Positions 1-64,000 of a DNA stretch of 64,000 bases are shown here, piece by piece. The notes under the pieces were generated by a model, which was given only the letters and a program-made list of their open reading frames with translations, was not told the DNA's origin and did no database searches. The translations under genes were made by a program, and so were the position numbers. Every line of letters starts with the position of its first letter. Within the stretch, counting starts at the first letter, position 1. This DNA is from Devosia submarina (lineage in GTDB: Bacteria; Pseudomonadota; Alphaproteobacteria; Rhizobiales; Devosiaceae), in NCBI RefSeq assembly GCF_003056345.1, contig NZ_PYWB01000007.1, forward strand, positions 62,001 to 126,000. Reading direction: 5' to 3'.

Positions 1-123
1 GCCGACATCACCGGCATTGTCTATGTTTTCAATTTGACTGCGTTGCTGCCGTTCCTGGGCTTTCTGACCATCTTCCTGCCCCGGGCACGTGAATTGCACC
101 CAACCTTTGAGGAGCCAGCATGA
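1..123 (+). CDS. C-terminal end of an MFS transporter (partial)
   Basis: The frame is open from the first base to the TGA at 121-123 and encodes the last 40 residues of a protein that starts outside the window. They form one hydrophobic membrane segment (VYVFNLTALLPFLGFLTIF), then PRAR and a short polar tail. This is how many major facilitator superfamily transporters end. The segment recalls fosmidomycin-resistance (Fsr) type carriers, but that is a guess from a short piece. The stop overlaps the start of the next gene (ATGA), so the two are probably translationally coupled. Confidence 0.6.
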   Translation, partial: ADITGIVYVFNLTALLPFLGFLTIFLPRARELHPTFEEPA

Positions 124-572
124 GCGACGGCACCGGACTTGATGGCGAAAGCCAGATCACCCTCACGCGAACCATCAACGCGCATGTCGATGATGTGTTT
201 GCCGCTTGGACCGATCCTGCCTTGATCGAGCAATGGCAGGCCGACGAAGCCGAACTCGACGCGTTCGAGGGCGGGGAATACCGGTTCACCACCTTCGGCG
301 ATGAAGAGGATGCTGAAGATCATACGGTCAGCGGAGAAATCCTGCAGTTCGTTGAGAATCAGAAGCTCGTCATGTCCTGGGTGCACAAGGACCAGGAAAC
401 CGATGAGGACGATCTGATTTTCGTTCTGGAGATCTTGTTCAAGGCTCTGGATGATCGCACGCAGATTACCCTCACCGAGCGTGGGCTCGCCCATGCCGAT
501 CCGGAATCACGCATTTTCTCCATGGAAGCCTGGAGCGCCGCGCTGGAAAATCTGGCTGAGGTAATTGAATAG
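120..572 (+). CDS. SRPBCC / AHSA1-like START-domain protein
   Basis: This 150-residue protein fits the SRPBCC (Bet v1-like) fold, subgroup AHSA1 (activator of Hsp90 ATPase homologues). The visible signature is FAAWTDPALIEQW at residues 27-39, followed by GGEYRF at 51-56 and the alternating strands typical of these hydrophobic-pocket proteins. Members bind small lipophilic ligands, and most bacterial ones have no known function. It has no signal peptide and should be cytoplasmic. The ATG overlaps the stop of the upstream MFS gene, so it is probably co-expressed with that transporter. Family assignment is firm; the ligand is unknown. Confidence 0.8.
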   Translation: MSDGTGLDGESQITLTRTINAHVDDVFAAWTDPALIEQWQADEAELDAFEGGEYRFTTFGDEEDAEDHTVSGEILQFVENQKLVMSWVHKDQETDEDDLIFVLEILFKALDDRTQITLTERGLAHADPESRIFSMEAWSAALENLAEVIE

Positions 573-738
573 GACAAATCGCCTTGGGGAATCATATTCT
601 CCGGTGCCCTGAGCAGCGCAGTAGGTTTGCTTTGGCAGCGGCCACGGAGAAATGGTGTGCCTGACTAGCCGGTTGAGGCTTGCTGACAGCATCTGTGGCA
701 CCTAGGTTCACACTCTCTCCGAATAAAAAGAATGATCC

Positions 739-1788
739 ATGTCAAAGCACCAAGATCTCCTGTCCGCCATCGGCAATACGCCGCTGATCCGGCTCAATCG
801 CGTCTCCGAACTTACGGGCTGCGAGATCTGGGGCAAGGCGGAGTTTCTAAATCCTGGCCAGTCGGTGAAAGACCGCGCGGCGCTTTTCATCATCCATGAC
901 GCTGTGAAATCGGGCGCCCTGAAGCCAGGTGGCACCATTGTTGAGGGTACGGCTGGCAATACGGGCATCGGGCTGACGCTGGTGGCCAATGCTCTTGGGT
1001 TCAAGTCGGTGATCGTCATTCCCGAAACCCAGAGCCAGGAGAAAAAGGACGCCTTGCGCCTTTATGGAGCCGAACTGATCGAGGTTCCAGCCAGGCCCTA
1101 CCGAAATCCAAACAACTACATCAAGATCTCTGGCCGCCTGGCGGAAAAGCTCAACCAGGAACTGCCCGGCGGCGCCATCTGGGCGAACCAGTTCGACAAT
1201 GTGTCCAACAGGCGCGCGCATGTGGAAACCACAGGACCTGAAATCTGGCAGCAAACCAATGGCCGGATCGATGGCTTTATCTGCGCCGTTGGTTCAGGAG
1301 GAACGCTGGCTGGCGTGGCCGAGGCCCTGCGGGCGCGCAGCGCGGACGTGAAGATCGGCCTGGCCGATCCGGAAGGGGCAGCGCTCTACAATTTCTATGC
1401 AAATGGCGAGCTGAAATCGTCCGGCGATTCCATCACCGAGGGCATCGGGCAAGGCCGCATAACAGCGAACCTTGAAGGGTTGACGATCGATCACCCCTAC
1501 CAGATCTCCGACGCTGAGGCCCTGCCCTATATCTTCGACCTGCTGGAGCATGAAGGCCTGTGCCTGGGCGGCTCGAGCGCCATCAATATCGCAGGTGCGG
1601 TCCGCATGGCACAAGAAATGGGTCCGGGCAAAACCATCGTCACCATCCTGTGCGACTATGGCAATCGCTATGCCAGCAAGATCTATAATCCGGAGTTTCT
1701 CCGGGCCAAGGGTCTGCCAACACCACGTTGGATGGAGAATCGTTCGCCGCTCGATATTTCCAGCGTGATCGAAGCCGAGGCAAGCTAA
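739..1788 (+). CDS. cysK: Cysteine synthase (O-acetylserine sulfhydrylase family)
   Basis: This is a fold-type II PLP enzyme of 349 residues that makes L-cysteine from O-acetylserine and sulfide. The PLP lysine is Lys44 in QSVKDRA. The substrate loop TAGNTG is at 71-76, and a GSGGTLAG phosphate-binding loop lies in the middle of the protein. It is about 25-35 residues longer than the shortest CysK proteins because of an extended C-terminus, which also occurs in rhizobial cysteine synthases. It stands alone, with 166 bases upstream and a 75-base gap downstream. A cystathionine beta-synthase-like role cannot be excluded from sequence, but no CBS or heme domain is present. Confidence 0.85.
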   Translation: MSKHQDLLSAIGNTPLIRLNRVSELTGCEIWGKAEFLNPGQSVKDRAALFIIHDAVKSGALKPGGTIVEGTAGNTGIGLTLVANALGFKSVIVIPETQSQEKKDALRLYGAELIEVPARPYRNPNNYIKISGRLAEKLNQELPGGAIWANQFDNVSNRRAHVETTGPEIWQQTNGRIDGFICAVGSGGTLAGVAEALRARSADVKIGLADPEGAALYNFYANGELKSSGDSITEGIGQGRITANLEGLTIDHPYQISDAEALPYIFDLLEHEGLCLGGSSAINIAGAVRMAQEMGPGKTIVTILCDYGNRYASKIYNPEFLRAKGLPTPRWMENRSPLDISSVIEAEAS

Positions 1789-1863
1789 GCCGAACGCTTT
1801 CGAGGCCATTGTGACACGGCCGCGGCCTGATATGGTGCGCGCCTGTCCAACGAGGCCAAAGCA

Positions 1864-3315
1864 TTGATCGGCATAAGCGATATCCTTGAGACTGTGATCG
1901 CAGACTTCAGCGTGCTGGCCGCGCTGACGGGTCTGGTCTACTTGCTTGCGGCCGTGTGTGCGGTGCGCGAAATCATGATTTCGCGAACGTCGCAAGGGTC
2001 TATCGCGTGGTTGCTTTCGCTCGCCTTGCTTCCTTTTCCCACCGCCTTCCTGTACCTCATCTTCGGCTGGAAAGCGTTCGACGACTATGCAACCGACCGA
2101 ATCCGCAACGGCCGAGCGGCGCGCCCCCTCAGGGCCAAGGACCTGGCGCTGATCGACCGTGAGACCAGCCATCTCTGGCCGGTCCAGGTCAAGGTTTCAG
2201 AAGTGCCGTTTTTGAACGGCAACGAGGTGGAGATCCTTGTTGATGGGCAGGCGACCTTCGACTCCATCTTCGAAGGCATAGCCCAGGCGAAACGCTATTT
2301 GCTGGTGCAGTTCTATATCGTGCGCGACGACGCCCTGGGCAAGGAGCTGGCCGAGCGCCTGATCGAGCGGGCCAATGCGGGCGTCCAGGTCTATCTGCTT
2401 TATGATGATGTCGGCAGCACGGGCATGCCCAAGCGCTACCGAAAGCAATTGCGCGATGCGGGAGTAAAGGTTGCCGGGTTCAACCAGCGCCACAAATTCC
2501 TGCGCGTCTATGGACCCACTCGGATCAACTATCGCAATCACCGCAAGATCGTCGTGGTGGATGGCGAGCACGCCTGGGTAGGCGGGCACAATGTAGGCAT
2601 GGAATATCTCGGCGCAGATCCGAAATATGGTCGCTGGCGTGATACTCATGTTCGTATTTCAGGGCCCGCGACCCTCAGCTGTGCCCTGTTGTTCCGTGAG
2701 GACTGGGAATGGGCCACGGGCGAAACGCTGCCGGCAACTCCGCCGGAGACGGTAGCTACCCCGGGGGATCAGTCCGTTCTGGTGATGGGTAGCGGCCCGG
2801 CAGATAAACTCGAGGAATGCGCCATCGCCTTTACCGACATCATCGGGCGGGCACGAGAGCGGCTCTGGATCGTCAGCCCCTATTTTGTTCCTGATACAGA
2901 TATCCGCACGGCGCTGTTTGCCGCCAAGCTGCGCGGCGTGGACGTGCGCATCATGTTGCCGGATCGGCCGGACCATATGATAGTCTGGCTCGCCAGCATT
3001 GCCCATGCGGACAGCATGGTTGAGCACAATGTCGATGTGTACCGCTACGTCGATGGCTTCCTGCACCAGAAGGTCGTTCTTATGGACGATCAAATTGCCA
3101 CTATTGGCAGCGTCAATTTCGACAACCGCTCATTCGCCATCAATTTCGAAATCACGCTCTGGTTCACCGACAAGAAGACCATTGATGGCGTGGAAGCTAT
3201 GTTGGTGGACGATTTCAAGATGTGCCGACAAGTGGGCGCCGATGAAGTCAAACAACGCGCGTTGCCCATGCGCTTCCTGACACAGGCCGCGCGCCTATTT
3301 TCGCCCCTGCTATGA
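1864..3315 (+). CDS. cls: Cardiolipin synthase (PLD family)
   Basis: This 483-residue phospholipase D superfamily enzyme joins two phosphatidylglycerols to make cardiolipin. Two N-terminal membrane segments (about 13-35 and 46-68) precede the two PLD catalytic motifs: HRKIVVVDG starting at His226 and HQKVVLMDD starting at His401, each followed by a conserved G/S and N (GGHN, GSVNFD). Length and two-helix layout match the ClsA type. The chosen start is a TTG at 1864, which gives the full first membrane helix; no ATG lies in a suitable place. The gene is followed after 10 bases by alaX and may share its transcript. Confidence 0.88.
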   Translation: MIGISDILETVIADFSVLAALTGLVYLLAAVCAVREIMISRTSQGSIAWLLSLALLPFPTAFLYLIFGWKAFDDYATDRIRNGRAARPLRAKDLALIDRETSHLWPVQVKVSEVPFLNGNEVEILVDGQATFDSIFEGIAQAKRYLLVQFYIVRDDALGKELAERLIERANAGVQVYLLYDDVGSTGMPKRYRKQLRDAGVKVAGFNQRHKFLRVYGPTRINYRNHRKIVVVDGEHAWVGGHNVGMEYLGADPKYGRWRDTHVRISGPATLSCALLFREDWEWATGETLPATPPETVATPGDQSVLVMGSGPADKLEECAIAFTDIIGRARERLWIVSPYFVPDTDIRTALFAAKLRGVDVRIMLPDRPDHMIVWLASIAHADSMVEHNVDVYRYVDGFLHQKVVLMDDQIATIGSVNFDNRSFAINFEITLWFTDKKTIDGVEAMLVDDFKMCRQVGADEVKQRALPMRFLTQAARLFSPLL

Positions 3316-3325
3316 GACCTGCGCC

Positions 3326-4042
3326 ATGACCGACTTCCTGTTTCGCCAAGACAGCTATCTCCAAGCAAGTCCAGCCATCGTGACGGCTGTGACAGAGGAT
3401 GGCGGATTGGTGCTGGATCGAACCGTGCTGTATGCTGCATCGGGCGGACAGCCGGGCGATATGGGTGAGATTGAGCTAGCAAATGGATCAATCATCTCGA
3501 TCGTCGACAGTGTGCATCCCGGTGGCGACAAGACGCAGATCGTTCATGTGCCAAGTCCTGGGTCGGCTTCGGTGCGTGTCGGTGAGCAGGTGGTCGTGCG
3601 TGTAGATTGGGAGCGGCGCTATAGGCTGATGCGCATGCACACAGCGCTTCACCTGCTTTCAGTGGTCCTTCCCTTTCCGGTTACCGGCGGCTCCATTGGT
3701 GATGGCAAGGGGCGACTGGATTTCAGCATGCCGGAGGCGCCTGGTGATCCCGAAGCGCTCCAGGCGATGCTAAACAGCATGGTGACTGACGCGCATCCTG
3801 TTACGGAAGAATGGATCACCGACGAGCAGATGCAGCTCAATCCCGATCTGATCAAGACCATGAACGTACGGCCGCCTATGGGGCAAGATCGCGTACGGCT
3901 GATCCGCATCGGCTCGGTAGATCTGCAGCCATGCGGCGGCACGCATGTGCGTAAGACCAGCGAAATCGGTAGGCTGGCCCTTGGCAAGATCGAGAACAAG
4001 GGCAAGCAGAATAGGCGAGTGAACTTGCTGCTTGCGGACTAA
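3326..4042 (+). CDS. AlaX-type alanyl-tRNA editing protein
   Basis: This 238-residue protein corresponds to the free-standing editing domain of alanyl-tRNA synthetase, which hydrolyses Ser-tRNA(Ala) or Gly-tRNA(Ala). The zinc site is visible: HTALH (His105, His109) plus CGGTH (Cys203, His207), matching HxxxH and CxxxH of the second additional domain. An N-terminal beta-barrel resembling the AlaRS C-terminal part of the editing region covers residues 1-95, as in the AlaX-M class. It ends 19 bases from the convergent binding-protein gene. Specificity for Ser versus Gly cannot be read from the sequence. Confidence 0.85.
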   Translation: MTDFLFRQDSYLQASPAIVTAVTEDGGLVLDRTVLYAASGGQPGDMGEIELANGSIISIVDSVHPGGDKTQIVHVPSPGSASVRVGEQVVVRVDWERRYRLMRMHTALHLLSVVLPFPVTGGSIGDGKGRLDFSMPEAPGDPEALQAMLNSMVTDAHPVTEEWITDEQMQLNPDLIKTMNVRPPMGQDRVRLIRIGSVDLQPCGGTHVRKTSEIGRLALGKIENKGKQNRRVNLLLAD

Positions 4043-4061
4043 TCAGGCGCTGTTGGCCTCA

Positions 4062-5093
4062 TCAGCGCACGGGCGGCGCATAGAGCAGCCCGCCATTCGT
4101 CCAAAGGGCATTTTGCCCACGTAACAGAGCCGCCCCGGTTTGTGGACCGAAGTGCCGATCATAGAGCTCGGCATAATTGCCGGCTGCACGGATTGCATCA
4201 GCCATGAAGCTGCGCTTTAGGCCAAGGGGAGAGCCGAAGTCGCCTTCTACCCCCAGGATGCGCCTGATCGCCGGATTCCGCGAGGCAGAGAGCGATTCGA
4301 TGTTGAGCGAGGTTACGCCAACTTCTTCCGCGTTGATCAGGGCAAACAAGGTCCAGCGCACGATGCTGAACCATTGCTGATCGCCTTCCCGAACCAAGGG
4401 ACCGAGCAGTTCCTTGGAGATGCGCTCGGGCAGGATACGGTGAGCATTGGGATCGGGCAGCCCCCGGCGAATAGCCTGCAGGTTCCGGCCCGATGCTGAA
4501 ACGACTTGGCAAAGGCCATTCTGATAGGCCACGGAAAGATCGCTGACCTCTTCATATGGCACTTCGGTGTAGAGAGCCTGATTGGCGAAGAAGAATTCCT
4601 GGATGCGTTCCAGCTCTTCGCCAGCGTCGAGCACGCAGACGCTGATGTCCTCGAGTTCGAAGGCCGAAACCATGCCGAGTGACTGCGGGACCAGGAAGGA
4701 CTGCCCGTCAAAGAAGGCAGTGCCGACATAGGTGGCGCCATAGAGTGTGTCGCGACGTTCGGTCCACGGGCCACTGCGCGTCAGAACGTCGACCATCCCG
4801 GTTTGCAGTGGGGCAAAGCGCGTTTCCCCGCGAAGTGAGCGAAACTCGATGAGATTCGGATCGCCCAACGCAGCGGCGGCGAGGGCGCGGCAGAAATCGA
4901 CGTCGAAGCCAACCCAGCGCCCGTCAGCATCCTGTTGCGCGAAGCCTGGCGTTGGATCCGACGCGCCACAGATCAGGAAGCCACGTTCGCGCACAGTCTC
5001 CAAAGTCGACTGCGCCATTGCTGGCACGGCGAGAGCCAGCACAATCGCAATGATCGCAGCAAGGCGATCCAGCACTGTCCGTTTCAAAATCAA
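4062..5093 (-). CDS. Amino-acid ABC transporter substrate-binding protein (second AapJ paralogue)
   Basis: This periplasmic solute-binding protein has 343 residues and a signal peptide at about 1-27 ending AMAQ. The family 3 binding-protein fold shows in VGFDVDFCRALA after the first strand. The protein aligns end to end with the AapJ at 8837-9853; the shared C-terminus NALWTNGGLLYAPPVR matches NALWSNGGLQYAPPIR there. It lies 99 bases downstream of aapP on the same strand, so the operon carries binding-protein genes at both ends. The two are clearly diverged, so they probably bind overlapping but different amino acids. Which amino acids cannot be told from sequence. Confidence 0.85.
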   Translation of the reverse strand: MILKRTVLDRLAAIIAIVLALAVPAMAQSTLETVRERGFLICGASDPTPGFAQQDADGRWVGFDVDFCRALAAAALGDPNLIEFRSLRGETRFAPLQTGMVDVLTRSGPWTERRDTLYGATYVGTAFFDGQSFLVPQSLGMVSAFELEDISVCVLDAGEELERIQEFFFANQALYTEVPYEEVSDLSVAYQNGLCQVVSASGRNLQAIRRGLPDPNAHRILPERISKELLGPLVREGDQQWFSIVRWTLFALINAEEVGVTSLNIESLSASRNPAIRRILGVEGDFGSPLGLKRSFMADAIRAAGNYAELYDRHFGPQTGAALLRGQNALWTNGGLLYAPPVR

Positions 5094-5192
5094 TCAGCAA
5101 TCATCCCGTTAGCCGCGCCATATTGGACAGCGTGGCTACAGGGTCAAGGCAAAGCATTGTGTGCGCCGCTGGCGGGGCAGAACGAGGCCGTT

Positions 5193-5993
5193 TCAGTGCA
5201 GGATCTGGCTGAGGAACAGCTTGGTGCGCTCATGCTGGGGATTGGAGAAGAAGTTGTCGGGATCATTTTGCTCGACGATCTGGCCCTGATCCATGAAGAT
5301 CACGCGGTTGGCCACTTGGCGGGCAAAGCCCATTTCGTGGGTCACGCAGATCATGGTCATGCCTTCCTCGGCAAGGCTGATCATAACTTCGAGCACTTCC
5401 TTGACCATCTCGGGGTCCAGGGCCGACGTCGGTTCGTCGAACAGCATGATGCGCGGCTGCATGCAAAGTGAGCGAGCGATAGCTACGCGCTGCTGCTGCC
5501 CGCCGGACAATTGGCCGGGGAACTTGTTGGCCTGTTCGGGAATTTTCACGCGCTCAAGATAGTGCATCGCGGTCGCTTCGGCTTCAGCCTTGGGGATGCC
5601 GCGTACCCAGATGGGCGCCAAGGTCAGGTTCTGCAGGATCGTTAGATGTGGGAACAGGTTGAAGTGCTGGAATACCATGCCCACTTCGCGGCGGACTTCG
5701 TCGATACGCTTGAGATCGGCCGTCAACTCGGTTCCGTTGACTATGATTTGCCCCTCCTGATGCTCTTCGAGGCGATTAACGCACCTGATCAGAGTGGATT
5801 TTCCGGAGCCTGAGGGACCGGCAATGACGATGCGCTCGCCCCGCATGACCCGCAGATTGATGTCGCGCAGCACGTGAAAATCGCCGTACCATTTGTGCAT
5901 ACCGATTACGTCGATGGCGACATCGGTCTTGGAAATTTGCATGCCGGAATGGCGCGTAGGTGTCTCGGCCGTGGTTTCGCTCATTTGACTCAT
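5193..5993 (-). CDS. aapP: General L-amino acid ABC transporter ATP-binding protein
   Basis: This 266-residue ATPase powers the AapQ/AapM permease. Walker A is GPSGSGKST at 59-67, the signature is [15 protein letters not shown], Walker B is [13 protein letters not shown], and the H-loop is VTHEMGFA. The family of polar amino-acid importers (GlnQ/HisP type) is unmistakable. It has an N-terminal extension of about 25 residues before the core domain, as seen in AapP and BztD. It starts 3 bases after the aapM stop, which implies translational coupling. Confidence 0.92.
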
Positions 5994-5996
5994 AAC

Positions 5997-7124
5997 TTAC
6001 CTCTTGTGCCCCGTGTCCAGACGCCGCTCCATCCAAAGGGAGTAGCGGGACATGGCAAAACAGAAAATCCAGAACATGAAGCCCGCAAAGACGTAGCCCG
6101 TCACCGCCTGGGTCGGAGATGCCCAATTTATGTCGGAGCTGGCAGCCTGCACGGTATTGAGCAGATCGAAGATGCCGACGATGGACACGAGCGAGGTATC
6201 TTTGAACAAGGCGATGAAATTGTTCACGATGCCTGGAATGACGTGCTTGATAGCCTGTGGCAGGATGATGAAATAGGTGCGTTGCCAGTACCCCAGCCCG
6301 AGCGAAGCGCCAGCTTCATATTGCCCCCGAGGCAAGGCTTGCAGGCCACCACGCACCGTTTCAGCCAGATAGGCCGAGGAGAAGAGCGTAACGCCAACCA
6401 GGGCGCGCAGGAGCTTGTCAACATTCGTGCCTGTAGGCATGAACAGCGGAAGCATGATCGAGGCCATAAACAGCACGGTTATCAAAGGCACGGCGCGCCA
6501 TAGTTCGATGAACATGACGCACAAGGTCTTGATGATCGGCAGATTGGACTGCCGTCCCAGGGCAAGCAATATTCCAAGGGGAATAGAGCAAATGATACCC
6601 ACCAGCGCAATGATCAGCGTGACCATGAGGCCGCCCCATTGCTCGGTTGGCACTTGGCGCAGGCCAAACACGCCCCCATTCAGCAGATAGAAGCTGACGA
6701 GCGGGAAGACCACGAAGAACAGAGCCGCATTGATGCGCTTGAACGGGGCGGACGGCACCAACAGGGGAAGGATGAGGGCAGCCCCCAGAGCAAAGACGAT
6801 GTTGGGCCGCCAGTACTGATCTATCGGGTAGAAGCCATAGATGAAGAAGTTGAAGCGCGCTGCGATATAAGCCCAACAGGCCCCCGCCCCCTCGGCGCGA
6901 CACTCCTCAACCGTGCCGCCGGGAAATACGGCATGCCCCACAATGAAGTTGTAGAGGGGCGGGATGGCCCAAAGGAGGAAAAGGATCCCAAGGATGGTCA
7001 GAACGGCGTCCGTTGGCGTGGCAAAAAGATTCTTGCGCAGCCAGACGATCGGCCCGTCCGTTCTGCCGGGCGCCGGCTTGGCGGGTACGAACTCGTTGCG
7101 AATAAAAGCGGTATCTGTTGTCAT
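5997..7124 (-). CDS. aapM: General L-amino acid ABC transporter permease, AapM type
   Basis: This inner-membrane permease of 375 residues belongs to the HisM/GlnP family. The coupling loop that contacts the ATPase is ETVRGGLQALPRGQYEAGAS, carrying the EAA---G pattern near residue 270. As in other AapM/BztC proteins, the N-terminal half is longer than in simple HisM permeases, with a periplasmic region after the first membrane helix that contains two cysteines (TVEECRAEGAGACW). It lies 4 bases after aapQ. It forms the channel together with AapQ. Confidence 0.9.
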   Translation of the reverse strand: MTTDTAFIRNEFVPAKPAPGRTDGPIVWLRKNLFATPTDAVLTILGILFLLWAIPPLYNFIVGHAVFPGGTVEECRAEGAGACWAYIAARFNFFIYGFYPIDQYWRPNIVFALGAALILPLLVPSAPFKRINAALFFVVFPLVSFYLLNGGVFGLRQVPTEQWGGLMVTLIIALVGIICSIPLGILLALGRQSNLPIIKTLCVMFIELWRAVPLITVLFMASIMLPLFMPTGTNVDKLLRALVGVTLFSSAYLAETVRGGLQALPRGQYEAGASLGLGYWQRTYFIILPQAIKHVIPGIVNNFIALFKDTSLVSIVGIFDLLNTVQAASSDINWASPTQAVTGYVFAGFMFWIFCFAMSRYSLWMERRLDTGHKR

Positions 7125-7128
7125 GGCT

Positions 7129-8661
7129 CTACCGCTCCACCAGGGCCACGCGGCCGTTGTACCAGTTCATGAAGGCTGAGGTGAGCAGGGAGAAGGTCAG
7201 ATAAACTGCCATCGTCAGCGCAATGACCTCGATTGCCTTGCCCGTTTGGTTGAGCGTGGTGCCGGTGAACACATTCACCAGCTCTGGATAGCCGATTGCT
7301 GCACCAAGAGACGAGTTCTTGGTGAGGTTTAGGTATTGGCTGGTCAAGGGTGGCACAATCACGCGCATGGCCTGAGGAATAATCACGAGCCGCAGGCGGT
7401 CACCTTCCTTAAGACCAAGCGACTGTGCGGCTTCGGTCTGGCCATGGCTTACAGCGCGAATGCCGCCACGCACATTTTCCCCGATAAAGGCTGCCGTATA
7501 AACGGTTAGGCCAAAGACCAGGGCCACCAGCTCCGGCGGCAGCTGGACGCCACCGCGAAAGTTGAAGCGCTCAAGAACCGGCACTTCAAAGGCGAGTTGC
7601 GCTCCTGTTGCCCAATATACGAAAGCCGGAATGCCGACGGCAATCAATACGAGGAGCGGCAGAGGAAAACGTCCCTCGCTGGGCGGGCGCTCGGCTGTGC
7701 GCTCAAAGGAAATCCAGGCCATGGCAAGACCCGCCAAAGCTGACCCGGCAGCCACCAACAATGGCGGCACATCCGGGAACATTGCTGTGAGCAGTGCGTA
7801 GAGAATGGTCAGGCCGAACACAAAGGCGACGGCTGCGCGAGAAAACGGCGCAAGGCGCGTTACAGATAGAATGGCCACCAAGATGGCAGCACCGAAAATT
7901 ACAGCACCAGACACGCCGGAGATCATGTTGCCTAGCAGGGTGAAGGCCAGGAGCGCAACCAGGAAGCTTACAATCGCATCGGCGACCTTGGAGGCCAACA
8001 CCACGGCAGAAGGATAGCGACCAGTCGCGGTGCGGACCCGCGTGGCCCAGATTCCAACGGCAATGGTGGCGATGACCGAAAATCCAATGGCAACCAGGAC
8101 CCAGGTAAACTCATGGTCAGGCATAGGCCGCGGCACCATCAATCCGCGCTGGTTGATGAAAATGTCGAGTGGCAGTTCGAACGATTGGCGTACTGCCGGC
8201 ATCGCCTTCAGCACTGCGAAGTACCAAAAGAACAGCTGCAGCAGCAGCGGCAGGTTGCGGATGGTCTCGATATAGACTGTGGCGACCCGCGCGATGAGCC
8301 AATTGGAAGACAGGCGCGCAATACCAAGGGTGAAACCAAGAAGGGTCGCGAAAAAGATGCCGATAGCGGCGACCAGCAATGTGTTCAGCAGGCCCGCCAA
8401 GAACGCTTCCCAATAAAGCGACGTGCGGCTCCATGGGAACAGCGTGAAGCTGATGTCGAAACCGGCTGTGCGGAACAGGAAATCAAAGCCTGTTGTCTTG
8501 TTTTGCGCGGCCAAATTCTGAGCCGTGTTCAGCACGATCCAGCTAATAAACGCGACGACGGCACCAGCCACCAACACCTGATAAACGATGCCTCGAATTA
8601 CGGGATCGTTAAGCAGGGATGCCCTTGGGGCTCTTGCGCCCATGTTGTCTTGCACTGCCAT
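7129..8661 (-). CDS. aapQ: General L-amino acid ABC transporter permease, AapQ type, with extra hydrophobic insert
   Basis: This permease has 510 residues, where AapQ/BztB proteins are usually near 400-430. The first part (1-200) and the last part (350-510) match the family, including the coupling loop ENVRGGIRAVSHGQTEAAQS at about 395-414. Between them, at about residues 217-325 (bases 7687-8013), lies an added stretch rich in Val, Ala, Leu and Ile that looks like three or four extra membrane helices. The reading frame is intact and base composition is like the neighbours, so it is not a frameshift. It pairs with AapM and is preceded by a stem-loop that separates it from aapJ. Confidence 0.88.
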   Translation of the reverse strand: MAVQDNMGARAPRASLLNDPVIRGIVYQVLVAGAVVAFISWIVLNTAQNLAAQNKTTGFDFLFRTAGFDISFTLFPWSRTSLYWEAFLAGLLNTLLVAAIGIFFATLLGFTLGIARLSSNWLIARVATVYIETIRNLPLLLQLFFWYFAVLKAMPAVRQSFELPLDIFINQRGLMVPRPMPDHEFTWVLVAIGFSVIATIAVGIWATRVRTATGRYPSAVVLASKVADAIVSFLVALLAFTLLGNMISGVSGAVIFGAAILVAILSVTRLAPFSRAAVAFVFGLTILYALLTAMFPDVPPLLVAAGSALAGLAMAWISFERTAERPPSEGRFPLPLLVLIAVGIPAFVYWATGAQLAFEVPVLERFNFRGGVQLPPELVALVFGLTVYTAAFIGENVRGGIRAVSHGQTEAAQSLGLKEGDRLRLVIIPQAMRVIVPPLTSQYLNLTKNSSLGAAIGYPELVNVFTGTTLNQTGKAIEVIALTMAVYLTFSLLTSAFMNWYNGRVALVER

Positions 8662-8793
8662 TGGGCATGCGTTCCTTAAATGCGAACCGGAGCCATCAAT
8701 GCTTCACAGGCGGTACGCCGCGTCGCGCGCGCCAGCTTAGCCATTGAAGAGCAGCCGGTTGCTGCCCCTGTGTTTTGTCCACCTCAACCAAAA

Positions 8794-8820
8794 CCGGCGC
8801 TCCTTTTGGAGGAGCGCCGG
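8794..8820. terminator. Stem-loop between aapJ and aapQ
   Basis: An 11-bp perfect GC-rich stem (CCGGCGCTCCT pairing with AGGAGCGCCGG) with a five-base loop lies 17 bases after the aapJ stop. In the aapJ transcript it is followed by TTTTGG. This fits a leaky terminator or 3'-end stabiliser that leaves more mRNA for the binding protein than for the permease genes, a common arrangement in ABC importer operons. On the other strand it is followed by CTTTT, so it could stop transcription both ways. Confidence 0.7.
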
Positions 8821-8836
8821 CTTTTGAACGAAGGTG

Positions 8837-9853
8837 TTAGCGGATCGGCGGCGCGTACTGCAGGCCGCCATTGCTCCACAAGGCGTTCAGGCCACGCTCC
8901 AGGCCAATCGGGGTGGAGGGACCAACGTTGCGCTCAAACGATTCGCCGTAGTTACCGACGTGCTTGATGATCTGGTATGCCCAGTCCTTGGTGAGACCAA
9001 TCGGCGTGCCGAAATCGCCTTCCACGCCCAGCAGACGCTTGACGGCAGGATTGTCGGAGCCGAGCATTTCGTCGACGTTAGCCGAGGTTACGCCAAGCTC
9101 TTCAGCCTCCAGAAGGGCATTGTAGACCCAGCGGTTGATCTTGAACCACTGATCGTCGCCCTGGCGAACCACGGGACCAAGGGGCTCCTTGGAGATGATC
9201 TCGGGCAGGATGATGTGATCGTCTGGAACTGCGAACTTGGAACGCTCTGCAGCCAGAGCCGAAGCGTCGGTGGTGTAGACGTCGCAGCGGCCGTCTTCAT
9301 AGGCCTTAACAACTTCGTCCTGATCAACGAAAACGACCGTGTTGAACTCGAGGCCGTTGGCGGCGAAATAGTCAGCGGCGTTGAGCTCGGTCGTCGTGCC
9401 AGATTCAATGCAGATAGCGGCGCCAGACAGGTCAAGGGCAGAGGCGATCTCGTCCGCCTTGCGGACCATGAAGCCCTGGCCATCGTAGTACATCGTGCCG
9501 ATGAAGCTGATACCTAGGTCGGTATCGCGGCTCATTGTCCAAGTGGTGGTGCGGGACAGGATGTCGATTTCACCAGCGGACAGTGCTGCGAAGCGCTCCT
9601 GGCTGGTCAGCGGCGTGTAGCGGACCTTGCCAGCATCGTTGAAGATGGCGGCAGCGACTGCGCGACAGAAATCTACCTCCAGACCGGTCCAAACGTTATT
9701 GGCGTCGGGCGCGGAGAAGCCGGCAACACCGCCGGTAACACCGCACTGTACGTAGTCCTTAGCCTTTACGTCGTCGAGTGTTGCTGCCTGTGCAGCCGTC
9801 GCAACAAGGCCGAGAGAGGCCGCTGCTGCGAAGGTTACGAGCATTTTTTTCAT
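8837..9853 (-). CDS. aapJ: General L-amino acid-binding periplasmic protein
   Basis: This 338-residue binding protein has a signal peptide of about 22 residues (MKKMLVTFAAAAS... ending TAAQA). The frame extends 24 codons further upstream, but the ATG at 9853 is preceded by AAGAAGG at proper spacing and gives a normal signal peptide, so that start was chosen. The family 3 binding fold is seen in GLEVDFCRAVAAAIF and the conserved end NALWSNGGLQYAPPIR. It is the first gene of the leftward operon aapJ-aapQ-aapM-aapP. It delivers a broad range of L-amino acids in characterised homologues; specificity here is assumed from the family. Confidence 0.9.
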   Translation of the reverse strand: MKKMLVTFAAAASLGLVATAAQAATLDDVKAKDYVQCGVTGGVAGFSAPDANNVWTGLEVDFCRAVAAAIFNDAGKVRYTPLTSQERFAALSAGEIDILSRTTTWTMSRDTDLGISFIGTMYYDGQGFMVRKADEIASALDLSGAAICIESGTTTELNAADYFAANGLEFNTVVFVDQDEVVKAYEDGRCDVYTTDASALAAERSKFAVPDDHIILPEIISKEPLGPVVRQGDDQWFKINRWVYNALLEAEELGVTSANVDEMLGSDNPAVKRLLGVEGDFGTPIGLTKDWAYQIIKHVGNYGESFERNVGPSTPIGLERGLNALWSNGGLQYAPPIR

Positions 9854-10075
9854 TGATATTGCCTTCTTGTTTCCTGACCATGTGTCCCGAAGCTCATAAG
9901 GCTTTGCCCTCGTCCCCGGTGGCACCTCCGTCTTTGTTTGACGGTAATGATGCTGCTAAGCATGCAAGCGTCAATTAAACCGCGCGTCAAGGGCGTTGGC
10001 GGCTTGGGACAGCAAAGCTGTCGTTTATTTAGCCATGCCGGACATCTTGATGTGAAATTAAGCAGAGAGCCTAAT

Positions 10076-11260
10076 ATGAATGACGAGAAAAGCAGCACGT
10101 CGGGGCCTTCGATCGAAACCATACTGACCCACGGTGGGCGGACACCCGAGGAGCAGTTCGGATTCGTCAATACGCCGGTTTATCGTGGCTCCACCGTGCT
10201 GTTCAAAACGCTGGATGATCTGGAGGCGCAGCAACAGCGCTACCTTTATGGGCGCGCGGGCAACCCGACGACCGAGAGCGTGGAGACCATCGTCACACAA
10301 TTAGAGGGCGCCTATCGCACGCGGCTCCTGCCCTCTGGGCTTGCTGCGATAACGGTGGCTCTCATGTCATGCCTGCAGAGCGGCGACGACCTGCTGATCT
10401 CAGACAGCGCTTATGAACCAGGGCGTGTCTTTGCCAACAAGTTCCTGGCGCGCATGGGCATCAGCGTTCGGTATTATGATCCGCGCATCGGCGCAGGGCT
10501 TGCCGACTTGATGCTGCCGAATACGCGCGCTGTTTTGGCGGAAAGCCCTGGCTCGCTCACTTTCGAGGTACAGGATATTCCGGCCCTCGCAGCCGCTGCC
10601 CATGCTGGGGGCGCCCGACTGATCGTCGACAATAGCTGGGCAAGCCCTTTGTTTTTGCAGCCGATCGCCCTTGGGGCTGACCTTGTGGTGCATGCTGGGA
10701 CCAAGATGTTTGTGGGCCACTCCGATGCCTTTGCGGGTACGATCTCAGCAACGGAGGAGGCGTGGGCGGATGTGGAAGCCAACCGCGCAGCCCTGGGCTT
10801 TTTCACCTCGGGTGATGACGCCTTTCTTGTGGCGCGTGGACTTCGAACGCTGGCCATCCGGATCAAGGAGCATAATGAGCGCAGCGTCGCCATGGCAAGC
10901 TGGCTCGAACAGCAGCCACTTGTGCGCAGGGTGCTGCACCCTGCCCTTCCCAGCCATCCCGACCATCATTTGTTCAAGCGTGACTTCAAGGGTTCGGGAA
11001 GTCTCTTCGGCGTCGTTCTGGAGCCCGCGCCACGCGAATCGATTGCAGCTTTCCTGGATCACTTGCGTGTTTTCACCATGGGTTATTCCTGGGGCGGGTA
11101 CGAGAGCCTGTGCCTGCCCGTAAAGCTGAGCAAGAACCGGACGGCGAAGCCGTGGACGGAGGAAGGCAATTTGTTCCGCCTACACATAGGCTTCGAGGGC
11201 ATGGATGACCTTAAATCGGATCTGGCGGATGCTTTGGAGCGTTATGCCCGGGCACGTTGA
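10076..11260 (+). CDS. metC: Cystathionine beta-lyase
   Basis: This 394-residue PLP enzyme of the Cys/Met metabolism family cleaves cystathionine to homocysteine, pyruvate and ammonia. The PLP lysine is Lys210 in HAGTKMFVGHSD, with IVDNSWASP about 20 residues earlier. An in-frame start exists at 9938, but the ATG at 10076 follows AGAGAG and gives the usual family length and N-terminus (ETILTHGGR). It is divergent from aapJ across 222 bases in which I see no SAM riboswitch. Cystathionine gamma-synthase or MetZ would be the alternatives; the short GRAGNP and SWASPLF context favours the lyase. Confidence 0.82.
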   Translation: MNDEKSSTSGPSIETILTHGGRTPEEQFGFVNTPVYRGSTVLFKTLDDLEAQQQRYLYGRAGNPTTESVETIVTQLEGAYRTRLLPSGLAAITVALMSCLQSGDDLLISDSAYEPGRVFANKFLARMGISVRYYDPRIGAGLADLMLPNTRAVLAESPGSLTFEVQDIPALAAAAHAGGARLIVDNSWASPLFLQPIALGADLVVHAGTKMFVGHSDAFAGTISATEEAWADVEANRAALGFFTSGDDAFLVARGLRTLAIRIKEHNERSVAMASWLEQQPLVRRVLHPALPSHPDHHLFKRDFKGSGSLFGVVLEPAPRESIAAFLDHLRVFTMGYSWGGYESLCLPVKLSKNRTAKPWTEEGNLFRLHIGFEGMDDLKSDLADALERYARAR

Positions 11261-11334
11261 CGTCCGAAGGCAACGGTTGGGCAATGGCTTCGCTGCAATC
11301 TTGGTTCATCAACATAAATCCTTCCAGAGTGCAC

Positions 11335-11363
11335 TTGCCCTTTGTAGCGGGACGCGCTAACGA
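11335..11363 (+). promoter_or_regulatory. Putative sigma-70 promoter of tRNA-Pro
   Basis: TTGCCC at 11335-11340 and TAACGA at 11358-11363 are separated by exactly 17 bases and lie 14 bases before the tRNA gene. The -35 is close to consensus and the -10 is weaker. Confidence 0.4.
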
Positions 11364-11377
11364 AGCGCCTGTGATCT

Positions 11378-11454
11378 CGGAGTGTAGCTCAGCCTGGTAG
11401 AGCACCGGTTTTGGGAACCGGGGGTCCAAAGTTCGAATCTTTGTACTCCGACCA
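11378..11454 (+). tRNA. tRNA-Pro (anticodon TGG)
   Basis: A 77-base cloverleaf can be drawn. The acceptor stem CGGAGTG pairs with TACTCCG (one G-T pair), the D-loop is AGCTCAGCCTGGTAGAGC, and the anticodon stem CCGGT/ACCGG holds the loop TTTGGGA with anticodon TGG. The T-arm contains GTTCGAATC. The CCA end is encoded. It stands just ahead of the complex I accessory gene. Confidence 0.95.
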
Positions 11455-11494
11455 TCACAGTTTGCTGCGTAGCGCATCGTGTCGAGGTTTTTGC

Positions 11495-11800
11495 ATGACC
11501 GCCCGGATCTATCGCCCTGCCCGCAACGCCATGCAATCGGGCAAAGGCAAGTCCAAGAACTGGGTCTTGGTCCACGAACCTGCAGCCCCCCGCGACATCG
11601 AGCCCTTGATGGGCTATACCGGGTCGGGCGACATGCGCCAGCAGATCAAACTGTCATTCGACTCGCTGGAAGCAGCAGAAGCCTATGCCCAGAGGTATGG
11701 CATCGCATATACCGTGCAGCCGGCACACGAGCCGACGCCGAAGCGCCAGAGCTATACTGACAATTTTCGGGCCGATCGGAAGACACCCTGGACGCACTGA
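11495..11800 (+). CDS. NDUFS4-like complex I accessory subunit (ETC complex I subunit)
   Basis: This 101-residue protein matches the alphaproteobacterial homologue of the mitochondrial 18-kDa complex I subunit NDUFS4. It begins MTARIYRPARNAMQSGK and contains WVLVHEP and the conserved Trp/Gly-rich core MGYTGSGDMRQQIKLSF, followed by FDSLEAAEAYAQRYG. The N-terminus of the open frame runs into the tRNA; the ATG at 11495 gives the family start. It is expected to sit on the peripheral arm of NADH:ubiquinone oxidoreductase in the cytoplasm. It is not near the nuo genes, which is usual for this subunit. Confidence 0.85.
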   Translation: MTARIYRPARNAMQSGKGKSKNWVLVHEPAAPRDIEPLMGYTGSGDMRQQIKLSFDSLEAAEAYAQRYGIAYTVQPAHEPTPKRQSYTDNFRADRKTPWTH

Positions 11801-11906
11801 TAAAGCTCAGCGAACGATCTCTCTTGCTTCCTCCTTTGCTTGCTTGAACTCCATAGCTTTGGAAAGTTGAACCTTTTGGTGCAGATTGGGTCGGAGGAGA
11901 TCCGAT

Positions 11907-12773
11907 ATGCGCTCACCAGCTCTTTGTTTAGTTAGCCTACTAATTTGCGCTTTGGCGACAACGCCGTCGATCGCCGCTCCTGCGATGTGGGAAGTGCGCG
12001 ATGGCGATAGCGCCCTCTGGCTGTTTGGATCATTTCATGTGCTGCCTGAATCCGTCGAATGGCGCACACCCTTGTTCGATGACACGCTGGCCCAGGCGGA
12101 AGCTGTTGTTTTTGAAGCGGATGTGCGGCCAGCAGCCATGATGGCCATTGGGGCGGAAGCATTCGCCCGCGGCATCTACACAGACGGGCGCCTCCTTACC
12201 GATTCCATCAACAGCGAGACCGAGCGCAAGCTCCGTGATGTGGCAGCGGACCTGAGTCTACCAGTGGGGAGCCTCCTAGCGATGCGGCCGTGGTTCGCGG
12301 CGCTGACTATTACCACCGGCGCAACAGCAGCCATCGGCTACACCTTCGAGGGCGTTGAATACATCCTGCAGCCGGAACTGCCGGCCGAAAAGCAGGTGTA
12401 TTTGGAAACCGGCGCCGAGCAGCTTGATGTTCTTGCGGCTGCACCAGACGACGAACAAATTGCTCTATTCGAAGCCACGCTGAACGAAGTCGGCGGCATG
12501 GCTAAGGTCCTCGACAAGATGGTTTCTAACTGGGCTGCAGGCACGCCAGAGCGATTGGCCGATCTTTTTGTGGCAGAGACAGGCGCCTATAGTGGTGCGT
12601 TCGTGGAACGGCTGATCTATGCGCGCAACCGCAACTGGTTGCCAAAGCTCGAGACCATGCTAGCCGACAACAGCGAGGCGCTGGTGATCGTTGGTGCTGG
12701 TCACCTGATCGGCGAAGGTAGCGTGATCAACCTGCTGCAAGAAGCGGGCTACCGCGTTGTGCGCATTCAGTAG
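11907..12773 (+). CDS. TraB/GumN family protein, exported
   Basis: This 288-residue protein has a signal peptide (about 1-24, ending SIAAPA) and then the TraB/GumN core. The family hallmarks are LFGSFHVLP near residues 40-48 (the GxxH motif of the proposed Tiki-like metal site) and VIVGAGHLIGEGSVINLL near the C-terminus. The family is related to Tiki proteases, which act on secreted proteins; bacterial members mostly have no known substrate. The ATG at 11907 has GGAGGAG 8 bases upstream and is preferred to a TTG seven codons earlier. It stands alone and is followed by a bidirectional stem-loop. Confidence 0.82.
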   Translation: MRSPALCLVSLLICALATTPSIAAPAMWEVRDGDSALWLFGSFHVLPESVEWRTPLFDDTLAQAEAVVFEADVRPAAMMAIGAEAFARGIYTDGRLLTDSINSETERKLRDVAADLSLPVGSLLAMRPWFAALTITTGATAAIGYTFEGVEYILQPELPAEKQVYLETGAEQLDVLAAAPDDEQIALFEATLNEVGGMAKVLDKMVSNWAAGTPERLADLFVAETGAYSGAFVERLIYARNRNWLPKLETMLADNSEALVIVGAGHLIGEGSVINLLQEAGYRVVRIQ

Positions 12774-12784
12774 CGAAAACGCGA

Positions 12785-12809
12785 AAGCCCCAGCAAGTGG
12801 CCGGGGCTT
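12785..12809. terminator. Bidirectional terminator-like hairpin between convergent genes
   Basis: AAGCCCC (12785-12791) and GGGGCTT (12803-12809) form a 7-bp stem between the convergent TraB and Gfo/Idh genes. T-rich bases follow on both strands, but neither run is long. Position and symmetry support a shared terminator. Confidence 0.5.
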
Positions 12810-12831
12810 CCATCTCCTTATCTGTCCAAGC

Positions 12832-13983
12832 CTAGACCTCGCTGAGCTTGGTCCATTTGCCGTCGTTCCTGCTCGATTCAACTGACGCGATGATAAACTG
12901 CATGCCCTCAACGCCATCGGCGAGAGTTGGCAGCAAGCCTTCATACTCAGCGCCCTCGCCGCGGATTACGGCAGCGAACTGGGAATACAAGGTGGCGAAC
13001 GCTTCCAGATATCCTTCCGGATGCCCCGAGGGAATGCGTATGTTCATGGTGGAAGCTGCATTTCCGGAAATCGCGCCGCCTCGGGTCAGCAACTGCCTGG
13101 GCTTACCGAATTCGGTGAACCACATGTAGTTGGGATTGTCCTGGCGCCATTCGAGCCCGCCCTTGTCGCCATAAACGCGCAACTGCAAGCCGTTCTCGCA
13201 GCCAACCGCGACCTGGCTGGCCCAGAGCATCCCCTTCGCGCCACCTTCGAAGCGCAGCATGATGTGGACGTTATCGTCGAGTTGACGGCCTTCCACGAAG
13301 CTGTCGAGGTCAGCAGAGACGGAGTCCGTCTTCAAGCAGGTTACGAAGCGTGCCAGATTGTAGGCGTGGGTCCCAATGTCACCGATAGCTCCGCCTGCGC
13401 CTGAGCGGGCCGGATCCGTGCGCCAGGAGGCCTGCTTGTTCTCTTCAGTAGTGGCTTCGGTGAGCCAATCCTGCGGATATTCGGCCTGAACTACGCGAAT
13501 ATTGCCCAAGGCACCAGACGCAACGAGTTCACGCGCCTGGCGGATCAGCGGATAGCCCGTATAGTTGTGCGTGAGGAGGAACTTGGCGCCGTTCTTGGGC
13601 TGAATGGAAGCGAGCTTGCGCGCATCTTCCAGCGTCGAGGTGAGCGGCTTGTCGCAGATCACGTGAATGCCAGCTTCGAGGAAAGCCTTGGCGGGGCCGT
13701 AGTGCATGTGATTGGGTGTGACGATCGACACCGCTTCGATGCCGTCGGGACGCGCTGCTTCTGCCTGCGCCATTTCCTCGTACGATGTATAGATGCGGTC
13801 TTCGGCCAAGCCGATGTTGCGGCCGGACTCCTTGGCGACTTCTGGACGAGACGACAGCGCCCCCGCAACCAAATCATAATCACCATCGATGCGGGCAGCG
13901 ATGCGGTGAACATAGCCGATAAAGGCTCCCGTGCCGCCGCCAACCATACCCAGGCGAATGCGCCTTGCGCCAGCTTCTGCCAT
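12832..13983 (-). CDS. Gfo/Idh/MocA family oxidoreductase (distal gene of sugar operon)
   Basis: This NAD(P)-dependent sugar oxidoreductase has 383 residues. The N-terminal Rossmann glycine motif is GMVGGGTGAFIG (about 12-23). The family lysine motif appears as CDKPL, and a histidine-bearing C-terminal domain contains GDIGTHAYNLARF, where Asp and His are the expected catalytic residues. Family members oxidise sugars, inositols or glycosides at a ring carbon, with the product released or passed on. It is the last gene of the leftward sugar operon, 12 bases after the neighbouring isomerase-like gene. Substrate unknown. Confidence 0.85.
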   Translation of the reverse strand: MAEAGARRIRLGMVGGGTGAFIGYVHRIAARIDGDYDLVAGALSSRPEVAKESGRNIGLAEDRIYTSYEEMAQAEAARPDGIEAVSIVTPNHMHYGPAKAFLEAGIHVICDKPLTSTLEDARKLASIQPKNGAKFLLTHNYTGYPLIRQARELVASGALGNIRVVQAEYPQDWLTEATTEENKQASWRTDPARSGAGGAIGDIGTHAYNLARFVTCLKTDSVSADLDSFVEGRQLDDNVHIMLRFEGGAKGMLWASQVAVGCENGLQLRVYGDKGGLEWRQDNPNYMWFTEFGKPRQLLTRGGAISGNAASTMNIRIPSGHPEGYLEAFATLYSQFAAVIRGEGAEYEGLLPTLADGVEGMQFIIASVESSRNDGKWTKLSEV

Positions 13984-13995
13984 TTTCGTTGCTCC

Positions 13996-15051
13996 TTAGC
14001 TCAGACCGAGGATTTTGCGGTTGGCAGCCAGATCGGTACCGGATGAGGCAAAATCGTCGAAGGCGTGTTCCGTCACACGAATGATGTGGTTCTTGATGAA
14101 CTCAGCGCCTTCGCGTGCACCATCTTCGGGGTGCTTGATAGCGCATTCCCATTCCAGCACGGCCCAGCCGGCAAAGTCGTACTGCGCCATCTTGGAGAAA
14201 ATGGAGGCGAAATCTACCTGGCCATCACCGAGCGAGCGGAAGCGCCCTGCCCGGTTGATCCAGCTCTGATAGCCCGAATAGACGCCCTGGCGGCCGGTCG
14301 GGTTGAACTCGGCATCCTTGACGTGGAACATCTTGATCCGCTCATGGTAGATGTCGATGTAGTCGAGATAGTCGAGCTGCTGCAGCACGAAGTGGCTGGG
14401 ATCATAAAGCAGATTGGCGCGGGGATGATTGTTCACCCGCTCAAGGAACATCTCGTAGGTGATGCCGTCGTGCAGGTCTTCGCCCGGGTGGATTTCGTAA
14501 CAGAGGTCTACGCCATTTTCGTCCATGGCATTGAGGATCGGCGTCCAGCGACGGGCCAGTTCATCGAAGGCTTCCTCGATCAGGCCGGCCGGGCGCTGAG
14601 GGAACGGATAAAGGAACGGCCAGGCGAGCGCGCCCGAGAAGGTCGCATGTTCGGTAAGACCCAAATTCTGCGATGCCTTTGCGGCCCAATGAAGCTGCTG
14701 CACAGCCCATTCCTGGCGCGCCTTAGGATTACCATGGACCGAAGCCGGCGCGAAACCATCCAGCATTGTGTCGTAAACAGGATGGGCAGCAACAAGCTGG
14801 CCCTGCAAATGGGTTGATAGCTCGGTAATTTCCAAGCCGTGCTTGGCAACGATGCCCTCGAGCTCATCGGCGTAGGTCTTTGACGTAGCCGCTTTTTCAA
14901 GATCGATCAGGCTGCCGACCCATGTGGGAATCTGCACACCCTTGTAGCCGTAATTGGCCGCCCAACCACAAATCGCATCGAGTGAATTGAATGGTGCTGC
15001 GTCGCCGGCGAACTGCGCCAGGAAAATAGCGGGCCCTTTGATGGTGCGCAT
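13996..15051 (-). CDS. Sugar phosphate isomerase/epimerase-like TIM-barrel protein
   Basis: This 351-residue protein of the xylose isomerase-like (AP endonuclease family 2) TIM barrels shows the expected metal-site segments in order: CYEIHPGEDLHDG, LLYDPSHFVLQQLD, MFHVKDAEF and AVLEWECAIKHP. These supply Glu, Asp, His and Glu ligands for a divalent metal. Relatives include IolE, IolI, hydroxypyruvate isomerase and 3-keto-sugar processing enzymes. It lies 137 bases after the upstream oxidoreductase and 12 bases before the next one, so it probably acts on the product of one of them. I cannot assign a reaction. Confidence 0.8.
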   Translation of the reverse strand: MRTIKGPAIFLAQFAGDAAPFNSLDAICGWAANYGYKGVQIPTWVGSLIDLEKAATSKTYADELEGIVAKHGLEITELSTHLQGQLVAAHPVYDTMLDGFAPASVHGNPKARQEWAVQQLHWAAKASQNLGLTEHATFSGALAWPFLYPFPQRPAGLIEEAFDELARRWTPILNAMDENGVDLCYEIHPGEDLHDGITYEMFLERVNNHPRANLLYDPSHFVLQQLDYLDYIDIYHERIKMFHVKDAEFNPTGRQGVYSGYQSWINRAGRFRSLGDGQVDFASIFSKMAQYDFAGWAVLEWECAIKHPEDGAREGAEFIKNHIIRVTEHAFDDFASSGTDLAANRKILGLS

Positions 15052-15188
15052 GAATTGCTCCTCTGTAACGCTTTACGCGCCTTGTATTTGCTGGTTCGGA
15101 CAGAAACAGGCGGCGAAGGCCGCCGCCGGCTTCCCATTCATCATACTTTTGACTGGCAGATGGGGCCTGTCAATGAGGTACGCACCTC

Positions 15189-16328
15189 TTACTTCAGTAG
15201 CGCCTGAGCATCCTCTGGTGTTAGAGGCAGCGGCCGCTCGCAAGTGGTGGAGAGCGTCAGCACCTGACCGCTCTCACCCGCCTTGAGCAGGCTCGTCATG
15301 ACGTCAACGGCATGCAGCGCAACATCCAGGCCACACCGAGCGCGATAACCAGCGTCGATCGACTGCATCATGTCAGCGAGGCCAGCCGTGCGGTAATTGG
15401 CACGCGGAGTGGGCTTGTCGAGATCCTGATTGGCTTTCCCGAAGGGGTGATTCCATGGCGTAACGGTTTGGCGCTCCCCATTAAGGCCTGCCGTTACCAG
15501 ATCACCGCCAAAGAAGTTCGGATCTGGCACGAAGATGGATCCATCCGTGCCATAGAGCTCAATGTTATGGTGTCCGTGAGCCGCAACGTCCCAGCTGGCG
15601 CCGATGGTGATGATGGCGCCCGAAACGAATTCCAGCACACCATGGATCGTGGTGGGAGTACCAACCTTGACGAAGGTGCCCTTGTAGGGGCCCTCGGCTG
15701 TCACCTCACGTTCCGTGCGCGCCATGTTGGTGAAGGCCGAGAGGCGCTTCACCGGGCCAAGCAGGTGAATTAGCTCGGTTACGTAGTAAGGGCCAAGATC
15801 AAGGATCGGCCCCGCACCTGGCTGGAAGAAGAATTCGGGATTTGGGTGCCAATGTTCCATGCCCCGGCTCATCACGTGCGTTGTACCGCTCATGATCTTG
15901 CCTAGCTGGCCGCTATCGATGATCTGGCGAGCCTGCTGATGAGCGCCGCCGAGGAATGTATCTGGAGCGCTGCCGACACGAAGGCCCCGATCGTCGGCTG
16001 CCTTCTTGAGCGCCATGCCTTCTTCGAGGGAAAGCACGAAAGGCTTTTCGGAATAGGCGTGCTTACCGGCCGAGATGATGTCCATCGAGACTGAATAATG
16101 CGTAGCTGGGATCGTCAAGTTGACGATCACGTCCAGTTCGCTGTTCTTAAGCAGTTCGTCGGGTGTTTGAGCCTTAACGCCAAACTCCTCAGCCCGCTTT
16201 CGGGCAGCCGCGGGAACGATGTCTGCAACGGCGCGAACCTCAAGGCCCTTGAACAGCGGAGCGAGCCGCAAATAGGCGCCCGAAATATTGCCGGCACCCA
16301 TGATGCCGACGCCAAATGTCTTGGTCAT
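15189..16328 (-). CDS. Gfo/Idh/MocA family oxidoreductase (first of two)
   Basis: A 379-residue NAD(P)-dependent oxidoreductase. The nucleotide-binding motif is GIMGAGNISGAYL at about 8-20, the family lysine motif is YSEKPF, and the C-terminal domain has ILDLGPYYVTELIHLLG. It shares the fold but little detailed sequence with the protein at 12832-13983, so the two are ancient paralogues, not a recent duplication. Its start is 6 bases after the stop of the 249-residue isomerase-like gene, implying coupled translation. Substrate unknown; context suggests the imported sugar or its glycoside. Confidence 0.85.
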   Translation of the reverse strand: MTKTFGVGIMGAGNISGAYLRLAPLFKGLEVRAVADIVPAAARKRAEEFGVKAQTPDELLKNSELDVIVNLTIPATHYSVSMDIISAGKHAYSEKPFVLSLEEGMALKKAADDRGLRVGSAPDTFLGGAHQQARQIIDSGQLGKIMSGTTHVMSRGMEHWHPNPEFFFQPGAGPILDLGPYYVTELIHLLGPVKRLSAFTNMARTEREVTAEGPYKGTFVKVGTPTTIHGVLEFVSGAIITIGASWDVAAHGHHNIELYGTDGSIFVPDPNFFGGDLVTAGLNGERQTVTPWNHPFGKANQDLDKPTPRANYRTAGLADMMQSIDAGYRARCGLDVALHAVDVMTSLLKAGESGQVLTLSTTCERPLPLTPEDAQALLK

Positions 16329-16334
16329 CTGATC

Positions 16335-17084
16335 TTACTTCCAGTTCTTGGCGGCAGCGATCGAGCGGGTGGCAAAACGCACCGCATCAGATGGCTTGTC
16401 GTGTTCGGCAACGAAGTACTGAGCCTTGGTCTTGCTCTGCACCTTGGTGATTAGGTCATCCCAGTTCAGGACGCCCTGCCCCACGTCAGCCCAACCGTCT
16501 TCGTCGGCTGCTTCCCCCGCTGGAGCAATGTCTTTGACGTGAACAGCGGTAATACGGTCACCATACTTCTCGAACCATGCTACGGGGTCTGCATTGCCAC
16601 GCGCGATCCAAGCAACGTCTGCTTCCCACTCGATGCTTGGCGCTGTTTCGAGGATGATCTCCATGGGCGTACGGCCCGAGGTCGTTGCCTTGAACTCGAA
16701 GTCATGGTTGTGCCAGCCGAAGCCGTAACCTTCCTTCGTGTATGTCTCGCCAGCCTTGGCGAGCATCTCAGCTAGTTCCAGCCATTTGGACTCGTCTTCG
16801 CTGCGGCCTTCAGGTCCGATATGAGGGCAGTAGATGCGCTTGATGCCAAGGGTTTCGGCGGTTTTGAGGGTCGTTTCCACATCCTGCACCTGAGCGGGAC
16901 CGAAATGGCCGGTCGGCATGGTGAGGCCATTTTTCTGAAGTTCGGCGGCAAGGCCGGCTGCGTCGGCATAAAGCCCGCCATAACCTTCTACCTGCGTGTA
17001 GCCCAGCGAACTCAACTTGGCGAGAAAGTCAGGCAGCGATGGCACGTTACGGGCGCTGTAGAGCTGGAATGACAGTTCAGTCAT
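16335..17084 (-). CDS. Sugar phosphate isomerase/epimerase-like TIM-barrel protein (short form)
   Basis: This 249-residue TIM-barrel protein starts LSFQLYSARNVPSLPDFLAKL, a typical opening for xylose-isomerase-like proteins in sugar operons. Metal-site segments are FGWHNHDFEF, EWEADVAWIARG and VHVKDIAP. It is about 100 residues shorter than the other isomerase-like protein in this operon and lacks its C-terminal extension. It lies 161 bases after the ABC ATPase gene, with a stem-loop in the gap, and directly ahead of an oxidoreductase gene. Likely role: a ring isomerisation or epimerisation in the same catabolic route. Confidence 0.8.
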   Translation of the reverse strand: MTELSFQLYSARNVPSLPDFLAKLSSLGYTQVEGYGGLYADAAGLAAELQKNGLTMPTGHFGPAQVQDVETTLKTAETLGIKRIYCPHIGPEGRSEDESKWLELAEMLAKAGETYTKEGYGFGWHNHDFEFKATTSGRTPMEIILETAPSIEWEADVAWIARGNADPVAWFEKYGDRITAVHVKDIAPAGEAADEDGWADVGQGVLNWDDLITKVQSKTKAQYFVAEHDKPSDAVRFATRSIAAAKNWK

Positions 17085-17209
17085 TTGGGCCTCTTGAAAT
17101 GTAGATGATTGGACGTCGCATCACGTAGATGCGTTGATATCTGATAGCGGGCGATGAATCTGGCGGGGTGAGCAGACGCAGCAGCCGAAAAGTAAGAAGG
17201 AAGAGAGAT

Positions 17210-17231
17210 GCCGGGCACCACAATGCCCGGC
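17210..17231 (-). terminator. Stem-loop after the ABC ATPase gene
   Basis: GCCGGGCA and TGCCCGGC form a perfect 8-bp stem with a 6-base loop, 15 bases after the ATPase stop. In the transcript it is followed by a pyrimidine-rich stretch. It may partly end transcription between transporter and enzyme genes. Confidence 0.5.
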
Positions 17232-17245
17232 TGTATCATTGCATG

Positions 17246-18328
17246 TTAGACCCGGTTCGTCGTTTCGGCATTGAACAGTGAGCCGCGGGCCGGATCGAAA
17301 CCAACGAACAATTTCTGTCCAACGGTCAGCACAACATCGCTGTCGGCACGGAACGTAACGGAATGGCCGGCGATCTTTGTCCAGGCGAGGGTATCCGAGC
17401 CCATGGGCTCGACGATTTCGATCTCGACTTCGGTGCTGAAGGGCATGCGCTGAGCGTCTTCGCCGAGCACGATGTGCTCGGGGCGAACGCCAAGCACAGC
17501 CTTGATCTGGCCCGAGGACGGAGCAGTGAACTTGTAGTTCCCGACAGGGATCACGGTACCATCTTCTGCCGTGAAGCTGGTGCCGCTCAGGGTTCCCTGC
17601 AGGAAGTTCATCGATGGTGAGCCGATGAAGCCAGCTACGTAAAGATTGACTGGATTGTTGTAGATTGTGTGGGGATCGCTCAGCTGCTGGATTTCGCCGT
17701 TCTTCATGATGGCGATGCGGTCAGCCAGGGTCAGAGCTTCAATCTGATCGTGGGTCACGTAGATCATGGTGTTCTTGAGCCGCTGATGGAGCCGCTTGAT
17801 CTCGACGCGCAGATCCGAGCGGAGCTTGGCGTCAAGGTTCGATAATGGCTCGTCGAACAGGAAGACGTCCACATCGCGCACCAAGGCACGACCAATGGCG
17901 ACACGCTGGCGCTGGCCGCCGGACAAATTGGCCGGCTTACGCTGCAGGAAGGGCTCAAGCTGGAGGATTTCGGCAGCCCGCTTGACGCGGGCGTTGACTT
18001 CTTCCTTAGCCATGCCCGCCACACGCAGACCGAACGACAGGTTCTTCTCGACTGTCATCTGCGGGTAAAGCGCATAGGACTGGAACACCATGCCGATGCC
18101 ACGGTCCTTGGGCTCAGCCCACGTAACGTTCTTGCCGCCGATGAATATCTGCCCGCCGGAGACGTCAAGCAGACCGGCGATGCAGTTCAGAAGGGTGGAC
18201 TTGCCGCATCCTGAAGGTCCCAGCAGAACGATGAACTCGCCCTGCCCGACTTCGAGATTGAGATTGCGCAGCACCTGCACGTTGCCGAAATTGAGGGACA
18301 CGTCCCGGATGGAAACACTGCTTTGCAT
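17246..18328 (-). CDS. Carbohydrate ABC transporter ATP-binding protein, MalK/UgpC type
   Basis: This 360-residue ATPase drives a CUT1-family sugar importer. Walker A is GPSGCGKST at 37-45, the signature is LSGGQRQRVAIGRAL, and Walker B is VFLFDEPLSNLD. The C-terminal regulatory OB-like (TOBE) domain from about residue 240 contains GVRPEHIVLG, typical of MalK, UgpC and MsmK. It starts 4 bases after the upstream permease stop. It acts at the inner face of the membrane. Confidence 0.92.
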   Translation of the reverse strand: MQSSVSIRDVSLNFGNVQVLRNLNLEVGQGEFIVLLGPSGCGKSTLLNCIAGLLDVSGGQIFIGGKNVTWAEPKDRGIGMVFQSYALYPQMTVEKNLSFGLRVAGMAKEEVNARVKRAAEILQLEPFLQRKPANLSGGQRQRVAIGRALVRDVDVFLFDEPLSNLDAKLRSDLRVEIKRLHQRLKNTMIYVTHDQIEALTLADRIAIMKNGEIQQLSDPHTIYNNPVNLYVAGFIGSPSMNFLQGTLSGTSFTAEDGTVIPVGNYKFTAPSSGQIKAVLGVRPEHIVLGEDAQRMPFSTEVEIEIVEPMGSDTLAWTKIAGHSVTFRADSDVVLTVGQKLFVGFDPARGSLFNAETTNRV

Positions 18329-18332
18329 TGGT

Positions 18333-19235
18333 TTAACCCTTCACCGCGCCAGCGGCGATGCCGCGCACGAACCATTTGCCGGAAACGAAGTAGACGATCA
18401 GCGGTACAGCTGCAGTCAGGATCGTGGCGGCCATGTTGACGTTGTATTCCCGCACGCCTTGCGTGGAGTTGACGATGTTGTTGAGCTGCACCGTCATGGG
18501 ATAGTTCTGGGTGCCGGCGAAGACCACGCCGAACAGGAAGTCGTTCCAGATACCGGTGACCTGCAGGATAATCGCCACCGCAAAGATCGGCAGCGACATC
18601 GGCACCATGATTTGGAAGAAAATCCGCCAGAAACCAGCACCATCAACACGAGCAGCCTTGAACAATTCCTGTGGCAAAGACGCAAAGTAGTTGCGGAACA
18701 GGAGCACCAGGATGGGCATGCCGAAAACGGTGTGCACAAGGATAACAGCCCAAAGCGTGCCGAAGATCTTGAGCTGCGCCGTAATCATCACCATGGGATA
18801 GAGCATCACCTGATAGGGGATGAACGAGCCCAGCAGCAGGCAGGTGAAGAAGAACTCGGAACCCTTAAAGCGCCAATTGACGAGAGCGTAACCGCTCACT
18901 GCTGCAACCAGTACTGAAATGATTGTGGACGGCACAGTGATCTTGACCGAGTTCCAGAAACCGGGGGCAAGACCATTACAGGTCAGGCCGGTACAGGCGC
19001 TGGTCCAGGCTTTGACCCACGGCTCTATCGTGATGATTTCGAGCGGCGGAGCGAAGATATTGCCCAGCCGAATCTCCGGCAGCCCCTTGAGTGACGTTGT
19101 AATCATCACATAGAGCGGCAGAAGGTAGTACATGGCGGCAACAATGATGATGCCGTAGATGATGATACGCTTAGGGTTGAACCCCTTGCTTGGACGAGGC
19201 CCGGAGGGCTCGCCGACCGCTGAAACATTGGCCAT
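18333..19235 (-). CDS. Carbohydrate ABC transporter permease, MalG type
   Basis: This 300-residue inner-membrane permease has six predicted helices and the coupling loop ELFKAARVDGAGFWRIFF (EAA---G pattern) near residue 200. The last residues VRGIAAGAVKG are the characteristic tail of MalG-type subunits. A proline-rich basic N-terminus precedes the first helix. It lies 9 bases after the MalF-type permease gene. The two permeases form the channel for the sugar. Confidence 0.9.
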   Translation of the reverse strand: MANVSAVGEPSGPRPSKGFNPKRIIIYGIIIVAAMYYLLPLYVMITTSLKGLPEIRLGNIFAPPLEIITIEPWVKAWTSACTGLTCNGLAPGFWNSVKITVPSTIISVLVAAVSGYALVNWRFKGSEFFFTCLLLGSFIPYQVMLYPMVMITAQLKIFGTLWAVILVHTVFGMPILVLLFRNYFASLPQELFKAARVDGAGFWRIFFQIMVPMSLPIFAVAIILQVTGIWNDFLFGVVFAGTQNYPMTVQLNNIVNSTQGVREYNVNMAATILTAAVPLIVYFVSGKWFVRGIAAGAVKG

Positions 19236-19244
19236 GAGTTCCTC

Positions 19245-20189
19245 CTAATGAGCCTTCTTGGGACCGAATTCGATGATCATCCACGGGATAAGGATGACGA
19301 AAACGGCTAGCAGCATGACCGTGGAAGCAGCCAGGGCCTGCCCCAGATTGCCGGCGGTGAACATGTAGTTGATGACGTACTTGGCAGGCACTTCCGAGGA
19401 GAGGCCGGGACCGCCATTTGTTAGCGCCACGACGAGGTCATAGGTGCGGACGATGCCTGAACCAACGATGACGAGGGTTGTCACTATGACCCCGCGCATC
19501 ATGGGAAGTACGATCTGAAGATAGGTGCGCCAGGTTGGAATGCCGTCAACGCGGGCAGCCTTCCAGATTTCCCCGTCAATGCTGCGCAAACCGGCAAGCA
19601 TCAACACCATCACGAACCCCGTGCCATGCCATGTGCCCGCTATCAGCAGAGCATAGAGCACCATGTCAGTGTTGGTGATCCAGTCAAAGGTAAAGCTGGT
19701 CCAGCCCAAGCCGCGGATGGTGGACTGAAGGCCCAAGGTTGGGTTCATGATCCACTGCCAGACAAGACCGGTCACGATGCCGGACAGGGCGAATGGATAC
19801 AGGAAAATGGTCCGGAAACCGTCTTCGAAGCGGAGCTTCTGGTCCATCAGCACCGCAAGCAGAAAGCCGACGACCATTGTGAAGACAAGGGAGAAGATGC
19901 CGTAGGTAAGAAGATTCGTTGCCGAAATCTTCCAGCGCCGGGCAGAGAACAGGCGCTCATACTGAGCCCAGCCCACGAAATCACCGTTCGGCAAGGAACG
20001 TGAGTCGGTGAACGAAAACCAGACGCTCCACAGCGTACAGCCGATGAACACGATCAGGACAATCGCCACCATGGGTGACGCGGCGATCTTGGCCGTAATA
20101 TTCCTGACAAAAATATTGTATAGCAGACCAGGTGGCTTATCTGCTTCCACCGGCCGACTCACAGCGCCGGAGCGCCCAATGTCGGTCAT
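19245..20189 (-). CDS. Carbohydrate ABC transporter permease, MalF type
   Basis: This 314-residue permease has about six membrane helices and the coupling loop EIWKAARVDGIPTWRTYL. The region AFVILIPWMIIEFGPKKAH closes the protein. It is the first permease after the binding-protein gene, separated by 108 bases that contain a very stable hairpin. Family CUT1 transporters usually import di- or oligosaccharides or glycosides and some monosaccharides. Confidence 0.9.
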   Translation of the reverse strand: MTDIGRSGAVSRPVEADKPPGLLYNIFVRNITAKIAASPMVAIVLIVFIGCTLWSVWFSFTDSRSLPNGDFVGWAQYERLFSARRWKISATNLLTYGIFSLVFTMVVGFLLAVLMDQKLRFEDGFRTIFLYPFALSGIVTGLVWQWIMNPTLGLQSTIRGLGWTSFTFDWITNTDMVLYALLIAGTWHGTGFVMVLMLAGLRSIDGEIWKAARVDGIPTWRTYLQIVLPMMRGVIVTTLVIVGSGIVRTYDLVVALTNGGPGLSSEVPAKYVINYMFTAGNLGQALAASTVMLLAVFVILIPWMIIEFGPKKAH

Positions 20190-20255
20190 TGCGCTTCCTT
20201 TGAAGAATACATGCGCCAGATGGGCAGTTGCTCACCGCCAACTTAAACGCGAATT

Positions 20256-20277
20256 GGGGGCCGCCGAAGCGGCCCCC
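20256..20277 (-). terminator. Very stable UUCG-capped hairpin between binding-protein and permease genes
   Basis: GGGGGCCGC and GCGGCCCCC make a 9-bp stem. Read on the coding strand, the loop is TTCG closed by C-G, the unusually stable UUCG tetraloop. No strong T-run follows on that strand. I read it as a 3'-end protector or partial attenuator that raises binding-protein mRNA over permease mRNA. Confidence 0.7.
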
Positions 20278-20297
20278 GTGTTTTTCAAGCCTATGGC

Positions 20298-21542
20298 TTA
20301 GTCGGCCGACTCGATGATCGCAGCGTACTCTTCGATGTAGTCATCAACCGAGTAGCTCTTGTCAGCGAAGAATTCCTGGTTGAGGTCGTCCAGCTGCTGC
20401 TGGGTGTCGCTCGAGTTCAGGGTTTCGCCGGATGGCAGCAGGCCTTCTGGGCTTTCCAGAATGGTGATAGCCTTCTTCATGCAATCGTTTGCTGTGGACA
20501 GGTCGATGTCCGTACGGATCGGCATGGAGCCCTTCTTCAGGTTGAATGCAACCTGGGCTTCCTTGCTGACCAGCAGCTTGGCAAGGGTGGTCTGCGCATC
20601 GAGCACGTCCTGCGCGGTGCCTTCTGGCAGCACGGGGAAGTAGAAGGCGTCGCCGCCACCTTCGATGCGGTCAGTCAGGCCCAGGCCCGGCAAGCAGTCG
20701 TATTCGACCCCCGGAGTTGCACCAGCAACTGCAAATTCACCCTGGATCCAGTCGCCGTGGATGTTGCCAGCAGCTTCGCCAGCAAGCAGCTGGTTCGCCA
20801 CGTCGCCGAACTGCGGCACGACTTCAGCAGGATCCACCACGTCGCGCAGAGCTGCCCAAGCTTCGGCAACCTTGCGGAATTCGGGGCTACGGACGGCCTC
20901 TGCGTCATGATCCTTGTTGATCTTCATGTAGAGATCAGGACCACCAACGTCGGCCAGCAGAACGCCCGGAATACCGTTCAATGCCCAGCCAGCAGCCAGA
21001 CCGAAGGGAACCACACCAGCTTCACGCAGGGCAGGCCAGGAAGCTACGTATTCGTTCCAATCCTTCGGAACGGGCTGACCAATCTTTTCGTAAGCGCCGG
21101 TCGAGAGCCAGAGCCAGTGCCACGAGTGGATGTTGACCGGCACGCAGTAAATCTTGCCGTCATAGGTGCAAGCATCGAACAGGCCTGGATCGGCGTAGAA
21201 GTCCTTCCAGCCCTCTTCTTCAGCAAGCGGGGTCAGGTCACGAATGAGACCGGCCTGAATGAGACCTTCCGCATCGCGGCCGGTGTTCATCTGGGTGGCA
21301 CCCATAGGGTCGCCGCCAAGGATGCGGCTGATGATAACCGGGTTTGCACCGGTGCCCGAGCCAGCCAGGGCGCTATCCACCCAGGTATTGCCGGTTTCGT
21401 TGAACAGGCGAGCGAATTCGGCAACAGCGGCCGACTCACCGCCAGAAGTCCACCAGTGGGTGACTTCAAGTTCTGCTGCCATAGCAGCGGTCGAGCTCAT
21501 CATGGCAGCAGCCATCGCGGCCACTACGGTAAACTTTTTCAT
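20298..21542 (-). CDS. Sugar ABC transporter substrate-binding protein
   Basis: This 414-residue family 1 extracellular binding protein has a signal peptide at about 1-23 ending AMAAE. It opens with LEVTHWWTSGGESAAVAEF, typical of CUT1 glucose/mannose or oligosaccharide binding proteins such as GtsA. Several Trp and Tyr residues (HSWHWLWLS) probably stack against the sugar. A longer frame starts at 21623, but the ATG at 21542 has GGGAGGA 8 bases upstream and gives a clean signal peptide. Two paired cysteines (CTYDGKIYC) may form a disulfide. It is the first gene of the operon. Confidence 0.9.
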   Translation of the reverse strand: MKKFTVVAAMAAAMMSSTAAMAAELEVTHWWTSGGESAAVAEFARLFNETGNTWVDSALAGSGTGANPVIISRILGGDPMGATQMNTGRDAEGLIQAGLIRDLTPLAEEEGWKDFYADPGLFDACTYDGKIYCVPVNIHSWHWLWLSTGAYEKIGQPVPKDWNEYVASWPALREAGVVPFGLAAGWALNGIPGVLLADVGGPDLYMKINKDHDAEAVRSPEFRKVAEAWAALRDVVDPAEVVPQFGDVANQLLAGEAAGNIHGDWIQGEFAVAGATPGVEYDCLPGLGLTDRIEGGGDAFYFPVLPEGTAQDVLDAQTTLAKLLVSKEAQVAFNLKKGSMPIRTDIDLSTANDCMKKAITILESPEGLLPSGETLNSSDTQQQLDDLNQEFFADKSYSVDDYIEEYAAIIESAD

Positions 21543-21638
21543 ATATATGTCCTCCCAACGATCACCTGGAGCGAATTGCTCCCGCGAAGCGGCCAGCTGC
21601 AAGGTTGCCTTCTTGTGAAGCATCCCGAGCTAGCTGCA

Positions 21639-21652
21639 TGTAATCGATTGCA
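21639..21652. promoter_or_regulatory. Putative LacI-family operator O1
   Basis: TGTAATCGATTGCA is a near-palindrome around a central CG, the usual architecture of LacI-family operators. One pair is mismatched. It lies 97 bases upstream of the binding-protein ATG and its centre is 35 bases from that of the second site. Confidence 0.65.
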
Positions 21653-21672
21653 AGACGATCGTCGAAAAATCT

Positions 21673-21688
21673 ATGCAATCGATTGCAT
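21673..21688. promoter_or_regulatory. Putative LacI-family operator O2 (perfect palindrome)
   Basis: ATGCAATCGATTGCAT is a perfect 16-bp palindrome with central CG. It lies in the divergent promoter region between the sugar operon and the lacI-type gene and repeats the core of the neighbouring site. Together they are the expected binding sites of the regulator at 21765. Confidence 0.75.
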
Positions 21689-21764
21689 TACTTTCACCTA
21701 GCTCTTGCGGGCCTGTCAAGATCGTTTTAGACAGAAGGTGCAACTAAGGGTTAAGGGGGCGCTG

Positions 21765-22811
21765 TTGGAGCGGGAAACAGCCGAGAAAGCGCCAACAATC
21801 CAAGACGTTGCGCGAATTGCACAGGTCTCTGCAGCAACAGTTAGCCGGGCTCTGTCGCGGCCTGAACGAGTCACAGACGCGACCCGCAACAGGGTGTCCG
21901 AGGCTGTTCGGATCACCGGATATACGCTGAACCAATCTGCGCGTTCGCTCCGCTTGCGAGCAGCTAGAGCCATCCTTGTTGCGCTGCCAGATATCGGCAA
22001 TCCGTTCTTTTCCACAGTGCTCGATGCCATCGAGCGCGAGGCCGCGCGACGCGGCTATGGCGTTCTGGTCGCAAATAGGTTCGCTCGCGATAACACCGAT
22101 GCTCTGCGAGATTATTTTCTTTCCAATCGAGCGGACGGGCTCTTGCTGCTGGATGGATCAGTCGATGCCGAGCAATTAGCAGCCTTCACGCGAGCGCCAA
22201 TCAACTTGCCGCTGATCGTGGCGTGTGAGTCAATTCCCGGCGCTCCTTTTCACACCGTCATCACCGACAATTTCTACGCCGCAAAACAGGCTGCGCTCTA
22301 TTTGCTGCAGTCTGGACATACCCGAATCGGACACATTAAAGGCCCGAAAGGAAATGTTCTAAGCAGCGAAAGAGAGGCGGGCTTCCTCGCCGGTCTGGCG
22401 AGCGCTAGCGCCGAGAGAAGGGAAGATTGGATGTTTACCGGTGGGTTCAGCATGGATGATGGCGCCCGGGCAGCCAAAGCCCTGATCGCGCTCAAGATTC
22501 GCCCGACGGCGGTCTTTGCGGCCAACGACGAAGCCGCGATTGGCTTTATATCTGAGATCAGCCGCCTCGGTCTCAAATGCCCGGACGATGTATCCGTGAT
22601 GGGGTTCGATGATCTTGAGATTGCAGCCCATTTTCAGCCTCCGCTGACTACGATGCGGCAGCCGCGCGAGGCAGTCGGGCGCCTAGCGGCGGAGGCGTTG
22701 ATCGATCTTATTGAAGGTGCCCCAGGCAAGATCGTGCCAAAGCAGTTTGTCCTGAGCTCCGAACTGATTGTCCGCAAAAGCACGGCCCCTCCCCCCAGCT
22801 TGCGATCATGA
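21765..22811 (+). CDS. LacI-family transcriptional regulator of the sugar operon
   Basis: A repressor-type protein of about 348 residues. The N-terminal helix-turn-helix with hinge reads TIQDVARIAQVSAATVSR, then LSRPERVTDATR. The periplasmic-binding-protein-like effector domain follows, with AILVALPDIGNPFFS and FHTVITDN. Start choice is uncertain: TTG at 21765 is preceded by AAGGGGG at 5 bases and was chosen; GTG at 21738 and TTG at 21705 are also in frame. It is divergent from the sugar operon, and two matching palindromes lie between them, so it most likely represses that operon until its sugar is present. Confidence 0.88.
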   Translation: MERETAEKAPTIQDVARIAQVSAATVSRALSRPERVTDATRNRVSEAVRITGYTLNQSARSLRLRAARAILVALPDIGNPFFSTVLDAIEREAARRGYGVLVANRFARDNTDALRDYFLSNRADGLLLLDGSVDAEQLAAFTRAPINLPLIVACESIPGAPFHTVITDNFYAAKQAALYLLQSGHTRIGHIKGPKGNVLSSEREAGFLAGLASASAERREDWMFTGGFSMDDGARAAKALIALKIRPTAVFAANDEAAIGFISEISRLGLKCPDDVSVMGFDDLEIAAHFQPPLTTMRQPREAVGRLAAEALIDLIEGAPGKIVPKQFVLSSELIVRKSTAPPPSLRS

Positions 22812-22873
22812 CTGATTTTGCAAAAGCCGGTTCCCTTCCCGCCAAAATGCGCTAAATAAAAACTGCCTGTGCA

Positions 22874-22950
22874 GGTCCCGTAGCTCAGCTGGATAGAGCA
22901 GCAGCCTTCTAAGCTGTTGGTCGGAGGTTCGAGTCCTCCCGGGATCGCCA
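22874..22950 (+). tRNA. tRNA-Arg (anticodon TCT)
   Basis: A complete 77-base cloverleaf: acceptor GGTCCCG pairing with CGGGATC (one G-T pair), D-arm AGCTCAGCTGGATAGAGC, anticodon loop CTTCTAA with anticodon TCT, T-arm GTTCGAGTC, and encoded CCA. It reads AGA and probably AGG codons. Confidence 0.95.
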
Positions 22951-22980
22951 GGTGGAATCATGAGGGATCAGCGTGCGCCC

Positions 22981-23616
22981 TCATTCATCCAGCAATTGCT
23001 TGATCATTGGCAGCACGCCTCGGACCATGGTCTGGACCCCGCGCGCGTTTGGGTGAATCCCGTCAGGCTGGTTTAGTGTAGAGTCCAGCGCCACGCCTTC
23101 AAGGAAGAAGGGGTAGAGCGGAACGCCGAACTCTGCTGCGAGCGTTGGAAAGGCATGATCGAATTCTTCTACATAATCCTCGCCCAAGCTGGGGCTGGCG
23201 CGCATTCCAAGAAGCAGCACCGGGATTTGCTGTTCTTGCAGGCGCACAAGGATAGCGCGCAGGTTTTCGCTCATCTGGGCCGGTGAAAGTCCACGCAACA
23301 TATCGTTTCCACCGAGACCCAGCAGAACAGCGTCCGGCCTCTCCGATAAACTCCAGTCAATGCGCGCGAGTGCTGCGGCGGATGTATCTCCCGAAACACT
23401 AGCGTTGACGATTTTCACCTCGTAGCCATCCGCCTCAAGGCTCTTTTTGAGCTGCGCCGCGAAGGCATCTTGGTCGGGCAAGCCATACCCCGCCATCAGG
23501 GAGTCGCCAAAGAGCATCAGCGTCTTAGGGGCCGCTTGCGTCGGAAGAACAGCGCTGGTTAGCATTGCGCCAAAGAGTGTGAATTGCAGTGTCTCACGCA
23601 GAATTTTGCCTATCAT
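22981..23616 (-). CDS. tesA: SGNH-family arylesterase / acyl-CoA thioesterase I
   Basis: This 211-residue secreted esterase of the SGNH (GDSL) family has a signal peptide at 1-28 (ending TQAA). The catalytic blocks are GDSLMAGYG at 37-45 (Ser nucleophile), GGND in the middle, and DGIHPN near the C-terminus (Asp and His). TesA acts in the periplasm on esters, thioesters and lysophospholipids. It is divergent from the ybbA-ybbP ABC genes 61 bases away, the same gene neighbourhood as in E. coli and many proteobacteria. Confidence 0.9.
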   Translation of the reverse strand: MIGKILRETLQFTLFGAMLTSAVLPTQAAPKTLMLFGDSLMAGYGLPDQDAFAAQLKKSLEADGYEVKIVNASVSGDTSAAALARIDWSLSERPDAVLLGLGGNDMLRGLSPAQMSENLRAILVRLQEQQIPVLLLGMRASPSLGEDYVEEFDHAFPTLAAEFGVPLYPFFLEGVALDSTLNQPDGIHPNARGVQTMVRGVLPMIKQLLDE

Positions 23617-23677
23617 TGCTTTTCTTTTCCATAGCGCCGCTTAACGTATCGAGCCGCTGCCAAACCAATGAGCCGTT

Positions 23678-24382
23678 ATGGATAGCCCCGTTGTTCAAAC
23701 CCAACGCATGAACCTGCATTTGCGGTCCGGCAAAACGCCACTTCATATCCTGAAGGATATTGATCTCAGCATCGCTGCCGGCGAAGTAGTTGCTGTGATT
23801 GGACCATCGGGAAGCGGCAAAACCTCGCTCCTGATGGTACTGGGCGGGCTGGAAAGCGCTACCGACGGTTCGGTGATTGTAGCGGGAACAAACTTGTCAG
23901 GGATGGGCGAGGATGAGCTGGCCGTCTTTAGACGGCAGCATCTTGGCATACTTTTCCAGAACTTTCACCTCATCCCGTCCATGACGGCACTCGAGAATGT
24001 GGCGCTAACGCTTGAGATTGCGGAGAGCAAGCAGCTGCCCCGAGAGATCACCGCGCAAGCGGCATCCGCTTTGCAGGCTGTTGGTCTCGGACAAAGACTT
24101 GATCATCGGCCCAGCGCGCTTTCAGGTGGGGAACAACAGCGGGTCGGGCTGGCGCGTGCCATTGTCATGCGCCCTAAACTGCTGCTGGCCGATGAGCCTA
24201 CAGGCAATCTCGATCAGGACACAGGCGCTCGGGTCATCGACATGATGTTCGGCCTCGCACGCGACAATAATACAGCGGTTTTCCTGATCACGCATGATCC
24301 GGCGCTCGCCGCAAGGGCAGACCGGGTATTGTTTATGAATCATGGGCAACTCACGTCCTCCAACGCGAGTGTTCCGGTTTGA
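23678..24382 (+). CDS. ybbA: ABC transporter ATP-binding protein, YbbA/LolD type
   Basis: This 234-residue ATPase belongs to the MacB/LolD-like group. Walker A is GPSGSGKTS at 42-50, the signature is [15 protein letters not shown], Walker B is [12 protein letters not shown], and an H-loop ITHDPA follows. Its partner is the large FtsX-type permease whose TTG start overlaps its stop. These complexes usually extract lipoproteins or lipids or work by mechanotransmission across the envelope; the substrate of YbbA-YbbP is not settled. Divergent tesA is a conserved neighbour. Confidence 0.9.
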
Positions 24383-26919
24383 ACAGGACTATCGGATGGT
24401 GGCGTGTTGCTCTCATCGACCTGCGGGGGGATGTGCGGCGCTTTGCGGTGCTGCTCGCCTGCCTTGCTCTTGGAGTTGGTGTGATAGCTGCAGTTTCATC
24501 TGTGGGCGCCGCCCTAAAGGGAGCAGTTGATCGCGACGCACGGGCGATCCTGGGTGGAGATATGGAGGTGCGCAGCAATGGGCATGATGTGACGCCCGAT
24601 CAGCGCGCGTTTATTGAGAAGATAGGGCAGACCGTCCGTGTTGTTGATCTGAATACTCGTGCCAATGCGGGCGAGCGCAGCACCTTGCTGAGTTTGCGGG
24701 CGGTGGGCCCAAGCTATCCCCTGCTGGGCGCGGTTGAGTTCAAAGCTGATGAGCAGGACTTGAACCTCCTGCTTGCACGTGCGGACGGTCGCCCCGGTGT
24801 GGTGATCGACGCTCAAGCTCTGACGCGACTCGGGATTGAAGTAGGAGGCGTCATCGAGATTGGCATCGAAGATTTCGTGGTGCGCGGAAGATTGGAGGCT
24901 CTTCCCGACCAAGCCGCGCAAGGTTTTACACTGGGCCTTCCGGCCATCGTTTCGGACACAGCGCTCGCTGATGCAGGTCTCGATCAAAGCGGCTCACTCA
25001 GCCGCTACAGCTACAAGATTGTGCTCCCCAACAGTGATGTGGACGCCGCAACAGAGCGTTTGTCCGCAATGTTTCCAGATGCGGATTGGGACATCCGACT
25101 ACCGCGGGATGCCACAGCTAATCTAGCGCGCTTTTTTGACCTGTTTTCACGCTTCCTCACCTTGGTTGGCTTGTCTTCCCTATTGGTGGGGGGCGTTGGG
25201 GTATCCAATGCCGTTACAGCCTATGTCACGGAGCGGCAGGCTTCCATCGCGACGATGCGGAGCTTGGGAGCAACCAGTGCTCGGATCATGGTGCATTTCC
25301 TAAGCCAGATCATGGTGCTGAACATCGTTGGCGTGCTGCTGGGCATGGTCCTCGGCGCCTGCACCACTTTGCTGGCGCTTCCTCTGCTTTCCGACATGCT
25401 GGCGATAAAGCTTCCACCGTCCATCGACTTACCCTCATTGTTCACTGCGGGTGCATTTGGGCTGCTTATCGGGTTCGCCTTCGCGCTCCTGCCCCTGCGC
25501 GGCGCGCAGAAGCTAAAACCGGCGAGCCTGTTTCGTGCTGCAGGAGCACGCGAGCATGGGCTTGGCTGGCGAGAAATAGTCGCGCCACGTACCTCCGGGC
25601 CTCTACTCTTAGCTCTTGGCGCGATTGCCGCGCTAGCGAGCTTAACGACGGGTGAGCCACGCCTGGTGCTGTGGTATGCTGCAGGGACAACAGGAGCCTT
25701 TTTGCTGCTCCGTTCTGTAACTTGGCTGTTGCAGGCCATGTTACGCGCCCTGCCCCCGGCGCCCAATGCAATTGTTCGGCAGGCAATCAAGGCCGTTTAC
25801 CGGCCGGGAACCCCTGCTCCAATCGTGGTACTTTCGCTAGGTCTGGGCCTTGCGCTGCTGCTGATGATCACTCTTCTGGATCAAAGCCTGCGTACGCAGA
25901 TCAATGGGGCTGTAGCAGAGGAAACTCCAAGCTTCATCCTGCTGGATGTGGATCGGGAACAACTGCCGCAGCTTGATGCCTTTGCTGCAGCACGCCCCGA
26001 CATCACCGAGTTTCAAGCCACTGCAATGTTGCGAGGCGTGATCCAGTCGATTGGCGGGACACAAGCCGATGCGCTAGGGCCAGTGCCGGATGATATTTCA
26101 TCGATGTTCGAAGGCGATACGACCATGAGCTGGTCGCGCGAGCTACCGGCAGGGTCGATCATCAAAGAGGGTGAGTGGTGGCCTAGCGACTATGTCGGAC
26201 CGCCTCTTGTGTCACTCAGTACCGAATTGCAGCGCGCGCTTGGGCTCGGACTGGGCGATGAGCTGACCATGTCGGTGGCCGGACGTCCAATTACGGCGAC
26301 TATAGCAAGCTTTCGGGATATCGACTGGCGCGGAAACGGCCTCAGTTTCCGCATCCTGTTTTCGCCTGGGCTTATCGAAGGCGCTCCGCAGACCTTTATG
26401 AGCAGCATCAAGACTGCGCAGGGCTCGGAAGATGCGGTTGAGTTAGCACTGAGCCGCGACTTTCCAACGCTGACTTTCTTGCCGGTAGGCGACGCAATTG
26501 CAAGGATATCCTCTCTTCTTTCGAGCCTCGCCAATGCCGTTGCGCTGGTGGGGAGCCTGGCCGTGGTTTCCGGCGTTCTGGTTCTGGCCGGAGCAATGAG
26601 CGTGGGGCGCCGGCAGCGAGAGGCAGATGCGGTCGTCATGAAGGTACTTGGCGCGACCCGTTCGGATGTTATCAAGGCGTTTGTTGCCGAATATAGTGTG
26701 CTTGGCGCCTTGGCAGCATTAATGGGTGCCGGTCTGGGTACGGCGGGTGCCTGGGCGATCCTGACCTTTGTGCTGGAAATTCCATTTGCCATGAGGTGGA
26801 GCACGATTGCGGGCGTCAGCGTAGGTGCTATTGCCATCACGATCGGGACAGGCGTTGTGACCACATGGTCTGCTATGTCGGTGCGACCGGCACAGCAGTT
26901 GCGGGCTGAGACATTGTAG
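24379..26919 (+). CDS. ybbP: ABC transporter permease, YbbP/FtsX-like
   Basis: This 846-residue membrane protein has two FtsX-like permease modules, ten predicted helices in all. It has an N-terminal helix with large periplasmic domain, a three-helix block around residues 255-375, a central pair near 405-450, then another periplasmic domain and a final three-helix block from about residue 715. The start is a TTG that overlaps the ybbA stop (TTGA), so the pair is translationally coupled. Size and layout match YbbP (about 800 residues). No truncation is seen. Confidence 0.88.
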   Translation: MNRTIGWWRVALIDLRGDVRRFAVLLACLALGVGVIAAVSSVGAALKGAVDRDARAILGGDMEVRSNGHDVTPDQRAFIEKIGQTVRVVDLNTRANAGERSTLLSLRAVGPSYPLLGAVEFKADEQDLNLLLARADGRPGVVIDAQALTRLGIEVGGVIEIGIEDFVVRGRLEALPDQAAQGFTLGLPAIVSDTALADAGLDQSGSLSRYSYKIVLPNSDVDAATERLSAMFPDADWDIRLPRDATANLARFFDLFSRFLTLVGLSSLLVGGVGVSNAVTAYVTERQASIATMRSLGATSARIMVHFLSQIMVLNIVGVLLGMVLGACTTLLALPLLSDMLAIKLPPSIDLPSLFTAGAFGLLIGFAFALLPLRGAQKLKPASLFRAAGAREHGLGWREIVAPRTSGPLLLALGAIAALASLTTGEPRLVLWYAAGTTGAFLLLRSVTWLLQAMLRALPPAPNAIVRQAIKAVYRPGTPAPIVVLSLGLGLALLLMITLLDQSLRTQINGAVAEETPSFILLDVDREQLPQLDAFAAARPDITEFQATAMLRGVIQSIGGTQADALGPVPDDISSMFEGDTTMSWSRELPAGSIIKEGEWWPSDYVGPPLVSLSTELQRALGLGLGDELTMSVAGRPITATIASFRDIDWRGNGLSFRILFSPGLIEGAPQTFMSSIKTAQGSEDAVELALSRDFPTLTFLPVGDAIARISSLLSSLANAVALVGSLAVVSGVLVLAGAMSVGRRQREADAVVMKVLGATRSDVIKAFVAEYSVLGALAALMGAGLGTAGAWAILTFVLEIPFAMRWSTIAGVSVGAIAITIGTGVVTTWSAMSVRPAQQLRAETL

Positions 26920-26922
26920 CAA

Positions 26923-27288
26923 TCAGAAATCGAATCCGATCTGCGAGGCAGATGGCGCGCTCGTCTTCGGACGAACGGTATTTGCCTGCGCCTCCGTCCG
27001 CATCGACTTTGTAGGTTCTGCCTGCTTTACCGAGGCGACAGCCTTGAGCCACGCGCTAGCTGGCTCCAGCCGCTTGACGTGCAGCCGGTACATGTTTTCC
27101 CGCCCCGTCTTCTTTTCAGTAATCAGCTTAGCGCGCTTCAGGACACGCAGATGTCGTGAGATGGCGGGACGGCTGATCGTAAAGCTCGACGCCAGAACAT
27201 GCACGGGTTGTGGGCCTTGGCGAAGGAGTTCGACAATGCGGCACCTTGTAGGATCCGCAAGCGCTTCAAAGATGGAGATGGGCGGCAT
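26923..27288 (-). CDS. ArsR-family winged-helix regulator
   Basis: This 121-residue protein begins ISIFEALADPTRCRIVELL, the standard ArsR opening, and has recognition helix residues SRPAISRHLRVLK. None of the usual cysteine-rich metal motifs (such as CxCxxC) is present, so it is probably not a metal sensor. The C-terminal 35 residues are low-complexity and hydrophilic. It ends 3 bases from the convergent ybbP stop and is divergent from the hemolysin III gene 131 bases away, which it may control. Confidence 0.82.
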   Translation of the reverse strand: MPPISIFEALADPTRCRIVELLRQGPQPVHVLASSFTISRPAISRHLRVLKRAKLITEKKTGRENMYRLHVKRLEPASAWLKAVASVKQAEPTKSMRTEAQANTVRPKTSAPSASQIGFDF

Positions 27289-27419
27289 TGTATGTCCGGT
27301 GTTTGGATTAGCCCCTAGTAACGATGGCTTTACAGGTCAATGCCGGCCATCCTGAGCAACGAGTTGTCACCGGAAACGTTGGACATAGGACAGCCCGCCT
27401 GACCCAGCAAGGAACCCCG

Positions 27420-28103
27420 ATGACCACCCAACAGCCAAACTATTCCTGGTGGAGCCGCGAACAGCGACCGTACACGAGGCTGGAAATGGTTGTGGACGGC
27501 ATGGTTCACGTGGTCGGCCTGCTGGTGGCGCTGGTGGCGGGTTCATTCCTGCTCAGCTATGCGATCATGGAAACCGCGCCTGAGGCGGCGCCTGCCCTTA
27601 CCGTCTACCTCGTGTCGTTCGTTGCGCTGTTCGTTATATCCATGGCTTATAATCTATGGCCAGTTTCGCCGATCAAGATGCACCTTGCCCGTCTTGATCA
27701 GGCGGCGATTTTTCTCTTTATCGCGGGCACTTATACCCCGTTCCTGACGCTTATAGGCAACACGCCGGCGGGCATGATCATGACAAGTTTCGTGTGGGGC
27801 GCGTCGCTGATCGGCGTTGCGCTAAAGCTTATTGTGCCGGAGCGGTTTGGACGCTTGGCGATAGCGCTTTATCTGGCAATTGGCTGGAGCGGGTTGCTTG
27901 TATTCCAGTCACTGTCTCAAACCCTGCCAGACTCCACCCTGATGCTGATCCTGGCAGGCGGTGTGACTTATTCCCTGGGCATCTTCTTCCACCTTTGGGA
28001 AAAGCTGCACTTCCAAAATGCGCTGTGGCACATCTTTGTGGTCTGCGGCGCCAGCTTGCACCTCTGGGCCGTGATCGACTGCATGGTCATACAGCGGCTT
28101 TAA
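27420..28103 (+). CDS. Hemolysin III / TrhA family membrane protein
   Basis: This 227-residue protein of the PAQR-related hemolysin III family has seven predicted membrane helices. The family metal-site residues can be seen in VDGMVHVVG (His), SMAYNLWP and the C-terminal FHLWEKLHFQNALWHIFVV (several His). The frame is open from 27324, but the ATG at 27420 has AAGGA upstream and gives the usual N-terminus. Homologues affect membrane fluidity and unsaturated-lipid homeostasis; the name hemolysin is historical. Its stop overlaps that of the convergent DUF192 gene by 4 bases. Confidence 0.85.
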   Translation: MTTQQPNYSWWSREQRPYTRLEMVVDGMVHVVGLLVALVAGSFLLSYAIMETAPEAAPALTVYLVSFVALFVISMAYNLWPVSPIKMHLARLDQAAIFLFIAGTYTPFLTLIGNTPAGMIMTSFVWGASLIGVALKLIVPERFGRLAIALYLAIGWSGLLVFQSLSQTLPDSTLMLILAGGVTYSLGIFFHLWEKLHFQNALWHIFVVCGASLHLWAVIDCMVIQRL

Positions 28104-28576
28104 CCGGCAGGTGCGGCCACCCGATCATGATCCATCTTGTCACCCGGCTTGAGCCCAATCTCGACGGAGCGCCCGCCCGGAATCTCCAGCACAAACTGTA
28201 CCGGCACTTGTGAAGGAATGGACGTTGGATCCTGCGGACGCGCGTTGACGTGGATCGTGTCCACGATTCCGTCTGCTCCAACAAAGATCATGTCCAGTGG
28301 GATAAGCGTGTTCTGCATCCAGAACGAGACTTCGCGCTCTTCCTTGAAGTCGAAGAGCATGCCCGCATCGTCTGCGAGCTCGGTCCGGAACATCAAGCCT
28401 TGGGCGCGTGTCTCGGCCGTATCCACAACCTCAACATTGAAGCGGTACTCGCCGGTAGCGGTGTGCAGCGTCAATTCATTGTCGGCGGCGTACGCAGTCG
28501 CCGTACCTGCTGAGACCAAGGCGATTGTAAAAGCTGCAAAGCAGATGGCCGAGGCCAAACCCTTGGTCGAATACAT
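28100..28576 (-). CDS. DUF192 family exported protein
   Basis: This 158-residue protein has a signal peptide (about 1-31, ending ATAYAAD) and a DUF192 domain. Family hallmarks are RAQGLMFRTEL, SFWMQNTLIPLDMIFV and FVLEIPGG. The fold is a small beta-barrel of unknown function that is often secreted. It lies 9 bases downstream of the cold-shock gene, with which it forms an operon seen in many Hyphomicrobiales. Function cannot be assigned. Confidence 0.85.
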   Translation of the reverse strand: MYSTKGLASAICFAAFTIALVSAGTATAYAADNELTLHTATGEYRFNVEVVDTAETRAQGLMFRTELADDAGMLFDFKEEREVSFWMQNTLIPLDMIFVGADGIVDTIHVNARPQDPTSIPSQVPVQFVLEIPGGRSVEIGLKPGDKMDHDRVAAPAG

Positions 28577-28585
28577 GAGGTGTTC

Positions 28586-29200
28586 CTAGTGAGAGGACGG
28601 TGCGTCGCCCCAACCCTCTGGCCTGATTTCGGCGACCATAAGGCCCTTAGGGCCGTTTCCATAGCGTACCAGGACAAACTGGCCTGGCCGTAGTTCGGTG
28701 ATGCCAAAGCGGCGCAGCGTTTCCATGTGGACAAAAATGTCCGGAGTCCCCTCACCAGCTGAAAGGAAGCCGAAGCCGCGAATGCGATTGAACCATTTCA
28801 CCTCGAGCCGCACCATTCCCGATGTTGGCTCAACCACAACATGTGTGCGGGGTGGAGGAAGCTGCGACGGATGACGGGCTGTCGACTCGTCCATGGAAAC
28901 GATCCGGAACGCCTGCAAACCACCGGGGCGGTTCAGCGCCTCGACAACGATTCGGGCGCCCTCATAAGCTGTCTGATAGCCGTCCCGGCGCAGGCACGTT
29001 ACGTGCAAAAGCACATCTGGCATGCCGTTGTCAGGTACAATGAAGCCGAACCCCTTGCCCGCGTCGAACCATTTGATGGATCCGGAGATTTCAATCGTAT
29101 CGAAGCACGCGTCCTTGCTGCCGTCAGCACTGGGAGCGGCAGCCGCTTCACGCGCTTGGCTCATCGGCTCGTCGCCATCTCCGCCTAATTTGGCCCCCAT
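28586..29200 (-). CDS. Double cold-shock-domain protein
   Basis: This 204-residue protein carries two cold-shock domains, at about 39-102 and 130-193. The RNA-binding motifs are GSIKWFDAGKGFGFIV and VLLHVTCL in the first, and EVKWFNRIRGFGFLS and IFVHMETL in the second. Single-domain CspA proteins are about 70 residues long, so this is the tandem form found in alphaproteobacteria. It should bind single-stranded RNA or DNA. The two domains have diverged, and the first has the less canonical second motif. Start chosen at the first ATG; an ATG 12 codons in is possible. Confidence 0.88.
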   Translation of the reverse strand: MGAKLGGDGDEPMSQAREAAAAPSADGSKDACFDTIEISGSIKWFDAGKGFGFIVPDNGMPDVLLHVTCLRRDGYQTAYEGARIVVEALNRPGGLQAFRIVSMDESTARHPSQLPPPRTHVVVEPTSGMVRLEVKWFNRIRGFGFLSAGEGTPDIFVHMETLRRFGITELRPGQFVLVRYGNGPKGLMVAEIRPEGWGDAPSSH

Positions 29201-29377
29201 CTACTTTCAAGCCCTTTTACTCGACCCGCCGCCGCGAGCTACTGCACACCATTGTTGCACTCTGTCCGATTCAGGCTGCGTTGTTAAGCATGTCTTAGCA
29301 ATTTGTTGCAGGCGCGGCAGGTTGTCCGCAGGGGCGCACCTTGCTAGGCCAAGCGTGACAACACCCGGAGAACAGCA

Positions 29378-29794
29378 ATGAAATATCTGCACACAATGGT
29401 GCGCGTGACCGACATCGATGCAAGCCTGCGCTTTTACTGCGAGGGGCTGGGCCTTGAAGAAGTCAAGCGCACCGACAACGAGAAAGGCCGCTACACGCTG
29501 ATCTTCCTGCGCGCGCCGGGCGATCAGGGCGGTGAAGTGGAACTCACCTATAACTGGGATCCCGAAACCTATGGAGAGGGCCGGAACTTCGGGCATCTGG
29601 CCTATCGGGTAAAGGACATCTACGCGCTTTGCCAGCACCTCAGTGACATGGGCGTGGTGATCAACCGGCCACCGCGCGACGGGCACATGGCTTTTGTCCG
29701 ATCACCCGACAATATTTCCATCGAGCTCATTCAGGACGGCACCCTGCCCCCGCAGGAGCCTTGGGTCTCCATGCCAAATACCGGCAAGTGGTAA
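29378..29794 (+). CDS. gloA: Lactoylglutathione lyase (glyoxalase I)
   Basis: This 138-residue vicinal-oxygen-chelate enzyme detoxifies the methylglyoxal-glutathione adduct. The four metal ligands of nickel-type GloA are in place: His5 (KYLHTMVRV), Glu55 (GEVELTYNW), His73 (FGHLAYRV) and Glu116 (SIELIQ). Length and the absence of the extra loops of the zinc-type eukaryotic enzyme fit the bacterial class. It is a single gene with a long hairpin 17 bases after its stop. Confidence 0.88.
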   Translation: MKYLHTMVRVTDIDASLRFYCEGLGLEEVKRTDNEKGRYTLIFLRAPGDQGGEVELTYNWDPETYGEGRNFGHLAYRVKDIYALCQHLSDMGVVINRPPRDGHMAFVRSPDNISIELIQDGTLPPQEPWVSMPNTGKW

Positions 29795-29811
29795 GAAGCT
29801 CTGACTAACTG

Positions 29812-29847
29812 TTCGCTAACCGTAGCGCTTAGGCGCCGGTTAGCGAA
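29812..29847 (+). terminator. Long hairpin after gloA
   Basis: TTCGCTAACCG (29812-29822) and CGGTTAGCGAA (29837-29847) are perfect 11-bp arms. Inside them GCGC pairs with GCGC around a TTAG loop. A GATCG...CGATC pair with a T-rich centre follows at 29851-29868. It probably terminates gloA transcription, although the T-run is displaced from the stem. Confidence 0.55.
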
Positions 29848-29925
29848 ACGGATCGTATTTTAGCGATCTCTCGAAATTGGTCCCGTGTGTTGCTCCAGGG
29901 CAACATAGGTTGATCGGAGATCGCC

Positions 29926-30402
29926 ATGATCACAGCACTTCGCACCCTCGCCACTGCCGGCATTTGCCTCACCATGCTTTCGGCATGCGTACCCATGGCC
30001 ATGTTTGCCAATTCCAGTGGCGCAGCTTACGCGGGCAAACGCAACGATTGGGGCACGATCGTAGCGAGTCGCGAGGTGAATGCCTTTTGCATCTCTCCCA
30101 AGCTGCGATTCTTGATCTGGGAATTCGAAGGGCATTTTGGCCGCAAGGTAATCATGCACTCGGGCTATCGGGACCGGCAGCATAATACGGCCGCAGGCGG
30201 CGCGGACAATTCTTATCATACCAAATGCATGGCAGCCGACTTCTACATTCCGGGCGTAGACAAGCGGGAACTGATTGCCTTTGCCATGCGGACCAGCAGT
30301 GTCGGAGGACTCGGGTGCTATCCAGGTCGGCCGTTCATTCATGTCGATGTGCGGGACCGTCCGCGCGGGTATAATCGCCCCGTGACATTCTCCGGCTGTT
30401 AA
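29926..30402 (+). CDS. M15-family (YcbK-like, DUF882) peptidase lipoprotein
   Basis: This 158-residue protein has a lipoprotein signal with lipobox LSAC (Cys21). The metallopeptidase motif of the M15A group is intact: SYHTKCMAADF supplies His98 and Asp105, and FIHVDV supplies His139. Such enzymes cleave peptidoglycan side chains or cross-links in the periplasm. It is a small stand-alone gene upstream of the tRNA-Glu pair. Substrate bond (D-Ala-D-Ala or other) is not clear from sequence. Confidence 0.83.
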   Translation: MITALRTLATAGICLTMLSACVPMAMFANSSGAAYAGKRNDWGTIVASREVNAFCISPKLRFLIWEFEGHFGRKVIMHSGYRDRQHNTAAGGADNSYHTKCMAADFYIPGVDKRELIAFAMRTSSVGGLGCYPGRPFIHVDVRDRPRGYNRPVTFSGC

Positions 30403-30429
30403 AAAAACAAAGGAATAGCGCGAAGGGGG

Positions 30430-30458
30430 TTGCACAACTTCCCAGCCCCAACTATACG
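30430..30458 (+). promoter_or_regulatory. Putative sigma-70 promoter of tRNA-Glu
   Basis: TTGCAC (30430-30435) and TATACG (30453-30458) are separated by exactly 17 bases and end 15 bases before the tRNA gene, the right distance for a short leader. Confidence 0.55.
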
Positions 30459-30473
30459 ACCACCAGCGCTTAG

Positions 30474-30548
30474 GCGCCCTTCGTCTATCGGTTAGGACGG
30501 CACCCTTTCACGGTGCAGAGAGGGGTTCGATTCCCCTAGGGCGTACCA
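30474..30548 (+). tRNA. tRNA-Glu (anticodon TTC)
   Basis: A 75-base cloverleaf: acceptor GCGCCCT/AGGGCGT, D-arm CGTCTATCGGTTAGGACG, anticodon stem GCACC/GGTGC with loop CTTTCAC giving anticodon TTC, T-arm GGTTCGATTCC, and encoded CCA. Confidence 0.96.
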
Positions 30549-30596
30549 TTCCTTTCTTCTCGGGAATGAAGTAAATAGGCGTTATTCCTCTGGTCC

Positions 30597-30671
30597 GCGC
30601 CCATCGTCTATCGGTTAGGACGGCACCCTCTCACGGTGCAGAGCGGGGTTCGATTCCCCGTGGGCGTACCA
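30597..30671 (+). tRNA. tRNA-Glu (anticodon CTC)
   Basis: A 75-base cloverleaf almost identical to the preceding tRNA-Glu: acceptor GCGCCCA/TGGGCGT, anticodon loop CTCTCAC giving CTC, and encoded CCA. It differs by the wobble base and a few compensating stem changes, so it arose by tandem duplication and now reads GAG specifically. The 48-base spacer suggests a shared transcript. Confidence 0.96.
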
Positions 30672-30777
30672 AGGACTGCTTCTATACATTGCTTTGGGGC
30701 TTGCTTCTGTTGATGGTTGCCGTTTTTGCTGCGCAAGACGGCTGACATGCGCAAAGCAGTCGATGTATGCGGTAGCA

Positions 30778-31362
30778 ATGAGCGATCAGCAAAGCGGCCA
30801 GCCGCTATATCCATCAGAGGCGATTAATCCGAACGAGCTGCTCGTGCGGATTGCCGAGAATCAAGACCGAATGGCGCTTGCCGAGTTGTTCAATCTGTTC
30901 GGACCTCGCGTGAAATCGATGATGCTGAAACTGGGGACCAGTGACGCCCTGGCTGAAGATCTGGTCCAGGAAACGTTTTTGTCCGTATGGCGAAAGGCGG
31001 CGCTCTTCTCCAGCCAGCGCGGTGCCGCCAGTACGTGGATATTCACAATCGCCCGCAATTTGCGAATCGACCAGCTCCGCCGACAGTCCAACAAGCCGTA
31101 CGATGACCTGGCGGAAATGGATCTTGCCAGCGACATGCCGATCGGGAGCTTTCTGGTTGAGCAAAGCCAAGTAATCGACCGTGTTGCTGCTGCCTTGAAG
31201 AACCTGTCGCCGGAACAGCAGGAGGTGGTCCGGCTGAGCTTTATACATGATCTGCCGCATGCAGAGATTGCCGTGCGAGTTGGTATCCCTCTTGGGACGG
31301 TCAAATCCCGACTGCGCCTAGCATATGAACGGCTCCGGCCCATGCTGGAGGATCTGCAATGA
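30778..31362 (+). CDS. rpoE: ECF-family RNA polymerase sigma factor (RpoE/ChrR type)
   Basis: This sigma factor has about 194 residues and only regions 2 and 4. Region 2 shows DLVQETFLSVWRKAALF and the -10-binding FTIARNLRIDQLRR; region 4 has QQEVVRLSFIHDLPHAEIAVR and GIPLGTVKSRLRLAYERLRP. It best fits the ECF11 group, paired with a ChrR-like anti-sigma factor whose start overlaps its stop. In Rhodobacter sphaeroides this pair governs the singlet-oxygen response. The start could also be the ATG at 30763; neither has a strong ribosome-binding site. I did not find a convincing TGATCC-type autoregulatory promoter directly upstream. Confidence 0.88.
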   Translation: MSDQQSGQPLYPSEAINPNELLVRIAENQDRMALAELFNLFGPRVKSMMLKLGTSDALAEDLVQETFLSVWRKAALFSSQRGAASTWIFTIARNLRIDQLRRQSNKPYDDLAEMDLASDMPIGSFLVEQSQVIDRVAAALKNLSPEQQEVVRLSFIHDLPHAEIAVRVGIPLGTVKSRLRLAYERLRPMLEDLQ

Positions 31363-32003
31363 CCGTAAAGCACCATCCCGACATCTCAACGCTGATGGCG
31401 TTCAGCGCTGGAACGCTGGACGAGCCGTATACCACTGTTATTGCCACGCACCTTGCCATGTCTGAGCAAGGGCGGGAGATCATGCACAGACTCAACGCGA
31501 TTGGTGGCGCCTTGCTTGAGAGCGAGCCGGAAGCTGAAATCAAAGAGGGTGCTGTTGATCGGCTGCTTGGCTCTTTAACCGGAGAGGGGGTCCAGCCCCT
31601 GCCCCATCGCGAGCCTGCCTCCGTTCCTGCTCCGTTGCGTCCCTATCTGCCATTGGGCCTTGAAGGGGTGCGGTGGAAGTGGACTGGCCCGGGTGTCGCT
31701 GCGGCGGACCTGGCCGTTGGCAAGGATGGGAAATCCAGACTGATGCTGATGCGGGTTGCCGGCGGGCGCAGTGTGCCGGAGCATAGTCATGGCGGACAGG
31801 AACTCACGCTGATCCTGCGGGGCGCCTACAGGGATCGCTTTGGTGTGTTCGAGGTCGGCGATATTTCGGACCATGATGAGGATGTGGAGCATCAGCCTAT
31901 TGCGGAACCTGGCGAGGACTGCATTTGTCTTGTTGCCGTGAACGCGCCGCTAAGCTTCCGTAGCCGTTTGGTGCGGGCGCTACAGCCGCTGTTCGGACTG
32001 TGA
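31359..32003 (+). CDS. chrR: ChrR-like cupin anti-sigma factor lacking zinc-binding cysteines
   Basis: This 214-residue protein has the ChrR layout: an N-terminal anti-sigma domain (1-90) and a C-terminal cupin domain. ChrR binds zinc through His6, His31, Cys35 and Cys38. Here His6 and His31 are present (ATHLAMSEQGR), but positions 35 and 38 are Ser and Gly. The codons TCT and GGG confirm this. The cupin metal residues are kept: His142, His144, Glu148 and His178. The start overlaps the sigma gene stop (ATGA), so the two are translationally coupled. It may bind the sigma factor without zinc, or signal differently from classical ChrR. Confidence 0.85.
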   Translation: MTVKHHPDISTLMAFSAGTLDEPYTTVIATHLAMSEQGREIMHRLNAIGGALLESEPEAEIKEGAVDRLLGSLTGEGVQPLPHREPASVPAPLRPYLPLGLEGVRWKWTGPGVAAADLAVGKDGKSRLMLMRVAGGRSVPEHSHGGQELTLILRGAYRDRFGVFEVGDISDHDEDVEHQPIAEPGEDCICLVAVNAPLSFRSRLVRALQPLFGL

Positions 32004-32764
32004 CGCTCCAGCCTGGCGTGGCCTGGATCATTGGCGGTGGCTCGGGGATAGGGGCTGCTGTTGCGCGGCTGCTTGCTGAACAGGGGTGGATTGTCGCCAT
32101 ATCGGGGCGTCGGAGCGACAAGCTGGCGGAGGTAGCGGCTCGCAACGACGGTATCCGGACCTACCGGCTAGACGTGACGGATAAAGAAGCGGTCCAAGCG
32201 ACCATACAGCGAATTGTGCGTGAGTTGGGGCGCATTGACCTCTTCATCTTTGGCGCTGTTGCCTCGCAGCCTATGGAAGCAGGCGACTACGATTTTACGC
32301 CGTTCCAAGCTATCGTGGATACGAATTTTCTGAGTCTGGTGCGTGCCGCCAATCCGGTGATCGCGCAGATGGAGCGACAGGGTGGCGGGCACTTCGCGGC
32401 GATCGCTTCCGTCGCAGGCTATTTCGGGTTGCCGCGTGCGGCTGCGTATTCGTCCACCAAGGCGGCCATGATCAGCCTGCTTGAAACGATGCGCACCGAA
32501 CTAGCGGCGCGGAACATCAAGGTTCGGATGATCGCGCCCGGATTTGTGAAGTCGGAGCTGACCGACAGAAACGAATTCCAGATGCCGTTCCTGATGGAAA
32601 CGGACGAGGCCGCGCGACGGATCGTTGATCGCTTGACCCGGACCGATGCCTTCGAGATCGCTTTTCCCCGGCGGATGGTCTGGACCATGAAAGCTCTGCG
32701 CCTGCTGCCTTATCCTCTCTTTTTCCGGATAACGGACATGATGCTGCGCAGAAGCGGGAAGTGA
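32000..32764 (+). CDS. Short-chain dehydrogenase/reductase
   Basis: This 254-residue SDR has the cofactor motif GGGSGIG at 12-18 and the catalytic YSSTK, with Ser in AIASVAGYFG. A GTG start overlaps the upstream stop (GTGA), so it belongs to the sigma-ChrR transcript. The C-terminus is basic and hydrophobic (RMVWTMKALRLLPYPLFFRITDMML) and may contact the membrane. In Rhodobacter sphaeroides an SDR and a cyclopropane-fatty-acid-synthase-like gene are in the RpoE regulon, which fits this context. Substrate unknown. Confidence 0.87.
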   Translation: MTLQPGVAWIIGGGSGIGAAVARLLAEQGWIVAISGRRSDKLAEVAARNDGIRTYRLDVTDKEAVQATIQRIVRELGRIDLFIFGAVASQPMEAGDYDFTPFQAIVDTNFLSLVRAANPVIAQMERQGGGHFAAIASVAGYFGLPRAAAYSSTKAAMISLLETMRTELAARNIKVRMIAPGFVKSELTDRNEFQMPFLMETDEAARRIVDRLTRTDAFEIAFPRRMVWTMKALRLLPYPLFFRITDMMLRRSGK

Positions 32765-32767
32765 GTT

Positions 32768-34003
32768 TTATTCGGGTCGGCGATATTGATAAATACCGAC
32801 ATCGATGCAGCCTTCGGCAAAGCCGGCTTCGCAGTAGCTGAGATAGTAGACCCATTTACGCCTGAAGTTTTCATCGTATCCAAGCGGAGCGATCACGGGC
32901 CAGCGCTCCAGGAAGCGTTCGCGCCACAGGCGGAGCGTTTTGGCATAGGATAGGCCGAAGTTTTCGACGTTCTCGAGTACGAGGCCGTACTTTTCGCCAA
33001 ACTCGCGCATCACGGTTTTGGTCAGGAGCATTCCGCCGGGGAAGATATAGCGCTGGATGAAATCCGGTCCGCTCCTATAACCATCAAAATCGCGTTCAGC
33101 GATAGTAATAGCCTGGATGGCAGCGGTACCGCCGGGCTTGAGCCGATCATGAATGGTCTGGAAATAGCTCGGCCAGTTCTCTTCACCCACTGCCTCGATC
33201 ATCTCGATGGATGCGATGTGGTCAAACTGCCCCTCGGTGTGACGGTAGTCCTCGAACACCAGCTTGGCGAAATTGTCTAGTCCTTGGCGGGACATGCGTT
33301 CTCGGGCAAAGCGGAGTTGCTCGGCCGAAAGAGTTATGCCGCGCAGATTGGCCTTGTACTCGCGAGCCACTGTCTCGGCGAAGCCGCCCCAGCCGCAGCC
33401 GATTTCAAGAACGGTTGAACCTTCGGTGATTCCGGCCATGTCGGCGACACGACGGTACTTGGTGCGTTGTGCATCTTCTAGGCTCTGGTCGCCAGACTGG
33501 AACAGGGCCGAGGAATAGGTCATGGAAGGGTCGAGCCACTGACCATAGAAGTCATTGCCGAGGTCATAATGCTCGGCGATGTTCTTTCTGGAGCCTTCCA
33601 GCGTGTTGCGGCGGGACAAATGATACTGCAGATCGGCAGCTGCCTTGCGGAAGAACCCGGGATTGGCCTTGTCGAGTGTGTCGCGGTTCTGCAGGAAGAA
33701 GCGGATCAGCCCCGTAAGGTCGTCGACCTCGATGTCGCCGTTCATATAAGCCGCGGCAAATCCGACAGTGCCCCGCTGCATGGCTTCGCTCAGGACGCGG
33801 AAATTCTTGAGACGCAGAGTTGCGTGTTGGCCAGTGGACGGGTTGCCGATCGTGCGCGTGCGGCCATTAGGCAGGATCACCGTAACGCTGCCGTGCTGGG
33901 GCTGGCCCAGCAATTTCATCCCGGCAAATTCGAGGGTCCAGGAGGCAAAACGAGTCCATAGCGTAACGCCGGTAATGGTCTCTTCTACTACGGTTTTATT
34001 CAT
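32768..34003 (-). CDS. cfa: Cyclopropane-fatty-acyl-phospholipid synthase family methyltransferase
   Basis: This 411-residue SAM-dependent enzyme of the CFA synthase family modifies unsaturated acyl chains in membrane phospholipids. The SAM-binding motif is VLEIGCGWGGFAETVA, preceded by EHYDLGNDFYGQWLD and followed by the family block SIEMIEAVGEENWP. The ATG at 34003 gives the usual N-terminus; the frame is open 39 codons further upstream, but that part looks non-coding. It is convergent with the SDR gene, 3 bases apart. In other alphaproteobacteria CFA-like enzymes are induced by singlet oxygen via RpoE. Confidence 0.87.
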   Translation of the reverse strand: MNKTVVEETITGVTLWTRFASWTLEFAGMKLLGQPQHGSVTVILPNGRTRTIGNPSTGQHATLRLKNFRVLSEAMQRGTVGFAAAYMNGDIEVDDLTGLIRFFLQNRDTLDKANPGFFRKAAADLQYHLSRRNTLEGSRKNIAEHYDLGNDFYGQWLDPSMTYSSALFQSGDQSLEDAQRTKYRRVADMAGITEGSTVLEIGCGWGGFAETVAREYKANLRGITLSAEQLRFARERMSRQGLDNFAKLVFEDYRHTEGQFDHIASIEMIEAVGEENWPSYFQTIHDRLKPGGTAAIQAITIAERDFDGYRSGPDFIQRYIFPGGMLLTKTVMREFGEKYGLVLENVENFGLSYAKTLRLWRERFLERWPVIAPLGYDENFRRKWVYYLSYCEAGFAEGCIDVGIYQYRRPE

Positions 34004-34192
34004 GGGGCTGCAGAGTCCAGCTATTCGCCTGAAGCGTCGTGGGCACACCCTTGAGCCACAAAAACAGCGCTTTCCAATGTATGCCCAGCGCCACTTTAAC
34101 TGCCATAAAGCGAGATGCAAGCTGCACTTTTGGCCGTTTTGAGTCGATCGGGCGCGCAGAAATAGCGTCCACCTGTCAAAAATTCGGTTCCC

Positions 34193-35983
34193 TCAAGTGC
34201 TTGGTTTAGCCAAGTCGGTCAGGCGAAATTGCACCTGTTCCCGTCCTTGATAGTGGTCGATGGAAAGTGAGCCAGCGAAGTGGAAGGCGCTATCGGGGTT
34301 CCGGAGCAAGGCTTGGCCAATGGGAGTATTGGCAGCGCGGAAAGCGATGGCTTTCAGACGCGCGCCATCTTCCGAGGTAAGCGTGAAGCTCACGTGCCCG
34401 CCTTTTCCAACGATTTGGACGAACTTCGCGCGGTGTGCCGGAAAGGCAAAGATTGGAAGCGGATTCCCTGAGCCATAGGGTCCTGCCCGCTCAAGATCAT
34501 GTACAAGATCAAGGGTTGCTCCACGTGCGGTTAACGCCGCATCGATCGGCAGGGCTGTTTTGGCTCGAGCCGAGCTGACCTGATTCAGCAAAGCATCTCC
34601 TAGAAAGGTTCTGAATGGCCCCAATTGCCCAGGCTTGATGGTGACGCCAGCAGCCATGGCATGGCCGCCGCCCTTGGCAATCAGCCCCCGTTCTACGGCC
34701 TCGATGACGGCACGACCGAGGTCTACGCCGGGCATGGACCGGCCTGAGCCGGTGCCGGTGCCATCGGGATGCAACGCAATGGCGAAGACCGGCCGTTCGA
34801 AGCGCTCGCGCAGCCTTGCGGCGATCAGACCGGCAACGCCGGGGTGCCAATTCGCCGAGGCAAGGACCAGAACGGGCGGCCCCTCCCCCGATCCGATTTC
34901 GAGCTCCGCAACCGCGGCGGCTTCCTCCACCGCCTCCACCTCAATGCGCTGCCGCTCGGCATTGAGCTCGTCCAGACGCGCGGCTATGGCAAGCGCATGG
35001 TGCTCGTTGTCGACCGTCAGGAGCTCGGTTCCCAGTGCGGCATTGCCGATACGTCCGCCAGCGTTGATGCGAGGCCCAATCAGGAAGCCAAGGTGGTACG
35101 GGTTGATCGGCCCTGACAGGCGCGCTGCCAGCGCCAACGCCTGTATGCCGTGATTGTCGCCGCGGCGGGCAATCTCAAGGCCGCGCACCACGAAGGCACG
35201 ATTCAGGCCGACCAGGGGAACCACGTCACAGATGGTGGCGAGCGCAACCAGATCGAGCAGCTTGAGCAGATCTGGCAGGCCCGGAACATTCTGCTGCCGG
35301 AGTGCGCGGTTCACGGCCACCATGACCATGAAGGTCACCCCTGCAGCGCATAGATAGCCAAGGCCTGATATGTCATCCGCACGGTTGGGATTCACCAAGG
35401 CATTGGCCTTGGGTAGTTCATGGTCAGACAGGTGATGGTCGATCACCAGGACCTCGGCGCCCCTGCCCCGCGCATAGGCAATGGGATCATCGCTGGTGGT
35501 GCCGCAGTCAAGCGTGATGATCAGGCTGGCGCCGCTGTCGATCAGCTTGTCGATGGCCGCATTGTTGGGCCCATAGCCTTCAAAGATGCGATCGGGGATG
35601 TGAACCTGCGGTTCGATGCCAAAATGGCGGAGATAGCGCACCATGAGCGCGCAGGAGCAGGCGCCATCAACATCGTAGTCGCCGAAAAGGGCAATTGCCT
35701 CATTGTCGACAATGGCGCGGGCAAGGCGGTCGGCCAGTCCATCCATCGCAGTCATGGTGGATGGGTCGGGCATCAGCCCACGTATGGTGGGCTCAAGATA
35801 TTTTTCGGCGTCGTCCAGGGTCACGCCGCGCGCCGCAATTACGCGGGCCAAAATCTCGGAGATATTGCTGCGCTGGGCGATGGCAGCAGCGGTGCGCCCG
35901 GTGGCAATATCGAGTCGATTGGTCCAGGTTCTGCCTGTAAGCGAATGATGGACATCAAGAAAAGGTCTGACGGCGTCCGGCAT
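34193..35983 (-). CDS. recJ: Single-stranded-DNA-specific exonuclease RecJ
   Basis: This 596-residue 5'-3' exonuclease acts in recombination and mismatch repair. DHH motifs are clear: GDYDVDGACS at 101-110, LDCGTTS and VIDHHLSDH. The DHHA1 part has GGGHAMAAGVTI, and the C-terminal OB-like part ends in KPST. Length is typical of RecJ. It follows glpX by 44 bases and is the last gene of a hom-glpX-recJ run. Confidence 0.92.
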   Translation of the reverse strand: MPDAVRPFLDVHHSLTGRTWTNRLDIATGRTAAAIAQRSNISEILARVIAARGVTLDDAEKYLEPTIRGLMPDPSTMTAMDGLADRLARAIVDNEAIALFGDYDVDGACSCALMVRYLRHFGIEPQVHIPDRIFEGYGPNNAAIDKLIDSGASLIITLDCGTTSDDPIAYARGRGAEVLVIDHHLSDHELPKANALVNPNRADDISGLGYLCAAGVTFMVMVAVNRALRQQNVPGLPDLLKLLDLVALATICDVVPLVGLNRAFVVRGLEIARRGDNHGIQALALAARLSGPINPYHLGFLIGPRINAGGRIGNAALGTELLTVDNEHHALAIAARLDELNAERQRIEVEAVEEAAAVAELEIGSGEGPPVLVLASANWHPGVAGLIAARLRERFERPVFAIALHPDGTGTGSGRSMPGVDLGRAVIEAVERGLIAKGGGHAMAAGVTIKPGQLGPFRTFLGDALLNQVSSARAKTALPIDAALTARGATLDLVHDLERAGPYGSGNPLPIFAFPAHRAKFVQIVGKGGHVSFTLTSEDGARLKAIAFRAANTPIGQALLRNPDSAFHFAGSLSIDHYQGREQVQFRLTDLAKPST

Positions 35984-36027
35984 GCCACAGACCTAGGTGA
36001 TTTGAATGGAATGGTCGAGAGCGATCA

Positions 36028-37014
36028 TCAACGCGCGTGTTGCGCCTTGATCCAGCGGATAGTCTGGCTCCAGGAGCGCATAACGATCGTGCTGGTCTCG
36101 ACCGAATTGCGGCGCAGCTTGATGCCGTCCAGCAGCGTGCCGTCGGTTATGCCGGTGGCGGCCACCAGAACGTCGCCCGAGGCGAGTTGGGATACGTCAT
36201 AAACGCGGTTTGGATCCTTGATACCCATTGAGTACGCCCGTTCGCGCTTCGCCTGAGTATCGAGAATGAGCTTGCCCTGCATCTGCCCGCCTATGCAACG
36301 CAGTGCCGCTGCCGCAAGAACGCCCTCCGGGGCGCCACCGGAGCCGAGATAGATATCGATGCCGGTGTCTTCCGTGTTGACCGCGTGAATGACGCCAGCA
36401 ATGTCTCCGTCGCTGATCAGTTTAACGGCCACACCTGTTGTTCTTAGCTCCTCAATCAAGGCTGCATGACGCGGCCGGTCGAGCACTATGGCGGCAATTT
36501 CCGAGAGGGGGACATTTTTGGCCTTGGCGAGTGCCCGGACGTTCTCGCTTGCAGTCCAGTCGATATGCACAGTGCCTGGTGGGTAATCGGCACCGATGGC
36601 GATCTTGTGCATGTAGACGTTGCGAGCAACGTTCAGCAGCCCGCCGCGCTCCGCCATGGCGAGGACCACAATGGAATCAGGCTGGTTCTTGGCGCAAAGG
36701 GTAACGCCTTCGAGTGGATCAACGGCAATATCGACTTCGGGTCCTGCGCCGGAGCCCACCGCTTCCCCGATAAAGAGGTGTTCGCATTCGTTGGGTTCGC
36801 CCTCGCCAATAACGATGCGGCCCGAGATGGCGACGCGAGCAAGCTCGCTTTTCATTGCCATAACGGCCGCCTCGTCGGCAGCCTGCTCGTTCCCCTTGCC
36901 GCGCCATTCGGCTGCCGCGATGGCGGCCCGCTCTGTGACGCGGACCAGTTCGAGGGTGAGGGTGCGATGAAGATTGGCAGGGCCTTTTGCGTCTTCGACC
37001 TTGCTCAGCTTCAT
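36028..37014 (-). CDS. glpX: Class II fructose-1,6-bisphosphatase
   Basis: This 328-residue GlpX-type phosphatase converts fructose-1,6-bisphosphate to fructose-6-phosphate in gluconeogenesis. The metal-binding blocks are GEGEPNE at about 70-76 and DIAVDPLEG at 95-103. A strong GAGGAGG sits 5 bases before the ATG. The position between hom and recJ is a recurrent arrangement in Hyphomicrobiales. A dual role on sedoheptulose-bisphosphate is possible, as in photosynthetic relatives, but is not shown by the sequence. Confidence 0.9.
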   Translation of the reverse strand: MKLSKVEDAKGPANLHRTLTLELVRVTERAAIAAAEWRGKGNEQAADEAAVMAMKSELARVAISGRIVIGEGEPNECEHLFIGEAVGSGAGPEVDIAVDPLEGVTLCAKNQPDSIVVLAMAERGGLLNVARNVYMHKIAIGADYPPGTVHIDWTASENVRALAKAKNVPLSEIAAIVLDRPRHAALIEELRTTGVAVKLISDGDIAGVIHAVNTEDTGIDIYLGSGGAPEGVLAAAALRCIGGQMQGKLILDTQAKRERAYSMGIKDPNRVYDVSQLASGDVLVAATGITDGTLLDGIKLRRNSVETSTIVMRSWSQTIRWIKAQHAR

Positions 37015-37048
37015 AATACCTCCTCAACTGATCGGCCGGAGGCGGCCG

Positions 37049-38557
37049 TCAGAGCGTTTCGATCCGGATCAATTGCGGCTCACCAACGATAAACCCATCG
37101 GCAGCGATCTGCGCAAGCGATTCACGCACGGACGCTTCCAGAGTCTGCTGGGTAATCATCACCACCGTCCGGGTCGGTGATCCATCAGGCGCAACAGCTT
37201 TAGCGCTCAAATCAGACCGCTGAATGACAGAGTCTATCGAAATACCGCGCTCACCCATGCGGGTGGCGATGGCGGCAAGAGCGCCGGGCACGTCCTTGGC
37301 GCTGAGGCGGATGTAGTAGCCGCCATCATGGGCGCGCAATGGCGCTTGCCGGTAGGGCAGCAGTTCGTCGCTTGGAACGCCCAAGGGCGGAACACGCGTG
37401 CCACGGGCTATATCGAGAATGTCGGAGAGCACCGAGGAAGCGGTGGGCGGGCCGCCGGCGCCTGGACCGGCCAGGAGCAGTTCATGCACGTGGTCGGTTT
37501 CGAGCGCCACAGCGTTCATGACGCCGTCCACGCCGGCAATTGCCGAACCCTTCGGAACGAAAGTGGGGTGCACGCGCTGCTCGATTCCGTCTTCGGTGCG
37601 CTGGGCAATGCCCAGGAGCTTGATCTTGTAACCCAGTTCCGCTGCGACCTTGATGTCGTGCTGGCTGATGCTGGAAATGCCTTCGACCCGGATCTTGTCG
37701 GGCGCGATCTCGTAGCCGAAGCAGAGCGTGGAGAGAATCGAGAGCTTGTGGGCGGTATCGAAACCTTCGACGTCGAAGGTCGGGTCGGCTTCCGCGTATC
37801 CGAGCGCCTGCGCATCCTTGAGGCAATCGGCAAAGCTGATGTCCTCATTGCCCATGCGGGTAAGGATGTAATTGCAGGTGCCATTCATGATCCCGAATAC
37901 CTTGGCGATGCTGGCAGAGCCGAGGCCCTCGCGCAGGGTCTTGATAACGGGGATACCGCCGGCGACGGCGGCTTCGAAACCAAGTTGAGCGCCTGATTCC
38001 TCGGCCATCTTTGCGAGGGCCACGCCATGCTTGGCCAGCAAGGCCTTGTTGGCAGTGACTACTGGGCGACCCATCTCAAGAGCTGCCTTGACGGCTGCAA
38101 ATGCAGGGCCGTCCTCGCCACCGATTAGTTCAACGAAGAGGTCAATGCCTTCGGACTTGGCGAGGGCCACCGGATCATCGAACCAATCCAGGCCTGAGAT
38201 ATCGATGCCGCGGTCGCGGGAGCGGGATCGGGCGGCAACGGCGGTGACGACAAGCTGGCGGCCAAGCTTCTTGGTGAGTTCGGGCCCATCTTTTTGCAGG
38301 ATGCGCACAAGGGTTGCCCCGACATTGCCCAGGCCTGCCACGCCAACGCGCAAGGGGGCATGGGTTTCGCCATCGTCGAAATCCTGCATGGCCCGAAGGA
38401 TGCGCGTGCGGGTATCGGAGCGGGGCTCGCGCCCTTCGCGCAGGTCAAAGACGAACAGCGGATCGCCCGCAACAGTGCGGCCGAACCGGGTGGGCGTCCA
38501 GCCGCGCGCGGAGATAAAAGATTCAACGGCCTGGCGGAAAGATTGTATGTCACTCAT
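37049..38557 (-). CDS. hom: Homoserine dehydrogenase with N-terminal HTH-like extension
   Basis: Residues 69-502 form a complete homoserine dehydrogenase. The NAD-binding block VGVAGLGNVGATL follows the extension, then the catalytic region with VEGFDTAHKLSIL and a C-terminal ACT domain near 420-500 (GGYYIRLSAKDVPGAL). It converts aspartate semialdehyde to homoserine for Met, Thr and Ile synthesis. Residues 1-60 are extra and contain GWTPTRFGRTVAGDPLFVF and LREGREPRSDTRTRIL. This pattern also occurs in small alphaproteobacterial proteins that look like XRE-type DNA-binding domains. The frame is continuous. An internal ATG at 38389 would give a normal-length enzyme, but no ribosome site precedes it. 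Confidence 0.9.
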   Translation of the reverse strand: MSDIQSFRQAVESFISARGWTPTRFGRTVAGDPLFVFDLREGREPRSDTRTRILRAMQDFDDGETHAPLRVGVAGLGNVGATLVRILQKDGPELTKKLGRQLVVTAVAARSRSRDRGIDISGLDWFDDPVALAKSEGIDLFVELIGGEDGPAFAAVKAALEMGRPVVTANKALLAKHGVALAKMAEESGAQLGFEAAVAGGIPVIKTLREGLGSASIAKVFGIMNGTCNYILTRMGNEDISFADCLKDAQALGYAEADPTFDVEGFDTAHKLSILSTLCFGYEIAPDKIRVEGISSISQHDIKVAAELGYKIKLLGIAQRTEDGIEQRVHPTFVPKGSAIAGVDGVMNAVALETDHVHELLLAGPGAGGPPTASSVLSDILDIARGTRVPPLGVPSDELLPYRQAPLRAHDGGYYIRLSAKDVPGALAAIATRMGERGISIDSVIQRSDLSAKAVAPDGSPTRTVVMITQQTLEASVRESLAQIAADGFIVGEPQLIRIETL

Positions 38558-38697
38558 GGTGGCGCCATGTGCATAGGATTTCGCCTAGTCGTCAATAGGA
38601 GTTGCGGTTCCTCCGCATCTAAAAGCTTAGGATGGATGGGGAGAAATTGCATTGGCCGGGTCTTGCACCGAGCGCAAAGGATGACAATCTGTTTCGT

Positions 38698-39216
38698 ATG
38701 AACCAGACCCAACTCGACCGCCCTCGCCTGCCTGATCCGGAAAGCTCGCCCGAGTTGTTCGATAGCCTGCTGACGCGGCGGTCAATCGCTTTTGTGATTG
38801 ACCTGGTCGTTATCGGCGCCTTGATCCTAGGCTTTAGCATTCTTGGCGCTATTGCGGGCTTTTTCACCTTGGGCCTTGCATGGCTCGGTCTGTTTATTGT
38901 GGTTCCGGCCAGTGTTGTCTTTTACTATTGCGTTACCCTGGGGTCTGCTGCGCGCGCGACCTTGGGCATGCGCATGATGGATATTGTTTTGACACCCGCA
39001 CGCGGACAGCCGCTTGATGGCTGGATGGCGCTGATCCATGCGGGGCTGTTCTGGGTCACGGCATGGATCTCGCTGCCATTGTCGCTCCTGTTCGTGCTGT
39101 TCACGCCGCGGCGGCAGATGCTGCATGATCTTGTAACGGGTACGCTGATGGTGCGGCGCTCGCCCATGGTGCGGCACTGGCGGGCGCAGAACCTGCGGAC
39201 CCGTGGCGCTTTTTGA
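38698..39216 (+). CDS. RDD family membrane protein
   Basis: This protein of about 172 residues starts with a polar segment containing LPDPESSPELFDSLLTRR and is followed by RDD-domain helices. The family arginine and aspartates are visible in LLTRRSIAFVIDLVVIG. Three predicted membrane helices cover about 30-150, and the end is basic. RDD proteins are linked to transport or envelope roles but mostly uncharacterised. An upstream ATG at 38632 is also in frame; the shorter form was chosen by family length. It lies 59 bases ahead of bpt, a common pair. Confidence 0.82.
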   Translation: MNQTQLDRPRLPDPESSPELFDSLLTRRSIAFVIDLVVIGALILGFSILGAIAGFFTLGLAWLGLFIVVPASVVFYYCVTLGSAARATLGMRMMDIVLTPARGQPLDGWMALIHAGLFWVTAWISLPLSLLFVLFTPRRQMLHDLVTGTLMVRRSPMVRHWRAQNLRTRGAF

Positions 39217-39275
39217 CCAATTGCCGCCCGTGTCCCTTGGGGGTACATTGGGTTAATTGTAGCTAAGGGTTGGGG

Positions 39276-40004
39276 ATGACCGACCAGACGCCTGAAACAA
39301 CGCAGCTGTTTTTGACCGCAGCCATGCCGTGCCCCTATTTGCCGGGCAAGCAGGAGCGAAAGCTGTTTACGCACCTTACCGGTCGGCGTGCCGCGAACCT
39401 GCATCATCTGCTGAGCGAGAATGGTTTCAGGCGCAGCCAGAACCTGATTTATCGCCCGGCTTGCGAAGGCTGCAATGCCTGCCAGTCCGTGCGGATCGTG
39501 GCGGGGGAATTTGCGCCCTCGGGCCGCTTCCAGCGCGTTGCCAGGAAAAATGAAGACCTGCTGGTTGAAGTGCGCCCGACCGTGGCGACGGGCGAGCAAT
39601 ATGATCTGTTCAAGCGCTATCTGGAGTTTCGCCATGCCGGCGGCGGCATGAACCAGATGAGCTTCGTGGATTATGAATACATGGTCGAGGATACGCCGGT
39701 ACAGTCCGTGCTGGTGGAATATCGACTGCGCGATGACGCCAACCACAGGCTTGTGGCCGTGGCGCTTACCGACGTCATGCCGGACGGGCTGTCCATGGTG
39801 TATTCCTTTTACGATCCAGACCTTGCGCACCGCAGCCTTGGGACTTTCCTTATTCTTGACCACATCGAACAGGTTCGTTCAGCGGCCCTAGAATATGTCT
39901 ATCTCGGCTACTGGGTAAAAGATTCGCCCAAGATGGCGTACAAAGCTCAGTTCCGGCCGCTGGAAGTGCAAAGAGGTACGCTCGGCTGGTGTCCGCTCGA
40001 CTAG
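39276..40004 (+). CDS. bpt: Leucyl/arginyl-tRNA--protein transferase family (Bpt)
   Basis: This 242-residue aminoacyl-tRNA-protein transferase of the ATE/Bpt family adds an amino acid to the N-terminus of proteins to mark them for ClpAP/ClpS degradation. Family blocks are PCPYLPGKQERKLFTHL, YRPACEGCNACQSVRI with its conserved cysteines, and SFYDPDLAHRSLGTF near the C-terminus. Bacterial Bpt usually transfers leucine to Asp or Glu N-termini. A TTG two codons earlier is possible; the ATG at 39276 was chosen. Confidence 0.88.
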   Translation: MTDQTPETTQLFLTAAMPCPYLPGKQERKLFTHLTGRRAANLHHLLSENGFRRSQNLIYRPACEGCNACQSVRIVAGEFAPSGRFQRVARKNEDLLVEVRPTVATGEQYDLFKRYLEFRHAGGGMNQMSFVDYEYMVEDTPVQSVLVEYRLRDDANHRLVAVALTDVMPDGLSMVYSFYDPDLAHRSLGTFLILDHIEQVRSAALEYVYLGYWVKDSPKMAYKAQFRPLEVQRGTLGWCPLD

Positions 40005-40013
40005 CGGCGCAGC

Positions 40014-40322
40014 TCAGATCTTCATGTCAAAGACGATGATGCCTTCGCGGCCGCCTTCGAGGGCTGCGAACAGCTGGCCGCCCGCTTCCTTGTGCCGGGG
40101 ATCATCGAGGTAGCGATCGCGGGCGGCTTCGTCCGCCAGGTCCATGGTGAACCCGTCATTGAAGCCGTGCGACAGCCCTTCAGGCGAAACATTGGGGCCG
40201 AAGTTCGCGGACAAGAGGCCGTCGATCTGACCCACTAATGCGCTGAGGCCAGCATAAATCTCGGCGCGCTCCTCGGCACTGATTTCTGAGCGGAACTTCA
40301 CAAAGACGCAGTGGCGGATCAT
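40014..40322 (-). CDS. Dabb (stress-responsive alpha/beta barrel) protein
   Basis: This 102-residue protein has the dimeric alpha/beta-barrel signature: [10 protein letters not shown] at the start and [19 protein letters not shown] in the middle, as in HS1-type proteins. It is cytoplasmic with no signal peptide. Its start overlaps the parC stop by 4 bases, suggesting coupled expression. The family includes uncharacterised stress proteins and some enzymes; I cannot assign a reaction. Confidence 0.82.
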
Positions 40323-42589
40323 CCGATGAACCTGTTGTTGCGGGGGAAACCATTGGGCGGTTGACGGCCGGCCGTGGCCCGGTCGCCGACCCAGTCGGTC
40401 AGTTCTTCCATGGGCTTGGTGAAGGTGCGACCCGATGAATCGGTCCAGGTGAGGCCATCAGCGGCATAGAAGGTCTTGAGGTCGGAAATCTTGCCGTCCT
40501 TGTAGCGCTGGAGGCGCACGCCCTTGCCGCGGCTCATTTCAGCAAGCTGCGTCAGGGGGAACACGAGGAGCTTGCGATTTTGCCCAATGACGGCTACCCG
40601 ATCGCCGGCCACTGGCACAAGGAGGCGCGCTTCCTCGGTGGCAGGGACGTTGAGAATCTGCTTGCCTTTGCGGGTGTTGGCGATCATCTCGTCCTCGGCG
40701 ACGATGAAGCCGTAGCCGGCCGATGACGCAATGATGCGCTTCTGGCCTGGGCGGTAAATAAAGAGATCGACGATATCCTGGCCTTCTTCGATGTCGACCA
40801 TGATGCGCACCGGCTCGCCCTGCCCGCGGCCGCCAGGCAATTTGTCGCCCGCCAGCGTATAAACCTTGCCGCCCGTGGTCAGCATGAGGAGCTTGTCGGT
40901 CGTCTCGCACTTGATGGACAGCTTGAGCCGATCACCTGCCTTGAAGCCCTTTTCGTCGCTGACATCCACGGCATGGCCGCGTGGCGCACGGATCCAGCCT
41001 TTTTCGGAAAGGATGACCGTGATTGGCTCGCGCTCGATGAACGCTTCGGTGACTTCGGCGAGGTCGACGGTGGAAACTGTGCCCAGAACCGTCCGGCGCG
41101 CGCCAAGGGGGTGTGGCGTGCCATCGGGGTTGGTAAACGGATAAGCCTTCTTGAGCGCCTCGACTTCCTTGCTGATGGAGCGCCATTGCCGCTTGTCGGA
41201 GGCCAGCAGGGTCTGCAACTCGCCCTGCTCCTTAGTCAATTCCGCATGCTCCTTACGCAACTCAATTTCCTCGAGCTTGCGCAGGGACCGCAGGCGCATG
41301 TTGAGGATGGCTTCGGCCTGTACATCGGTGAGTTCAAAGGTCGCCATGAGCGAGGCCTTGGCATCGTCCTCTTCGCGGATGATGCGGATCACCTCATCAA
41401 GATTGAGATAGGCGATAATGTAGCCGGCGAGCACTTCCAGGCGGTGCGCGATTTGGTCGAGCCGGTGCTCGGAGCGGCGCACCAGCACTTCCTTGCGGTG
41501 CTCGAGCCACGCTTTCAGTGCCTGGGGCAGGCTCATCACTTTGGGGACGGCACCCTTGTCAAGCACGTTGAGGTTGAGCGGGAAGCGGGTTTCAAGGTCG
41601 GTAACCTTGAACAACTGTTCCATCAGGATTGCCGCGTCGACGGTGCGAGCCCGCGGCTCGAGGACGAGGCGGATGTCGTCCGAGCTTTCGTCGCGGACAT
41701 CCTTGAGGAGCGGCAGCTTCTTGGCGAGCAGCAGTTCAGCGATCTTTTCGACAAGCCGTGACTTCTGGATGCCATAGGGAATTTCAGTGACGACGATGAG
41801 GTAAACGCCGCGGCCGGTTTCCTCCACCTCCCATTTGGAGCGCAAACGGAAGGAGCCACGGCCAGTCGCATAGGAATGGGCGATGGATTCAGGCGATTCC
41901 ACCATGATGCCGCCTGTGGGGAAGTCAGGACCTTTCACGAACTGAGTCAAATCCTTGGCGGAAGCATCTGGATTTACATTGATAAGGTGCAATGCGGCGT
42001 CGCAAAGCTCAGCCACGTTATGGGGCGGAATGGAGGTCGCCATGCCAACCGCGATGCCGGTGGAACCATTGGCTAGAAGATTTGGAAAGTTGGACGGCAG
42101 AACGACGGGCTCTTCGTCTTCACCGTCATAGGTCGGTTTGAAGTCGATGGCATTCTCGTTCATGCCTTCAAGAAGGCGAACGGCCACATCGGTCATGCGA
42201 GACTCGGTGTAACGCATGGCGGCGGCGCCATCGCCGTCGATGTTGCCGAAGTTCCCCTGCCCATCGACCAAGGGGTAGCGGAGGGCAAAATCCTGTGCGA
42301 GACGCACGAGGGCATCATAGATGGATTGGTCGCCGTGGGGGTGGAACTTACCGATCACGTCGCCGACGATGCGGGCGGACTTCTTGTAGCCCTGGCCAGG
42401 GTCTAGCCGAAGGAGGCGCATGGCGTGGATTATGCGGCGATGGACAGGCTTGAGGCCATCGCGGGCATCGGGCAGAGCGCGCTGGGTGATGGTGGAGAGC
42501 GCATAGCTCAGATACCGCTCCTCAAGCGCCTGCTTGAGGTCGACAACACGCTGGTCATCGGCAGGCGGAAGGGAGTCGATTTCTGACAT
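40319..42589 (-). CDS. parC: DNA topoisomerase IV subunit A
   Basis: This 756-residue subunit of topoisomerase IV cleaves and rejoins DNA to separate daughter chromosomes. The catalytic tyrosine is Tyr127 in [10 protein letters not shown]. The QRDR region reads [19 protein letters not shown] at about 76-94, a wild-type-like sequence (Gly, Ser and Asp at the usual positions). C-terminal blades of the beta-pinwheel follow to the end. Length is typical. It is the first gene of its short operon with the Dabb gene. Confidence 0.93.
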
Positions 42590-42734
42590 GGGATCAGCAA
42601 CCTCAGGGAGAACGAATCAGGAAACCAATATAGCCATAAGCTTGGTTTGTGCAGGTTAATGCTTGCCAAACACGCGGTTTTGCACGGGTTTAGACGTGCG
42701 GAAGCGCCGCCCCGGGTGCGGTGATCAACAGCGT

Positions 42735-42798
42735 GCGAGTGGCGAGGCCCTGCCTCGGAGTAGTTTAGTGTGTGTGAGACAGAGCCTCGCCACTTGCG
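42735..42798. repeat. Inverted repeat (13 of 14 bases)
   Basis: GCGAGTGGCGAGGC (42735-42748) is matched in reverse by GCCTCGCCACTTGC (42784-42797), with one mismatch. A shorter GAGGC...GCCTC pair lies inside. It could form a hairpin on either strand; function unknown. Confidence 0.55.
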
Positions 42799-43035
42799 AT
42801 GGGATTTTCCGGCGCGCGCGACTCTGGTCCCTGAGCCTCCCAGAGGCATTGGTGACACTTCCGCTTGCCTACGGGGATCACGAACATCCCCGCCCCATCT
42901 GCCCCTTCACAAGCCGGTTCGCGCGACCCGCTGGTTAGTGAAGGCAGTGAGGGGAGATTAGCGCAAGGCGGATGGTGGGGGGAGAACGGGAAGTAACGGG
43001 AGAGATTTGCGTGTGGGGAGAGGACCCCCACCTAG

Positions 43036-43056
43036 CCTCCCCTTGGGAGGGGGAGG
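43036..43056. repeat. C-rich/G-rich palindromic repeat
   Basis: GCCTCCCC next to GGGAGGGGGAGG forms a hairpin. A related element with CCTCCCCC/GGGGGAGG lies at 44136-44156 on the other side of recO, so this looks like a small dispersed repeat family. Confidence 0.5.
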
Positions 43057-43090
43057 GACTTCAGTTCAGTGGATTAGCCACACGCGCGAT

Positions 43091-43208
43091 GTCATCCCGG
43101 GCTCGACCCGGGATCCATCCTGAGACGGTTAGGTGGTGGCGACCGTTCAACCCACCTTGCGGCTGGGGTGGGATCTTGAGATGGGCCCCGGGTCGAGTCC
43201 GGGGTGAC
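43091..43208. repeat. Paired palindromic intergenic repeat, unit A
   Basis: Two arms face each other: 43091-43114 starts GTCATCCCGGGCTCGACCCG and 43185-43208 ends GTCGAGTCCGGGGTGAC. They match in reverse at 20 of 24 bases. Each arm is itself a short palindrome around CTCGA. This is the layout of RIME-like intergenic mosaic elements of rhizobia and other alphaproteobacteria. Confidence 0.7.
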
Positions 43209-43245
43209 ATCGTGGGTGGGGTGGAATGGTGCCACACCTCCGATC

Positions 43246-43329
43246 GTCATCCTCGGGCTTGACCCGAGGAGACTGCACTTGCGGAGCAATGGTTGAGTAC
43301 AGGGCCCTCGGGTCGAGCCCGAGGGTGAC
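43246..43329. repeat. Paired palindromic intergenic repeat, unit B
   Basis: The arms 43246-43270 (GTCATCCTCGGGCTTGACCC and so on) and 43305-43329 match in reverse at 22 of 25 bases and are related to unit A. The two units lie 37 bases apart. They are non-coding and probably belong to a multi-copy family. Confidence 0.7.
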
Positions 43330-43384
43330 CTCTGAGTTGCAGGACTGACTCAACATCAGCTGAGTGGGCCCAAACCACTGGCCT

Positions 43385-44095
43385 TCATAACACCTCCCGC
43401 CCGAGAATCTCCGCCAGCAAATCCCGTGTCGGCGGTGCAGTGATATTGCGGGGGCCCCAGATTTGGGTCTGGAGGAAATGGCCGGTGAGGCGGAGGGCGT
43501 CGGTGATGTCGTGAGGGCCGGCATTGCCGCGGCTGGTAAGGAAGCTGGGGAGCGGCAGGAGGCGGTCGAGATAGGGGGCAGCGGCAGTGCGGGAGACGGC
43601 ACGGCCGGTACGGGGGGAGACGTGGGTGAGGTCTCCGGTTTCGCCGGTGACGGCGCACGCGGTGAGGTCGAGTCCGTAGCCGAGGTCGTCGAGCACCGCG
43701 AGTTCGAAGCGGGCGAGTTCTGCGCCGTCGGGGGGATTGTCGATGAGGCGGAGGGCCATGCCAAGGAGGCGGTCGTACGGATCGCGCTCTGGAAGGAGGC
43801 GCAGATGTTCGCAAACGAGTTGGCTGAGATAAAGTTGGGTGCGATCATCGATCAGGCGGGCGGCGCGGGTCTGGAGCAGGTCGACTGTGAACAGGCCAAG
43901 CTGGTCTTCAAGGCGGGCGCGCCAGGTGAGCTGGAGGGAGTTGCCGGGCTGAAGAGCCGCGGCCAGGCGCCTTGTGCGGCCGCCGCGAACAAGGCCAAGA
44001 TGGCGGCCGCGGCCCACGACCATGGCTTCAGCGATGATGCTGGTTTCCCCGTGACGGCGCACGCCGATCAGCAGGCCTTCTCCGGTCCATTCCAT
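43385..44095 (-). CDS. recO: DNA repair protein RecO
   Basis: This 236-residue RecO loads RecA on SSB-coated DNA with RecFR. It has the N-terminal OB-fold start MEWTGEGLLIGVRRHGE followed by ETSIIAEAMVVGRGRHLGLVRGG, and the helical C-terminal part. The typical four-cysteine zinc site is absent, as is usual for alphaproteobacterial RecO. A longer frame to 44188 is open, but its first 31 residues read through a palindromic repeat and are unlikely to be translated. It lies 153 bases after era, further than the other genes of the cluster. Confidence 0.88.
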   Translation of the reverse strand: MEWTGEGLLIGVRRHGETSIIAEAMVVGRGRHLGLVRGGRTRRLAAALQPGNSLQLTWRARLEDQLGLFTVDLLQTRAARLIDDRTQLYLSQLVCEHLRLLPERDPYDRLLGMALRLIDNPPDGAELARFELAVLDDLGYGLDLTACAVTGETGDLTHVSPRTGRAVSRTAAAPYLDRLLPLPSFLTSRGNAGPHDITDALRLTGHFLQTQIWGPRNITAPPTRDLLAEILGREVL

Positions 44096-44135
44096 TAGAG
44101 GGCTACGCGAGGGAAGCGAGGTACCCCCCTCCTGG

Positions 44136-44156
44136 CCTCCCCCGCTAGGGGGGAGG
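44136..44156. repeat. C-rich/G-rich palindromic repeat, second copy
   Basis: CCTCCCCC (44136-44143) and GGGGGAGG (44149-44156) form an 8-bp stem in the era-recO gap. It resembles the element at 43036-43056. A further, weaker C-rich/G-rich stretch (about 44203-44233) follows. Confidence 0.5.
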
Positions 44157-44248
44157 TGGACGCAGCGCGTATAAACAGATGGTGCCACATGGACGGTGTC
44201 ACCCTCCCCCTTGCGAAGAGGGCCAGGACGGGGGTCTCTAGCGGCTCA

Positions 44249-45172
44249 TCAGCCCTTCCCATGTGGGAATTCCAGGCCCATTTCGCGATAGCGTTCCGGG
44301 TCTTCGCTCCACTTCTCGCGGACCTTGACGAAGAGAAAGAGGTGGATCGGCACCTCGTACATTTCCATCAATTCCTTGCGCGCTTCGGCGCCGATGGCCT
44401 TGATGGTCTGCCCGCCGGCGCCCAGCACGATCTTCTTGTGGCTCTCGCGCGAGAGGTAAATCACCTGGTCGATCTTGTAGGAGCCGTCCTTCTGGATTTT
44501 GAAGCTCTCAGTTTCCACCGTGGAATTGTAGGGGATTTCGTCGTGGACGCGCAGGAACAGCTTTTCGCGCGTGACCTCGGCCGCGGTGATTGCCATGGTG
44601 AGGTCAGTAAGATGGTCCTCGGGGAAGTGCCAGGGGCCAGGCGAAATGTGCTTGACGCACCAGTCGATGAAATCCTGCACGCCATAGCCCTTGAGGGCCG
44701 AGATCATGAAGGTTGCCTCGAAGCGCAGCTTCTCGTTGAGCGTCTTGCTAAGCTCCAGCAAGGCCTCGTTCTTGATGGTGTCGATCTTGTTGAGGATCAG
44801 TATCTTCGGGTGGTTGATGTTCGAAAGCCCCTCAAGAAGGGATTCAAGATCTGGAGTTATCCCCCTTTCGGCATCAACGATAAAGGCAACGAGATCGGCG
44901 TCCCCTGCCCCGCCCCACGCGCTTTCGACCATGGCGCGATCGAGCCGGCGCTTGGGCGCAAAAATGCCGGGGGTGTCGATAAACACCAGTTGCGCCTTGT
45001 CGAGCGTAACCACTCCGCGCACCTGACTACGGGTGGTCTGCGCCTTGTGGGTAACGATGGACACTTTGGTGCCGACCAGTGAGTTGAGCAGGGTCGACTT
45101 GCCGGCATTGGGCGCGCCTACAAGGGCGATGAAGCCGCATGAAGTATCGGTTGGTTCAAGGCTCATGCTCAT
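44249..45172 (-). CDS. era: GTPase Era
   Basis: This 307-residue GTPase binds 16S rRNA and helps assemble the 30S subunit. The P-loop is GAPNAGKS at 19-26, with DTPG, NKID and the C-terminal KH domain (KKIVLGAGGQTIKAIG). The start overlaps the rnc stop by 4 bases. Length is normal for Era. It belongs to the leftward rpoZ-to-recO block. Confidence 0.94.
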   Translation of the reverse strand: MSMSLEPTDTSCGFIALVGAPNAGKSTLLNSLVGTKVSIVTHKAQTTRSQVRGVVTLDKAQLVFIDTPGIFAPKRRLDRAMVESAWGGAGDADLVAFIVDAERGITPDLESLLEGLSNINHPKILILNKIDTIKNEALLELSKTLNEKLRFEATFMISALKGYGVQDFIDWCVKHISPGPWHFPEDHLTDLTMAITAAEVTREKLFLRVHDEIPYNSTVETESFKIQKDGSYKIDQVIYLSRESHKKIVLGAGGQTIKAIGAEARKELMEMYEVPIHLFLFVKVREKWSEDPERYREMGLEFPHGKG

Positions 45173-45876
45173 GGCGTTTCCTTCCAGACCTGCTGCTTGA
45201 TAAGGAAGAGTTCAGCGGCCTTGTGTTCGGCGATTTTCTTGGACGGACCTATGGCACTGAGCTTTTCGAAATTGCCGACGCTGACGGCGATGGTGAATTC
45301 GGGGGCATGATCGGGTCCGGTGCGTTCCTCGAGCGAATAGGTCGGCGGCTCGAGGCCACGAGCCTGCGCCCATTCCTGCAGTGTCGTCTTGGCGTCGGCC
45401 TTGTTGGCCTGCCCGTCAGCGAGAAATTCCTCGAACATGCGCTCGACGAACTCATAGGCCTTGCCCAAGCCGCCATCCAAATAGATAGCGCCGATGACCG
45501 CCTCGGTGACATCGCCCAGAATGGCTTCCTTTTGCGCGCCGCCGGTGCGGGCTTCGCTTTCACCAAGATTCAACTCACGCCCTAGATCGAGCGTGCGGGC
45601 GATGATGGCGCAGGTTTCCTTGCGCACCAGCGTGTTGAGCGTGCGGCTGAGCTCGCCTTCATTGGCCTTGGGATAGCGGCGATACAGCATATCCGCCACA
45701 ACAAGGCCGAGCACCCGGTCGCCCAGAAACTCCAGCCGCTGGTAGGAGTTCTCGATGCGCTTGCTGGGCGAAACGGCGCTGGAGTGGGTCAGCGCGCGAT
45801 CCAGCAGGTCCGGATCGGCAAAGCGATAGCCAAGGCGAAACTGCAGTTTTTCGTGGTTGCGCGGCGAGCGGCTCAT
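45169..45876 (-). CDS. rnc: Ribonuclease III
   Basis: This 235-residue double-strand-specific endoribonuclease has the signature RLEFLGDRVLG at 47-57 with its catalytic acidic residues, GDVTEAVIGAIYLDGG in the second part of the catalytic domain, and a C-terminal dsRNA-binding domain ending KAAELFLIKQ. It overlaps lepB at its start and era at its end by 4 bases. It processes rRNA and regulates some mRNAs. Confidence 0.94.
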   Translation of the reverse strand: MSRSPRNHEKLQFRLGYRFADPDLLDRALTHSSAVSPSKRIENSYQRLEFLGDRVLGLVVADMLYRRYPKANEGELSRTLNTLVRKETCAIIARTLDLGRELNLGESEARTGGAQKEAILGDVTEAVIGAIYLDGGLGKAYEFVERMFEEFLADGQANKADAKTTLQEWAQARGLEPPTYSLEERTGPDHAPEFTIAVSVGNFEKLSAIGPSKKIAEHKAAELFLIKQQVWKETP

Positions 45877-46667
45877 CGATCAATGGTCTGGAACATGCGA
45901 TCCCAGCGGACATTAGCCGGCCACTGCCAGATCTGCCACGGTGGGATATTGTCCTTGATGGAGAAGAAGCGCGCTTCGGCCTTGGCAATGAGGTTGATGG
46001 CGGGGACATAGCCCACCTGGCTCAGCACGCGACTATCGGCCGAACGGTCACGATTGTCGCCCATCATGAAGTAATGACCGGCAGGAACGACATATTCCTG
46101 CGTGTTGTCGAGCGGGCCGTTGTCGGAAATTTCCTGGATGGTGTGGACGCTGCCTTCGGGGAAGGTTTCGCGATAGACGGTGACTTCGCGGGTCTGTCCT
46201 TCGCTATCAGTGTCCTGCGTCTTGCCGATCTCCTCGCGTTCCACCATCGTGCCGTTGATGTAGAGGCGCCCTTCCCGGACCTGAATGCGATCACCCGGCA
46301 GGCCCACCACGCGCTTGATGTATTCAACGTTCTGCGGCACGGGACGGAACACGGCGATGTCGCCGCGATTGGGTTCGCGTCCGAAGATGCGGTTGTCGAT
46401 CGGCAACTCGAAATCGAGCGCTGTGAAATTGCCGTAGCGACCGAGCGAGAAGGAATGCTTGCCGTAGCCCCAGACGAATTTGTTGGCGACGAAATAGTCG
46501 CCAATCATCAGCGTCTGCTGCATGGAAGCCGTCGGGATGGAGAACGGCTGATAAAGGAATGAGCGCAGCACGATCGCGATCAGCAGCGCCTCAACCACGA
46601 CGACGATGGTTTCCCACCATTCGCTCGCGGCAGATTTTTGCATTGATTTATGGGCGGGCTGGCTCAT
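45873..46667 (-). CDS. lepB: Signal peptidase I
   Basis: This 264-residue membrane protease removes Sec and Tat signal peptides. An N-terminal membrane helix (about 19-35) is followed by the catalytic Ser48 in PTASMQQTL and Lys118 in EYIKRVVGLPGDRI. The periplasmic domain continues to MGDNRDRSADSR. It lies 29 bases after acpS and overlaps rnc by 4 bases. Confidence 0.93.
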   Translation of the reverse strand: MSQPAHKSMQKSAASEWWETIVVVVEALLIAIVLRSFLYQPFSIPTASMQQTLMIGDYFVANKFVWGYGKHSFSLGRYGNFTALDFELPIDNRIFGREPNRGDIAVFRPVPQNVEYIKRVVGLPGDRIQVREGRLYINGTMVEREEIGKTQDTDSEGQTREVTVYRETFPEGSVHTIQEISDNGPLDNTQEYVVPAGHYFMMGDNRDRSADSRVLSQVGYVPAINLIAKAEARFFSIKDNIPPWQIWQWPANVRWDRMFQTIDR

Positions 46668-46696
46668 GGATGTCCCCGGAAAGCGGTGGCGCAGCG

Positions 46697-47116
46697 TTAA
46701 GCGTTTGTCCCGTTTAGGTCAATCGGCAGCGCTTCGATGATGACGAACGCCTGGGCCAGCCCGGCGTCATCGGTGATGGTCAGGTGTATGTGGGCCTCAT
46801 GGCCGGCCGGTACAAGCCGGGCCAGTGCCACGGCGGCACCATTGGTCAGCTTCATGGTCGGCTTGCCCGAAGGAAGGTTCACCACGCCCATGTCGCGCCA
46901 GTAAACGCCAAAACTAAGGCCAGTGCCCAAAGCCTTGGAACAAGCCTCCTTGGCGGCGAAGCGCTTGGCGTAGGACGCGGCCCGTTGCGCGCGCCGATCG
47001 GACTTGCGCTGCTCGATTTCGGTGAAGCAGCGTTGGGTGAACCGGTCGCCAAACCGTTCGAGGGTGTGCGCCACCCGGTCGATCTGGATGAGGTCGGAGC
47101 CCAGGCCGATAATCAC
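46697..47116 (-). CDS. acpS: Holo-[acyl-carrier-protein] synthase
   Basis: This 139-residue enzyme transfers phosphopantetheine from CoA to the acyl carrier protein. The substrate motifs are [11 protein letters not shown] near the start and [13 protein letters not shown] in the middle, the two magnesium-binding blocks of AcpS. Translation most likely begins at the GTG (47114-47116), which overlaps the pyrE stop as GTGA; the open frame further upstream reads through pyrE in another frame and is not used. Usual family length is 120-140. Confidence 0.9.
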
Positions 47117-47709
47117 TTGACCCCCTGGATGCCGCGGCTGCCCGGCTTGACTGGAGGAATGGCGGCGAGTTCGGGTGGAAGCTGGTCGGCGGGATAGGCC
47201 GGCACCTTGTATTGGATAAGGCTGACGAGCGGCACGCCGACGTCGGCTTCCCCGCCTGAGCGATCGATCAGGCAGGCGGCGGCAACGACATTGGCGCCGA
47301 TGCCGCGCAGGGCTTCCACGCATTCGCGGATGGAAAGGCCGGTGGAGACGATGTCTTCAACGACGATCACCTTGTCGTCGGAAGCGATCTCAAAGCCGCG
47401 GCGGAGTTCGAACTTGCCATCCACGCGCTCGGTATAAAGGGCTGGCAGGCCCAGCTGGCGAGCTGTTTCATAGCCAGGGATGATGCCGCCGATCGCGGGG
47501 GACACAACCTTGGTAACGTTACCAAACCCTTCGGCGCGTACCTTGTCGGCCAGGGCGCGGCAGAGCTTTTCGGTCTGCGCTGCGTATTGGAAGACGTTGG
47601 CCTTCTGCAGGAACACGGGCGAGCGCAGGCCGGATGACAGAATGAAATGGCCCTCGAGCATTGCGCCGCATTCGCGGAAAATGGCCAGCACTTCATCTTT
47701 CGTCATCAA
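47113..47709 (-). CDS. pyrE: Orotate phosphoribosyltransferase
   Basis: This 198-residue pyrimidine biosynthesis enzyme makes OMP from orotate and PRPP. The PRPP motif is [13 protein letters not shown]. The first ATG overlaps the end of rsh by 17 bases; the second, one codon later, gives the same reading. The end overlaps acpS. Its family, the 170-215 residue bacterial type, fits well. Confidence 0.92.
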
Positions 47710-49981
47710 TAAATCTCCTGTCGACCTGGCCGTCCCATTCCAGCGTCGAAATCATGGACGCCTCGCGGATGCCGGCGCGTTGAACGGCAGACAGGCCGGG
47801 ACTGCGCTTGAGCGTTGCCAGAACATCGGTCAGTTGCGCAAGGTCGCGCACCTCGATTTCAAAGATCATCTGGTGAAAGTCGGGTGAAATCATCCGCATC
47901 ACCAGATTATTGATGTTGGCGTCGCATGCGGCGATGGCCGAGGATATTTGCGCGAGCGATCCCGGCTTATTGACGCTCTCCATGGTGATGACGGTGGCAT
48001 AGAGCTTTTCATCGCCATGCTTGATGTTCCAGCGCACGTCGACCCAAGCCACGTCGCTGTCGTGCATCTCCGTCAGGGCATCGGAGTGGATAGGGTAAAC
48101 CACCATGGGGGTGTCTGGCTGCAATATGCCGACGAGCCGGTCACCGGGCACGACGCCTTCGGGAGACATGGTCACCGGCATGTGGAAGTCGAGCTGGGCC
48201 AGGGCGGAGGTTGCGCGCGGGCCCGATTTTTGCCCGCCGGGGACGCGGAAGCGGAAAATATCGGTGGCGCGCAGGGCGAACCAGCCATCGGCGGTGTCAG
48301 CGACGGGCAGATCGAGCTTGCGGCGGCGCTTGCGCAGGCCTTTTACCTTGGCGAGTTCCTCGCCAAGCGGCTCGGCACCGACCTTGCCCTCGCCCACAGC
48401 GATCAGCAACTCGCGCCTGCCGGGAAAGCTCAAGGCTTCGGCGAGCGCCTTGGCTTCGCTCTCATCCAGCATGACGCCTTCGCGCTCCAGCATCATGTTG
48501 AGCACGTTTTCGCCCAGGGCGAGCGCACGCTGGAGCGCGGCATGGCGCACCGAGCGGCGGATAGCGGCGCGGGCCTTGCCCGTTGCGGCAATGCCCAGCC
48601 AGTTCATCGGCGGCACATGATTGTGGTCGCGGATGATCTCCACTTCGTCGCCCGAGCGGAGCTGGGTGACGAGCGGCAGGATGGAGCCGTTTATCTTGGC
48701 ACCGACGCAGGTGTCGCCAATGTCGGTGTGGAGGGCGTAGGCGAAATCAATTGGCGTCGCGCCACGGGGCAGCGCGATCAGTCGGCCTCGCGGGGTGAAG
48801 CAGAACACCTGATCCTGAAAAAGTTCAAGCTTGGTATATTCCAGGAAATCTTCGGTGGTGGAATTGCCGGTGGTGAGATGCGCGATCGTGGAGCGCAGGG
48901 AGCCGTAAGCCTGCGATTCGTTCTCGATGCGGGTGAGATCGGCGGATGCACCGTCCTTGTAGAGCGCATGGGCGGCAATGCCGAATTCAGCGACGCGGTC
49001 CATTTCTTCGGTACGGATCTGCAGTTCAGCGCGCTGGCGGCCCGGCCCCACAATGGTGGTGTGGATGGACTGATAATCATTGTGCTTGGGGACTGAAATA
49101 TAATCCTTGAAGCGCCCAGGCACGACCTTCCACTTGGTGTGGACCACGCCAACCGTGTGGTAGCATTCATCGACGGAGCCGACGATGACACGAAAGCCGA
49201 TCATGTCGGAGAGTTGCTCGAGCGCGATCGACTTGCGCTCGATCTTGCTGAAGATCGAATAAGGTGATTTCACCCGCGCCTTGACGCGCGCCGATATGCC
49301 GGCGGCGGCCAGGCGCTCGGTCAGTTCGGTTGAAATGGTTGAAATGGTTTCGCGATACGCCTCCTGCATCTCGTTGAGGCGGGTGACGATGGCGTTGTAG
49401 TGCTCGGGCTGCAGGATGCGGAAGGAAATATCCTCGAGCTCGTTGCGCATATCTTGCATGCCCATGCGCCCGGCCAGGGGCGCATAGATGTCCATGGTTT
49501 CCTGCGCGATGCGAACGCGCTTTTCCGCGGGCATGTATTGCAGGGTCCGCATGTTGTGCAGGCGGTCAGCGAGCTTGACCAGCAGCACGCGCACATCCTG
49601 GCTGATGGCCAGCAGCAGCTTGCGCAGATTTTCTGCCTGCGCTTCTTCGCGCGACACCAGATTTAGCCGCTCGATCTTGGTCAGGCCATCGACGATGGCG
49701 CCGATTTCAGCTCCGAACAGTTGATCGATCTCGGCGCGCGTGGCGTCGGTATCCTCGATCGTGTCATGGAGAAGGCCGACGGCGACCGACGCATCGTCAA
49801 GCTTCAGTTCCGTCAGGATTGCGGCGACTTCGAGCGGATGGTTGAAGTAAGGGTCGCCGGAGGCGCGCTTTTGCGAGCCATGCTTTTGCATGGCGTAAAC
49901 ATAGGCCTTGTTCAACAACTGCTCGTCGACGTTCGGGTTATAGGCCTGAACGCGTTCGACAAGCTCGTACTGACGCATCAT
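47693..49981 (-). CDS. rsh: Bifunctional (p)ppGpp synthetase/hydrolase
   Basis: This 762-residue RelA/SpoT homologue is the single long RSH expected in alphaproteobacteria. The hydrolase HD motif HDTIED is at 72-77, then the synthetase domain with SIHTTIVG, a TGS domain ([17 protein letters not shown]) and a C-terminal ACT domain. Retention of the HD motif indicates that both making and breaking of ppGpp are possible. It follows rpoZ, a conserved neighbour, and its end overlaps the pyrE start. Confidence 0.93.
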
Positions 49982-50115
49982 TGGATTGGTCGCCGCTCGC
50001 TTAGGAAATCAGCTTAGCGCTTTGTATTGATTTGGGAAGGCGTAGATTTGGCCACGTGAAGAACCTCAATCACCCTCCAGGGAGACTAGGTGAAGTCCAG
50101 CAAGCTAAACCAAAA

Positions 50116-50139
50116 CACCCCCAGCTTGCGCCGGGGGTG
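50116..50139 (-). terminator. Rho-independent terminator of rpoZ
   Basis: Read on the rpoZ strand, CACCCCC and GGGGGTG form a 7-bp stem followed by TTTTGGTTT, about 30 bases after the rpoZ stop. It separates rpoZ from rsh. Confidence 0.7.
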
Positions 50140-50165
50140 CTGATCAATCAGGCCTTGCGCGCCGA

Positions 50166-50534
50166 TTAGTCGTCGCGGCGCTCTGGCGGGGCCAAGCTTT
50201 CGATACCGCGCAGAAGTTCTTCTTCGCTGATGGTATCGAAATTGAGCTGGTCGTCGTCGCCCGAGCTCTCGATGAGCGGCGCGGTGTGGCTTTCGGGCTC
50301 GTCGACCTCAACATATTTCTGCAGCGAGTGGATCAGATCCTCGCGCAGATCTTCGGGCGAGATGGCGCCGTCGCCGATTTCGCGCAAGGCAACAACGGGG
50401 TTCTTGTCGTTGTCGCGCGGAACAGTGATCTGGGCGCCGGACGAAATCATGCGCGCACGGTGCGCGGCCATGAGGACGAGATCGAAGCGGTTCTCGATCT
50501 TTTCGATGCAGTCTTCAACGGTGACGCGTGCCAC
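50166..50534 (-). CDS. rpoZ: DNA-directed RNA polymerase omega subunit
   Basis: This 122-residue omega subunit helps assemble RNA polymerase and contributes to ppGpp binding. It begins [20 protein letters not shown], the invariant family start. The GTG at 50534 has GGAG 6 bases upstream and was chosen over a TTG four codons earlier that lacks a ribosome site. The C-terminus is acidic, as in alphaproteobacterial RpoZ. It is followed by a clear terminator before rsh. Confidence 0.93.
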
Positions 50535-50617
50535 AGACGTCTCCAAAAATTATGGAATGAAAGGTTACCTTACACGAGGCGTGTGCAGGATACAAGGTTT
50601 GCCGAGACTCTGGCGCG

Positions 50618-51115
50618 TCAGCCGCGCCCGCCCTCTTTCATGATGCGGGACTTGTCGCGGTTCCAGTCGCGGTTGCGCTCGGTTTCGCGCTTGTCATAGT
50701 TCTTCTTGCCTTTGCCCAGGCCGATCAGCACCTTTGCCCTGCCCTGGTCATTGAAGAACAGCTTGAGCGGCACGATGGTATTGCCAGCGCGGGAGACTTC
50801 CTGATCAAGGCGCGCCAATTGCTTGCGCGAAACCAGAAGCTTGCGAGGCCGCTTTTCTTCATGGTTGAAGCGATTGGCTTGGAGGTATTCAGGAATGTGC
50901 GCGTTGATCAGCCAGAGCTCGCCACGCTCGGGAGAGGCATAGGACTCGGTGATCTGCGCCTTGCCGAGCCGGAGGGACTTCACCTCGGTTCCGGTGAGGA
51001 CAAGGCCGGCTTCAAGGGTTTCGCCGATCTCGTAATCATAGCGCGCGCGGCGGTTCTCAGCCACGACCCCGTGGCTGATCACACCGTTTTTCGATTTGTC
51101 GTTCTTGGCTGCCAT
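50618..51115 (-). CDS. smpB: SsrA-binding protein
   Basis: This 165-residue SmpB binds tmRNA to rescue stalled ribosomes. Conserved blocks are [34 protein letters not shown] and a basic C-terminal tail containing [16 protein letters not shown]. The tail should fold in the ribosomal A site and mRNA channel. It follows dapA by 5 bases on the same strand. Confidence 0.94.
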
Positions 51116-51120
51116 GGCTC

Positions 51121-52005
51121 TTATATAAGGCCGGCATGGGCCAGTGCAAAGTCAACGGCTTCTTCTGTCGCCTTGCTGACGGGCACGAGCGGCAACCGCA
51201 ACTCGTTGGTGCAAAGCCCAAGGCGATGGGCCGCGTATTTCACTGCAGTCGGATTGGGCTCGAGGAAGAGGTTCTTGTGCAAGTGCACGAGCTTGTCCTG
51301 GATCGTCAGGGCGCCCTTGAAGTCACCAGCCAGGGAAAGCTCCTGCATTTGGGCGCAAAGCTTGGGCGCGACATTGGAAGTGACTGAAATGCAGCCAGTG
51401 CCACCATGAGCATTGAAGCCAAGCGCAGTCATGTCCTCTCCTGATAGCAGGATGAAGTCGGGGCCAAGCTTGGCTCGCTGCAGGCTGGCACGCCCCATGT
51501 CGGCCGTCGCATCCTTGACGCCAATGATGTTGCTGTGCGCCTCGTGCAGGCGGGCAATGGTATCGACCGTGAGATCAACGATTGTGCGGCCTGGGACGCT
51601 ATAAAGAATGACGGGAATGCCGACCGCGCTGGCCACAGCCGAGAAATGCTGGAACAGCCCTTCCTGATTGGGCTTGTTGTAGTAGGGCACGACGGATAGC
51701 ACCGCATCGGCACCAGCCTTTTCAGCATACTTTGCAAGCGACACAGATTCTGCCGTTGCGTTCGACCCGGCACCCGCAATCACCGGCACACGGCCGTTGG
51801 CCACTTCGATGCAGATTTCAATCACACGATGGTGTTCCTCATGGCTCACAGTGGGGCTTTCCCCTGTAGTGCCCACGGGAACCAAGCCATGCGTGCCTTC
51901 GGCAATCTGCCAGTCAACAAAGCTCGCGAAGGCTTTCTCATCGACAGCCCCATCACGCATGGGGGTCATGAGTGCCGTTATCGATCCTCGCAGCATTTGT
52001 CGCAA
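51121..52005 (-). CDS. dapA: 4-hydroxy-tetrahydrodipicolinate synthase
   Basis: This 294-residue class I aldolase family enzyme condenses pyruvate with aspartate semialdehyde in lysine and diaminopimelate synthesis. The Schiff-base lysine is Lys164 in GVKDATADM; the TTGE loop is at 46-49; Tyr135 lies in LYSVPGR, where most DapA proteins have LYNVPGR. The substitution is conservative. It is divergent from slt across a 244-base promoter region and precedes smpB, a common Hyphomicrobiales order. Confidence 0.92.
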
Positions 52006-52249
52006 TGTCCTTGGTTGTTTGCCACAGTTCGGCCGTGGCGGGATGGCATAGGCCGCTTATGAGTGCGGTTTTGAACGAGCGGCACCATAAATACAACTGG
52101 CCACCGCGACAACGCTTTGTTGAACGGCGGCAGCCAGCAAGGATCATCCGGCGGCAATCCAATCTTTACCCTAACAAGGTAAAGCTTCGGTTTCTGCAAG
52201 GATGGGGGCGCCTTGCTGGAAATGTAGATGTGTACCAGCAGGACGGCAG

Positions 52250-54442
52250 ATGAAGAACAGCTCTCGGGCAGTACTCCTTGCATCGGTTGTGGGTCTGACA
52301 GTGATTGCCCCCATCACCTACGCGGCCAAGGAAGTTATCGTTTTGGTTCGCTCCGGCGCTATAGACGGCGCGGCGACCCCGACGCCCGCAACGTCCGAGA
52401 TCGCGCCCTTCTCCTTTTCCGATGTTGAACCGGTCGACATGGTTCAAACGGCATCCATTCCGGCGGCTCCGGCGCCCCTGGTTGCCAGTGTACGGCCTGT
52501 CCCATTGCGTGCTGAGACTTCGCCTCTGAAGAGCGTAGTGTCGGAGGAGGTTGCGCCCAAACCTGTCCAAGCGTCTGCAGAGTTCCTGAAGGCTCTCGAA
52601 ACGCTGGGTGATGGTGACATCGCGGGGGCACTTGAGCAGGCTTCAGCGCTGAAAAGCGCGGTGGAGCGGCGGACCATTCAATGGGCTGCGATCCACTTCA
52701 ATGCAGGCAAAGTCGACCATAACACCATCAAGGCGTTCATGGCAGAAGTGCCCGAATTTGCCAGCAGCGATGTTTTCCGGACGCGGCTCGAGCAATCCTT
52801 GGTCTGGTCCAATCTTTCGGCTGATGAATTCCTGACGGAATTGGGCGACCAACCTCAAACGATTGAAGGGCAGATCGTGCTCGCCAGGGCTCTTCTTGCC
52901 GATGGCGACAAGGCCGCTGCACAGGAACTGGTGCGAAAAATCTGGTCCGAGAACTTCCTCACGCGCAGCCAGGAAAAGCGCGTGCTGGACAGCTTCAGGA
53001 GCCTGCTGGACCGTGAAACGCACTGGCAGCGCGCCATGCATTTGATGATGCATGACCGCGCCAAGGGCAGCGAGCGGCTTTTGCCGTTCCTCTCCAAGGC
53101 GCAGGCTACGCTGGTCAAGGCGCGAGCTGCGGTTTCGCGCGATGAGGCGGACGCAAAGGCCCAGCTCGACAATGTCGATCCGAGCATGAAGACCAATCCG
53201 GTCTATATCTATTCACGCGTGCAGCGCGCGCGGCAATTCGAACTTTGGGAAAGTGCAGCCGAATGGCTGGCCAAGGCGCCGGCGGACGTGCCGGATGCGG
53301 CCGAATGGTGGTATGAGCGCCGTTCACTGATTCGCAAATTCATGGATCTCGGCGAGCATCGCCTCGCCTTCGAGGTAGCCGATGGCTATCGGGACGGACC
53401 CGAAGCGCGCATGGTGGAAGCCCATTTCCATGCGGGCTGGATCGCCCTCGCCTTTCTGGATGACGCCGAAGCGGCCAAGCGCCACTTCAGCGAGATGACC
53501 AAGCATACCACCCTGCCCGACAGCATCAGCCAGGCCAATTATTGGCTCGGGCGTGCCAACAGCAAGCTGGGCGACCTTGAAGGTGCACAGGCTGCGTTCG
53601 AGGCTGCCGCCAAGTTTAGCACGGTGTTCTATGGTCAGCTGGCGCTGGCTGAACTGGGTCATCACGGTGTGGATATCCGGCCCGAACCCGATGCGCGGGA
53701 TCGCATGGCGCTGTTTGAAGGCAATTCCGTAGTTCAGGCCGTGCGCCTGCTGGCGGCAAGCAACAAGAAAAGCATGGCAACGACCCTGCTGCGCCAATAC
53801 AGCAATGGCCTGCAGCATGGTGGCGAGTTTCTGCTTGCCTCCAAACTGGCGCAGGAATTGGACGCGCCGCAGCTGTCGATTGCAATTGCAGCCACCGCCG
53901 AAGGCAATGGCGTTCCGCTTGATAGCCTGGCCTTTCCGCACAACGCTCTGCCCCCAAGCGCAAAACTAGGCACCGAACGGGCTGCTGTTTTCGCTGTAGC
54001 GCGTCAGGAATCGATGTTCCAGATCGACGCCGAGTCCCATGTCGGCGCGCGCGGGTTGATGCAGCTTATGCCTGGCACGGCCAAGGAAGTGGCGGAGGCT
54101 GTGGGCGTCGACTATTCGCCCGCGCGGCTGGTCAGCGACGCGTCCTATAATGCCCTGCTCGGCTCCACATACCTCGGCAAGCAGCTGGACCGCTATGACG
54201 GCTCGCTGGTGTTGGCGGCTGCCGCTTATAATGCAGGCGCTGGCAATGCCAACAAATGGATCAAGGCCTATGGCGATCCCCGTGACAGCGACGTGGATGC
54301 GGTGAGCTGGGTGGAGCGCATTCCGTTTCAGGAAACCCGGACCTATGTGAAGCGCGTGCTCGGCAATTACCTGGTTTATCGCGCGCAGATGGGCGATGCT
54401 CGCATGACCCTGAAACAGGCGTTGCGCACAATCGACGAATAG
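52250..54442 (+). CDS. slt: Soluble lytic murein transglycosylase
   Basis: This 730-residue periplasmic enzyme cleaves peptidoglycan to 1,6-anhydro-muropeptides. It has a signal peptide (MKNSSRAVLLASVVGLTV...), a long alpha-superhelical U and L region from about 70 to 560, and a C-terminal SLT domain. The catalytic glutamate is Glu587 in ARQESMFQIDAESHV, followed by ARGLMQLMPGTA and AAAAYNAGAGN. The ATG at 52250 has AGGA upstream; a longer frame starting at 52202 is unlikely. Its anhydro-muropeptide products link to the murQ and nagA genes further along. Confidence 0.9.
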   Translation: MKNSSRAVLLASVVGLTVIAPITYAAKEVIVLVRSGAIDGAATPTPATSEIAPFSFSDVEPVDMVQTASIPAAPAPLVASVRPVPLRAETSPLKSVVSEEVAPKPVQASAEFLKALETLGDGDIAGALEQASALKSAVERRTIQWAAIHFNAGKVDHNTIKAFMAEVPEFASSDVFRTRLEQSLVWSNLSADEFLTELGDQPQTIEGQIVLARALLADGDKAAAQELVRKIWSENFLTRSQEKRVLDSFRSLLDRETHWQRAMHLMMHDRAKGSERLLPFLSKAQATLVKARAAVSRDEADAKAQLDNVDPSMKTNPVYIYSRVQRARQFELWESAAEWLAKAPADVPDAAEWWYERRSLIRKFMDLGEHRLAFEVADGYRDGPEARMVEAHFHAGWIALAFLDDAEAAKRHFSEMTKHTTLPDSISQANYWLGRANSKLGDLEGAQAAFEAAAKFSTVFYGQLALAELGHHGVDIRPEPDARDRMALFEGNSVVQAVRLLAASNKKSMATTLLRQYSNGLQHGGEFLLASKLAQELDAPQLSIAIAATAEGNGVPLDSLAFPHNALPPSAKLGTERAAVFAVARQESMFQIDAESHVGARGLMQLMPGTAKEVAEAVGVDYSPARLVSDASYNALLGSTYLGKQLDRYDGSLVLAAAAYNAGAGNANKWIKAYGDPRDSDVDAVSWVERIPFQETRTYVKRVLGNYLVYRAQMGDARMTLKQALRTIDE

Positions 54443-54481
54443 TGGTTGAGCGGGGCACGCGCTTCATCCTAGATAGCGCCA

Positions 54482-55411
54482 ATGCCCCGCCCCAGAACTT
54501 TTCCCGTCGATCATCCGCCCTTTGCAGCTCTGCCGGTCGCGCCCGTCGCGTTGGCTAGTGGTCAGCGCGCCATGGTGCATGTGAGCGGGGAATGGTCGCG
54601 GCAAGCGCTCCCGCTAGTGTGTATCCCTGGCTATCAGCGGAACATGACGGACTTTGCCGATTTCGAGCAATATTTCCGCAGAGCAAGCGGTGGCGACTGG
54701 CCGATCGTGCTGGTCGATCTGCCTGGTCGAGGTCGTGCAGATAACCGCGAGAAGGCGGAAGATTATAGCTCCCTGGCGGATGCTCGTGATGTCGCTTCGG
54801 TGCTGGCTGCGCTCGGCGTCCCTCAGGCGATCTTTTTTGGCCAGGGACATGGCGGGCAGGTCAGCATGGCGCTGGCTGCCGAGCACCCACTTCTTGTTGC
54901 CGGAACGATCCTCCTCGACGCAGGGCCAGTGACCGACTCCCGCTGCATTGTGCGGCTGCGCAATAATGTGGCGCATGTGGAAGCGCTTCGCGGCAGGGCT
55001 GTGCTCGCAGGCTTCCGGCGCATCCTGGCTGGCGATTATCCCGAGTTGCCGCCGGGGCAGCTCGATAAACTTATCGGGCGAACGCATTTTATCGACAAGC
55101 ACGGACGCGCTAAACCGCTTTACGACAAGCGTTTGATCAGCGCGCTCGCAAGCATCAATTTTGATGACGTCCTCGCGCCACAATGGCCGCTGTTCGATGC
55201 GCTGCGCTGCGCACCCTTGATGCTGATCCGCACGCAATTGACGGATCAGCTGCGGCGCCAGACTTTCGATGAAATGACCCGCCGCAGGCGCGGCGCTGCG
55301 ATGCTGACGATTGAGGGACAAGGATCCCCTGCCCTGTTGAACAAGGCTGCCGAAGTCGAAGCAATTGCAGGCTTCGTCCGTGCGACCAGCAAGCGGCGAT
55401 TCGCGGCCTAA
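54482..55411 (+). CDS. Alpha/beta hydrolase-fold protein, catalytic triad degenerate
   Basis: This 309-residue protein is clearly an alpha/beta hydrolase: LVCIPGYQRN near residue 45, LVDLPGRGRA at 77-86 and a helix-turn after strand 5. The nucleophile elbow GxSxG reads GQGHGG, with Gly122 where serine belongs (codon GGA). The expected His near residue 280 is Gln280 in TIEGQGSP. Asp255 is kept. It should therefore not be an ordinary esterase. It could be a binding protein, a pseudoenzyme or use another mechanism. It lies 39 bases after slt and may be co-transcribed. Confidence 0.8.
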   Translation: MPRPRTFPVDHPPFAALPVAPVALASGQRAMVHVSGEWSRQALPLVCIPGYQRNMTDFADFEQYFRRASGGDWPIVLVDLPGRGRADNREKAEDYSSLADARDVASVLAALGVPQAIFFGQGHGGQVSMALAAEHPLLVAGTILLDAGPVTDSRCIVRLRNNVAHVEALRGRAVLAGFRRILAGDYPELPPGQLDKLIGRTHFIDKHGRAKPLYDKRLISALASINFDDVLAPQWPLFDALRCAPLMLIRTQLTDQLRRQTFDEMTRRRRGAAMLTIEGQGSPALLNKAAEVEAIAGFVRATSKRRFAA

Positions 55412-55422
55412 TTGGCAGGCTC

Positions 55423-57084
55423 TCAAAGCTCCGAAGCAATCTTGACGACGATCCGGCGGTTTAAAGCCTTTCCTTCCGGTGTCGTATTGTCGGCGATCGG
55501 ATTGCTCTCACCATATCCCAGGGCATAAAGCCGTTCCGGCGCTACGCCGCGCTCAATGAGGGCGTTCACCACGGCCTCGGCTCGCGCAACGGACAAGGCA
55601 AGATTGAGCTGCTCGTCGCCATCGGCGTCGGTATGGCCTTCGACGTGAATGGCAGTAGCGGGACAGGCACCAAGATCAGCTGCTAGTTCATCCAAGGCAG
55701 GCGCTGAGTCTGGCGTGATCTGAGCGGCTCCAGAACGGAACAGGATGGCGTTACGCGCCGAAAATTCAGCGAGCGGCGCTTCGCAGGCGGCCAAACCTTC
55801 ATTGTTCATCGGCGTTGGTGCTTCTACAGCAATTTGCTGCATTGGATCAGGCACGGCAATTAGGGCAATGTCCGTCTTCCATATTTTTTGCCTGCCTGAC
55901 GCATCTAATGCATCTAGGACAGCCTCGCGCGACGGAGCGTCTCGCGCAGTCCCTGAAAGCGACCAAGTGCCTTGGGCAAAGGTCAAAGAACCTTCATCTA
56001 GCAGCATCAGCGCGCGCACACCTGCTTCTGCCTGCATGACGAAGTCGGCGGGAGCGCCACCGCTTATACTCACGGCATCAATATTGCCGCCGCTTATGGC
56101 CGCGAAAAAGCGAAGGGCGGGTTCGGCGGGAACCTGGCCACTAAAAATCATTGAGTCATCACCGGCCTTTGTAGCAGAAAATGCATATTCCGGATTAACA
56201 GCGGTGGGCTCGCTAAGTGGGGTATCGGCAGGCGCCGCCACCGCCAGTGACCATCCGGACGCGGCGAGTTGCTGCCGTTCGAAGTCCCTTTCAATGGCCG
56301 CTTTGTCGGCTCGGCTACTTGCGGTTCCAGACAGAACCCAAGCCTTACCATCAAAACTGACTTGTCCCTCCTCCAGTTCTTTCAGAAGGCTTATGCCGGT
56401 CCTGGCGGATGACGAAAACGCGTCGGGCTGGCCGGAGGCGAAACGGAACTGCGCCTTTGCAGTGGGACCAGCCGATGCGAGCAGGATCTTCTCGAGCGCG
56501 GGATCCGGCACCATGCCGCTGAGGATCACAGCTCCATCTGCGCTTTTTTGTGCCCGCCACTCGTAAGTGTCCGCAGCTGGCGCAAGAACTTCGAAGCTTG
56601 CGAGAACGAAACCGGAAGGCATGTCAGCGGCAACAGCTTTCGTTACTGCAACGAAATCATCCTCGCTGCTGGCCACGCCATTCACGGTGATAGCATTCTC
56701 GCGCAAGGCGAACCGGCCTTCGGCAAGCCGATCCAGAATGGCGAGGCCAAAGTCCAACGCCTCTGCATAATTATCAGGCGCTCCGCTTCCGAGCCGCATC
56801 CATTGCGTATCTACGTTTGAACGAGCTGCCAGTTCTGTTCTGAGGTTTTCGTCCGGCACATAGCCGTCAAAGATTGTAGCGCCGGCGGCTTGACGCGTCG
56901 CGGTGACCCAGTAATCCGCTACTTTGGGCAGTGGCAGTTCGGTGATCGAACCGGCCGAACGATCCTGAACTTGCTTCGTTTGGGCAAGACTCAAAGCAGG
57001 GTTCAATACGAGGAAACAGGAAAAGCATAGCGCCGGGATAAAGGATGTTCTTGCCGTCGTAACGTTCAGTTTCTTCGTAGTCAT
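55423..57084 (-). CDS. OmpA-family outer-membrane protein with triple repeat
   Basis: This 553-residue protein has a signal peptide at about 1-35, three tandem repeats of about 115 residues (about 58-170, 174-287 and 300-411), and a C-terminal OmpA-like peptidoglycan-binding domain (about 440-553). The OmpA domain has the usual FRSGAAQITPDSA, VEGHTDADG, ARAEAVVNALIERG and LNRRI. Each repeat opens with a pattern such as ADGAVILSGMVPDPAL and closes with WVLSGTASSRAD; the V-x-G-x-A/S cores recall BON domains. No N-terminal beta-barrel is evident. It probably tethers or spaces the outer membrane and wall. Confidence 0.82.
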   Translation of the reverse strand: MTTKKLNVTTARTSFIPALCFSCFLVLNPALSLAQTKQVQDRSAGSITELPLPKVADYWVTATRQAAGATIFDGYVPDENLRTELAARSNVDTQWMRLGSGAPDNYAEALDFGLAILDRLAEGRFALRENAITVNGVASSEDDFVAVTKAVAADMPSGFVLASFEVLAPAADTYEWRAQKSADGAVILSGMVPDPALEKILLASAGPTAKAQFRFASGQPDAFSSSARTGISLLKELEEGQVSFDGKAWVLSGTASSRADKAAIERDFERQQLAASGWSLAVAAPADTPLSEPTAVNPEYAFSATKAGDDSMIFSGQVPAEPALRFFAAISGGNIDAVSISGGAPADFVMQAEAGVRALMLLDEGSLTFAQGTWSLSGTARDAPSREAVLDALDASGRQKIWKTDIALIAVPDPMQQIAVEAPTPMNNEGLAACEAPLAEFSARNAILFRSGAAQITPDSAPALDELAADLGACPATAIHVEGHTDADGDEQLNLALSVARAEAVVNALIERGVAPERLYALGYGESNPIADNTTPEGKALNRRIVVKIASEL

Positions 57085-57208
57085 TTTTGTCCCGTTTGAT
57101 GCCGCCGGGGAACACTAAAGAAGTTTGGCGCTGAACGGAAACGTTGCTGCGGCACGAAACTGGCTTTCCCGTGCAATATTTCCTTTGGAACAAGCGCCCA
57201 GAATAGCA

Positions 57209-57234
57209 AAAGGCCCGGCTTGCGCCGGGCCTTT
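57209..57234 (-). terminator. Rho-independent terminator of the porin gene
   Basis: AAAGGCCCGGC and GCCGGGCCTTT form an 11-bp perfect stem with a 4-base loop that reads GCAA on the porin strand, followed by TTTTGC. It is 22 bases after the porin stop and is a strong terminator. Confidence 0.85.
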
Positions 57235-57256
57235 CGTATGGGTCTTCGATCTAAGC

Positions 57257-58660
57257 TTATTCGAAGGTCTTGGCTGCCTTGAAGGTGACCTTGTAGGCTT
57301 CAGTGCTGTTGACTTCGCCACGAACGGACGAGGTGAAACCACCGCCAGGAGCCCAAGCCAGTTCGGCTGCACCGTAGATGATTTCTTCATCGACAGGAAC
57401 GCCGCCCGAGCCTTCAACGGTGAAGTGGTCACCGAGGTAGGCACCGATTTCACCAGTTGCCTTGATGGTTTCGGTCAGAGCCGCAACGACCTGAACAGCC
57501 ACCTGGGTGGTGTCGAAATCATTGAGGTCGTCGTGGAAATAACGAGCGGCCAAGTTGATGCTGACACCTTCGGTGACGCCAACGCCAACCGAGCCGCCGA
57601 AGCCATAGTCTGTCCAGTCAGCACCGAAATCGGTGTCGACGTCCGCAAACTCACCCGACAGGGCGAGCTTGAACAGGTCGAACGTGCCTTCCACAGAGAG
57701 CAAGCCGTTCAGCACGTTGCCAGCGCCCTGGCCCTTGATGCTGCTGCCGAACTTGTAGTTGTCCAGATAAGCGACTGCGCCGCGAACCTTGAACGCATCG
57801 AAGGTGCCGGTTGCGCCAGCATGGATCGCCCACGACTCCACGTCGCCGTCCAGGATGCCGAAAGCCAGACCGGTGACGTGAGCGGTGATGTTTTCGCCAG
57901 CATAGCCAACAACACCAACCAGGGTGCCGTGCTGCCAAGCAGGAGGAACTTCGCCACGAAGCAGGTCGCTATCGCCATTCAGGTCTTCGAGACCAAGACC
58001 GACATTGACGCCGTTGCCGAGGTCGGAAACGACCTGGATCGAGTGACCGCCGAGACGATCGTCATCACCGTCAACGCCAACGCCCTTGCCGTCGATGCCG
58101 TCGGAGGTGAAGAGGCCGAGAACGTTGAAGGGCGAGTCATCGCCGAGGTTAGCGATCGAGCCCTTCTTACCGGCCATGATTACGGTGGTGTCACCGATCG
58201 AGACATAAGCCTCGTCGATGAAGAGACCGTCTGGCTCGCCGTCGGAGTCGAAGTCGAACGGATCGACGTCGTCTTCCTGCGTACGGGTGAAGTCAACTTC
58301 CTTGATCTTGATCACGGCCTTGGCAGCGCCGAAATCGCTCGAAGCGGTGCCGACGAACTGCAGCCATGCTTCAACCTTGGAAGTCCAGTCACCGACGTCA
58401 TCGCCGTACGAGGTACGACGGGTGCTGTCGAAGGTGCGAGCAACGTCGGCTTCAGGAGCGCGGTAGTCGCCCCAGTTGAATTCGTAGGAGACGCCGCCCG
58501 AGATCTGCAGGCAGTTGGTGTCGGACGAGATCGTCAGACCCGACAGACCCAGCTCGTCGCAAACGTCGAGCGAGGTGAGAACGCCCAGATCAGCAGCGAA
58601 GCCAGCGGTCGAGAGACCGGCAGCAGCAACAGAACCGAGGATAAGGCTCTTGAGTTTCAT
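57257..58660 (-). CDS. Alphaproteobacterial porin (Porin_2 family)
   Basis: This 467-residue outer-membrane porin begins with a signal peptide (MKLKSLILGSVAAAGL... ending GFAADL). The mature part opens DVCDELGLSGLTISSDT, with the two cysteines typical of Porin_2 proteins, and continues with short amphipathic beta-strands and acidic loops such as DVDPFDFDSDGEPDG. It ends in Phe-Glu. The ATG at 58660 has GGAGGT 7 bases upstream and was chosen over an upstream start. Codon use is strongly biased, which fits an abundant protein. It has a strong terminator and a structured leader. Confidence 0.9.
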   Translation of the reverse strand: MKLKSLILGSVAAAGLSTAGFAADLGVLTSLDVCDELGLSGLTISSDTNCLQISGGVSYEFNWGDYRAPEADVARTFDSTRRTSYGDDVGDWTSKVEAWLQFVGTASSDFGAAKAVIKIKEVDFTRTQEDDVDPFDFDSDGEPDGLFIDEAYVSIGDTTVIMAGKKGSIANLGDDSPFNVLGLFTSDGIDGKGVGVDGDDDRLGGHSIQVVSDLGNGVNVGLGLEDLNGDSDLLRGEVPPAWQHGTLVGVVGYAGENITAHVTGLAFGILDGDVESWAIHAGATGTFDAFKVRGAVAYLDNYKFGSSIKGQGAGNVLNGLLSVEGTFDLFKLALSGEFADVDTDFGADWTDYGFGGSVGVGVTEGVSINLAARYFHDDLNDFDTTQVAVQVVAALTETIKATGEIGAYLGDHFTVEGSGGVPVDEEIIYGAAELAWAPGGGFTSSVRGEVNSTEAYKVTFKAAKTFE

Positions 58661-59082
58661 TGGTTGACCTCCAAAGTCAGTCATTCTTAGTGCCGGTTAC
58701 CCAGCGGTTTGCCGTAACGCGACCACACTATTCGTGGTGCAGTGTGTTGCCGTCGCGTTGCGACCGGCAAACGATCCCATGCATGGATTCGCAAGACCCA
58801 CTCTACGCATGGCGGGGAACTACGCAATCGTGCAAAAGCCCTTTTGGCCCCGCCACAATCTGGTTGCACTTGTGTTGTTGCAGATTCAGCACACCAGCGG
58901 AAAGGACCTGTTTACCTTGGTTAACAGAGTGTTAATTAACGGGTAATTGCAGTCACTTAGCGGCTTAATGCCGTGCGGACGAGCTCATCTCGGCTCATTC
59001 AGCGGGCCTTATTTCTCGGAGAGAGTTGTGATCGCAATGTGGCAGATGTGGCGCCGCTGGATTGCGCATGTTGCGCCGGTGG
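58661..59082. other. 422-base porin upstream region
   Basis: No gene is seen between the porin start and the end of nagA. It contains a strong GGAGGT site before the porin, a long inverted repeat at 58707-58772 and A/T-rich sequence near 58915-58945 that probably holds the porin promoter (candidate TTGGTTAACAGAG / TTAATTAA-type elements; not assigned precisely). Confidence 0.5.
58707..58772 (-). repeat. Large inverted repeat upstream of the porin
   Basis: Three consecutive segments pair: GTTTGCCG (58707-58714), AACGCGAC (58716-58723) and CACACT (58724-58729) with AGTGTG (58741-58746), GTCGCGTT (58752-58759) and CGGCAAAC (58765-58772), a total of 22 base pairs with small interior gaps. It lies 47 bases before the start codon, so it probably forms a stem in the porin mRNA leader or a protein-binding site. 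Confidence 0.6.
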
Positions 59083-60246
59083 TCAGCAGGCGCTGAACAC
59101 GGACTGGCCTGCAATCCAGGTGGAGGCGACTTCGTGCTGGCCAGTTAAATGGACAAAGCTCGCGACAGCGCCCGGTCGGAGGTGCCCGAATTCTGATTGC
59201 ACGCCCAGCGCCTCGGCCGGGTAGAGCGATGCCATTCGAAGAGCATCAGCCAGAGGGACATCGATCCGGTCCACCAGGAAGCGAACAGCCTCGATCATGT
59301 CGAGATCGGCACCGGCGAGCGTTCCGTCGGCAAGGCGCAGGGCTCCATTGGAGCGAGTGATGGTGCGGCCGTTGAGTTGCAGCGTGGTGATATCTGTACC
59401 CGTTTGCGACATCGCATCGGTCACAAGGAACAGCCGCCCGGGACCGGTCTTGGCGCGGAGAGCGATCTGGATGGCGGCGGGATGAACGTGAATGCCGTCG
59501 GCAATCAGGCCCGCATGAACTTCCGACTTGGCGAGCGTGGCTCCGACAACGCCAGGTTCACGGCTGCCTAGCTGGCTCATCGCGTTGAAGAGGTGCGTGG
59601 CCATGCTTGCACCGGCATCAAACGCAGCAGCACTTACTTCATAGCCGGCGTCCGAATGACCAAGACTGACAACGATCCCGGCTCCTGAAAGAGCCGAAAT
59701 TTGCTCGCGCGTTACTGTTTCCGGGGCGACGGTGACCAGGAGGTTGGGCAAATCGTTCCGCAGGGCCAAGAGGCGAGACAGGTCCGTTTCGTCCATTGCA
59801 CGGATCAGCGAGGGGTCATGCGTGCCTTTGCGGGCGGTGGACAAATGCGGCCCTTCGAGATGAAGGCCCAGGAAGCCGGGAACGCCAATTTGAGCCGCCT
59901 CGCGCCCCGCCTGCATAGCAGCGAGATTCACTCCAACATTGTCGGTAATGAGCGTGGGCAAAAGCGCCGTAGTGCCAAATTGGGCGTGCGCGGCGCAAAT
60001 AGCCCGGATGGCGGGGAGGCTTGGGTCATTGTTGAAGAGGACACCGCCTCCGCCATTGACCTGCAGATCAACAAAGCCGGGAGCCAGAAAACCGCCACCC
60101 AGATGAACAGTTTCCGAATGCTTTGGAATGTCGGATCTCGCGACAATACCGACGACATGGCCGAACTCAATCAACAGTGCAGCGTTCTCGTGCCAGTCAA
60201 AGGCATCGAAAATGCGCGGGGCTGTAATGGCGAGCAGATCACTCAT
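59083..60246 (-). CDS. nagA: N-acetylglucosamine-6-phosphate deacetylase
   Basis: This 387-residue amidohydrolase removes acetate from GlcNAc-6-phosphate. The metal site and substrate blocks are visible: PGFVDLQVNGGGGVLFN, LGLHLEGPHLS (catalytic/metal Glu) and LVTDAMSQTG (active-site Asp). It overlaps the SIS gene upstream by 4 bases, and the GntR-SIS-NagA order is a conserved amino-sugar operon. It feeds glucosamine-6-phosphate to the SIS-domain enzyme. Confidence 0.92.
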   Translation of the reverse strand: MSDLLAITAPRIFDAFDWHENAALLIEFGHVVGIVARSDIPKHSETVHLGGGFLAPGFVDLQVNGGGGVLFNNDPSLPAIRAICAAHAQFGTTALLPTLITDNVGVNLAAMQAGREAAQIGVPGFLGLHLEGPHLSTARKGTHDPSLIRAMDETDLSRLLALRNDLPNLLVTVAPETVTREQISALSGAGIVVSLGHSDAGYEVSAAAFDAGASMATHLFNAMSQLGSREPGVVGATLAKSEVHAGLIADGIHVHPAAIQIALRAKTGPGRLFLVTDAMSQTGTDITTLQLNGRTITRSNGALRLADGTLAGADLDMIEAVRFLVDRIDVPLADALRMASLYPAEALGVQSEFGHLRPGAVASFVHLTGQHEVASTWIAGQSVFSAC

Positions 60247-61271
60247 ATCGTTTCGGTGACCTTTCTAAGCATAGCTGGTGCGTCTGGGTTGAAGCCACGA
60301 TGCAGCGCAAGGGCTTCAACAAAGCCGTAGAAGGATACGATCAGCGCCAACGGGTCAGTCAAGGGATGTCCAGTGAAGGCAAAGGGAAGCTTGAGGGCGG
60401 CACCGGGGCGATCGCTCGTGAGAAAGGCGAGCGCACCCTGCCCTGCCAATTTGTGCGCCATGTCGGCGACCGATGTCTCGGCGGCGTCGCGTGCGGCAAG
60501 CGCAAGAACGGGATAGCCGGGTGTTACAATCTGGACGGGACCGTGCATCACTTCGGCCGCACTATAGGCTTCGGCTTGGATGCCGCAGGTTTCCTTGAAC
60601 TTGAGGGCTGCTTCGTTAGCAATCGCAAAGCCCGGACCGCGGCCAAGCACGTATAGGGCATTACGCCCGTCCAGCGCAGAGATCAGGGGTGACCAGTCGC
60701 AAGCAATTGCATTGCGCAAGGAATTGGGGAGATCGGCAACAGCTCTGCTTAGCGCCTTGTCGTCGCTCCATCGAGCGATCAGGGACAGGCCCGCAACAAT
60801 GGACGCTGCAAAGGTCTTGGTGGCGGCAACGCTTTGTTCGAGCCCGGCATGGAGATCGATGGTGAAGTCGGCCGCTTGGTCAAGCGGCGAGCCACTTGTG
60901 TTGGTTATGACAATTGTCAGTCCGCCGGAGCGGCGAGCTGATTGCGTCATGCCGACTATGTCGGGGCTCTTGCCCGATTGGGAAATGGAAATTGAGGCGG
61001 CATGCCCCAGCTTGAGATCCTTGCCGTAGACCGAGGCGATAGACGGACCGATTGAAGCCACCGGGACCCCAAGCGTCAGTTCAATGGCATATTTGAGATA
61101 GGCGCAAGCATGATCCGATGAGCCGCGGGCTATGGTGGCAATAACAGCTGGATCACGATCTCGGAGCGCAGCTGCGGCGGCATCAAGAACGGGACCGCTT
61201 TCGCTGAGGAGATTTTCGACGACATCGGGAATTGCCTCGACCTCGCGGCGCATGTGGGTCTGACCAGTCAT
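60243..61271 (-). CDS. SIS-domain glucosamine-6-phosphate deaminase-like protein
   Basis: This 342-residue protein has two SIS (sugar isomerase) domains like the isomerase half of GlmS. It begins HMRREVEAIPDVVENLL, then ATIARGSSDHACAYLKY and SISQSGKSPDIVGMTQ, the phosphosugar-binding loops. Such proteins without the glutaminase domain act as GlcN-6-P deaminases (NagB-II) or related enzymes. It sits between gntR and nagA and overlaps both by 4 bases. The alternative AgaS-type role on other amino sugars cannot be excluded. Confidence 0.87.
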   Translation of the reverse strand: MTGQTHMRREVEAIPDVVENLLSESGPVLDAAAAALRDRDPAVIATIARGSSDHACAYLKYAIELTLGVPVASIGPSIASVYGKDLKLGHAASISISQSGKSPDIVGMTQSARRSGGLTIVITNTSGSPLDQAADFTIDLHAGLEQSVAATKTFAASIVAGLSLIARWSDDKALSRAVADLPNSLRNAIACDWSPLISALDGRNALYVLGRGPGFAIANEAALKFKETCGIQAEAYSAAEVMHGPVQIVTPGYPVLALAARDAAETSVADMAHKLAGQGALAFLTSDRPGAALKLPFAFTGHPLTDPLALIVSFYGFVEALALHRGFNPDAPAMLRKVTETI

Positions 61272-62053
61272 GCTTTGTCTCCGGACGCTGGAGAATCGCC
61301 GAGCCGCAGTTCAGCGACGAAATCGTAGGTGTCACCTCGGTAGACGGAGCGGGTGAATTCGATGACACGGCCAGAGGCGAGATAGGAGGTGCGCTCGATG
61401 TTGAGGCCGGCCGAGCCGACGGCGACTTGCAGTAATTGGGCGTCCTGCTCGTTGAGATTGGCGGCGCGAATGCGCTGGATGGCGCGGATAGGGCGATTGC
61501 CGGATTTGTCTAGGTGACGGTAGAGCGAGTCCCCAATAGCTTCGGGATCAGGAACTATCCGCGCGGAAAGGCTGGCGCGCTCAATGGCGAGGGGGGTGTC
61601 TCCGGTGAGCCGAAGGCGCGAAATGCGTGCGACCTGTTCGCCGGAGGACAGACCGAGGATCACTGTTTCCTCCGGCGATGGCAGATATAGCCCACGCTCG
61701 AGCCATTCTGCCCGCACCGCCATGCCACGCCGGGCCATGTCTTCAGTAAAGGATGTCAGTTGCGAGAGGGATTGTTCGACACGCGGGGCCTGCGGCGCGA
61801 CAAAGGTGCCAGAGCCATGGCGCTGCACAAGAACGCCATCTTTGACCAGTTGCAGCACGGCTTTGCGCACGGTAACGCGAGACACGTCCACCTTGGCAGC
61901 CAGATCACGCTCCGAAGGCAGGGCGTCGCCGGCTTGGATGTCGCCACGACGGATAGCATCCTCGATCCAGCGCTTAAGCTGCAGGTAAAGCGGGCCGCCT
62001 TGGGGTAGGACGACGCGATCTTCGGCGAAAAAACCGCTGCTCACTTCAGCCAA
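61268..62053 (-). CDS. GntR-family regulator of amino-sugar genes (HutC/NagR type)
   Basis: This regulator has a GntR winged-helix (PLYLQLKRWIEDAIRRGDI, PSERDLAAKVDVSRVTVRKA) and a C-terminal UTRA effector domain, the HutC subfamily typical of NagR/DasR. The frame is open to an ATG at 62149, but that ATG overlaps TGGTAT repeats that look like operators. A TTG at 62053 with GGGGGA 4 bases upstream gives a normal 261-residue protein and was chosen; a GTG at 62044 is also possible. It starts the operon gntR-SIS-nagA and is divergent from murQ. Confidence 0.85.
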   Translation of the reverse strand: MAEVSSGFFAEDRVVLPQGGPLYLQLKRWIEDAIRRGDIQAGDALPSERDLAAKVDVSRVTVRKAVLQLVKDGVLVQRHGSGTFVAPQAPRVEQSLSQLTSFTEDMARRGMAVRAEWLERGLYLPSPEETVILGLSSGEQVARISRLRLTGDTPLAIERASLSARIVPDPEAIGDSLYRHLDKSGNRPIRAIQRIRAANLNEQDAQLLQVAVGSAGLNIERTSYLASGRVIEFTRSVYRGDTYDFVAELRLGDSPASGDKA

Positions 62054-62131
62054 TGCTTCCCCCGTCCGACACGTGTCCAGCCGCAAATCCTGACCCTCGG
62101 TCAGGTTAAAGCCCACTCGGCTCGCTTTATA

Positions 62132-62148
62132 ATACCAATAAAATACCA
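62132..62148. promoter_or_regulatory. TGGTAT repeats, putative GntR operator
   Basis: ATACCA occurs at 62132-62137 and 62143-62148, 11 bases apart, and the inverse TGGTAT at 62224-62229, close to murQ. HutC-type regulators such as NagR and DasR bind TGGTATxxACCA-like sites. Repeats spaced by one helical turn in the divergent region suggest binding sites for the neighbouring GntR protein. Confidence 0.5.
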
Positions 62149-62264
62149 TTGACCAAGTGCTATTTTGCTTGAAAGCACCTAGCGCGCTACCTTTTCAGGT
62201 ATCAAACACCGAACCTAGACAAGTGGTATGATTTTGGCATTATCTCGCGACAGAGGAGAGCGTA

Positions 62265-63167
62265 ATGACACCACGGCAGACGGAAATGCGCCATTCGCGG
62301 GCCCAAGGCTTTGATCTGCTTGCCCCGGAGGAGGCACTGATGATTCTTGCTCAGGCGCAAGCCGCGGCTGCCGACACCGTACAAACGGCCGTGCCGCAGA
62401 TTGCCCAAGCGGCCGACGTCATGGCCCAGACAATCTCTGGAACAGGCCGCATCATCTATGCAGCGGCGGGCAGCTCAGGACTAATGGCTATGGCCGACGC
62501 ATTGGAACTGCCCGGGACGTTCGGAATTGACCGCTCGCGCATCAAGATTTTGTTCGCCGGTGGCCTGAATGCGCTTGCGGCGCTGGAAGGCGGTCCAGAG
62601 GATGATATCGAAGCAGCGCGCCGGGATGTGGAGCAAGCCGGAGTAGGTCCGGGAGATTGCCTCCTTGCCTTAACCGCCAGCGGCTCGACGCCATATCCCT
62701 TGATGGCTGCGGAAACTGCTCGGCGCGCTGGAGCCCGGACGATCGGGATCAGCACCAATGCTGATGTGCCGCTGTTTAAGAAAGTAGACATCGCCATCTG
62801 CCTGCCGACGCCGCCGGAAGTCATCGCCGGCGCTACGCGCATGGGCGCAGGGACAGCGCAGAAAATCGCGCTCAACATGATGTCCACCTTGATGGCGGTA
62901 CGCCTGGGCCATGTGCACGACGGTTTTATGGTCAATGTGGTCGCCGATAATATCAAGCTGCGCCAACGAGCCCAAGGCATTGTTGCTGCCATCTCCGGCG
63001 TAGACGAAGCCGCTGCGAGCGAGGCACTTGACGCGACCGGAGGCGCGGTAAAGCTAGCGGTGTTGATCGCTGCAGGAGCAGCGAGCGTGGAAGACGCCAG
63101 GGGGATGCTCAACCAAAGCGGCGGCCAATTGCGGCCAGCGCTTGATGCGCTTGCGCGTCTGGCGTGA
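62265..63167 (+). CDS. murQ: N-acetylmuramic acid 6-phosphate etherase
   Basis: This 300-residue SIS-domain enzyme cleaves the lactyl ether of MurNAc-6-phosphate to give GlcNAc-6-phosphate, the substrate of NagA. The family blocks are YAAAGSSGLMAMADALELPGT, with the catalytic glutamate aligned in ALELP, and EVIAGATRMGAGTAQKIALN. The SGRLG loop of classical MurQ reads SGLMA, a departure. GAGGAG lies 6 bases upstream of the ATG. It is divergent from the GntR regulator and completes a MurNAc to GlcNAc-6-P to GlcN-6-P route. Confidence 0.88.
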   Translation: MTPRQTEMRHSRAQGFDLLAPEEALMILAQAQAAAADTVQTAVPQIAQAADVMAQTISGTGRIIYAAAGSSGLMAMADALELPGTFGIDRSRIKILFAGGLNALAALEGGPEDDIEAARRDVEQAGVGPGDCLLALTASGSTPYPLMAAETARRAGARTIGISTNADVPLFKKVDIAICLPTPPEVIAGATRMGAGTAQKIALNMMSTLMAVRLGHVHDGFMVNVVADNIKLRQRAQGIVAAISGVDEAAASEALDATGGAVKLAVLIAAGAASVEDARGMLNQSGGQLRPALDALARLA

Positions 63168-63255
63168 AACGCAGCCTGTTGTCAGCGAGCTTCTAAATGC
63201 CAGGAGTCACGCCTCACCCAAGGCAACTGCGCCAAGAGCTGGGCGTTGACTGCTG

Positions 63256-63298
63256 AGGAGGATGCCGAACCCGCCATCCTCCTGCCCCGTTCCGGGGC
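63256..63298 (+). promoter_or_regulatory. Two tandem stem-loops in the DUF2934 leader
   Basis: AGGAGGATG (63256-63264) pairs exactly with CATCCTCCT (63275-63283), and GCCCCG (63284-63289) with CGGGGC (63293-63298). They lie just before the GAGGAGG ribosome site of the DUF2934 gene. The first stem sequesters a second Shine-Dalgarno-like AGGAGG with an ATG, so it could affect initiation. Confidence 0.45.
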
Positions 63299-63314
63299 AT
63301 TGAGGAGGTTCACC

Positions 63315-63512
63315 ATGGAAAAGCATAGTGAAGAGGCCATTCGGGAACGCGCGTATGCGCTATGGGTCGAAGCAGGCTCGCCCGAAGGCGACGATCAGCG
63401 CTTCTGGCATGAGGCCGAACGTCAACTGAGCCGCGGCAGTGAGCTCGATACATCTGACAATTCTACTGACACTGATACACCGCCGGTACAGGCTGGCCTG
63501 CCCAATCTCTAA
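63315..63512 (+). CDS. DUF2934 small protein
   Basis: This 65-residue acidic protein starts at the ATG at 63315, preceded by GAGGAGGTT. The segment EEAIRERAYALWVEAGSPEGDDQRFWHEAERQL is typical of DUF2934, small cytosolic proteins of unknown function that are frequent in rhizobia and their relatives. Two stem-loops lie in the leader. It follows murQ by 147 bases on the same strand but its function is probably unrelated. Confidence 0.8.
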   Translation: MEKHSEEAIRERAYALWVEAGSPEGDDQRFWHEAERQLSRGSELDTSDNSTDTDTPPVQAGLPNL

Positions 63513-63893
63513 CAGCTATGGGCGGCGTCGGTGAGGCGCCGCTCGATTGCTCTATTTGTTTCATTTCTGGCGCCGTTGTTTCGCTTGTTCCACAACAAGT
63601 AGCTCGGGGCGGCCAGGCTCAGCTTCATCAAAGCCGATAAACAGCCGTCCTGAAGTACTTCATGGCGTTATCCAAGGCACGGCATCAAAGCTGTGGCGCC
63701 GTTACACAAGTGTCGCAAAGCTGTGATTTGTACCCCATCGCTGCGGCCTCGGGCCCGGCTTCCGCTTGCAAAAAGTTCCGGCTGGTAGTTAGCTTCGGTC
63801 CGGGAGAGCTCGACGGAAGATCGATGGAACCTGTCGGCCGCATTGGCGATCGGCGGAATACCCGTTCCAAGAGGACGGTTTGGGAGATACAAA
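63513..63893. other. 381-base intergenic region
   Basis: No gene is seen. It contains the direct repeat CAAAGCTGTG at 63686-63695 and 63716-63725, a candidate Pho box at 63710-63731 and a ribosome-binding site GGGAGA before the next gene. Small open frames here do not look real. Confidence 0.6.
63710..63731 (+). promoter_or_regulatory. Candidate Pho box
   Basis: GTGTCGCAAAG followed directly by CTGTGATTTGT resembles two tandem 11-bp PhoB half-sites (consensus CTGTCATAAAG/CTGTCAC). A further CTGTGGCGCCG half-site lies at 63691-63701. If real, PhoB would activate the solute-binding protein gene about 160 bases downstream when phosphate is scarce. No -10 element was identified with confidence. 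Confidence 0.35.
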
Positions 63894-64000
63894 ATGAAAC
63901 GGCGTGATTTTATGCTCGCTGCCGGCGCAACTGCCGGCGTGCTGATGATGCCCCGCATGTCTTTTGCAGCTGAGGGCGTGGTCGATATCTATTTCACCTC
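63894..64000 (+). CDS. Tat-exported extracellular solute-binding protein (partial, 5' end)
   Basis: The first 35 codons lie in the window. They encode a twin-arginine signal with KRRDFMLAAG and a hydrophobic stretch, then SFAAEG and the start of a mature domain, VVDIYFT. That opening is like family 1 extracellular binding proteins of ABC importers (iron-, phosphonate- or sugar-phosphate-type). A GGGAGA ribosome site precedes the ATG. A candidate Pho box lies upstream. The product cannot be named from 35 residues. Confidence 0.6.
   Translation, partial: MKRRDFMLAAGATAGVLMMPRMSFAAEGVVDIYFT

Follow-up and report, generated by a model that had tools for sequence, protein, structure and literature searches.

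The standard example of an anti-sigma factor that responds to singlet oxygen is ChrR. In the R. sphaeroides protein, one zinc, bound by His6, His31, Cys35, and Cys38, clamps the N-terminus and the turn between helices II and III of the anti-sigma domain (ASD). Sigma factor release has been assigned to the cupin domain, in which E147 and H177 are needed and C187 and C189 are not; the cupin Glu/His ligands are needed for activation by both singlet oxygen and tert-butyl hydroperoxide (PMC6852236). The same 2019 review states that the precise role of the ASD zinc in the singlet-oxygen response is unknown; from peptide work it has been argued that singlet oxygen reacts with the very cysteines that bind the zinc (PMC6432622). 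ASDs that work without zinc have been described elsewhere: RseA folds without it (PMC6852236), and RsiW binds SigW without it (PMC5358783). In a 2020 survey, ~72% of the soluble class I ASDs had the zinc motif; some groups were mixed, and for these the zinc was suggested to have a structural and not a sensory role (PMC7406223). We found no report, in the open-licence literature, of ChrR-cupin proteins that have lost the ASD cysteines, and PMC11832516, examined for zinc and motif terms, gave nothing on the zinc site.

Family membership, fold, and metal ligands of the window ChrR

The window, a 64,000-nucleotide stretch of Devosia submarina DNA, contains an open frame that begins with an ATG within an ATGA overlap (−4) with the cognate ECF sigma factor gene immediately 5′ of it (Table 1). 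The product scores 175.8 bits over residues 5-213 against the ChrR family profile TIGR02451, above its curated cut-off of 124.5, and aligns full-length with R. sphaeroides ChrR (PDB 2z2s_B and 2q1z_B), the alignment of residues 1-85 to 2z2s_B being free of gaps. Identity with the cadmium/peroxide/UV responsive ChrR equivalog (NF051881) was rejected, with a score of 177.9 bits against a cut-off of 300. All four cupin metal ligands (His142, His144, Glu148, and His178) are kept. In the ASD, the ZAS motif H-X3-C-X2-C is absent, the corresponding residues being H31-X3-S35-X2-G38; the sole cysteines are 188 and 190, and no substitute cysteine lies near positions 35 and 38.

AlphaFold models were compared for the window ChrR (pLDDT 92.1) and for L014 (pLDDT 94.3), a relative with a complete zinc site; below, the residues at positions 6, 31, 35, and 38 are abbreviated as HHSG and HHCC, respectively. 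In both models, helices span residues 22-34 and 36-54 and leave residue 35 alone between them, with pLDDT 95-98 over residues 1-50, bound and apo zinc sites being indistinguishable to AlphaFold. A Foldseek search with the window model returned ChrR chains of 2q1z and 2z2s as its top six matches, the best with an E value of 1.8e-18, a TM score by target of 0.84, and an rmsd of 3.7, and the model has the two-domain fold (ASD plus cupin) of 2Q1Z and 2Z2S. Profile, alignment, and model thus bear out the preliminary description of this protein, which had reported a ChrR-type fold with its cupin ligands, His6 and His31 in place, and Ser and Gly at the positions of Cys35 and Cys38; since no other cysteines take their place, its claim of a changed zinc site stands.

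Table 1. Features of the sigma-chrR locus, in window coordinates
Feature	Position	Strand	Remarks
Degenerate relic of the sigma factor gene's own promoter	30711..30735	+	TGATGG ... CGCA, against TGATC[CT]-N16/17-CGT in relatives
ECF sigma factor gene (ECF11/RpoE type by its ChrR partner)	30763..31362	+	ATGA overlap with chrR; start from conservation
chrR-family anti-sigma factor gene, 214 aa	31359..32003	+	ASD H6, H31, S35, G38; cupin H142, H144, E148, H178
Codon 35, TCT (Ser), where ChrR has zinc ligand Cys35	31461..31463	+	Sequence; conservation
Codon 38, GGG (Gly), where ChrR has zinc ligand Cys38	31470..31472	+	Sequence; conservation
Short-chain dehydrogenase/reductase (SDR) gene	32000..32764	+	GTGA overlap with chrR; same order in G065
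Cyclopropane-fatty-acid-synthase-type (CFA) methyltransferase gene, 411 aa (CMAS family)	32768..34003	-	
Relic, 3′ end of DUF1365/UfaO gene, 43 aa	34029..34154	-	56% identity to the intact G065 gene, E 1.6e-8

Ser35 and Gly38 in the genus, the family, and the class

The preliminary description had asked whether Ser/Gly is general among homologues; within the genus, the pair characterises one ChrR lineage throughout. A chrR match was found in 51 of 75 genomes of the window's genus, 49 of them over the cut-off. Apart from the window, 49 loci of the genus gave a protein, 22 of them HHSG and 27 HHCC. Ser35/Gly38 is present in all 23 distinct HHSG sequences of the genus, window included; the 27 HHCC loci form a separate ChrR lineage with ~36-42% identity to the window protein. 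The 27 loci over the cut-off that come from the family's other genera are all HHCC, and eight HHCC loci (from the family or contig sets) share 57-67% identity with the window protein and belong to its lineage. Among 60 relatives from a scan of genome contigs, 11 are HHSG (nine titled Devosia and two MAGs); D. limi (L007) and D. soli (L004) are cultured Devosia of this type. In the same lineage, HHCC is kept by L012 (a MAG titled Devosia, RYN_483), L011 (Arsenicitalea), and L014. The presence of HHCC in members of the lineage outside the genus indicates that the cysteines were lost inside the window's ChrR lineage. An AU test leaves a single HHSG origin standing (p 0.38) without establishing it; two origins are possible, since the HHSG sequence L095 falls outside in the careful tree (support 93/73) and its Ser35 codon, AGC, is a single change away from TGC (Cys), the other 22 having TCN. 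Two fragments (L058 and L059) and a protein of 185 aa (L109) were left out of the trees and of the 254-row counts, and the broken gene L110 (genome G072) gave no protein.

Within the 23 HHSG sequences, Ser35 is encoded by TCC (9), TCG (8), TCA (4), TCT (1), and AGC (1), and Gly38 by GGG (11), GGC (8), GGA (3), and GGT (1), so that the third base varies and the residues are fixed, as expected under selection. Invariant columns number 23/52 in the ASD, 52/119 in the cupin, and 4/43 in the linker; the ASD is thus conserved as much as the cupin in this lineage. Fixed differences between the 23 HHSG and eight HHCC ChrR proteins of the lineage occur at columns 35, 38, and 108 only, and none was found between the sigma factors of the two forms, which gives no support to compensating sigma changes that coevolved with HHSG. 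An artefact of alignment or sequencing, under which the cysteines would be missing on paper only, has next to no probability: the gap-free alignment of residues 1-85 to 2z2s_B and the 22 independent sequences refute it, and a sequencing error at codons 35 and 38, the doubt the preliminary description had attached to its reading, is excluded by Ser/Gly in those 22 further distinct sequences.

For the class Alphaproteobacteria, we drew 385 genomes evenly, of which 135 gave over-cut-off matches, and recovered 136 proteins. Five over-cut-off places (two in G446 and one each in G478, G258, and G177) were left out, as was G247, whose split match exceeds the cut-off only together with its neighbours in frame. 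Among the 136 proteins, 106 are HHCC, 30 lack at least one ASD cysteine, and 25 lack both. The cupin residues HHEH are present in 136/136 proteins of this sample and in 254/254 rows overall, a constancy partly selected for because the search profile includes the cupin; both sequence searches used cupin-containing profiles or patterns and so under-sample cupin-less proteins, and the profile cut-off also under-samples Cys-less ChrR. In the Roseicyclus/Roseibacterium clade, Cys38 and mostly Cys35 were lost independently (HHSA, NHSS, QHCA, and similar). Two members of this Roseicyclus-type clade, L015 (QHCA) and L053 (SHCA), have lost Cys38 and His6 and kept Cys35, which looks like an intermediate step in the loss of the zinc site. 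A family tree (FastTree) gives ~18 changes of the cysteine pair; this tree is rough and implies four unlikely regains, and we take the number as a sign of many losses only. By these counts, the ASD cysteines have gone repeatedly within the class and the window ChrR is not unique; with 30 such proteins among 136, the idea of an isolated oddity finds no support.

The sigma factor gene, its promoter, and the UfaD/UfaO genes

Conservation places the probable start of the sigma factor gene at an in-frame ATG at position 30763 (MYAVAMSD...); the alternative is the ATG at 30778, five codons further in. The ATGA coupling to chrR, which the preliminary description had taken to show that the pair is still linked, is present here and kept in 22/22 other HHSG loci. 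The autoregulated TGATC sigma promoter of the R. sphaeroides type is lacking in the window, where TGATGG stands at 30711. The relatives have TGATC[CT]-N16/17-CGT ~40-48 bases before the inner sigma start, in 22/22 other HHSG loci (19 TGATCC and 3 TGATCT) and in 8/8 HHCC loci of the lineage; the degenerate form thus occurs in the window only, the promoter being intact in 30/30 other compared lineage loci. The end of a tRNA-Glu gene (30671) lies ~40 bases upstream of the degenerate promoter. No sigma-70-type promoter was found in a scan of positions 30500-32100. Sites of the form TGATCC-N15-17-CGTA number 12 in the window's genome vs. 6 in the reversed control, a weaker excess than the 18 vs. 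0 or 17 vs. 3 in G005 and G065; no exact match lies within the window. One of the 12 sites recurs in G051 and sits within an open frame, and none of the 12 is established as a promoter.

Downstream, the SDR gene is probably the third gene of a single sigma-chrR-SDR operon. The divergence of the two regulatory proteins was measured relative to the neighbouring CFA protein: this relative distance is 1.82 for the window ChrR (1.51-2.02 in 19 relatives) and 1.77 for the window sigma factor (1.77-2.40 in 19 relatives), and changes at otherwise invariant sites number three in ChrR and one in the sigma factor. Neither protein is accelerated relative to CFA, and relaxed selection on the window ChrR is not seen.

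In R. sphaeroides, full resistance to singlet oxygen and RpoE activation depend on both RSP_1091 and RSP_1090, named UfaD and UfaO (PMC7380195); ChrR proteolysis requires RSP_1090, and the response of an RSP_1090 mutant to organic peroxide is unimpaired (PMC3818230). This part of the R. sphaeroides-type sigma E regulon is missing from the window's genome, a loss that, like that of the usual sigma promoter, lay beyond the view of the preliminary description. In G065, chrR is followed by the SDR, CFA synthase, DUF1365 (UfaO), and FAD-dependent UfaD genes and recJ; the window has lost UfaD and most of UfaO from the interval between CFA and recJ, and the relic in Table 1 is what is left. No UfaD homologue was found in the window's own genome at E <= 1e-30, and its only DUF1365/UfaO match is this relic, at 20.8 bits. 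The other HHSG genomes of the genus have UfaD in 22/22 cases and an uninterrupted UfaO in 21/22 (G030 has stops). A TGATCC-type site lies ~35 bases 5′ of ufaD in G005, G029, and G065 but is absent in G051; for three of these four genomes, this connects ufaD with the same sigma factor.

These losses bear on the possibility of gene decay, in which the anti-sigma function has already gone or is on its way out, with the absence of the cysteines as a first symptom. The degenerate sigma promoter and the absence of UfaD/UfaO would fit such a course, as would the stops in both chrR and DUF1365 of G072, a small genome of the genus, and the 24/75 genus genomes without any chrR match at all. However, loss of the cysteines dates from the common lineage, whose other loci keep the TGATC promoter (22/22) and, with one exception, an intact UfaO (21/22), and the window chrR has an open frame, a normal relative rate, and few changes at invariant sites; we therefore consider decay improbable. 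From its sequence, the window chrR looks like a maintained, working protein, and, set against its relatives, the loss of the zinc cysteines is not a sequencing error and probably not decay. The circuit around it may be partly out of use in this genome, where the usual sigma promoter and UfaD/UfaO are lacking.

Elsewhere in the genus, the locus appears in several other states. In G072 (C97; 2.0 Mb, 98% complete), which carries L110, there is an apparent loss of the whole circuit. G007, G021, G035, G039, G067, and G068 have no chrR match and only a DUF1365 3′ remnant, like the window's relic. G031, G048, and G052, which carry the other, HHCC chrR lineage, have an intact DUF1365 together with a further 3′ remnant, a pattern suggestive of the replacement of one ChrR locus by another. 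G016, G023, G037, and G044 have UfaD and DUF1365 homologues and no chrR match at E <= 0.001.

Proposed holding and release of the sigma factor without the zinc cysteines

Ser, Asp, Asn, and Thr are good helix N-caps. Residue 35, alone between helices II and III in both models, occupies the N-cap position of helix III, and sequences without Cys35 have one of these four residues there in 56/62 cases, or in 18/24 representatives below 50% identity. The latter is the highest such fraction among ASD columns 7-54 (mean 0.18; binomial 1e-9). Cys to Ser is one base change, so Ser at 35 is also favoured by mutation; Asp and Asn require two. Residue 38, where changed, is Ala, Gly, or Ser in 59/68 sequences. 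On the strength of the models and these frequencies, a helix cap at residue 35 probably takes over from the zinc clamp.

A pure cap model does not, from the alignment, account for the retention of His6 in HHSG sequences. His5, His6, Asp8, and His31 are invariant in 23/23 of them, whereas, among the other 39 sequences that lack both cysteines, only 8 have His6 and 26 have His31; this contrast may reflect a residual metal site or another use of His6. The ASD might accordingly keep a weaker, thiol-free metal clamp through His5, His6, His31, Asp8, and perhaps Glu36 or water, with no oxidisable cysteines. We regard such a site as unlikely, though less so than decay: Glu36 is variable among ChrR sequences (Ser and Pro occur), His5 is also present in 163/185 HHCC proteins and is no new ligand, and the histidines could be retained for packing or sigma contact. 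Even so, the invariance of His6 and His31 in the HHSG lineage is not required by a zinc-free clamp and, as an alignment pattern, counts against it.

The reading we favour, and consider likely, is that the window ChrR is a working anti-sigma factor whose ASD is zinc-independent and holds the sigma factor, with release through the cupin. Of the preliminary description, which had proposed a variant that holds sigma without zinc or is controlled through the cupin, this part is retained, on the basis of the intact cupin, the invariant Ser35/Gly38, the ATGA coupling, and the confident ASD fold. Ser35 would cap helix III, Gly38 would lie in its first turn, and contacts within the protein would keep the three-helix bundle of the ASD together, as they do in RseA of E. 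coli. The ASD would sequester the sigma factor encoded by the overlapping gene, as canonical ChrR does, and its release would depend on the intact cupin metal site. With the UfaD/UfaO pair absent, organic hydroperoxide would be the most likely signal left in this genome. Against a zinc-free ASD that still holds sigma stands the finding, in R. sphaeroides, that inhibition is lost when zinc ligands are changed singly to alanine (Newman 2001, as cited in PMC6852236).

Our results suggest that the ASD zinc is not the essential stress sensor, and the cupin metal site may be the sensor. A broader version, that across Alphaproteobacteria the ChrR ASD zinc is an exchangeable clamp, often lost and replaced by a helix cap, with the invariant cupin as the real sensor, is one we advance tentatively, as being somewhat more doubtful than even. 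On this broader version, the Devosia HHSG lineage would be a natural separation-of-function variant, and oxidation of the ASD zinc would be ruled out as a required singlet-oxygen or peroxide signal. Natural ChrR proteins that lack the ASD cysteines while the rest of the circuit persists (intact UfaO in 21/22 and UfaD in 22/22 other HHSG genomes) open the question of the zinc's role to direct study in an ordinary soil bacterium. The genome of the window is more extreme still, with sigma and ChrR kept and the UfaD/UfaO route lost.

The closest described system is R. sphaeroides ChrR (TIGR02451; 2Q1Z and 2Z2S; partner of the ECF11 sigma E), with which the window ChrR shares its length, two-domain fold, cupin ligands, Cys188/Cys190 pair, and ATGA-coupled ECF sigma gene, and its relatives the TGATC promoter; it differs in Ser35/Gly38 for Cys35/Cys38 and in a genome without the TGATC promoter before sigma and without UfaD/UfaO. 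The HHCC ChrR proteins of other Devosiaceae genera (L011, L012, L014, L159-L161, L164, and L166) are of the same lineage, at the identity given above, and agree in sigma coupling and promoter, but 8/8 have the full zinc site. E. coli RseA and M. tuberculosis RskA are both membrane-bound. They share with the window ChrR a helical ASD bundle without zinc (PMC7406223, PMC6852236) and differ from it in having no cupin and in not being orthologous to ChrR. B. subtilis RsiW resembles it in sigma binding that is independent of zinc, but keeps its CHCC site, has no cupin, and is activated by intramembrane proteolysis (PMC5358783). Zinc-free ASDs are already known, and given those precedents the absence of the ASD cysteines from ChrR-cupin proteins is to be expected, although it is useful for the question of what the ChrR zinc does.
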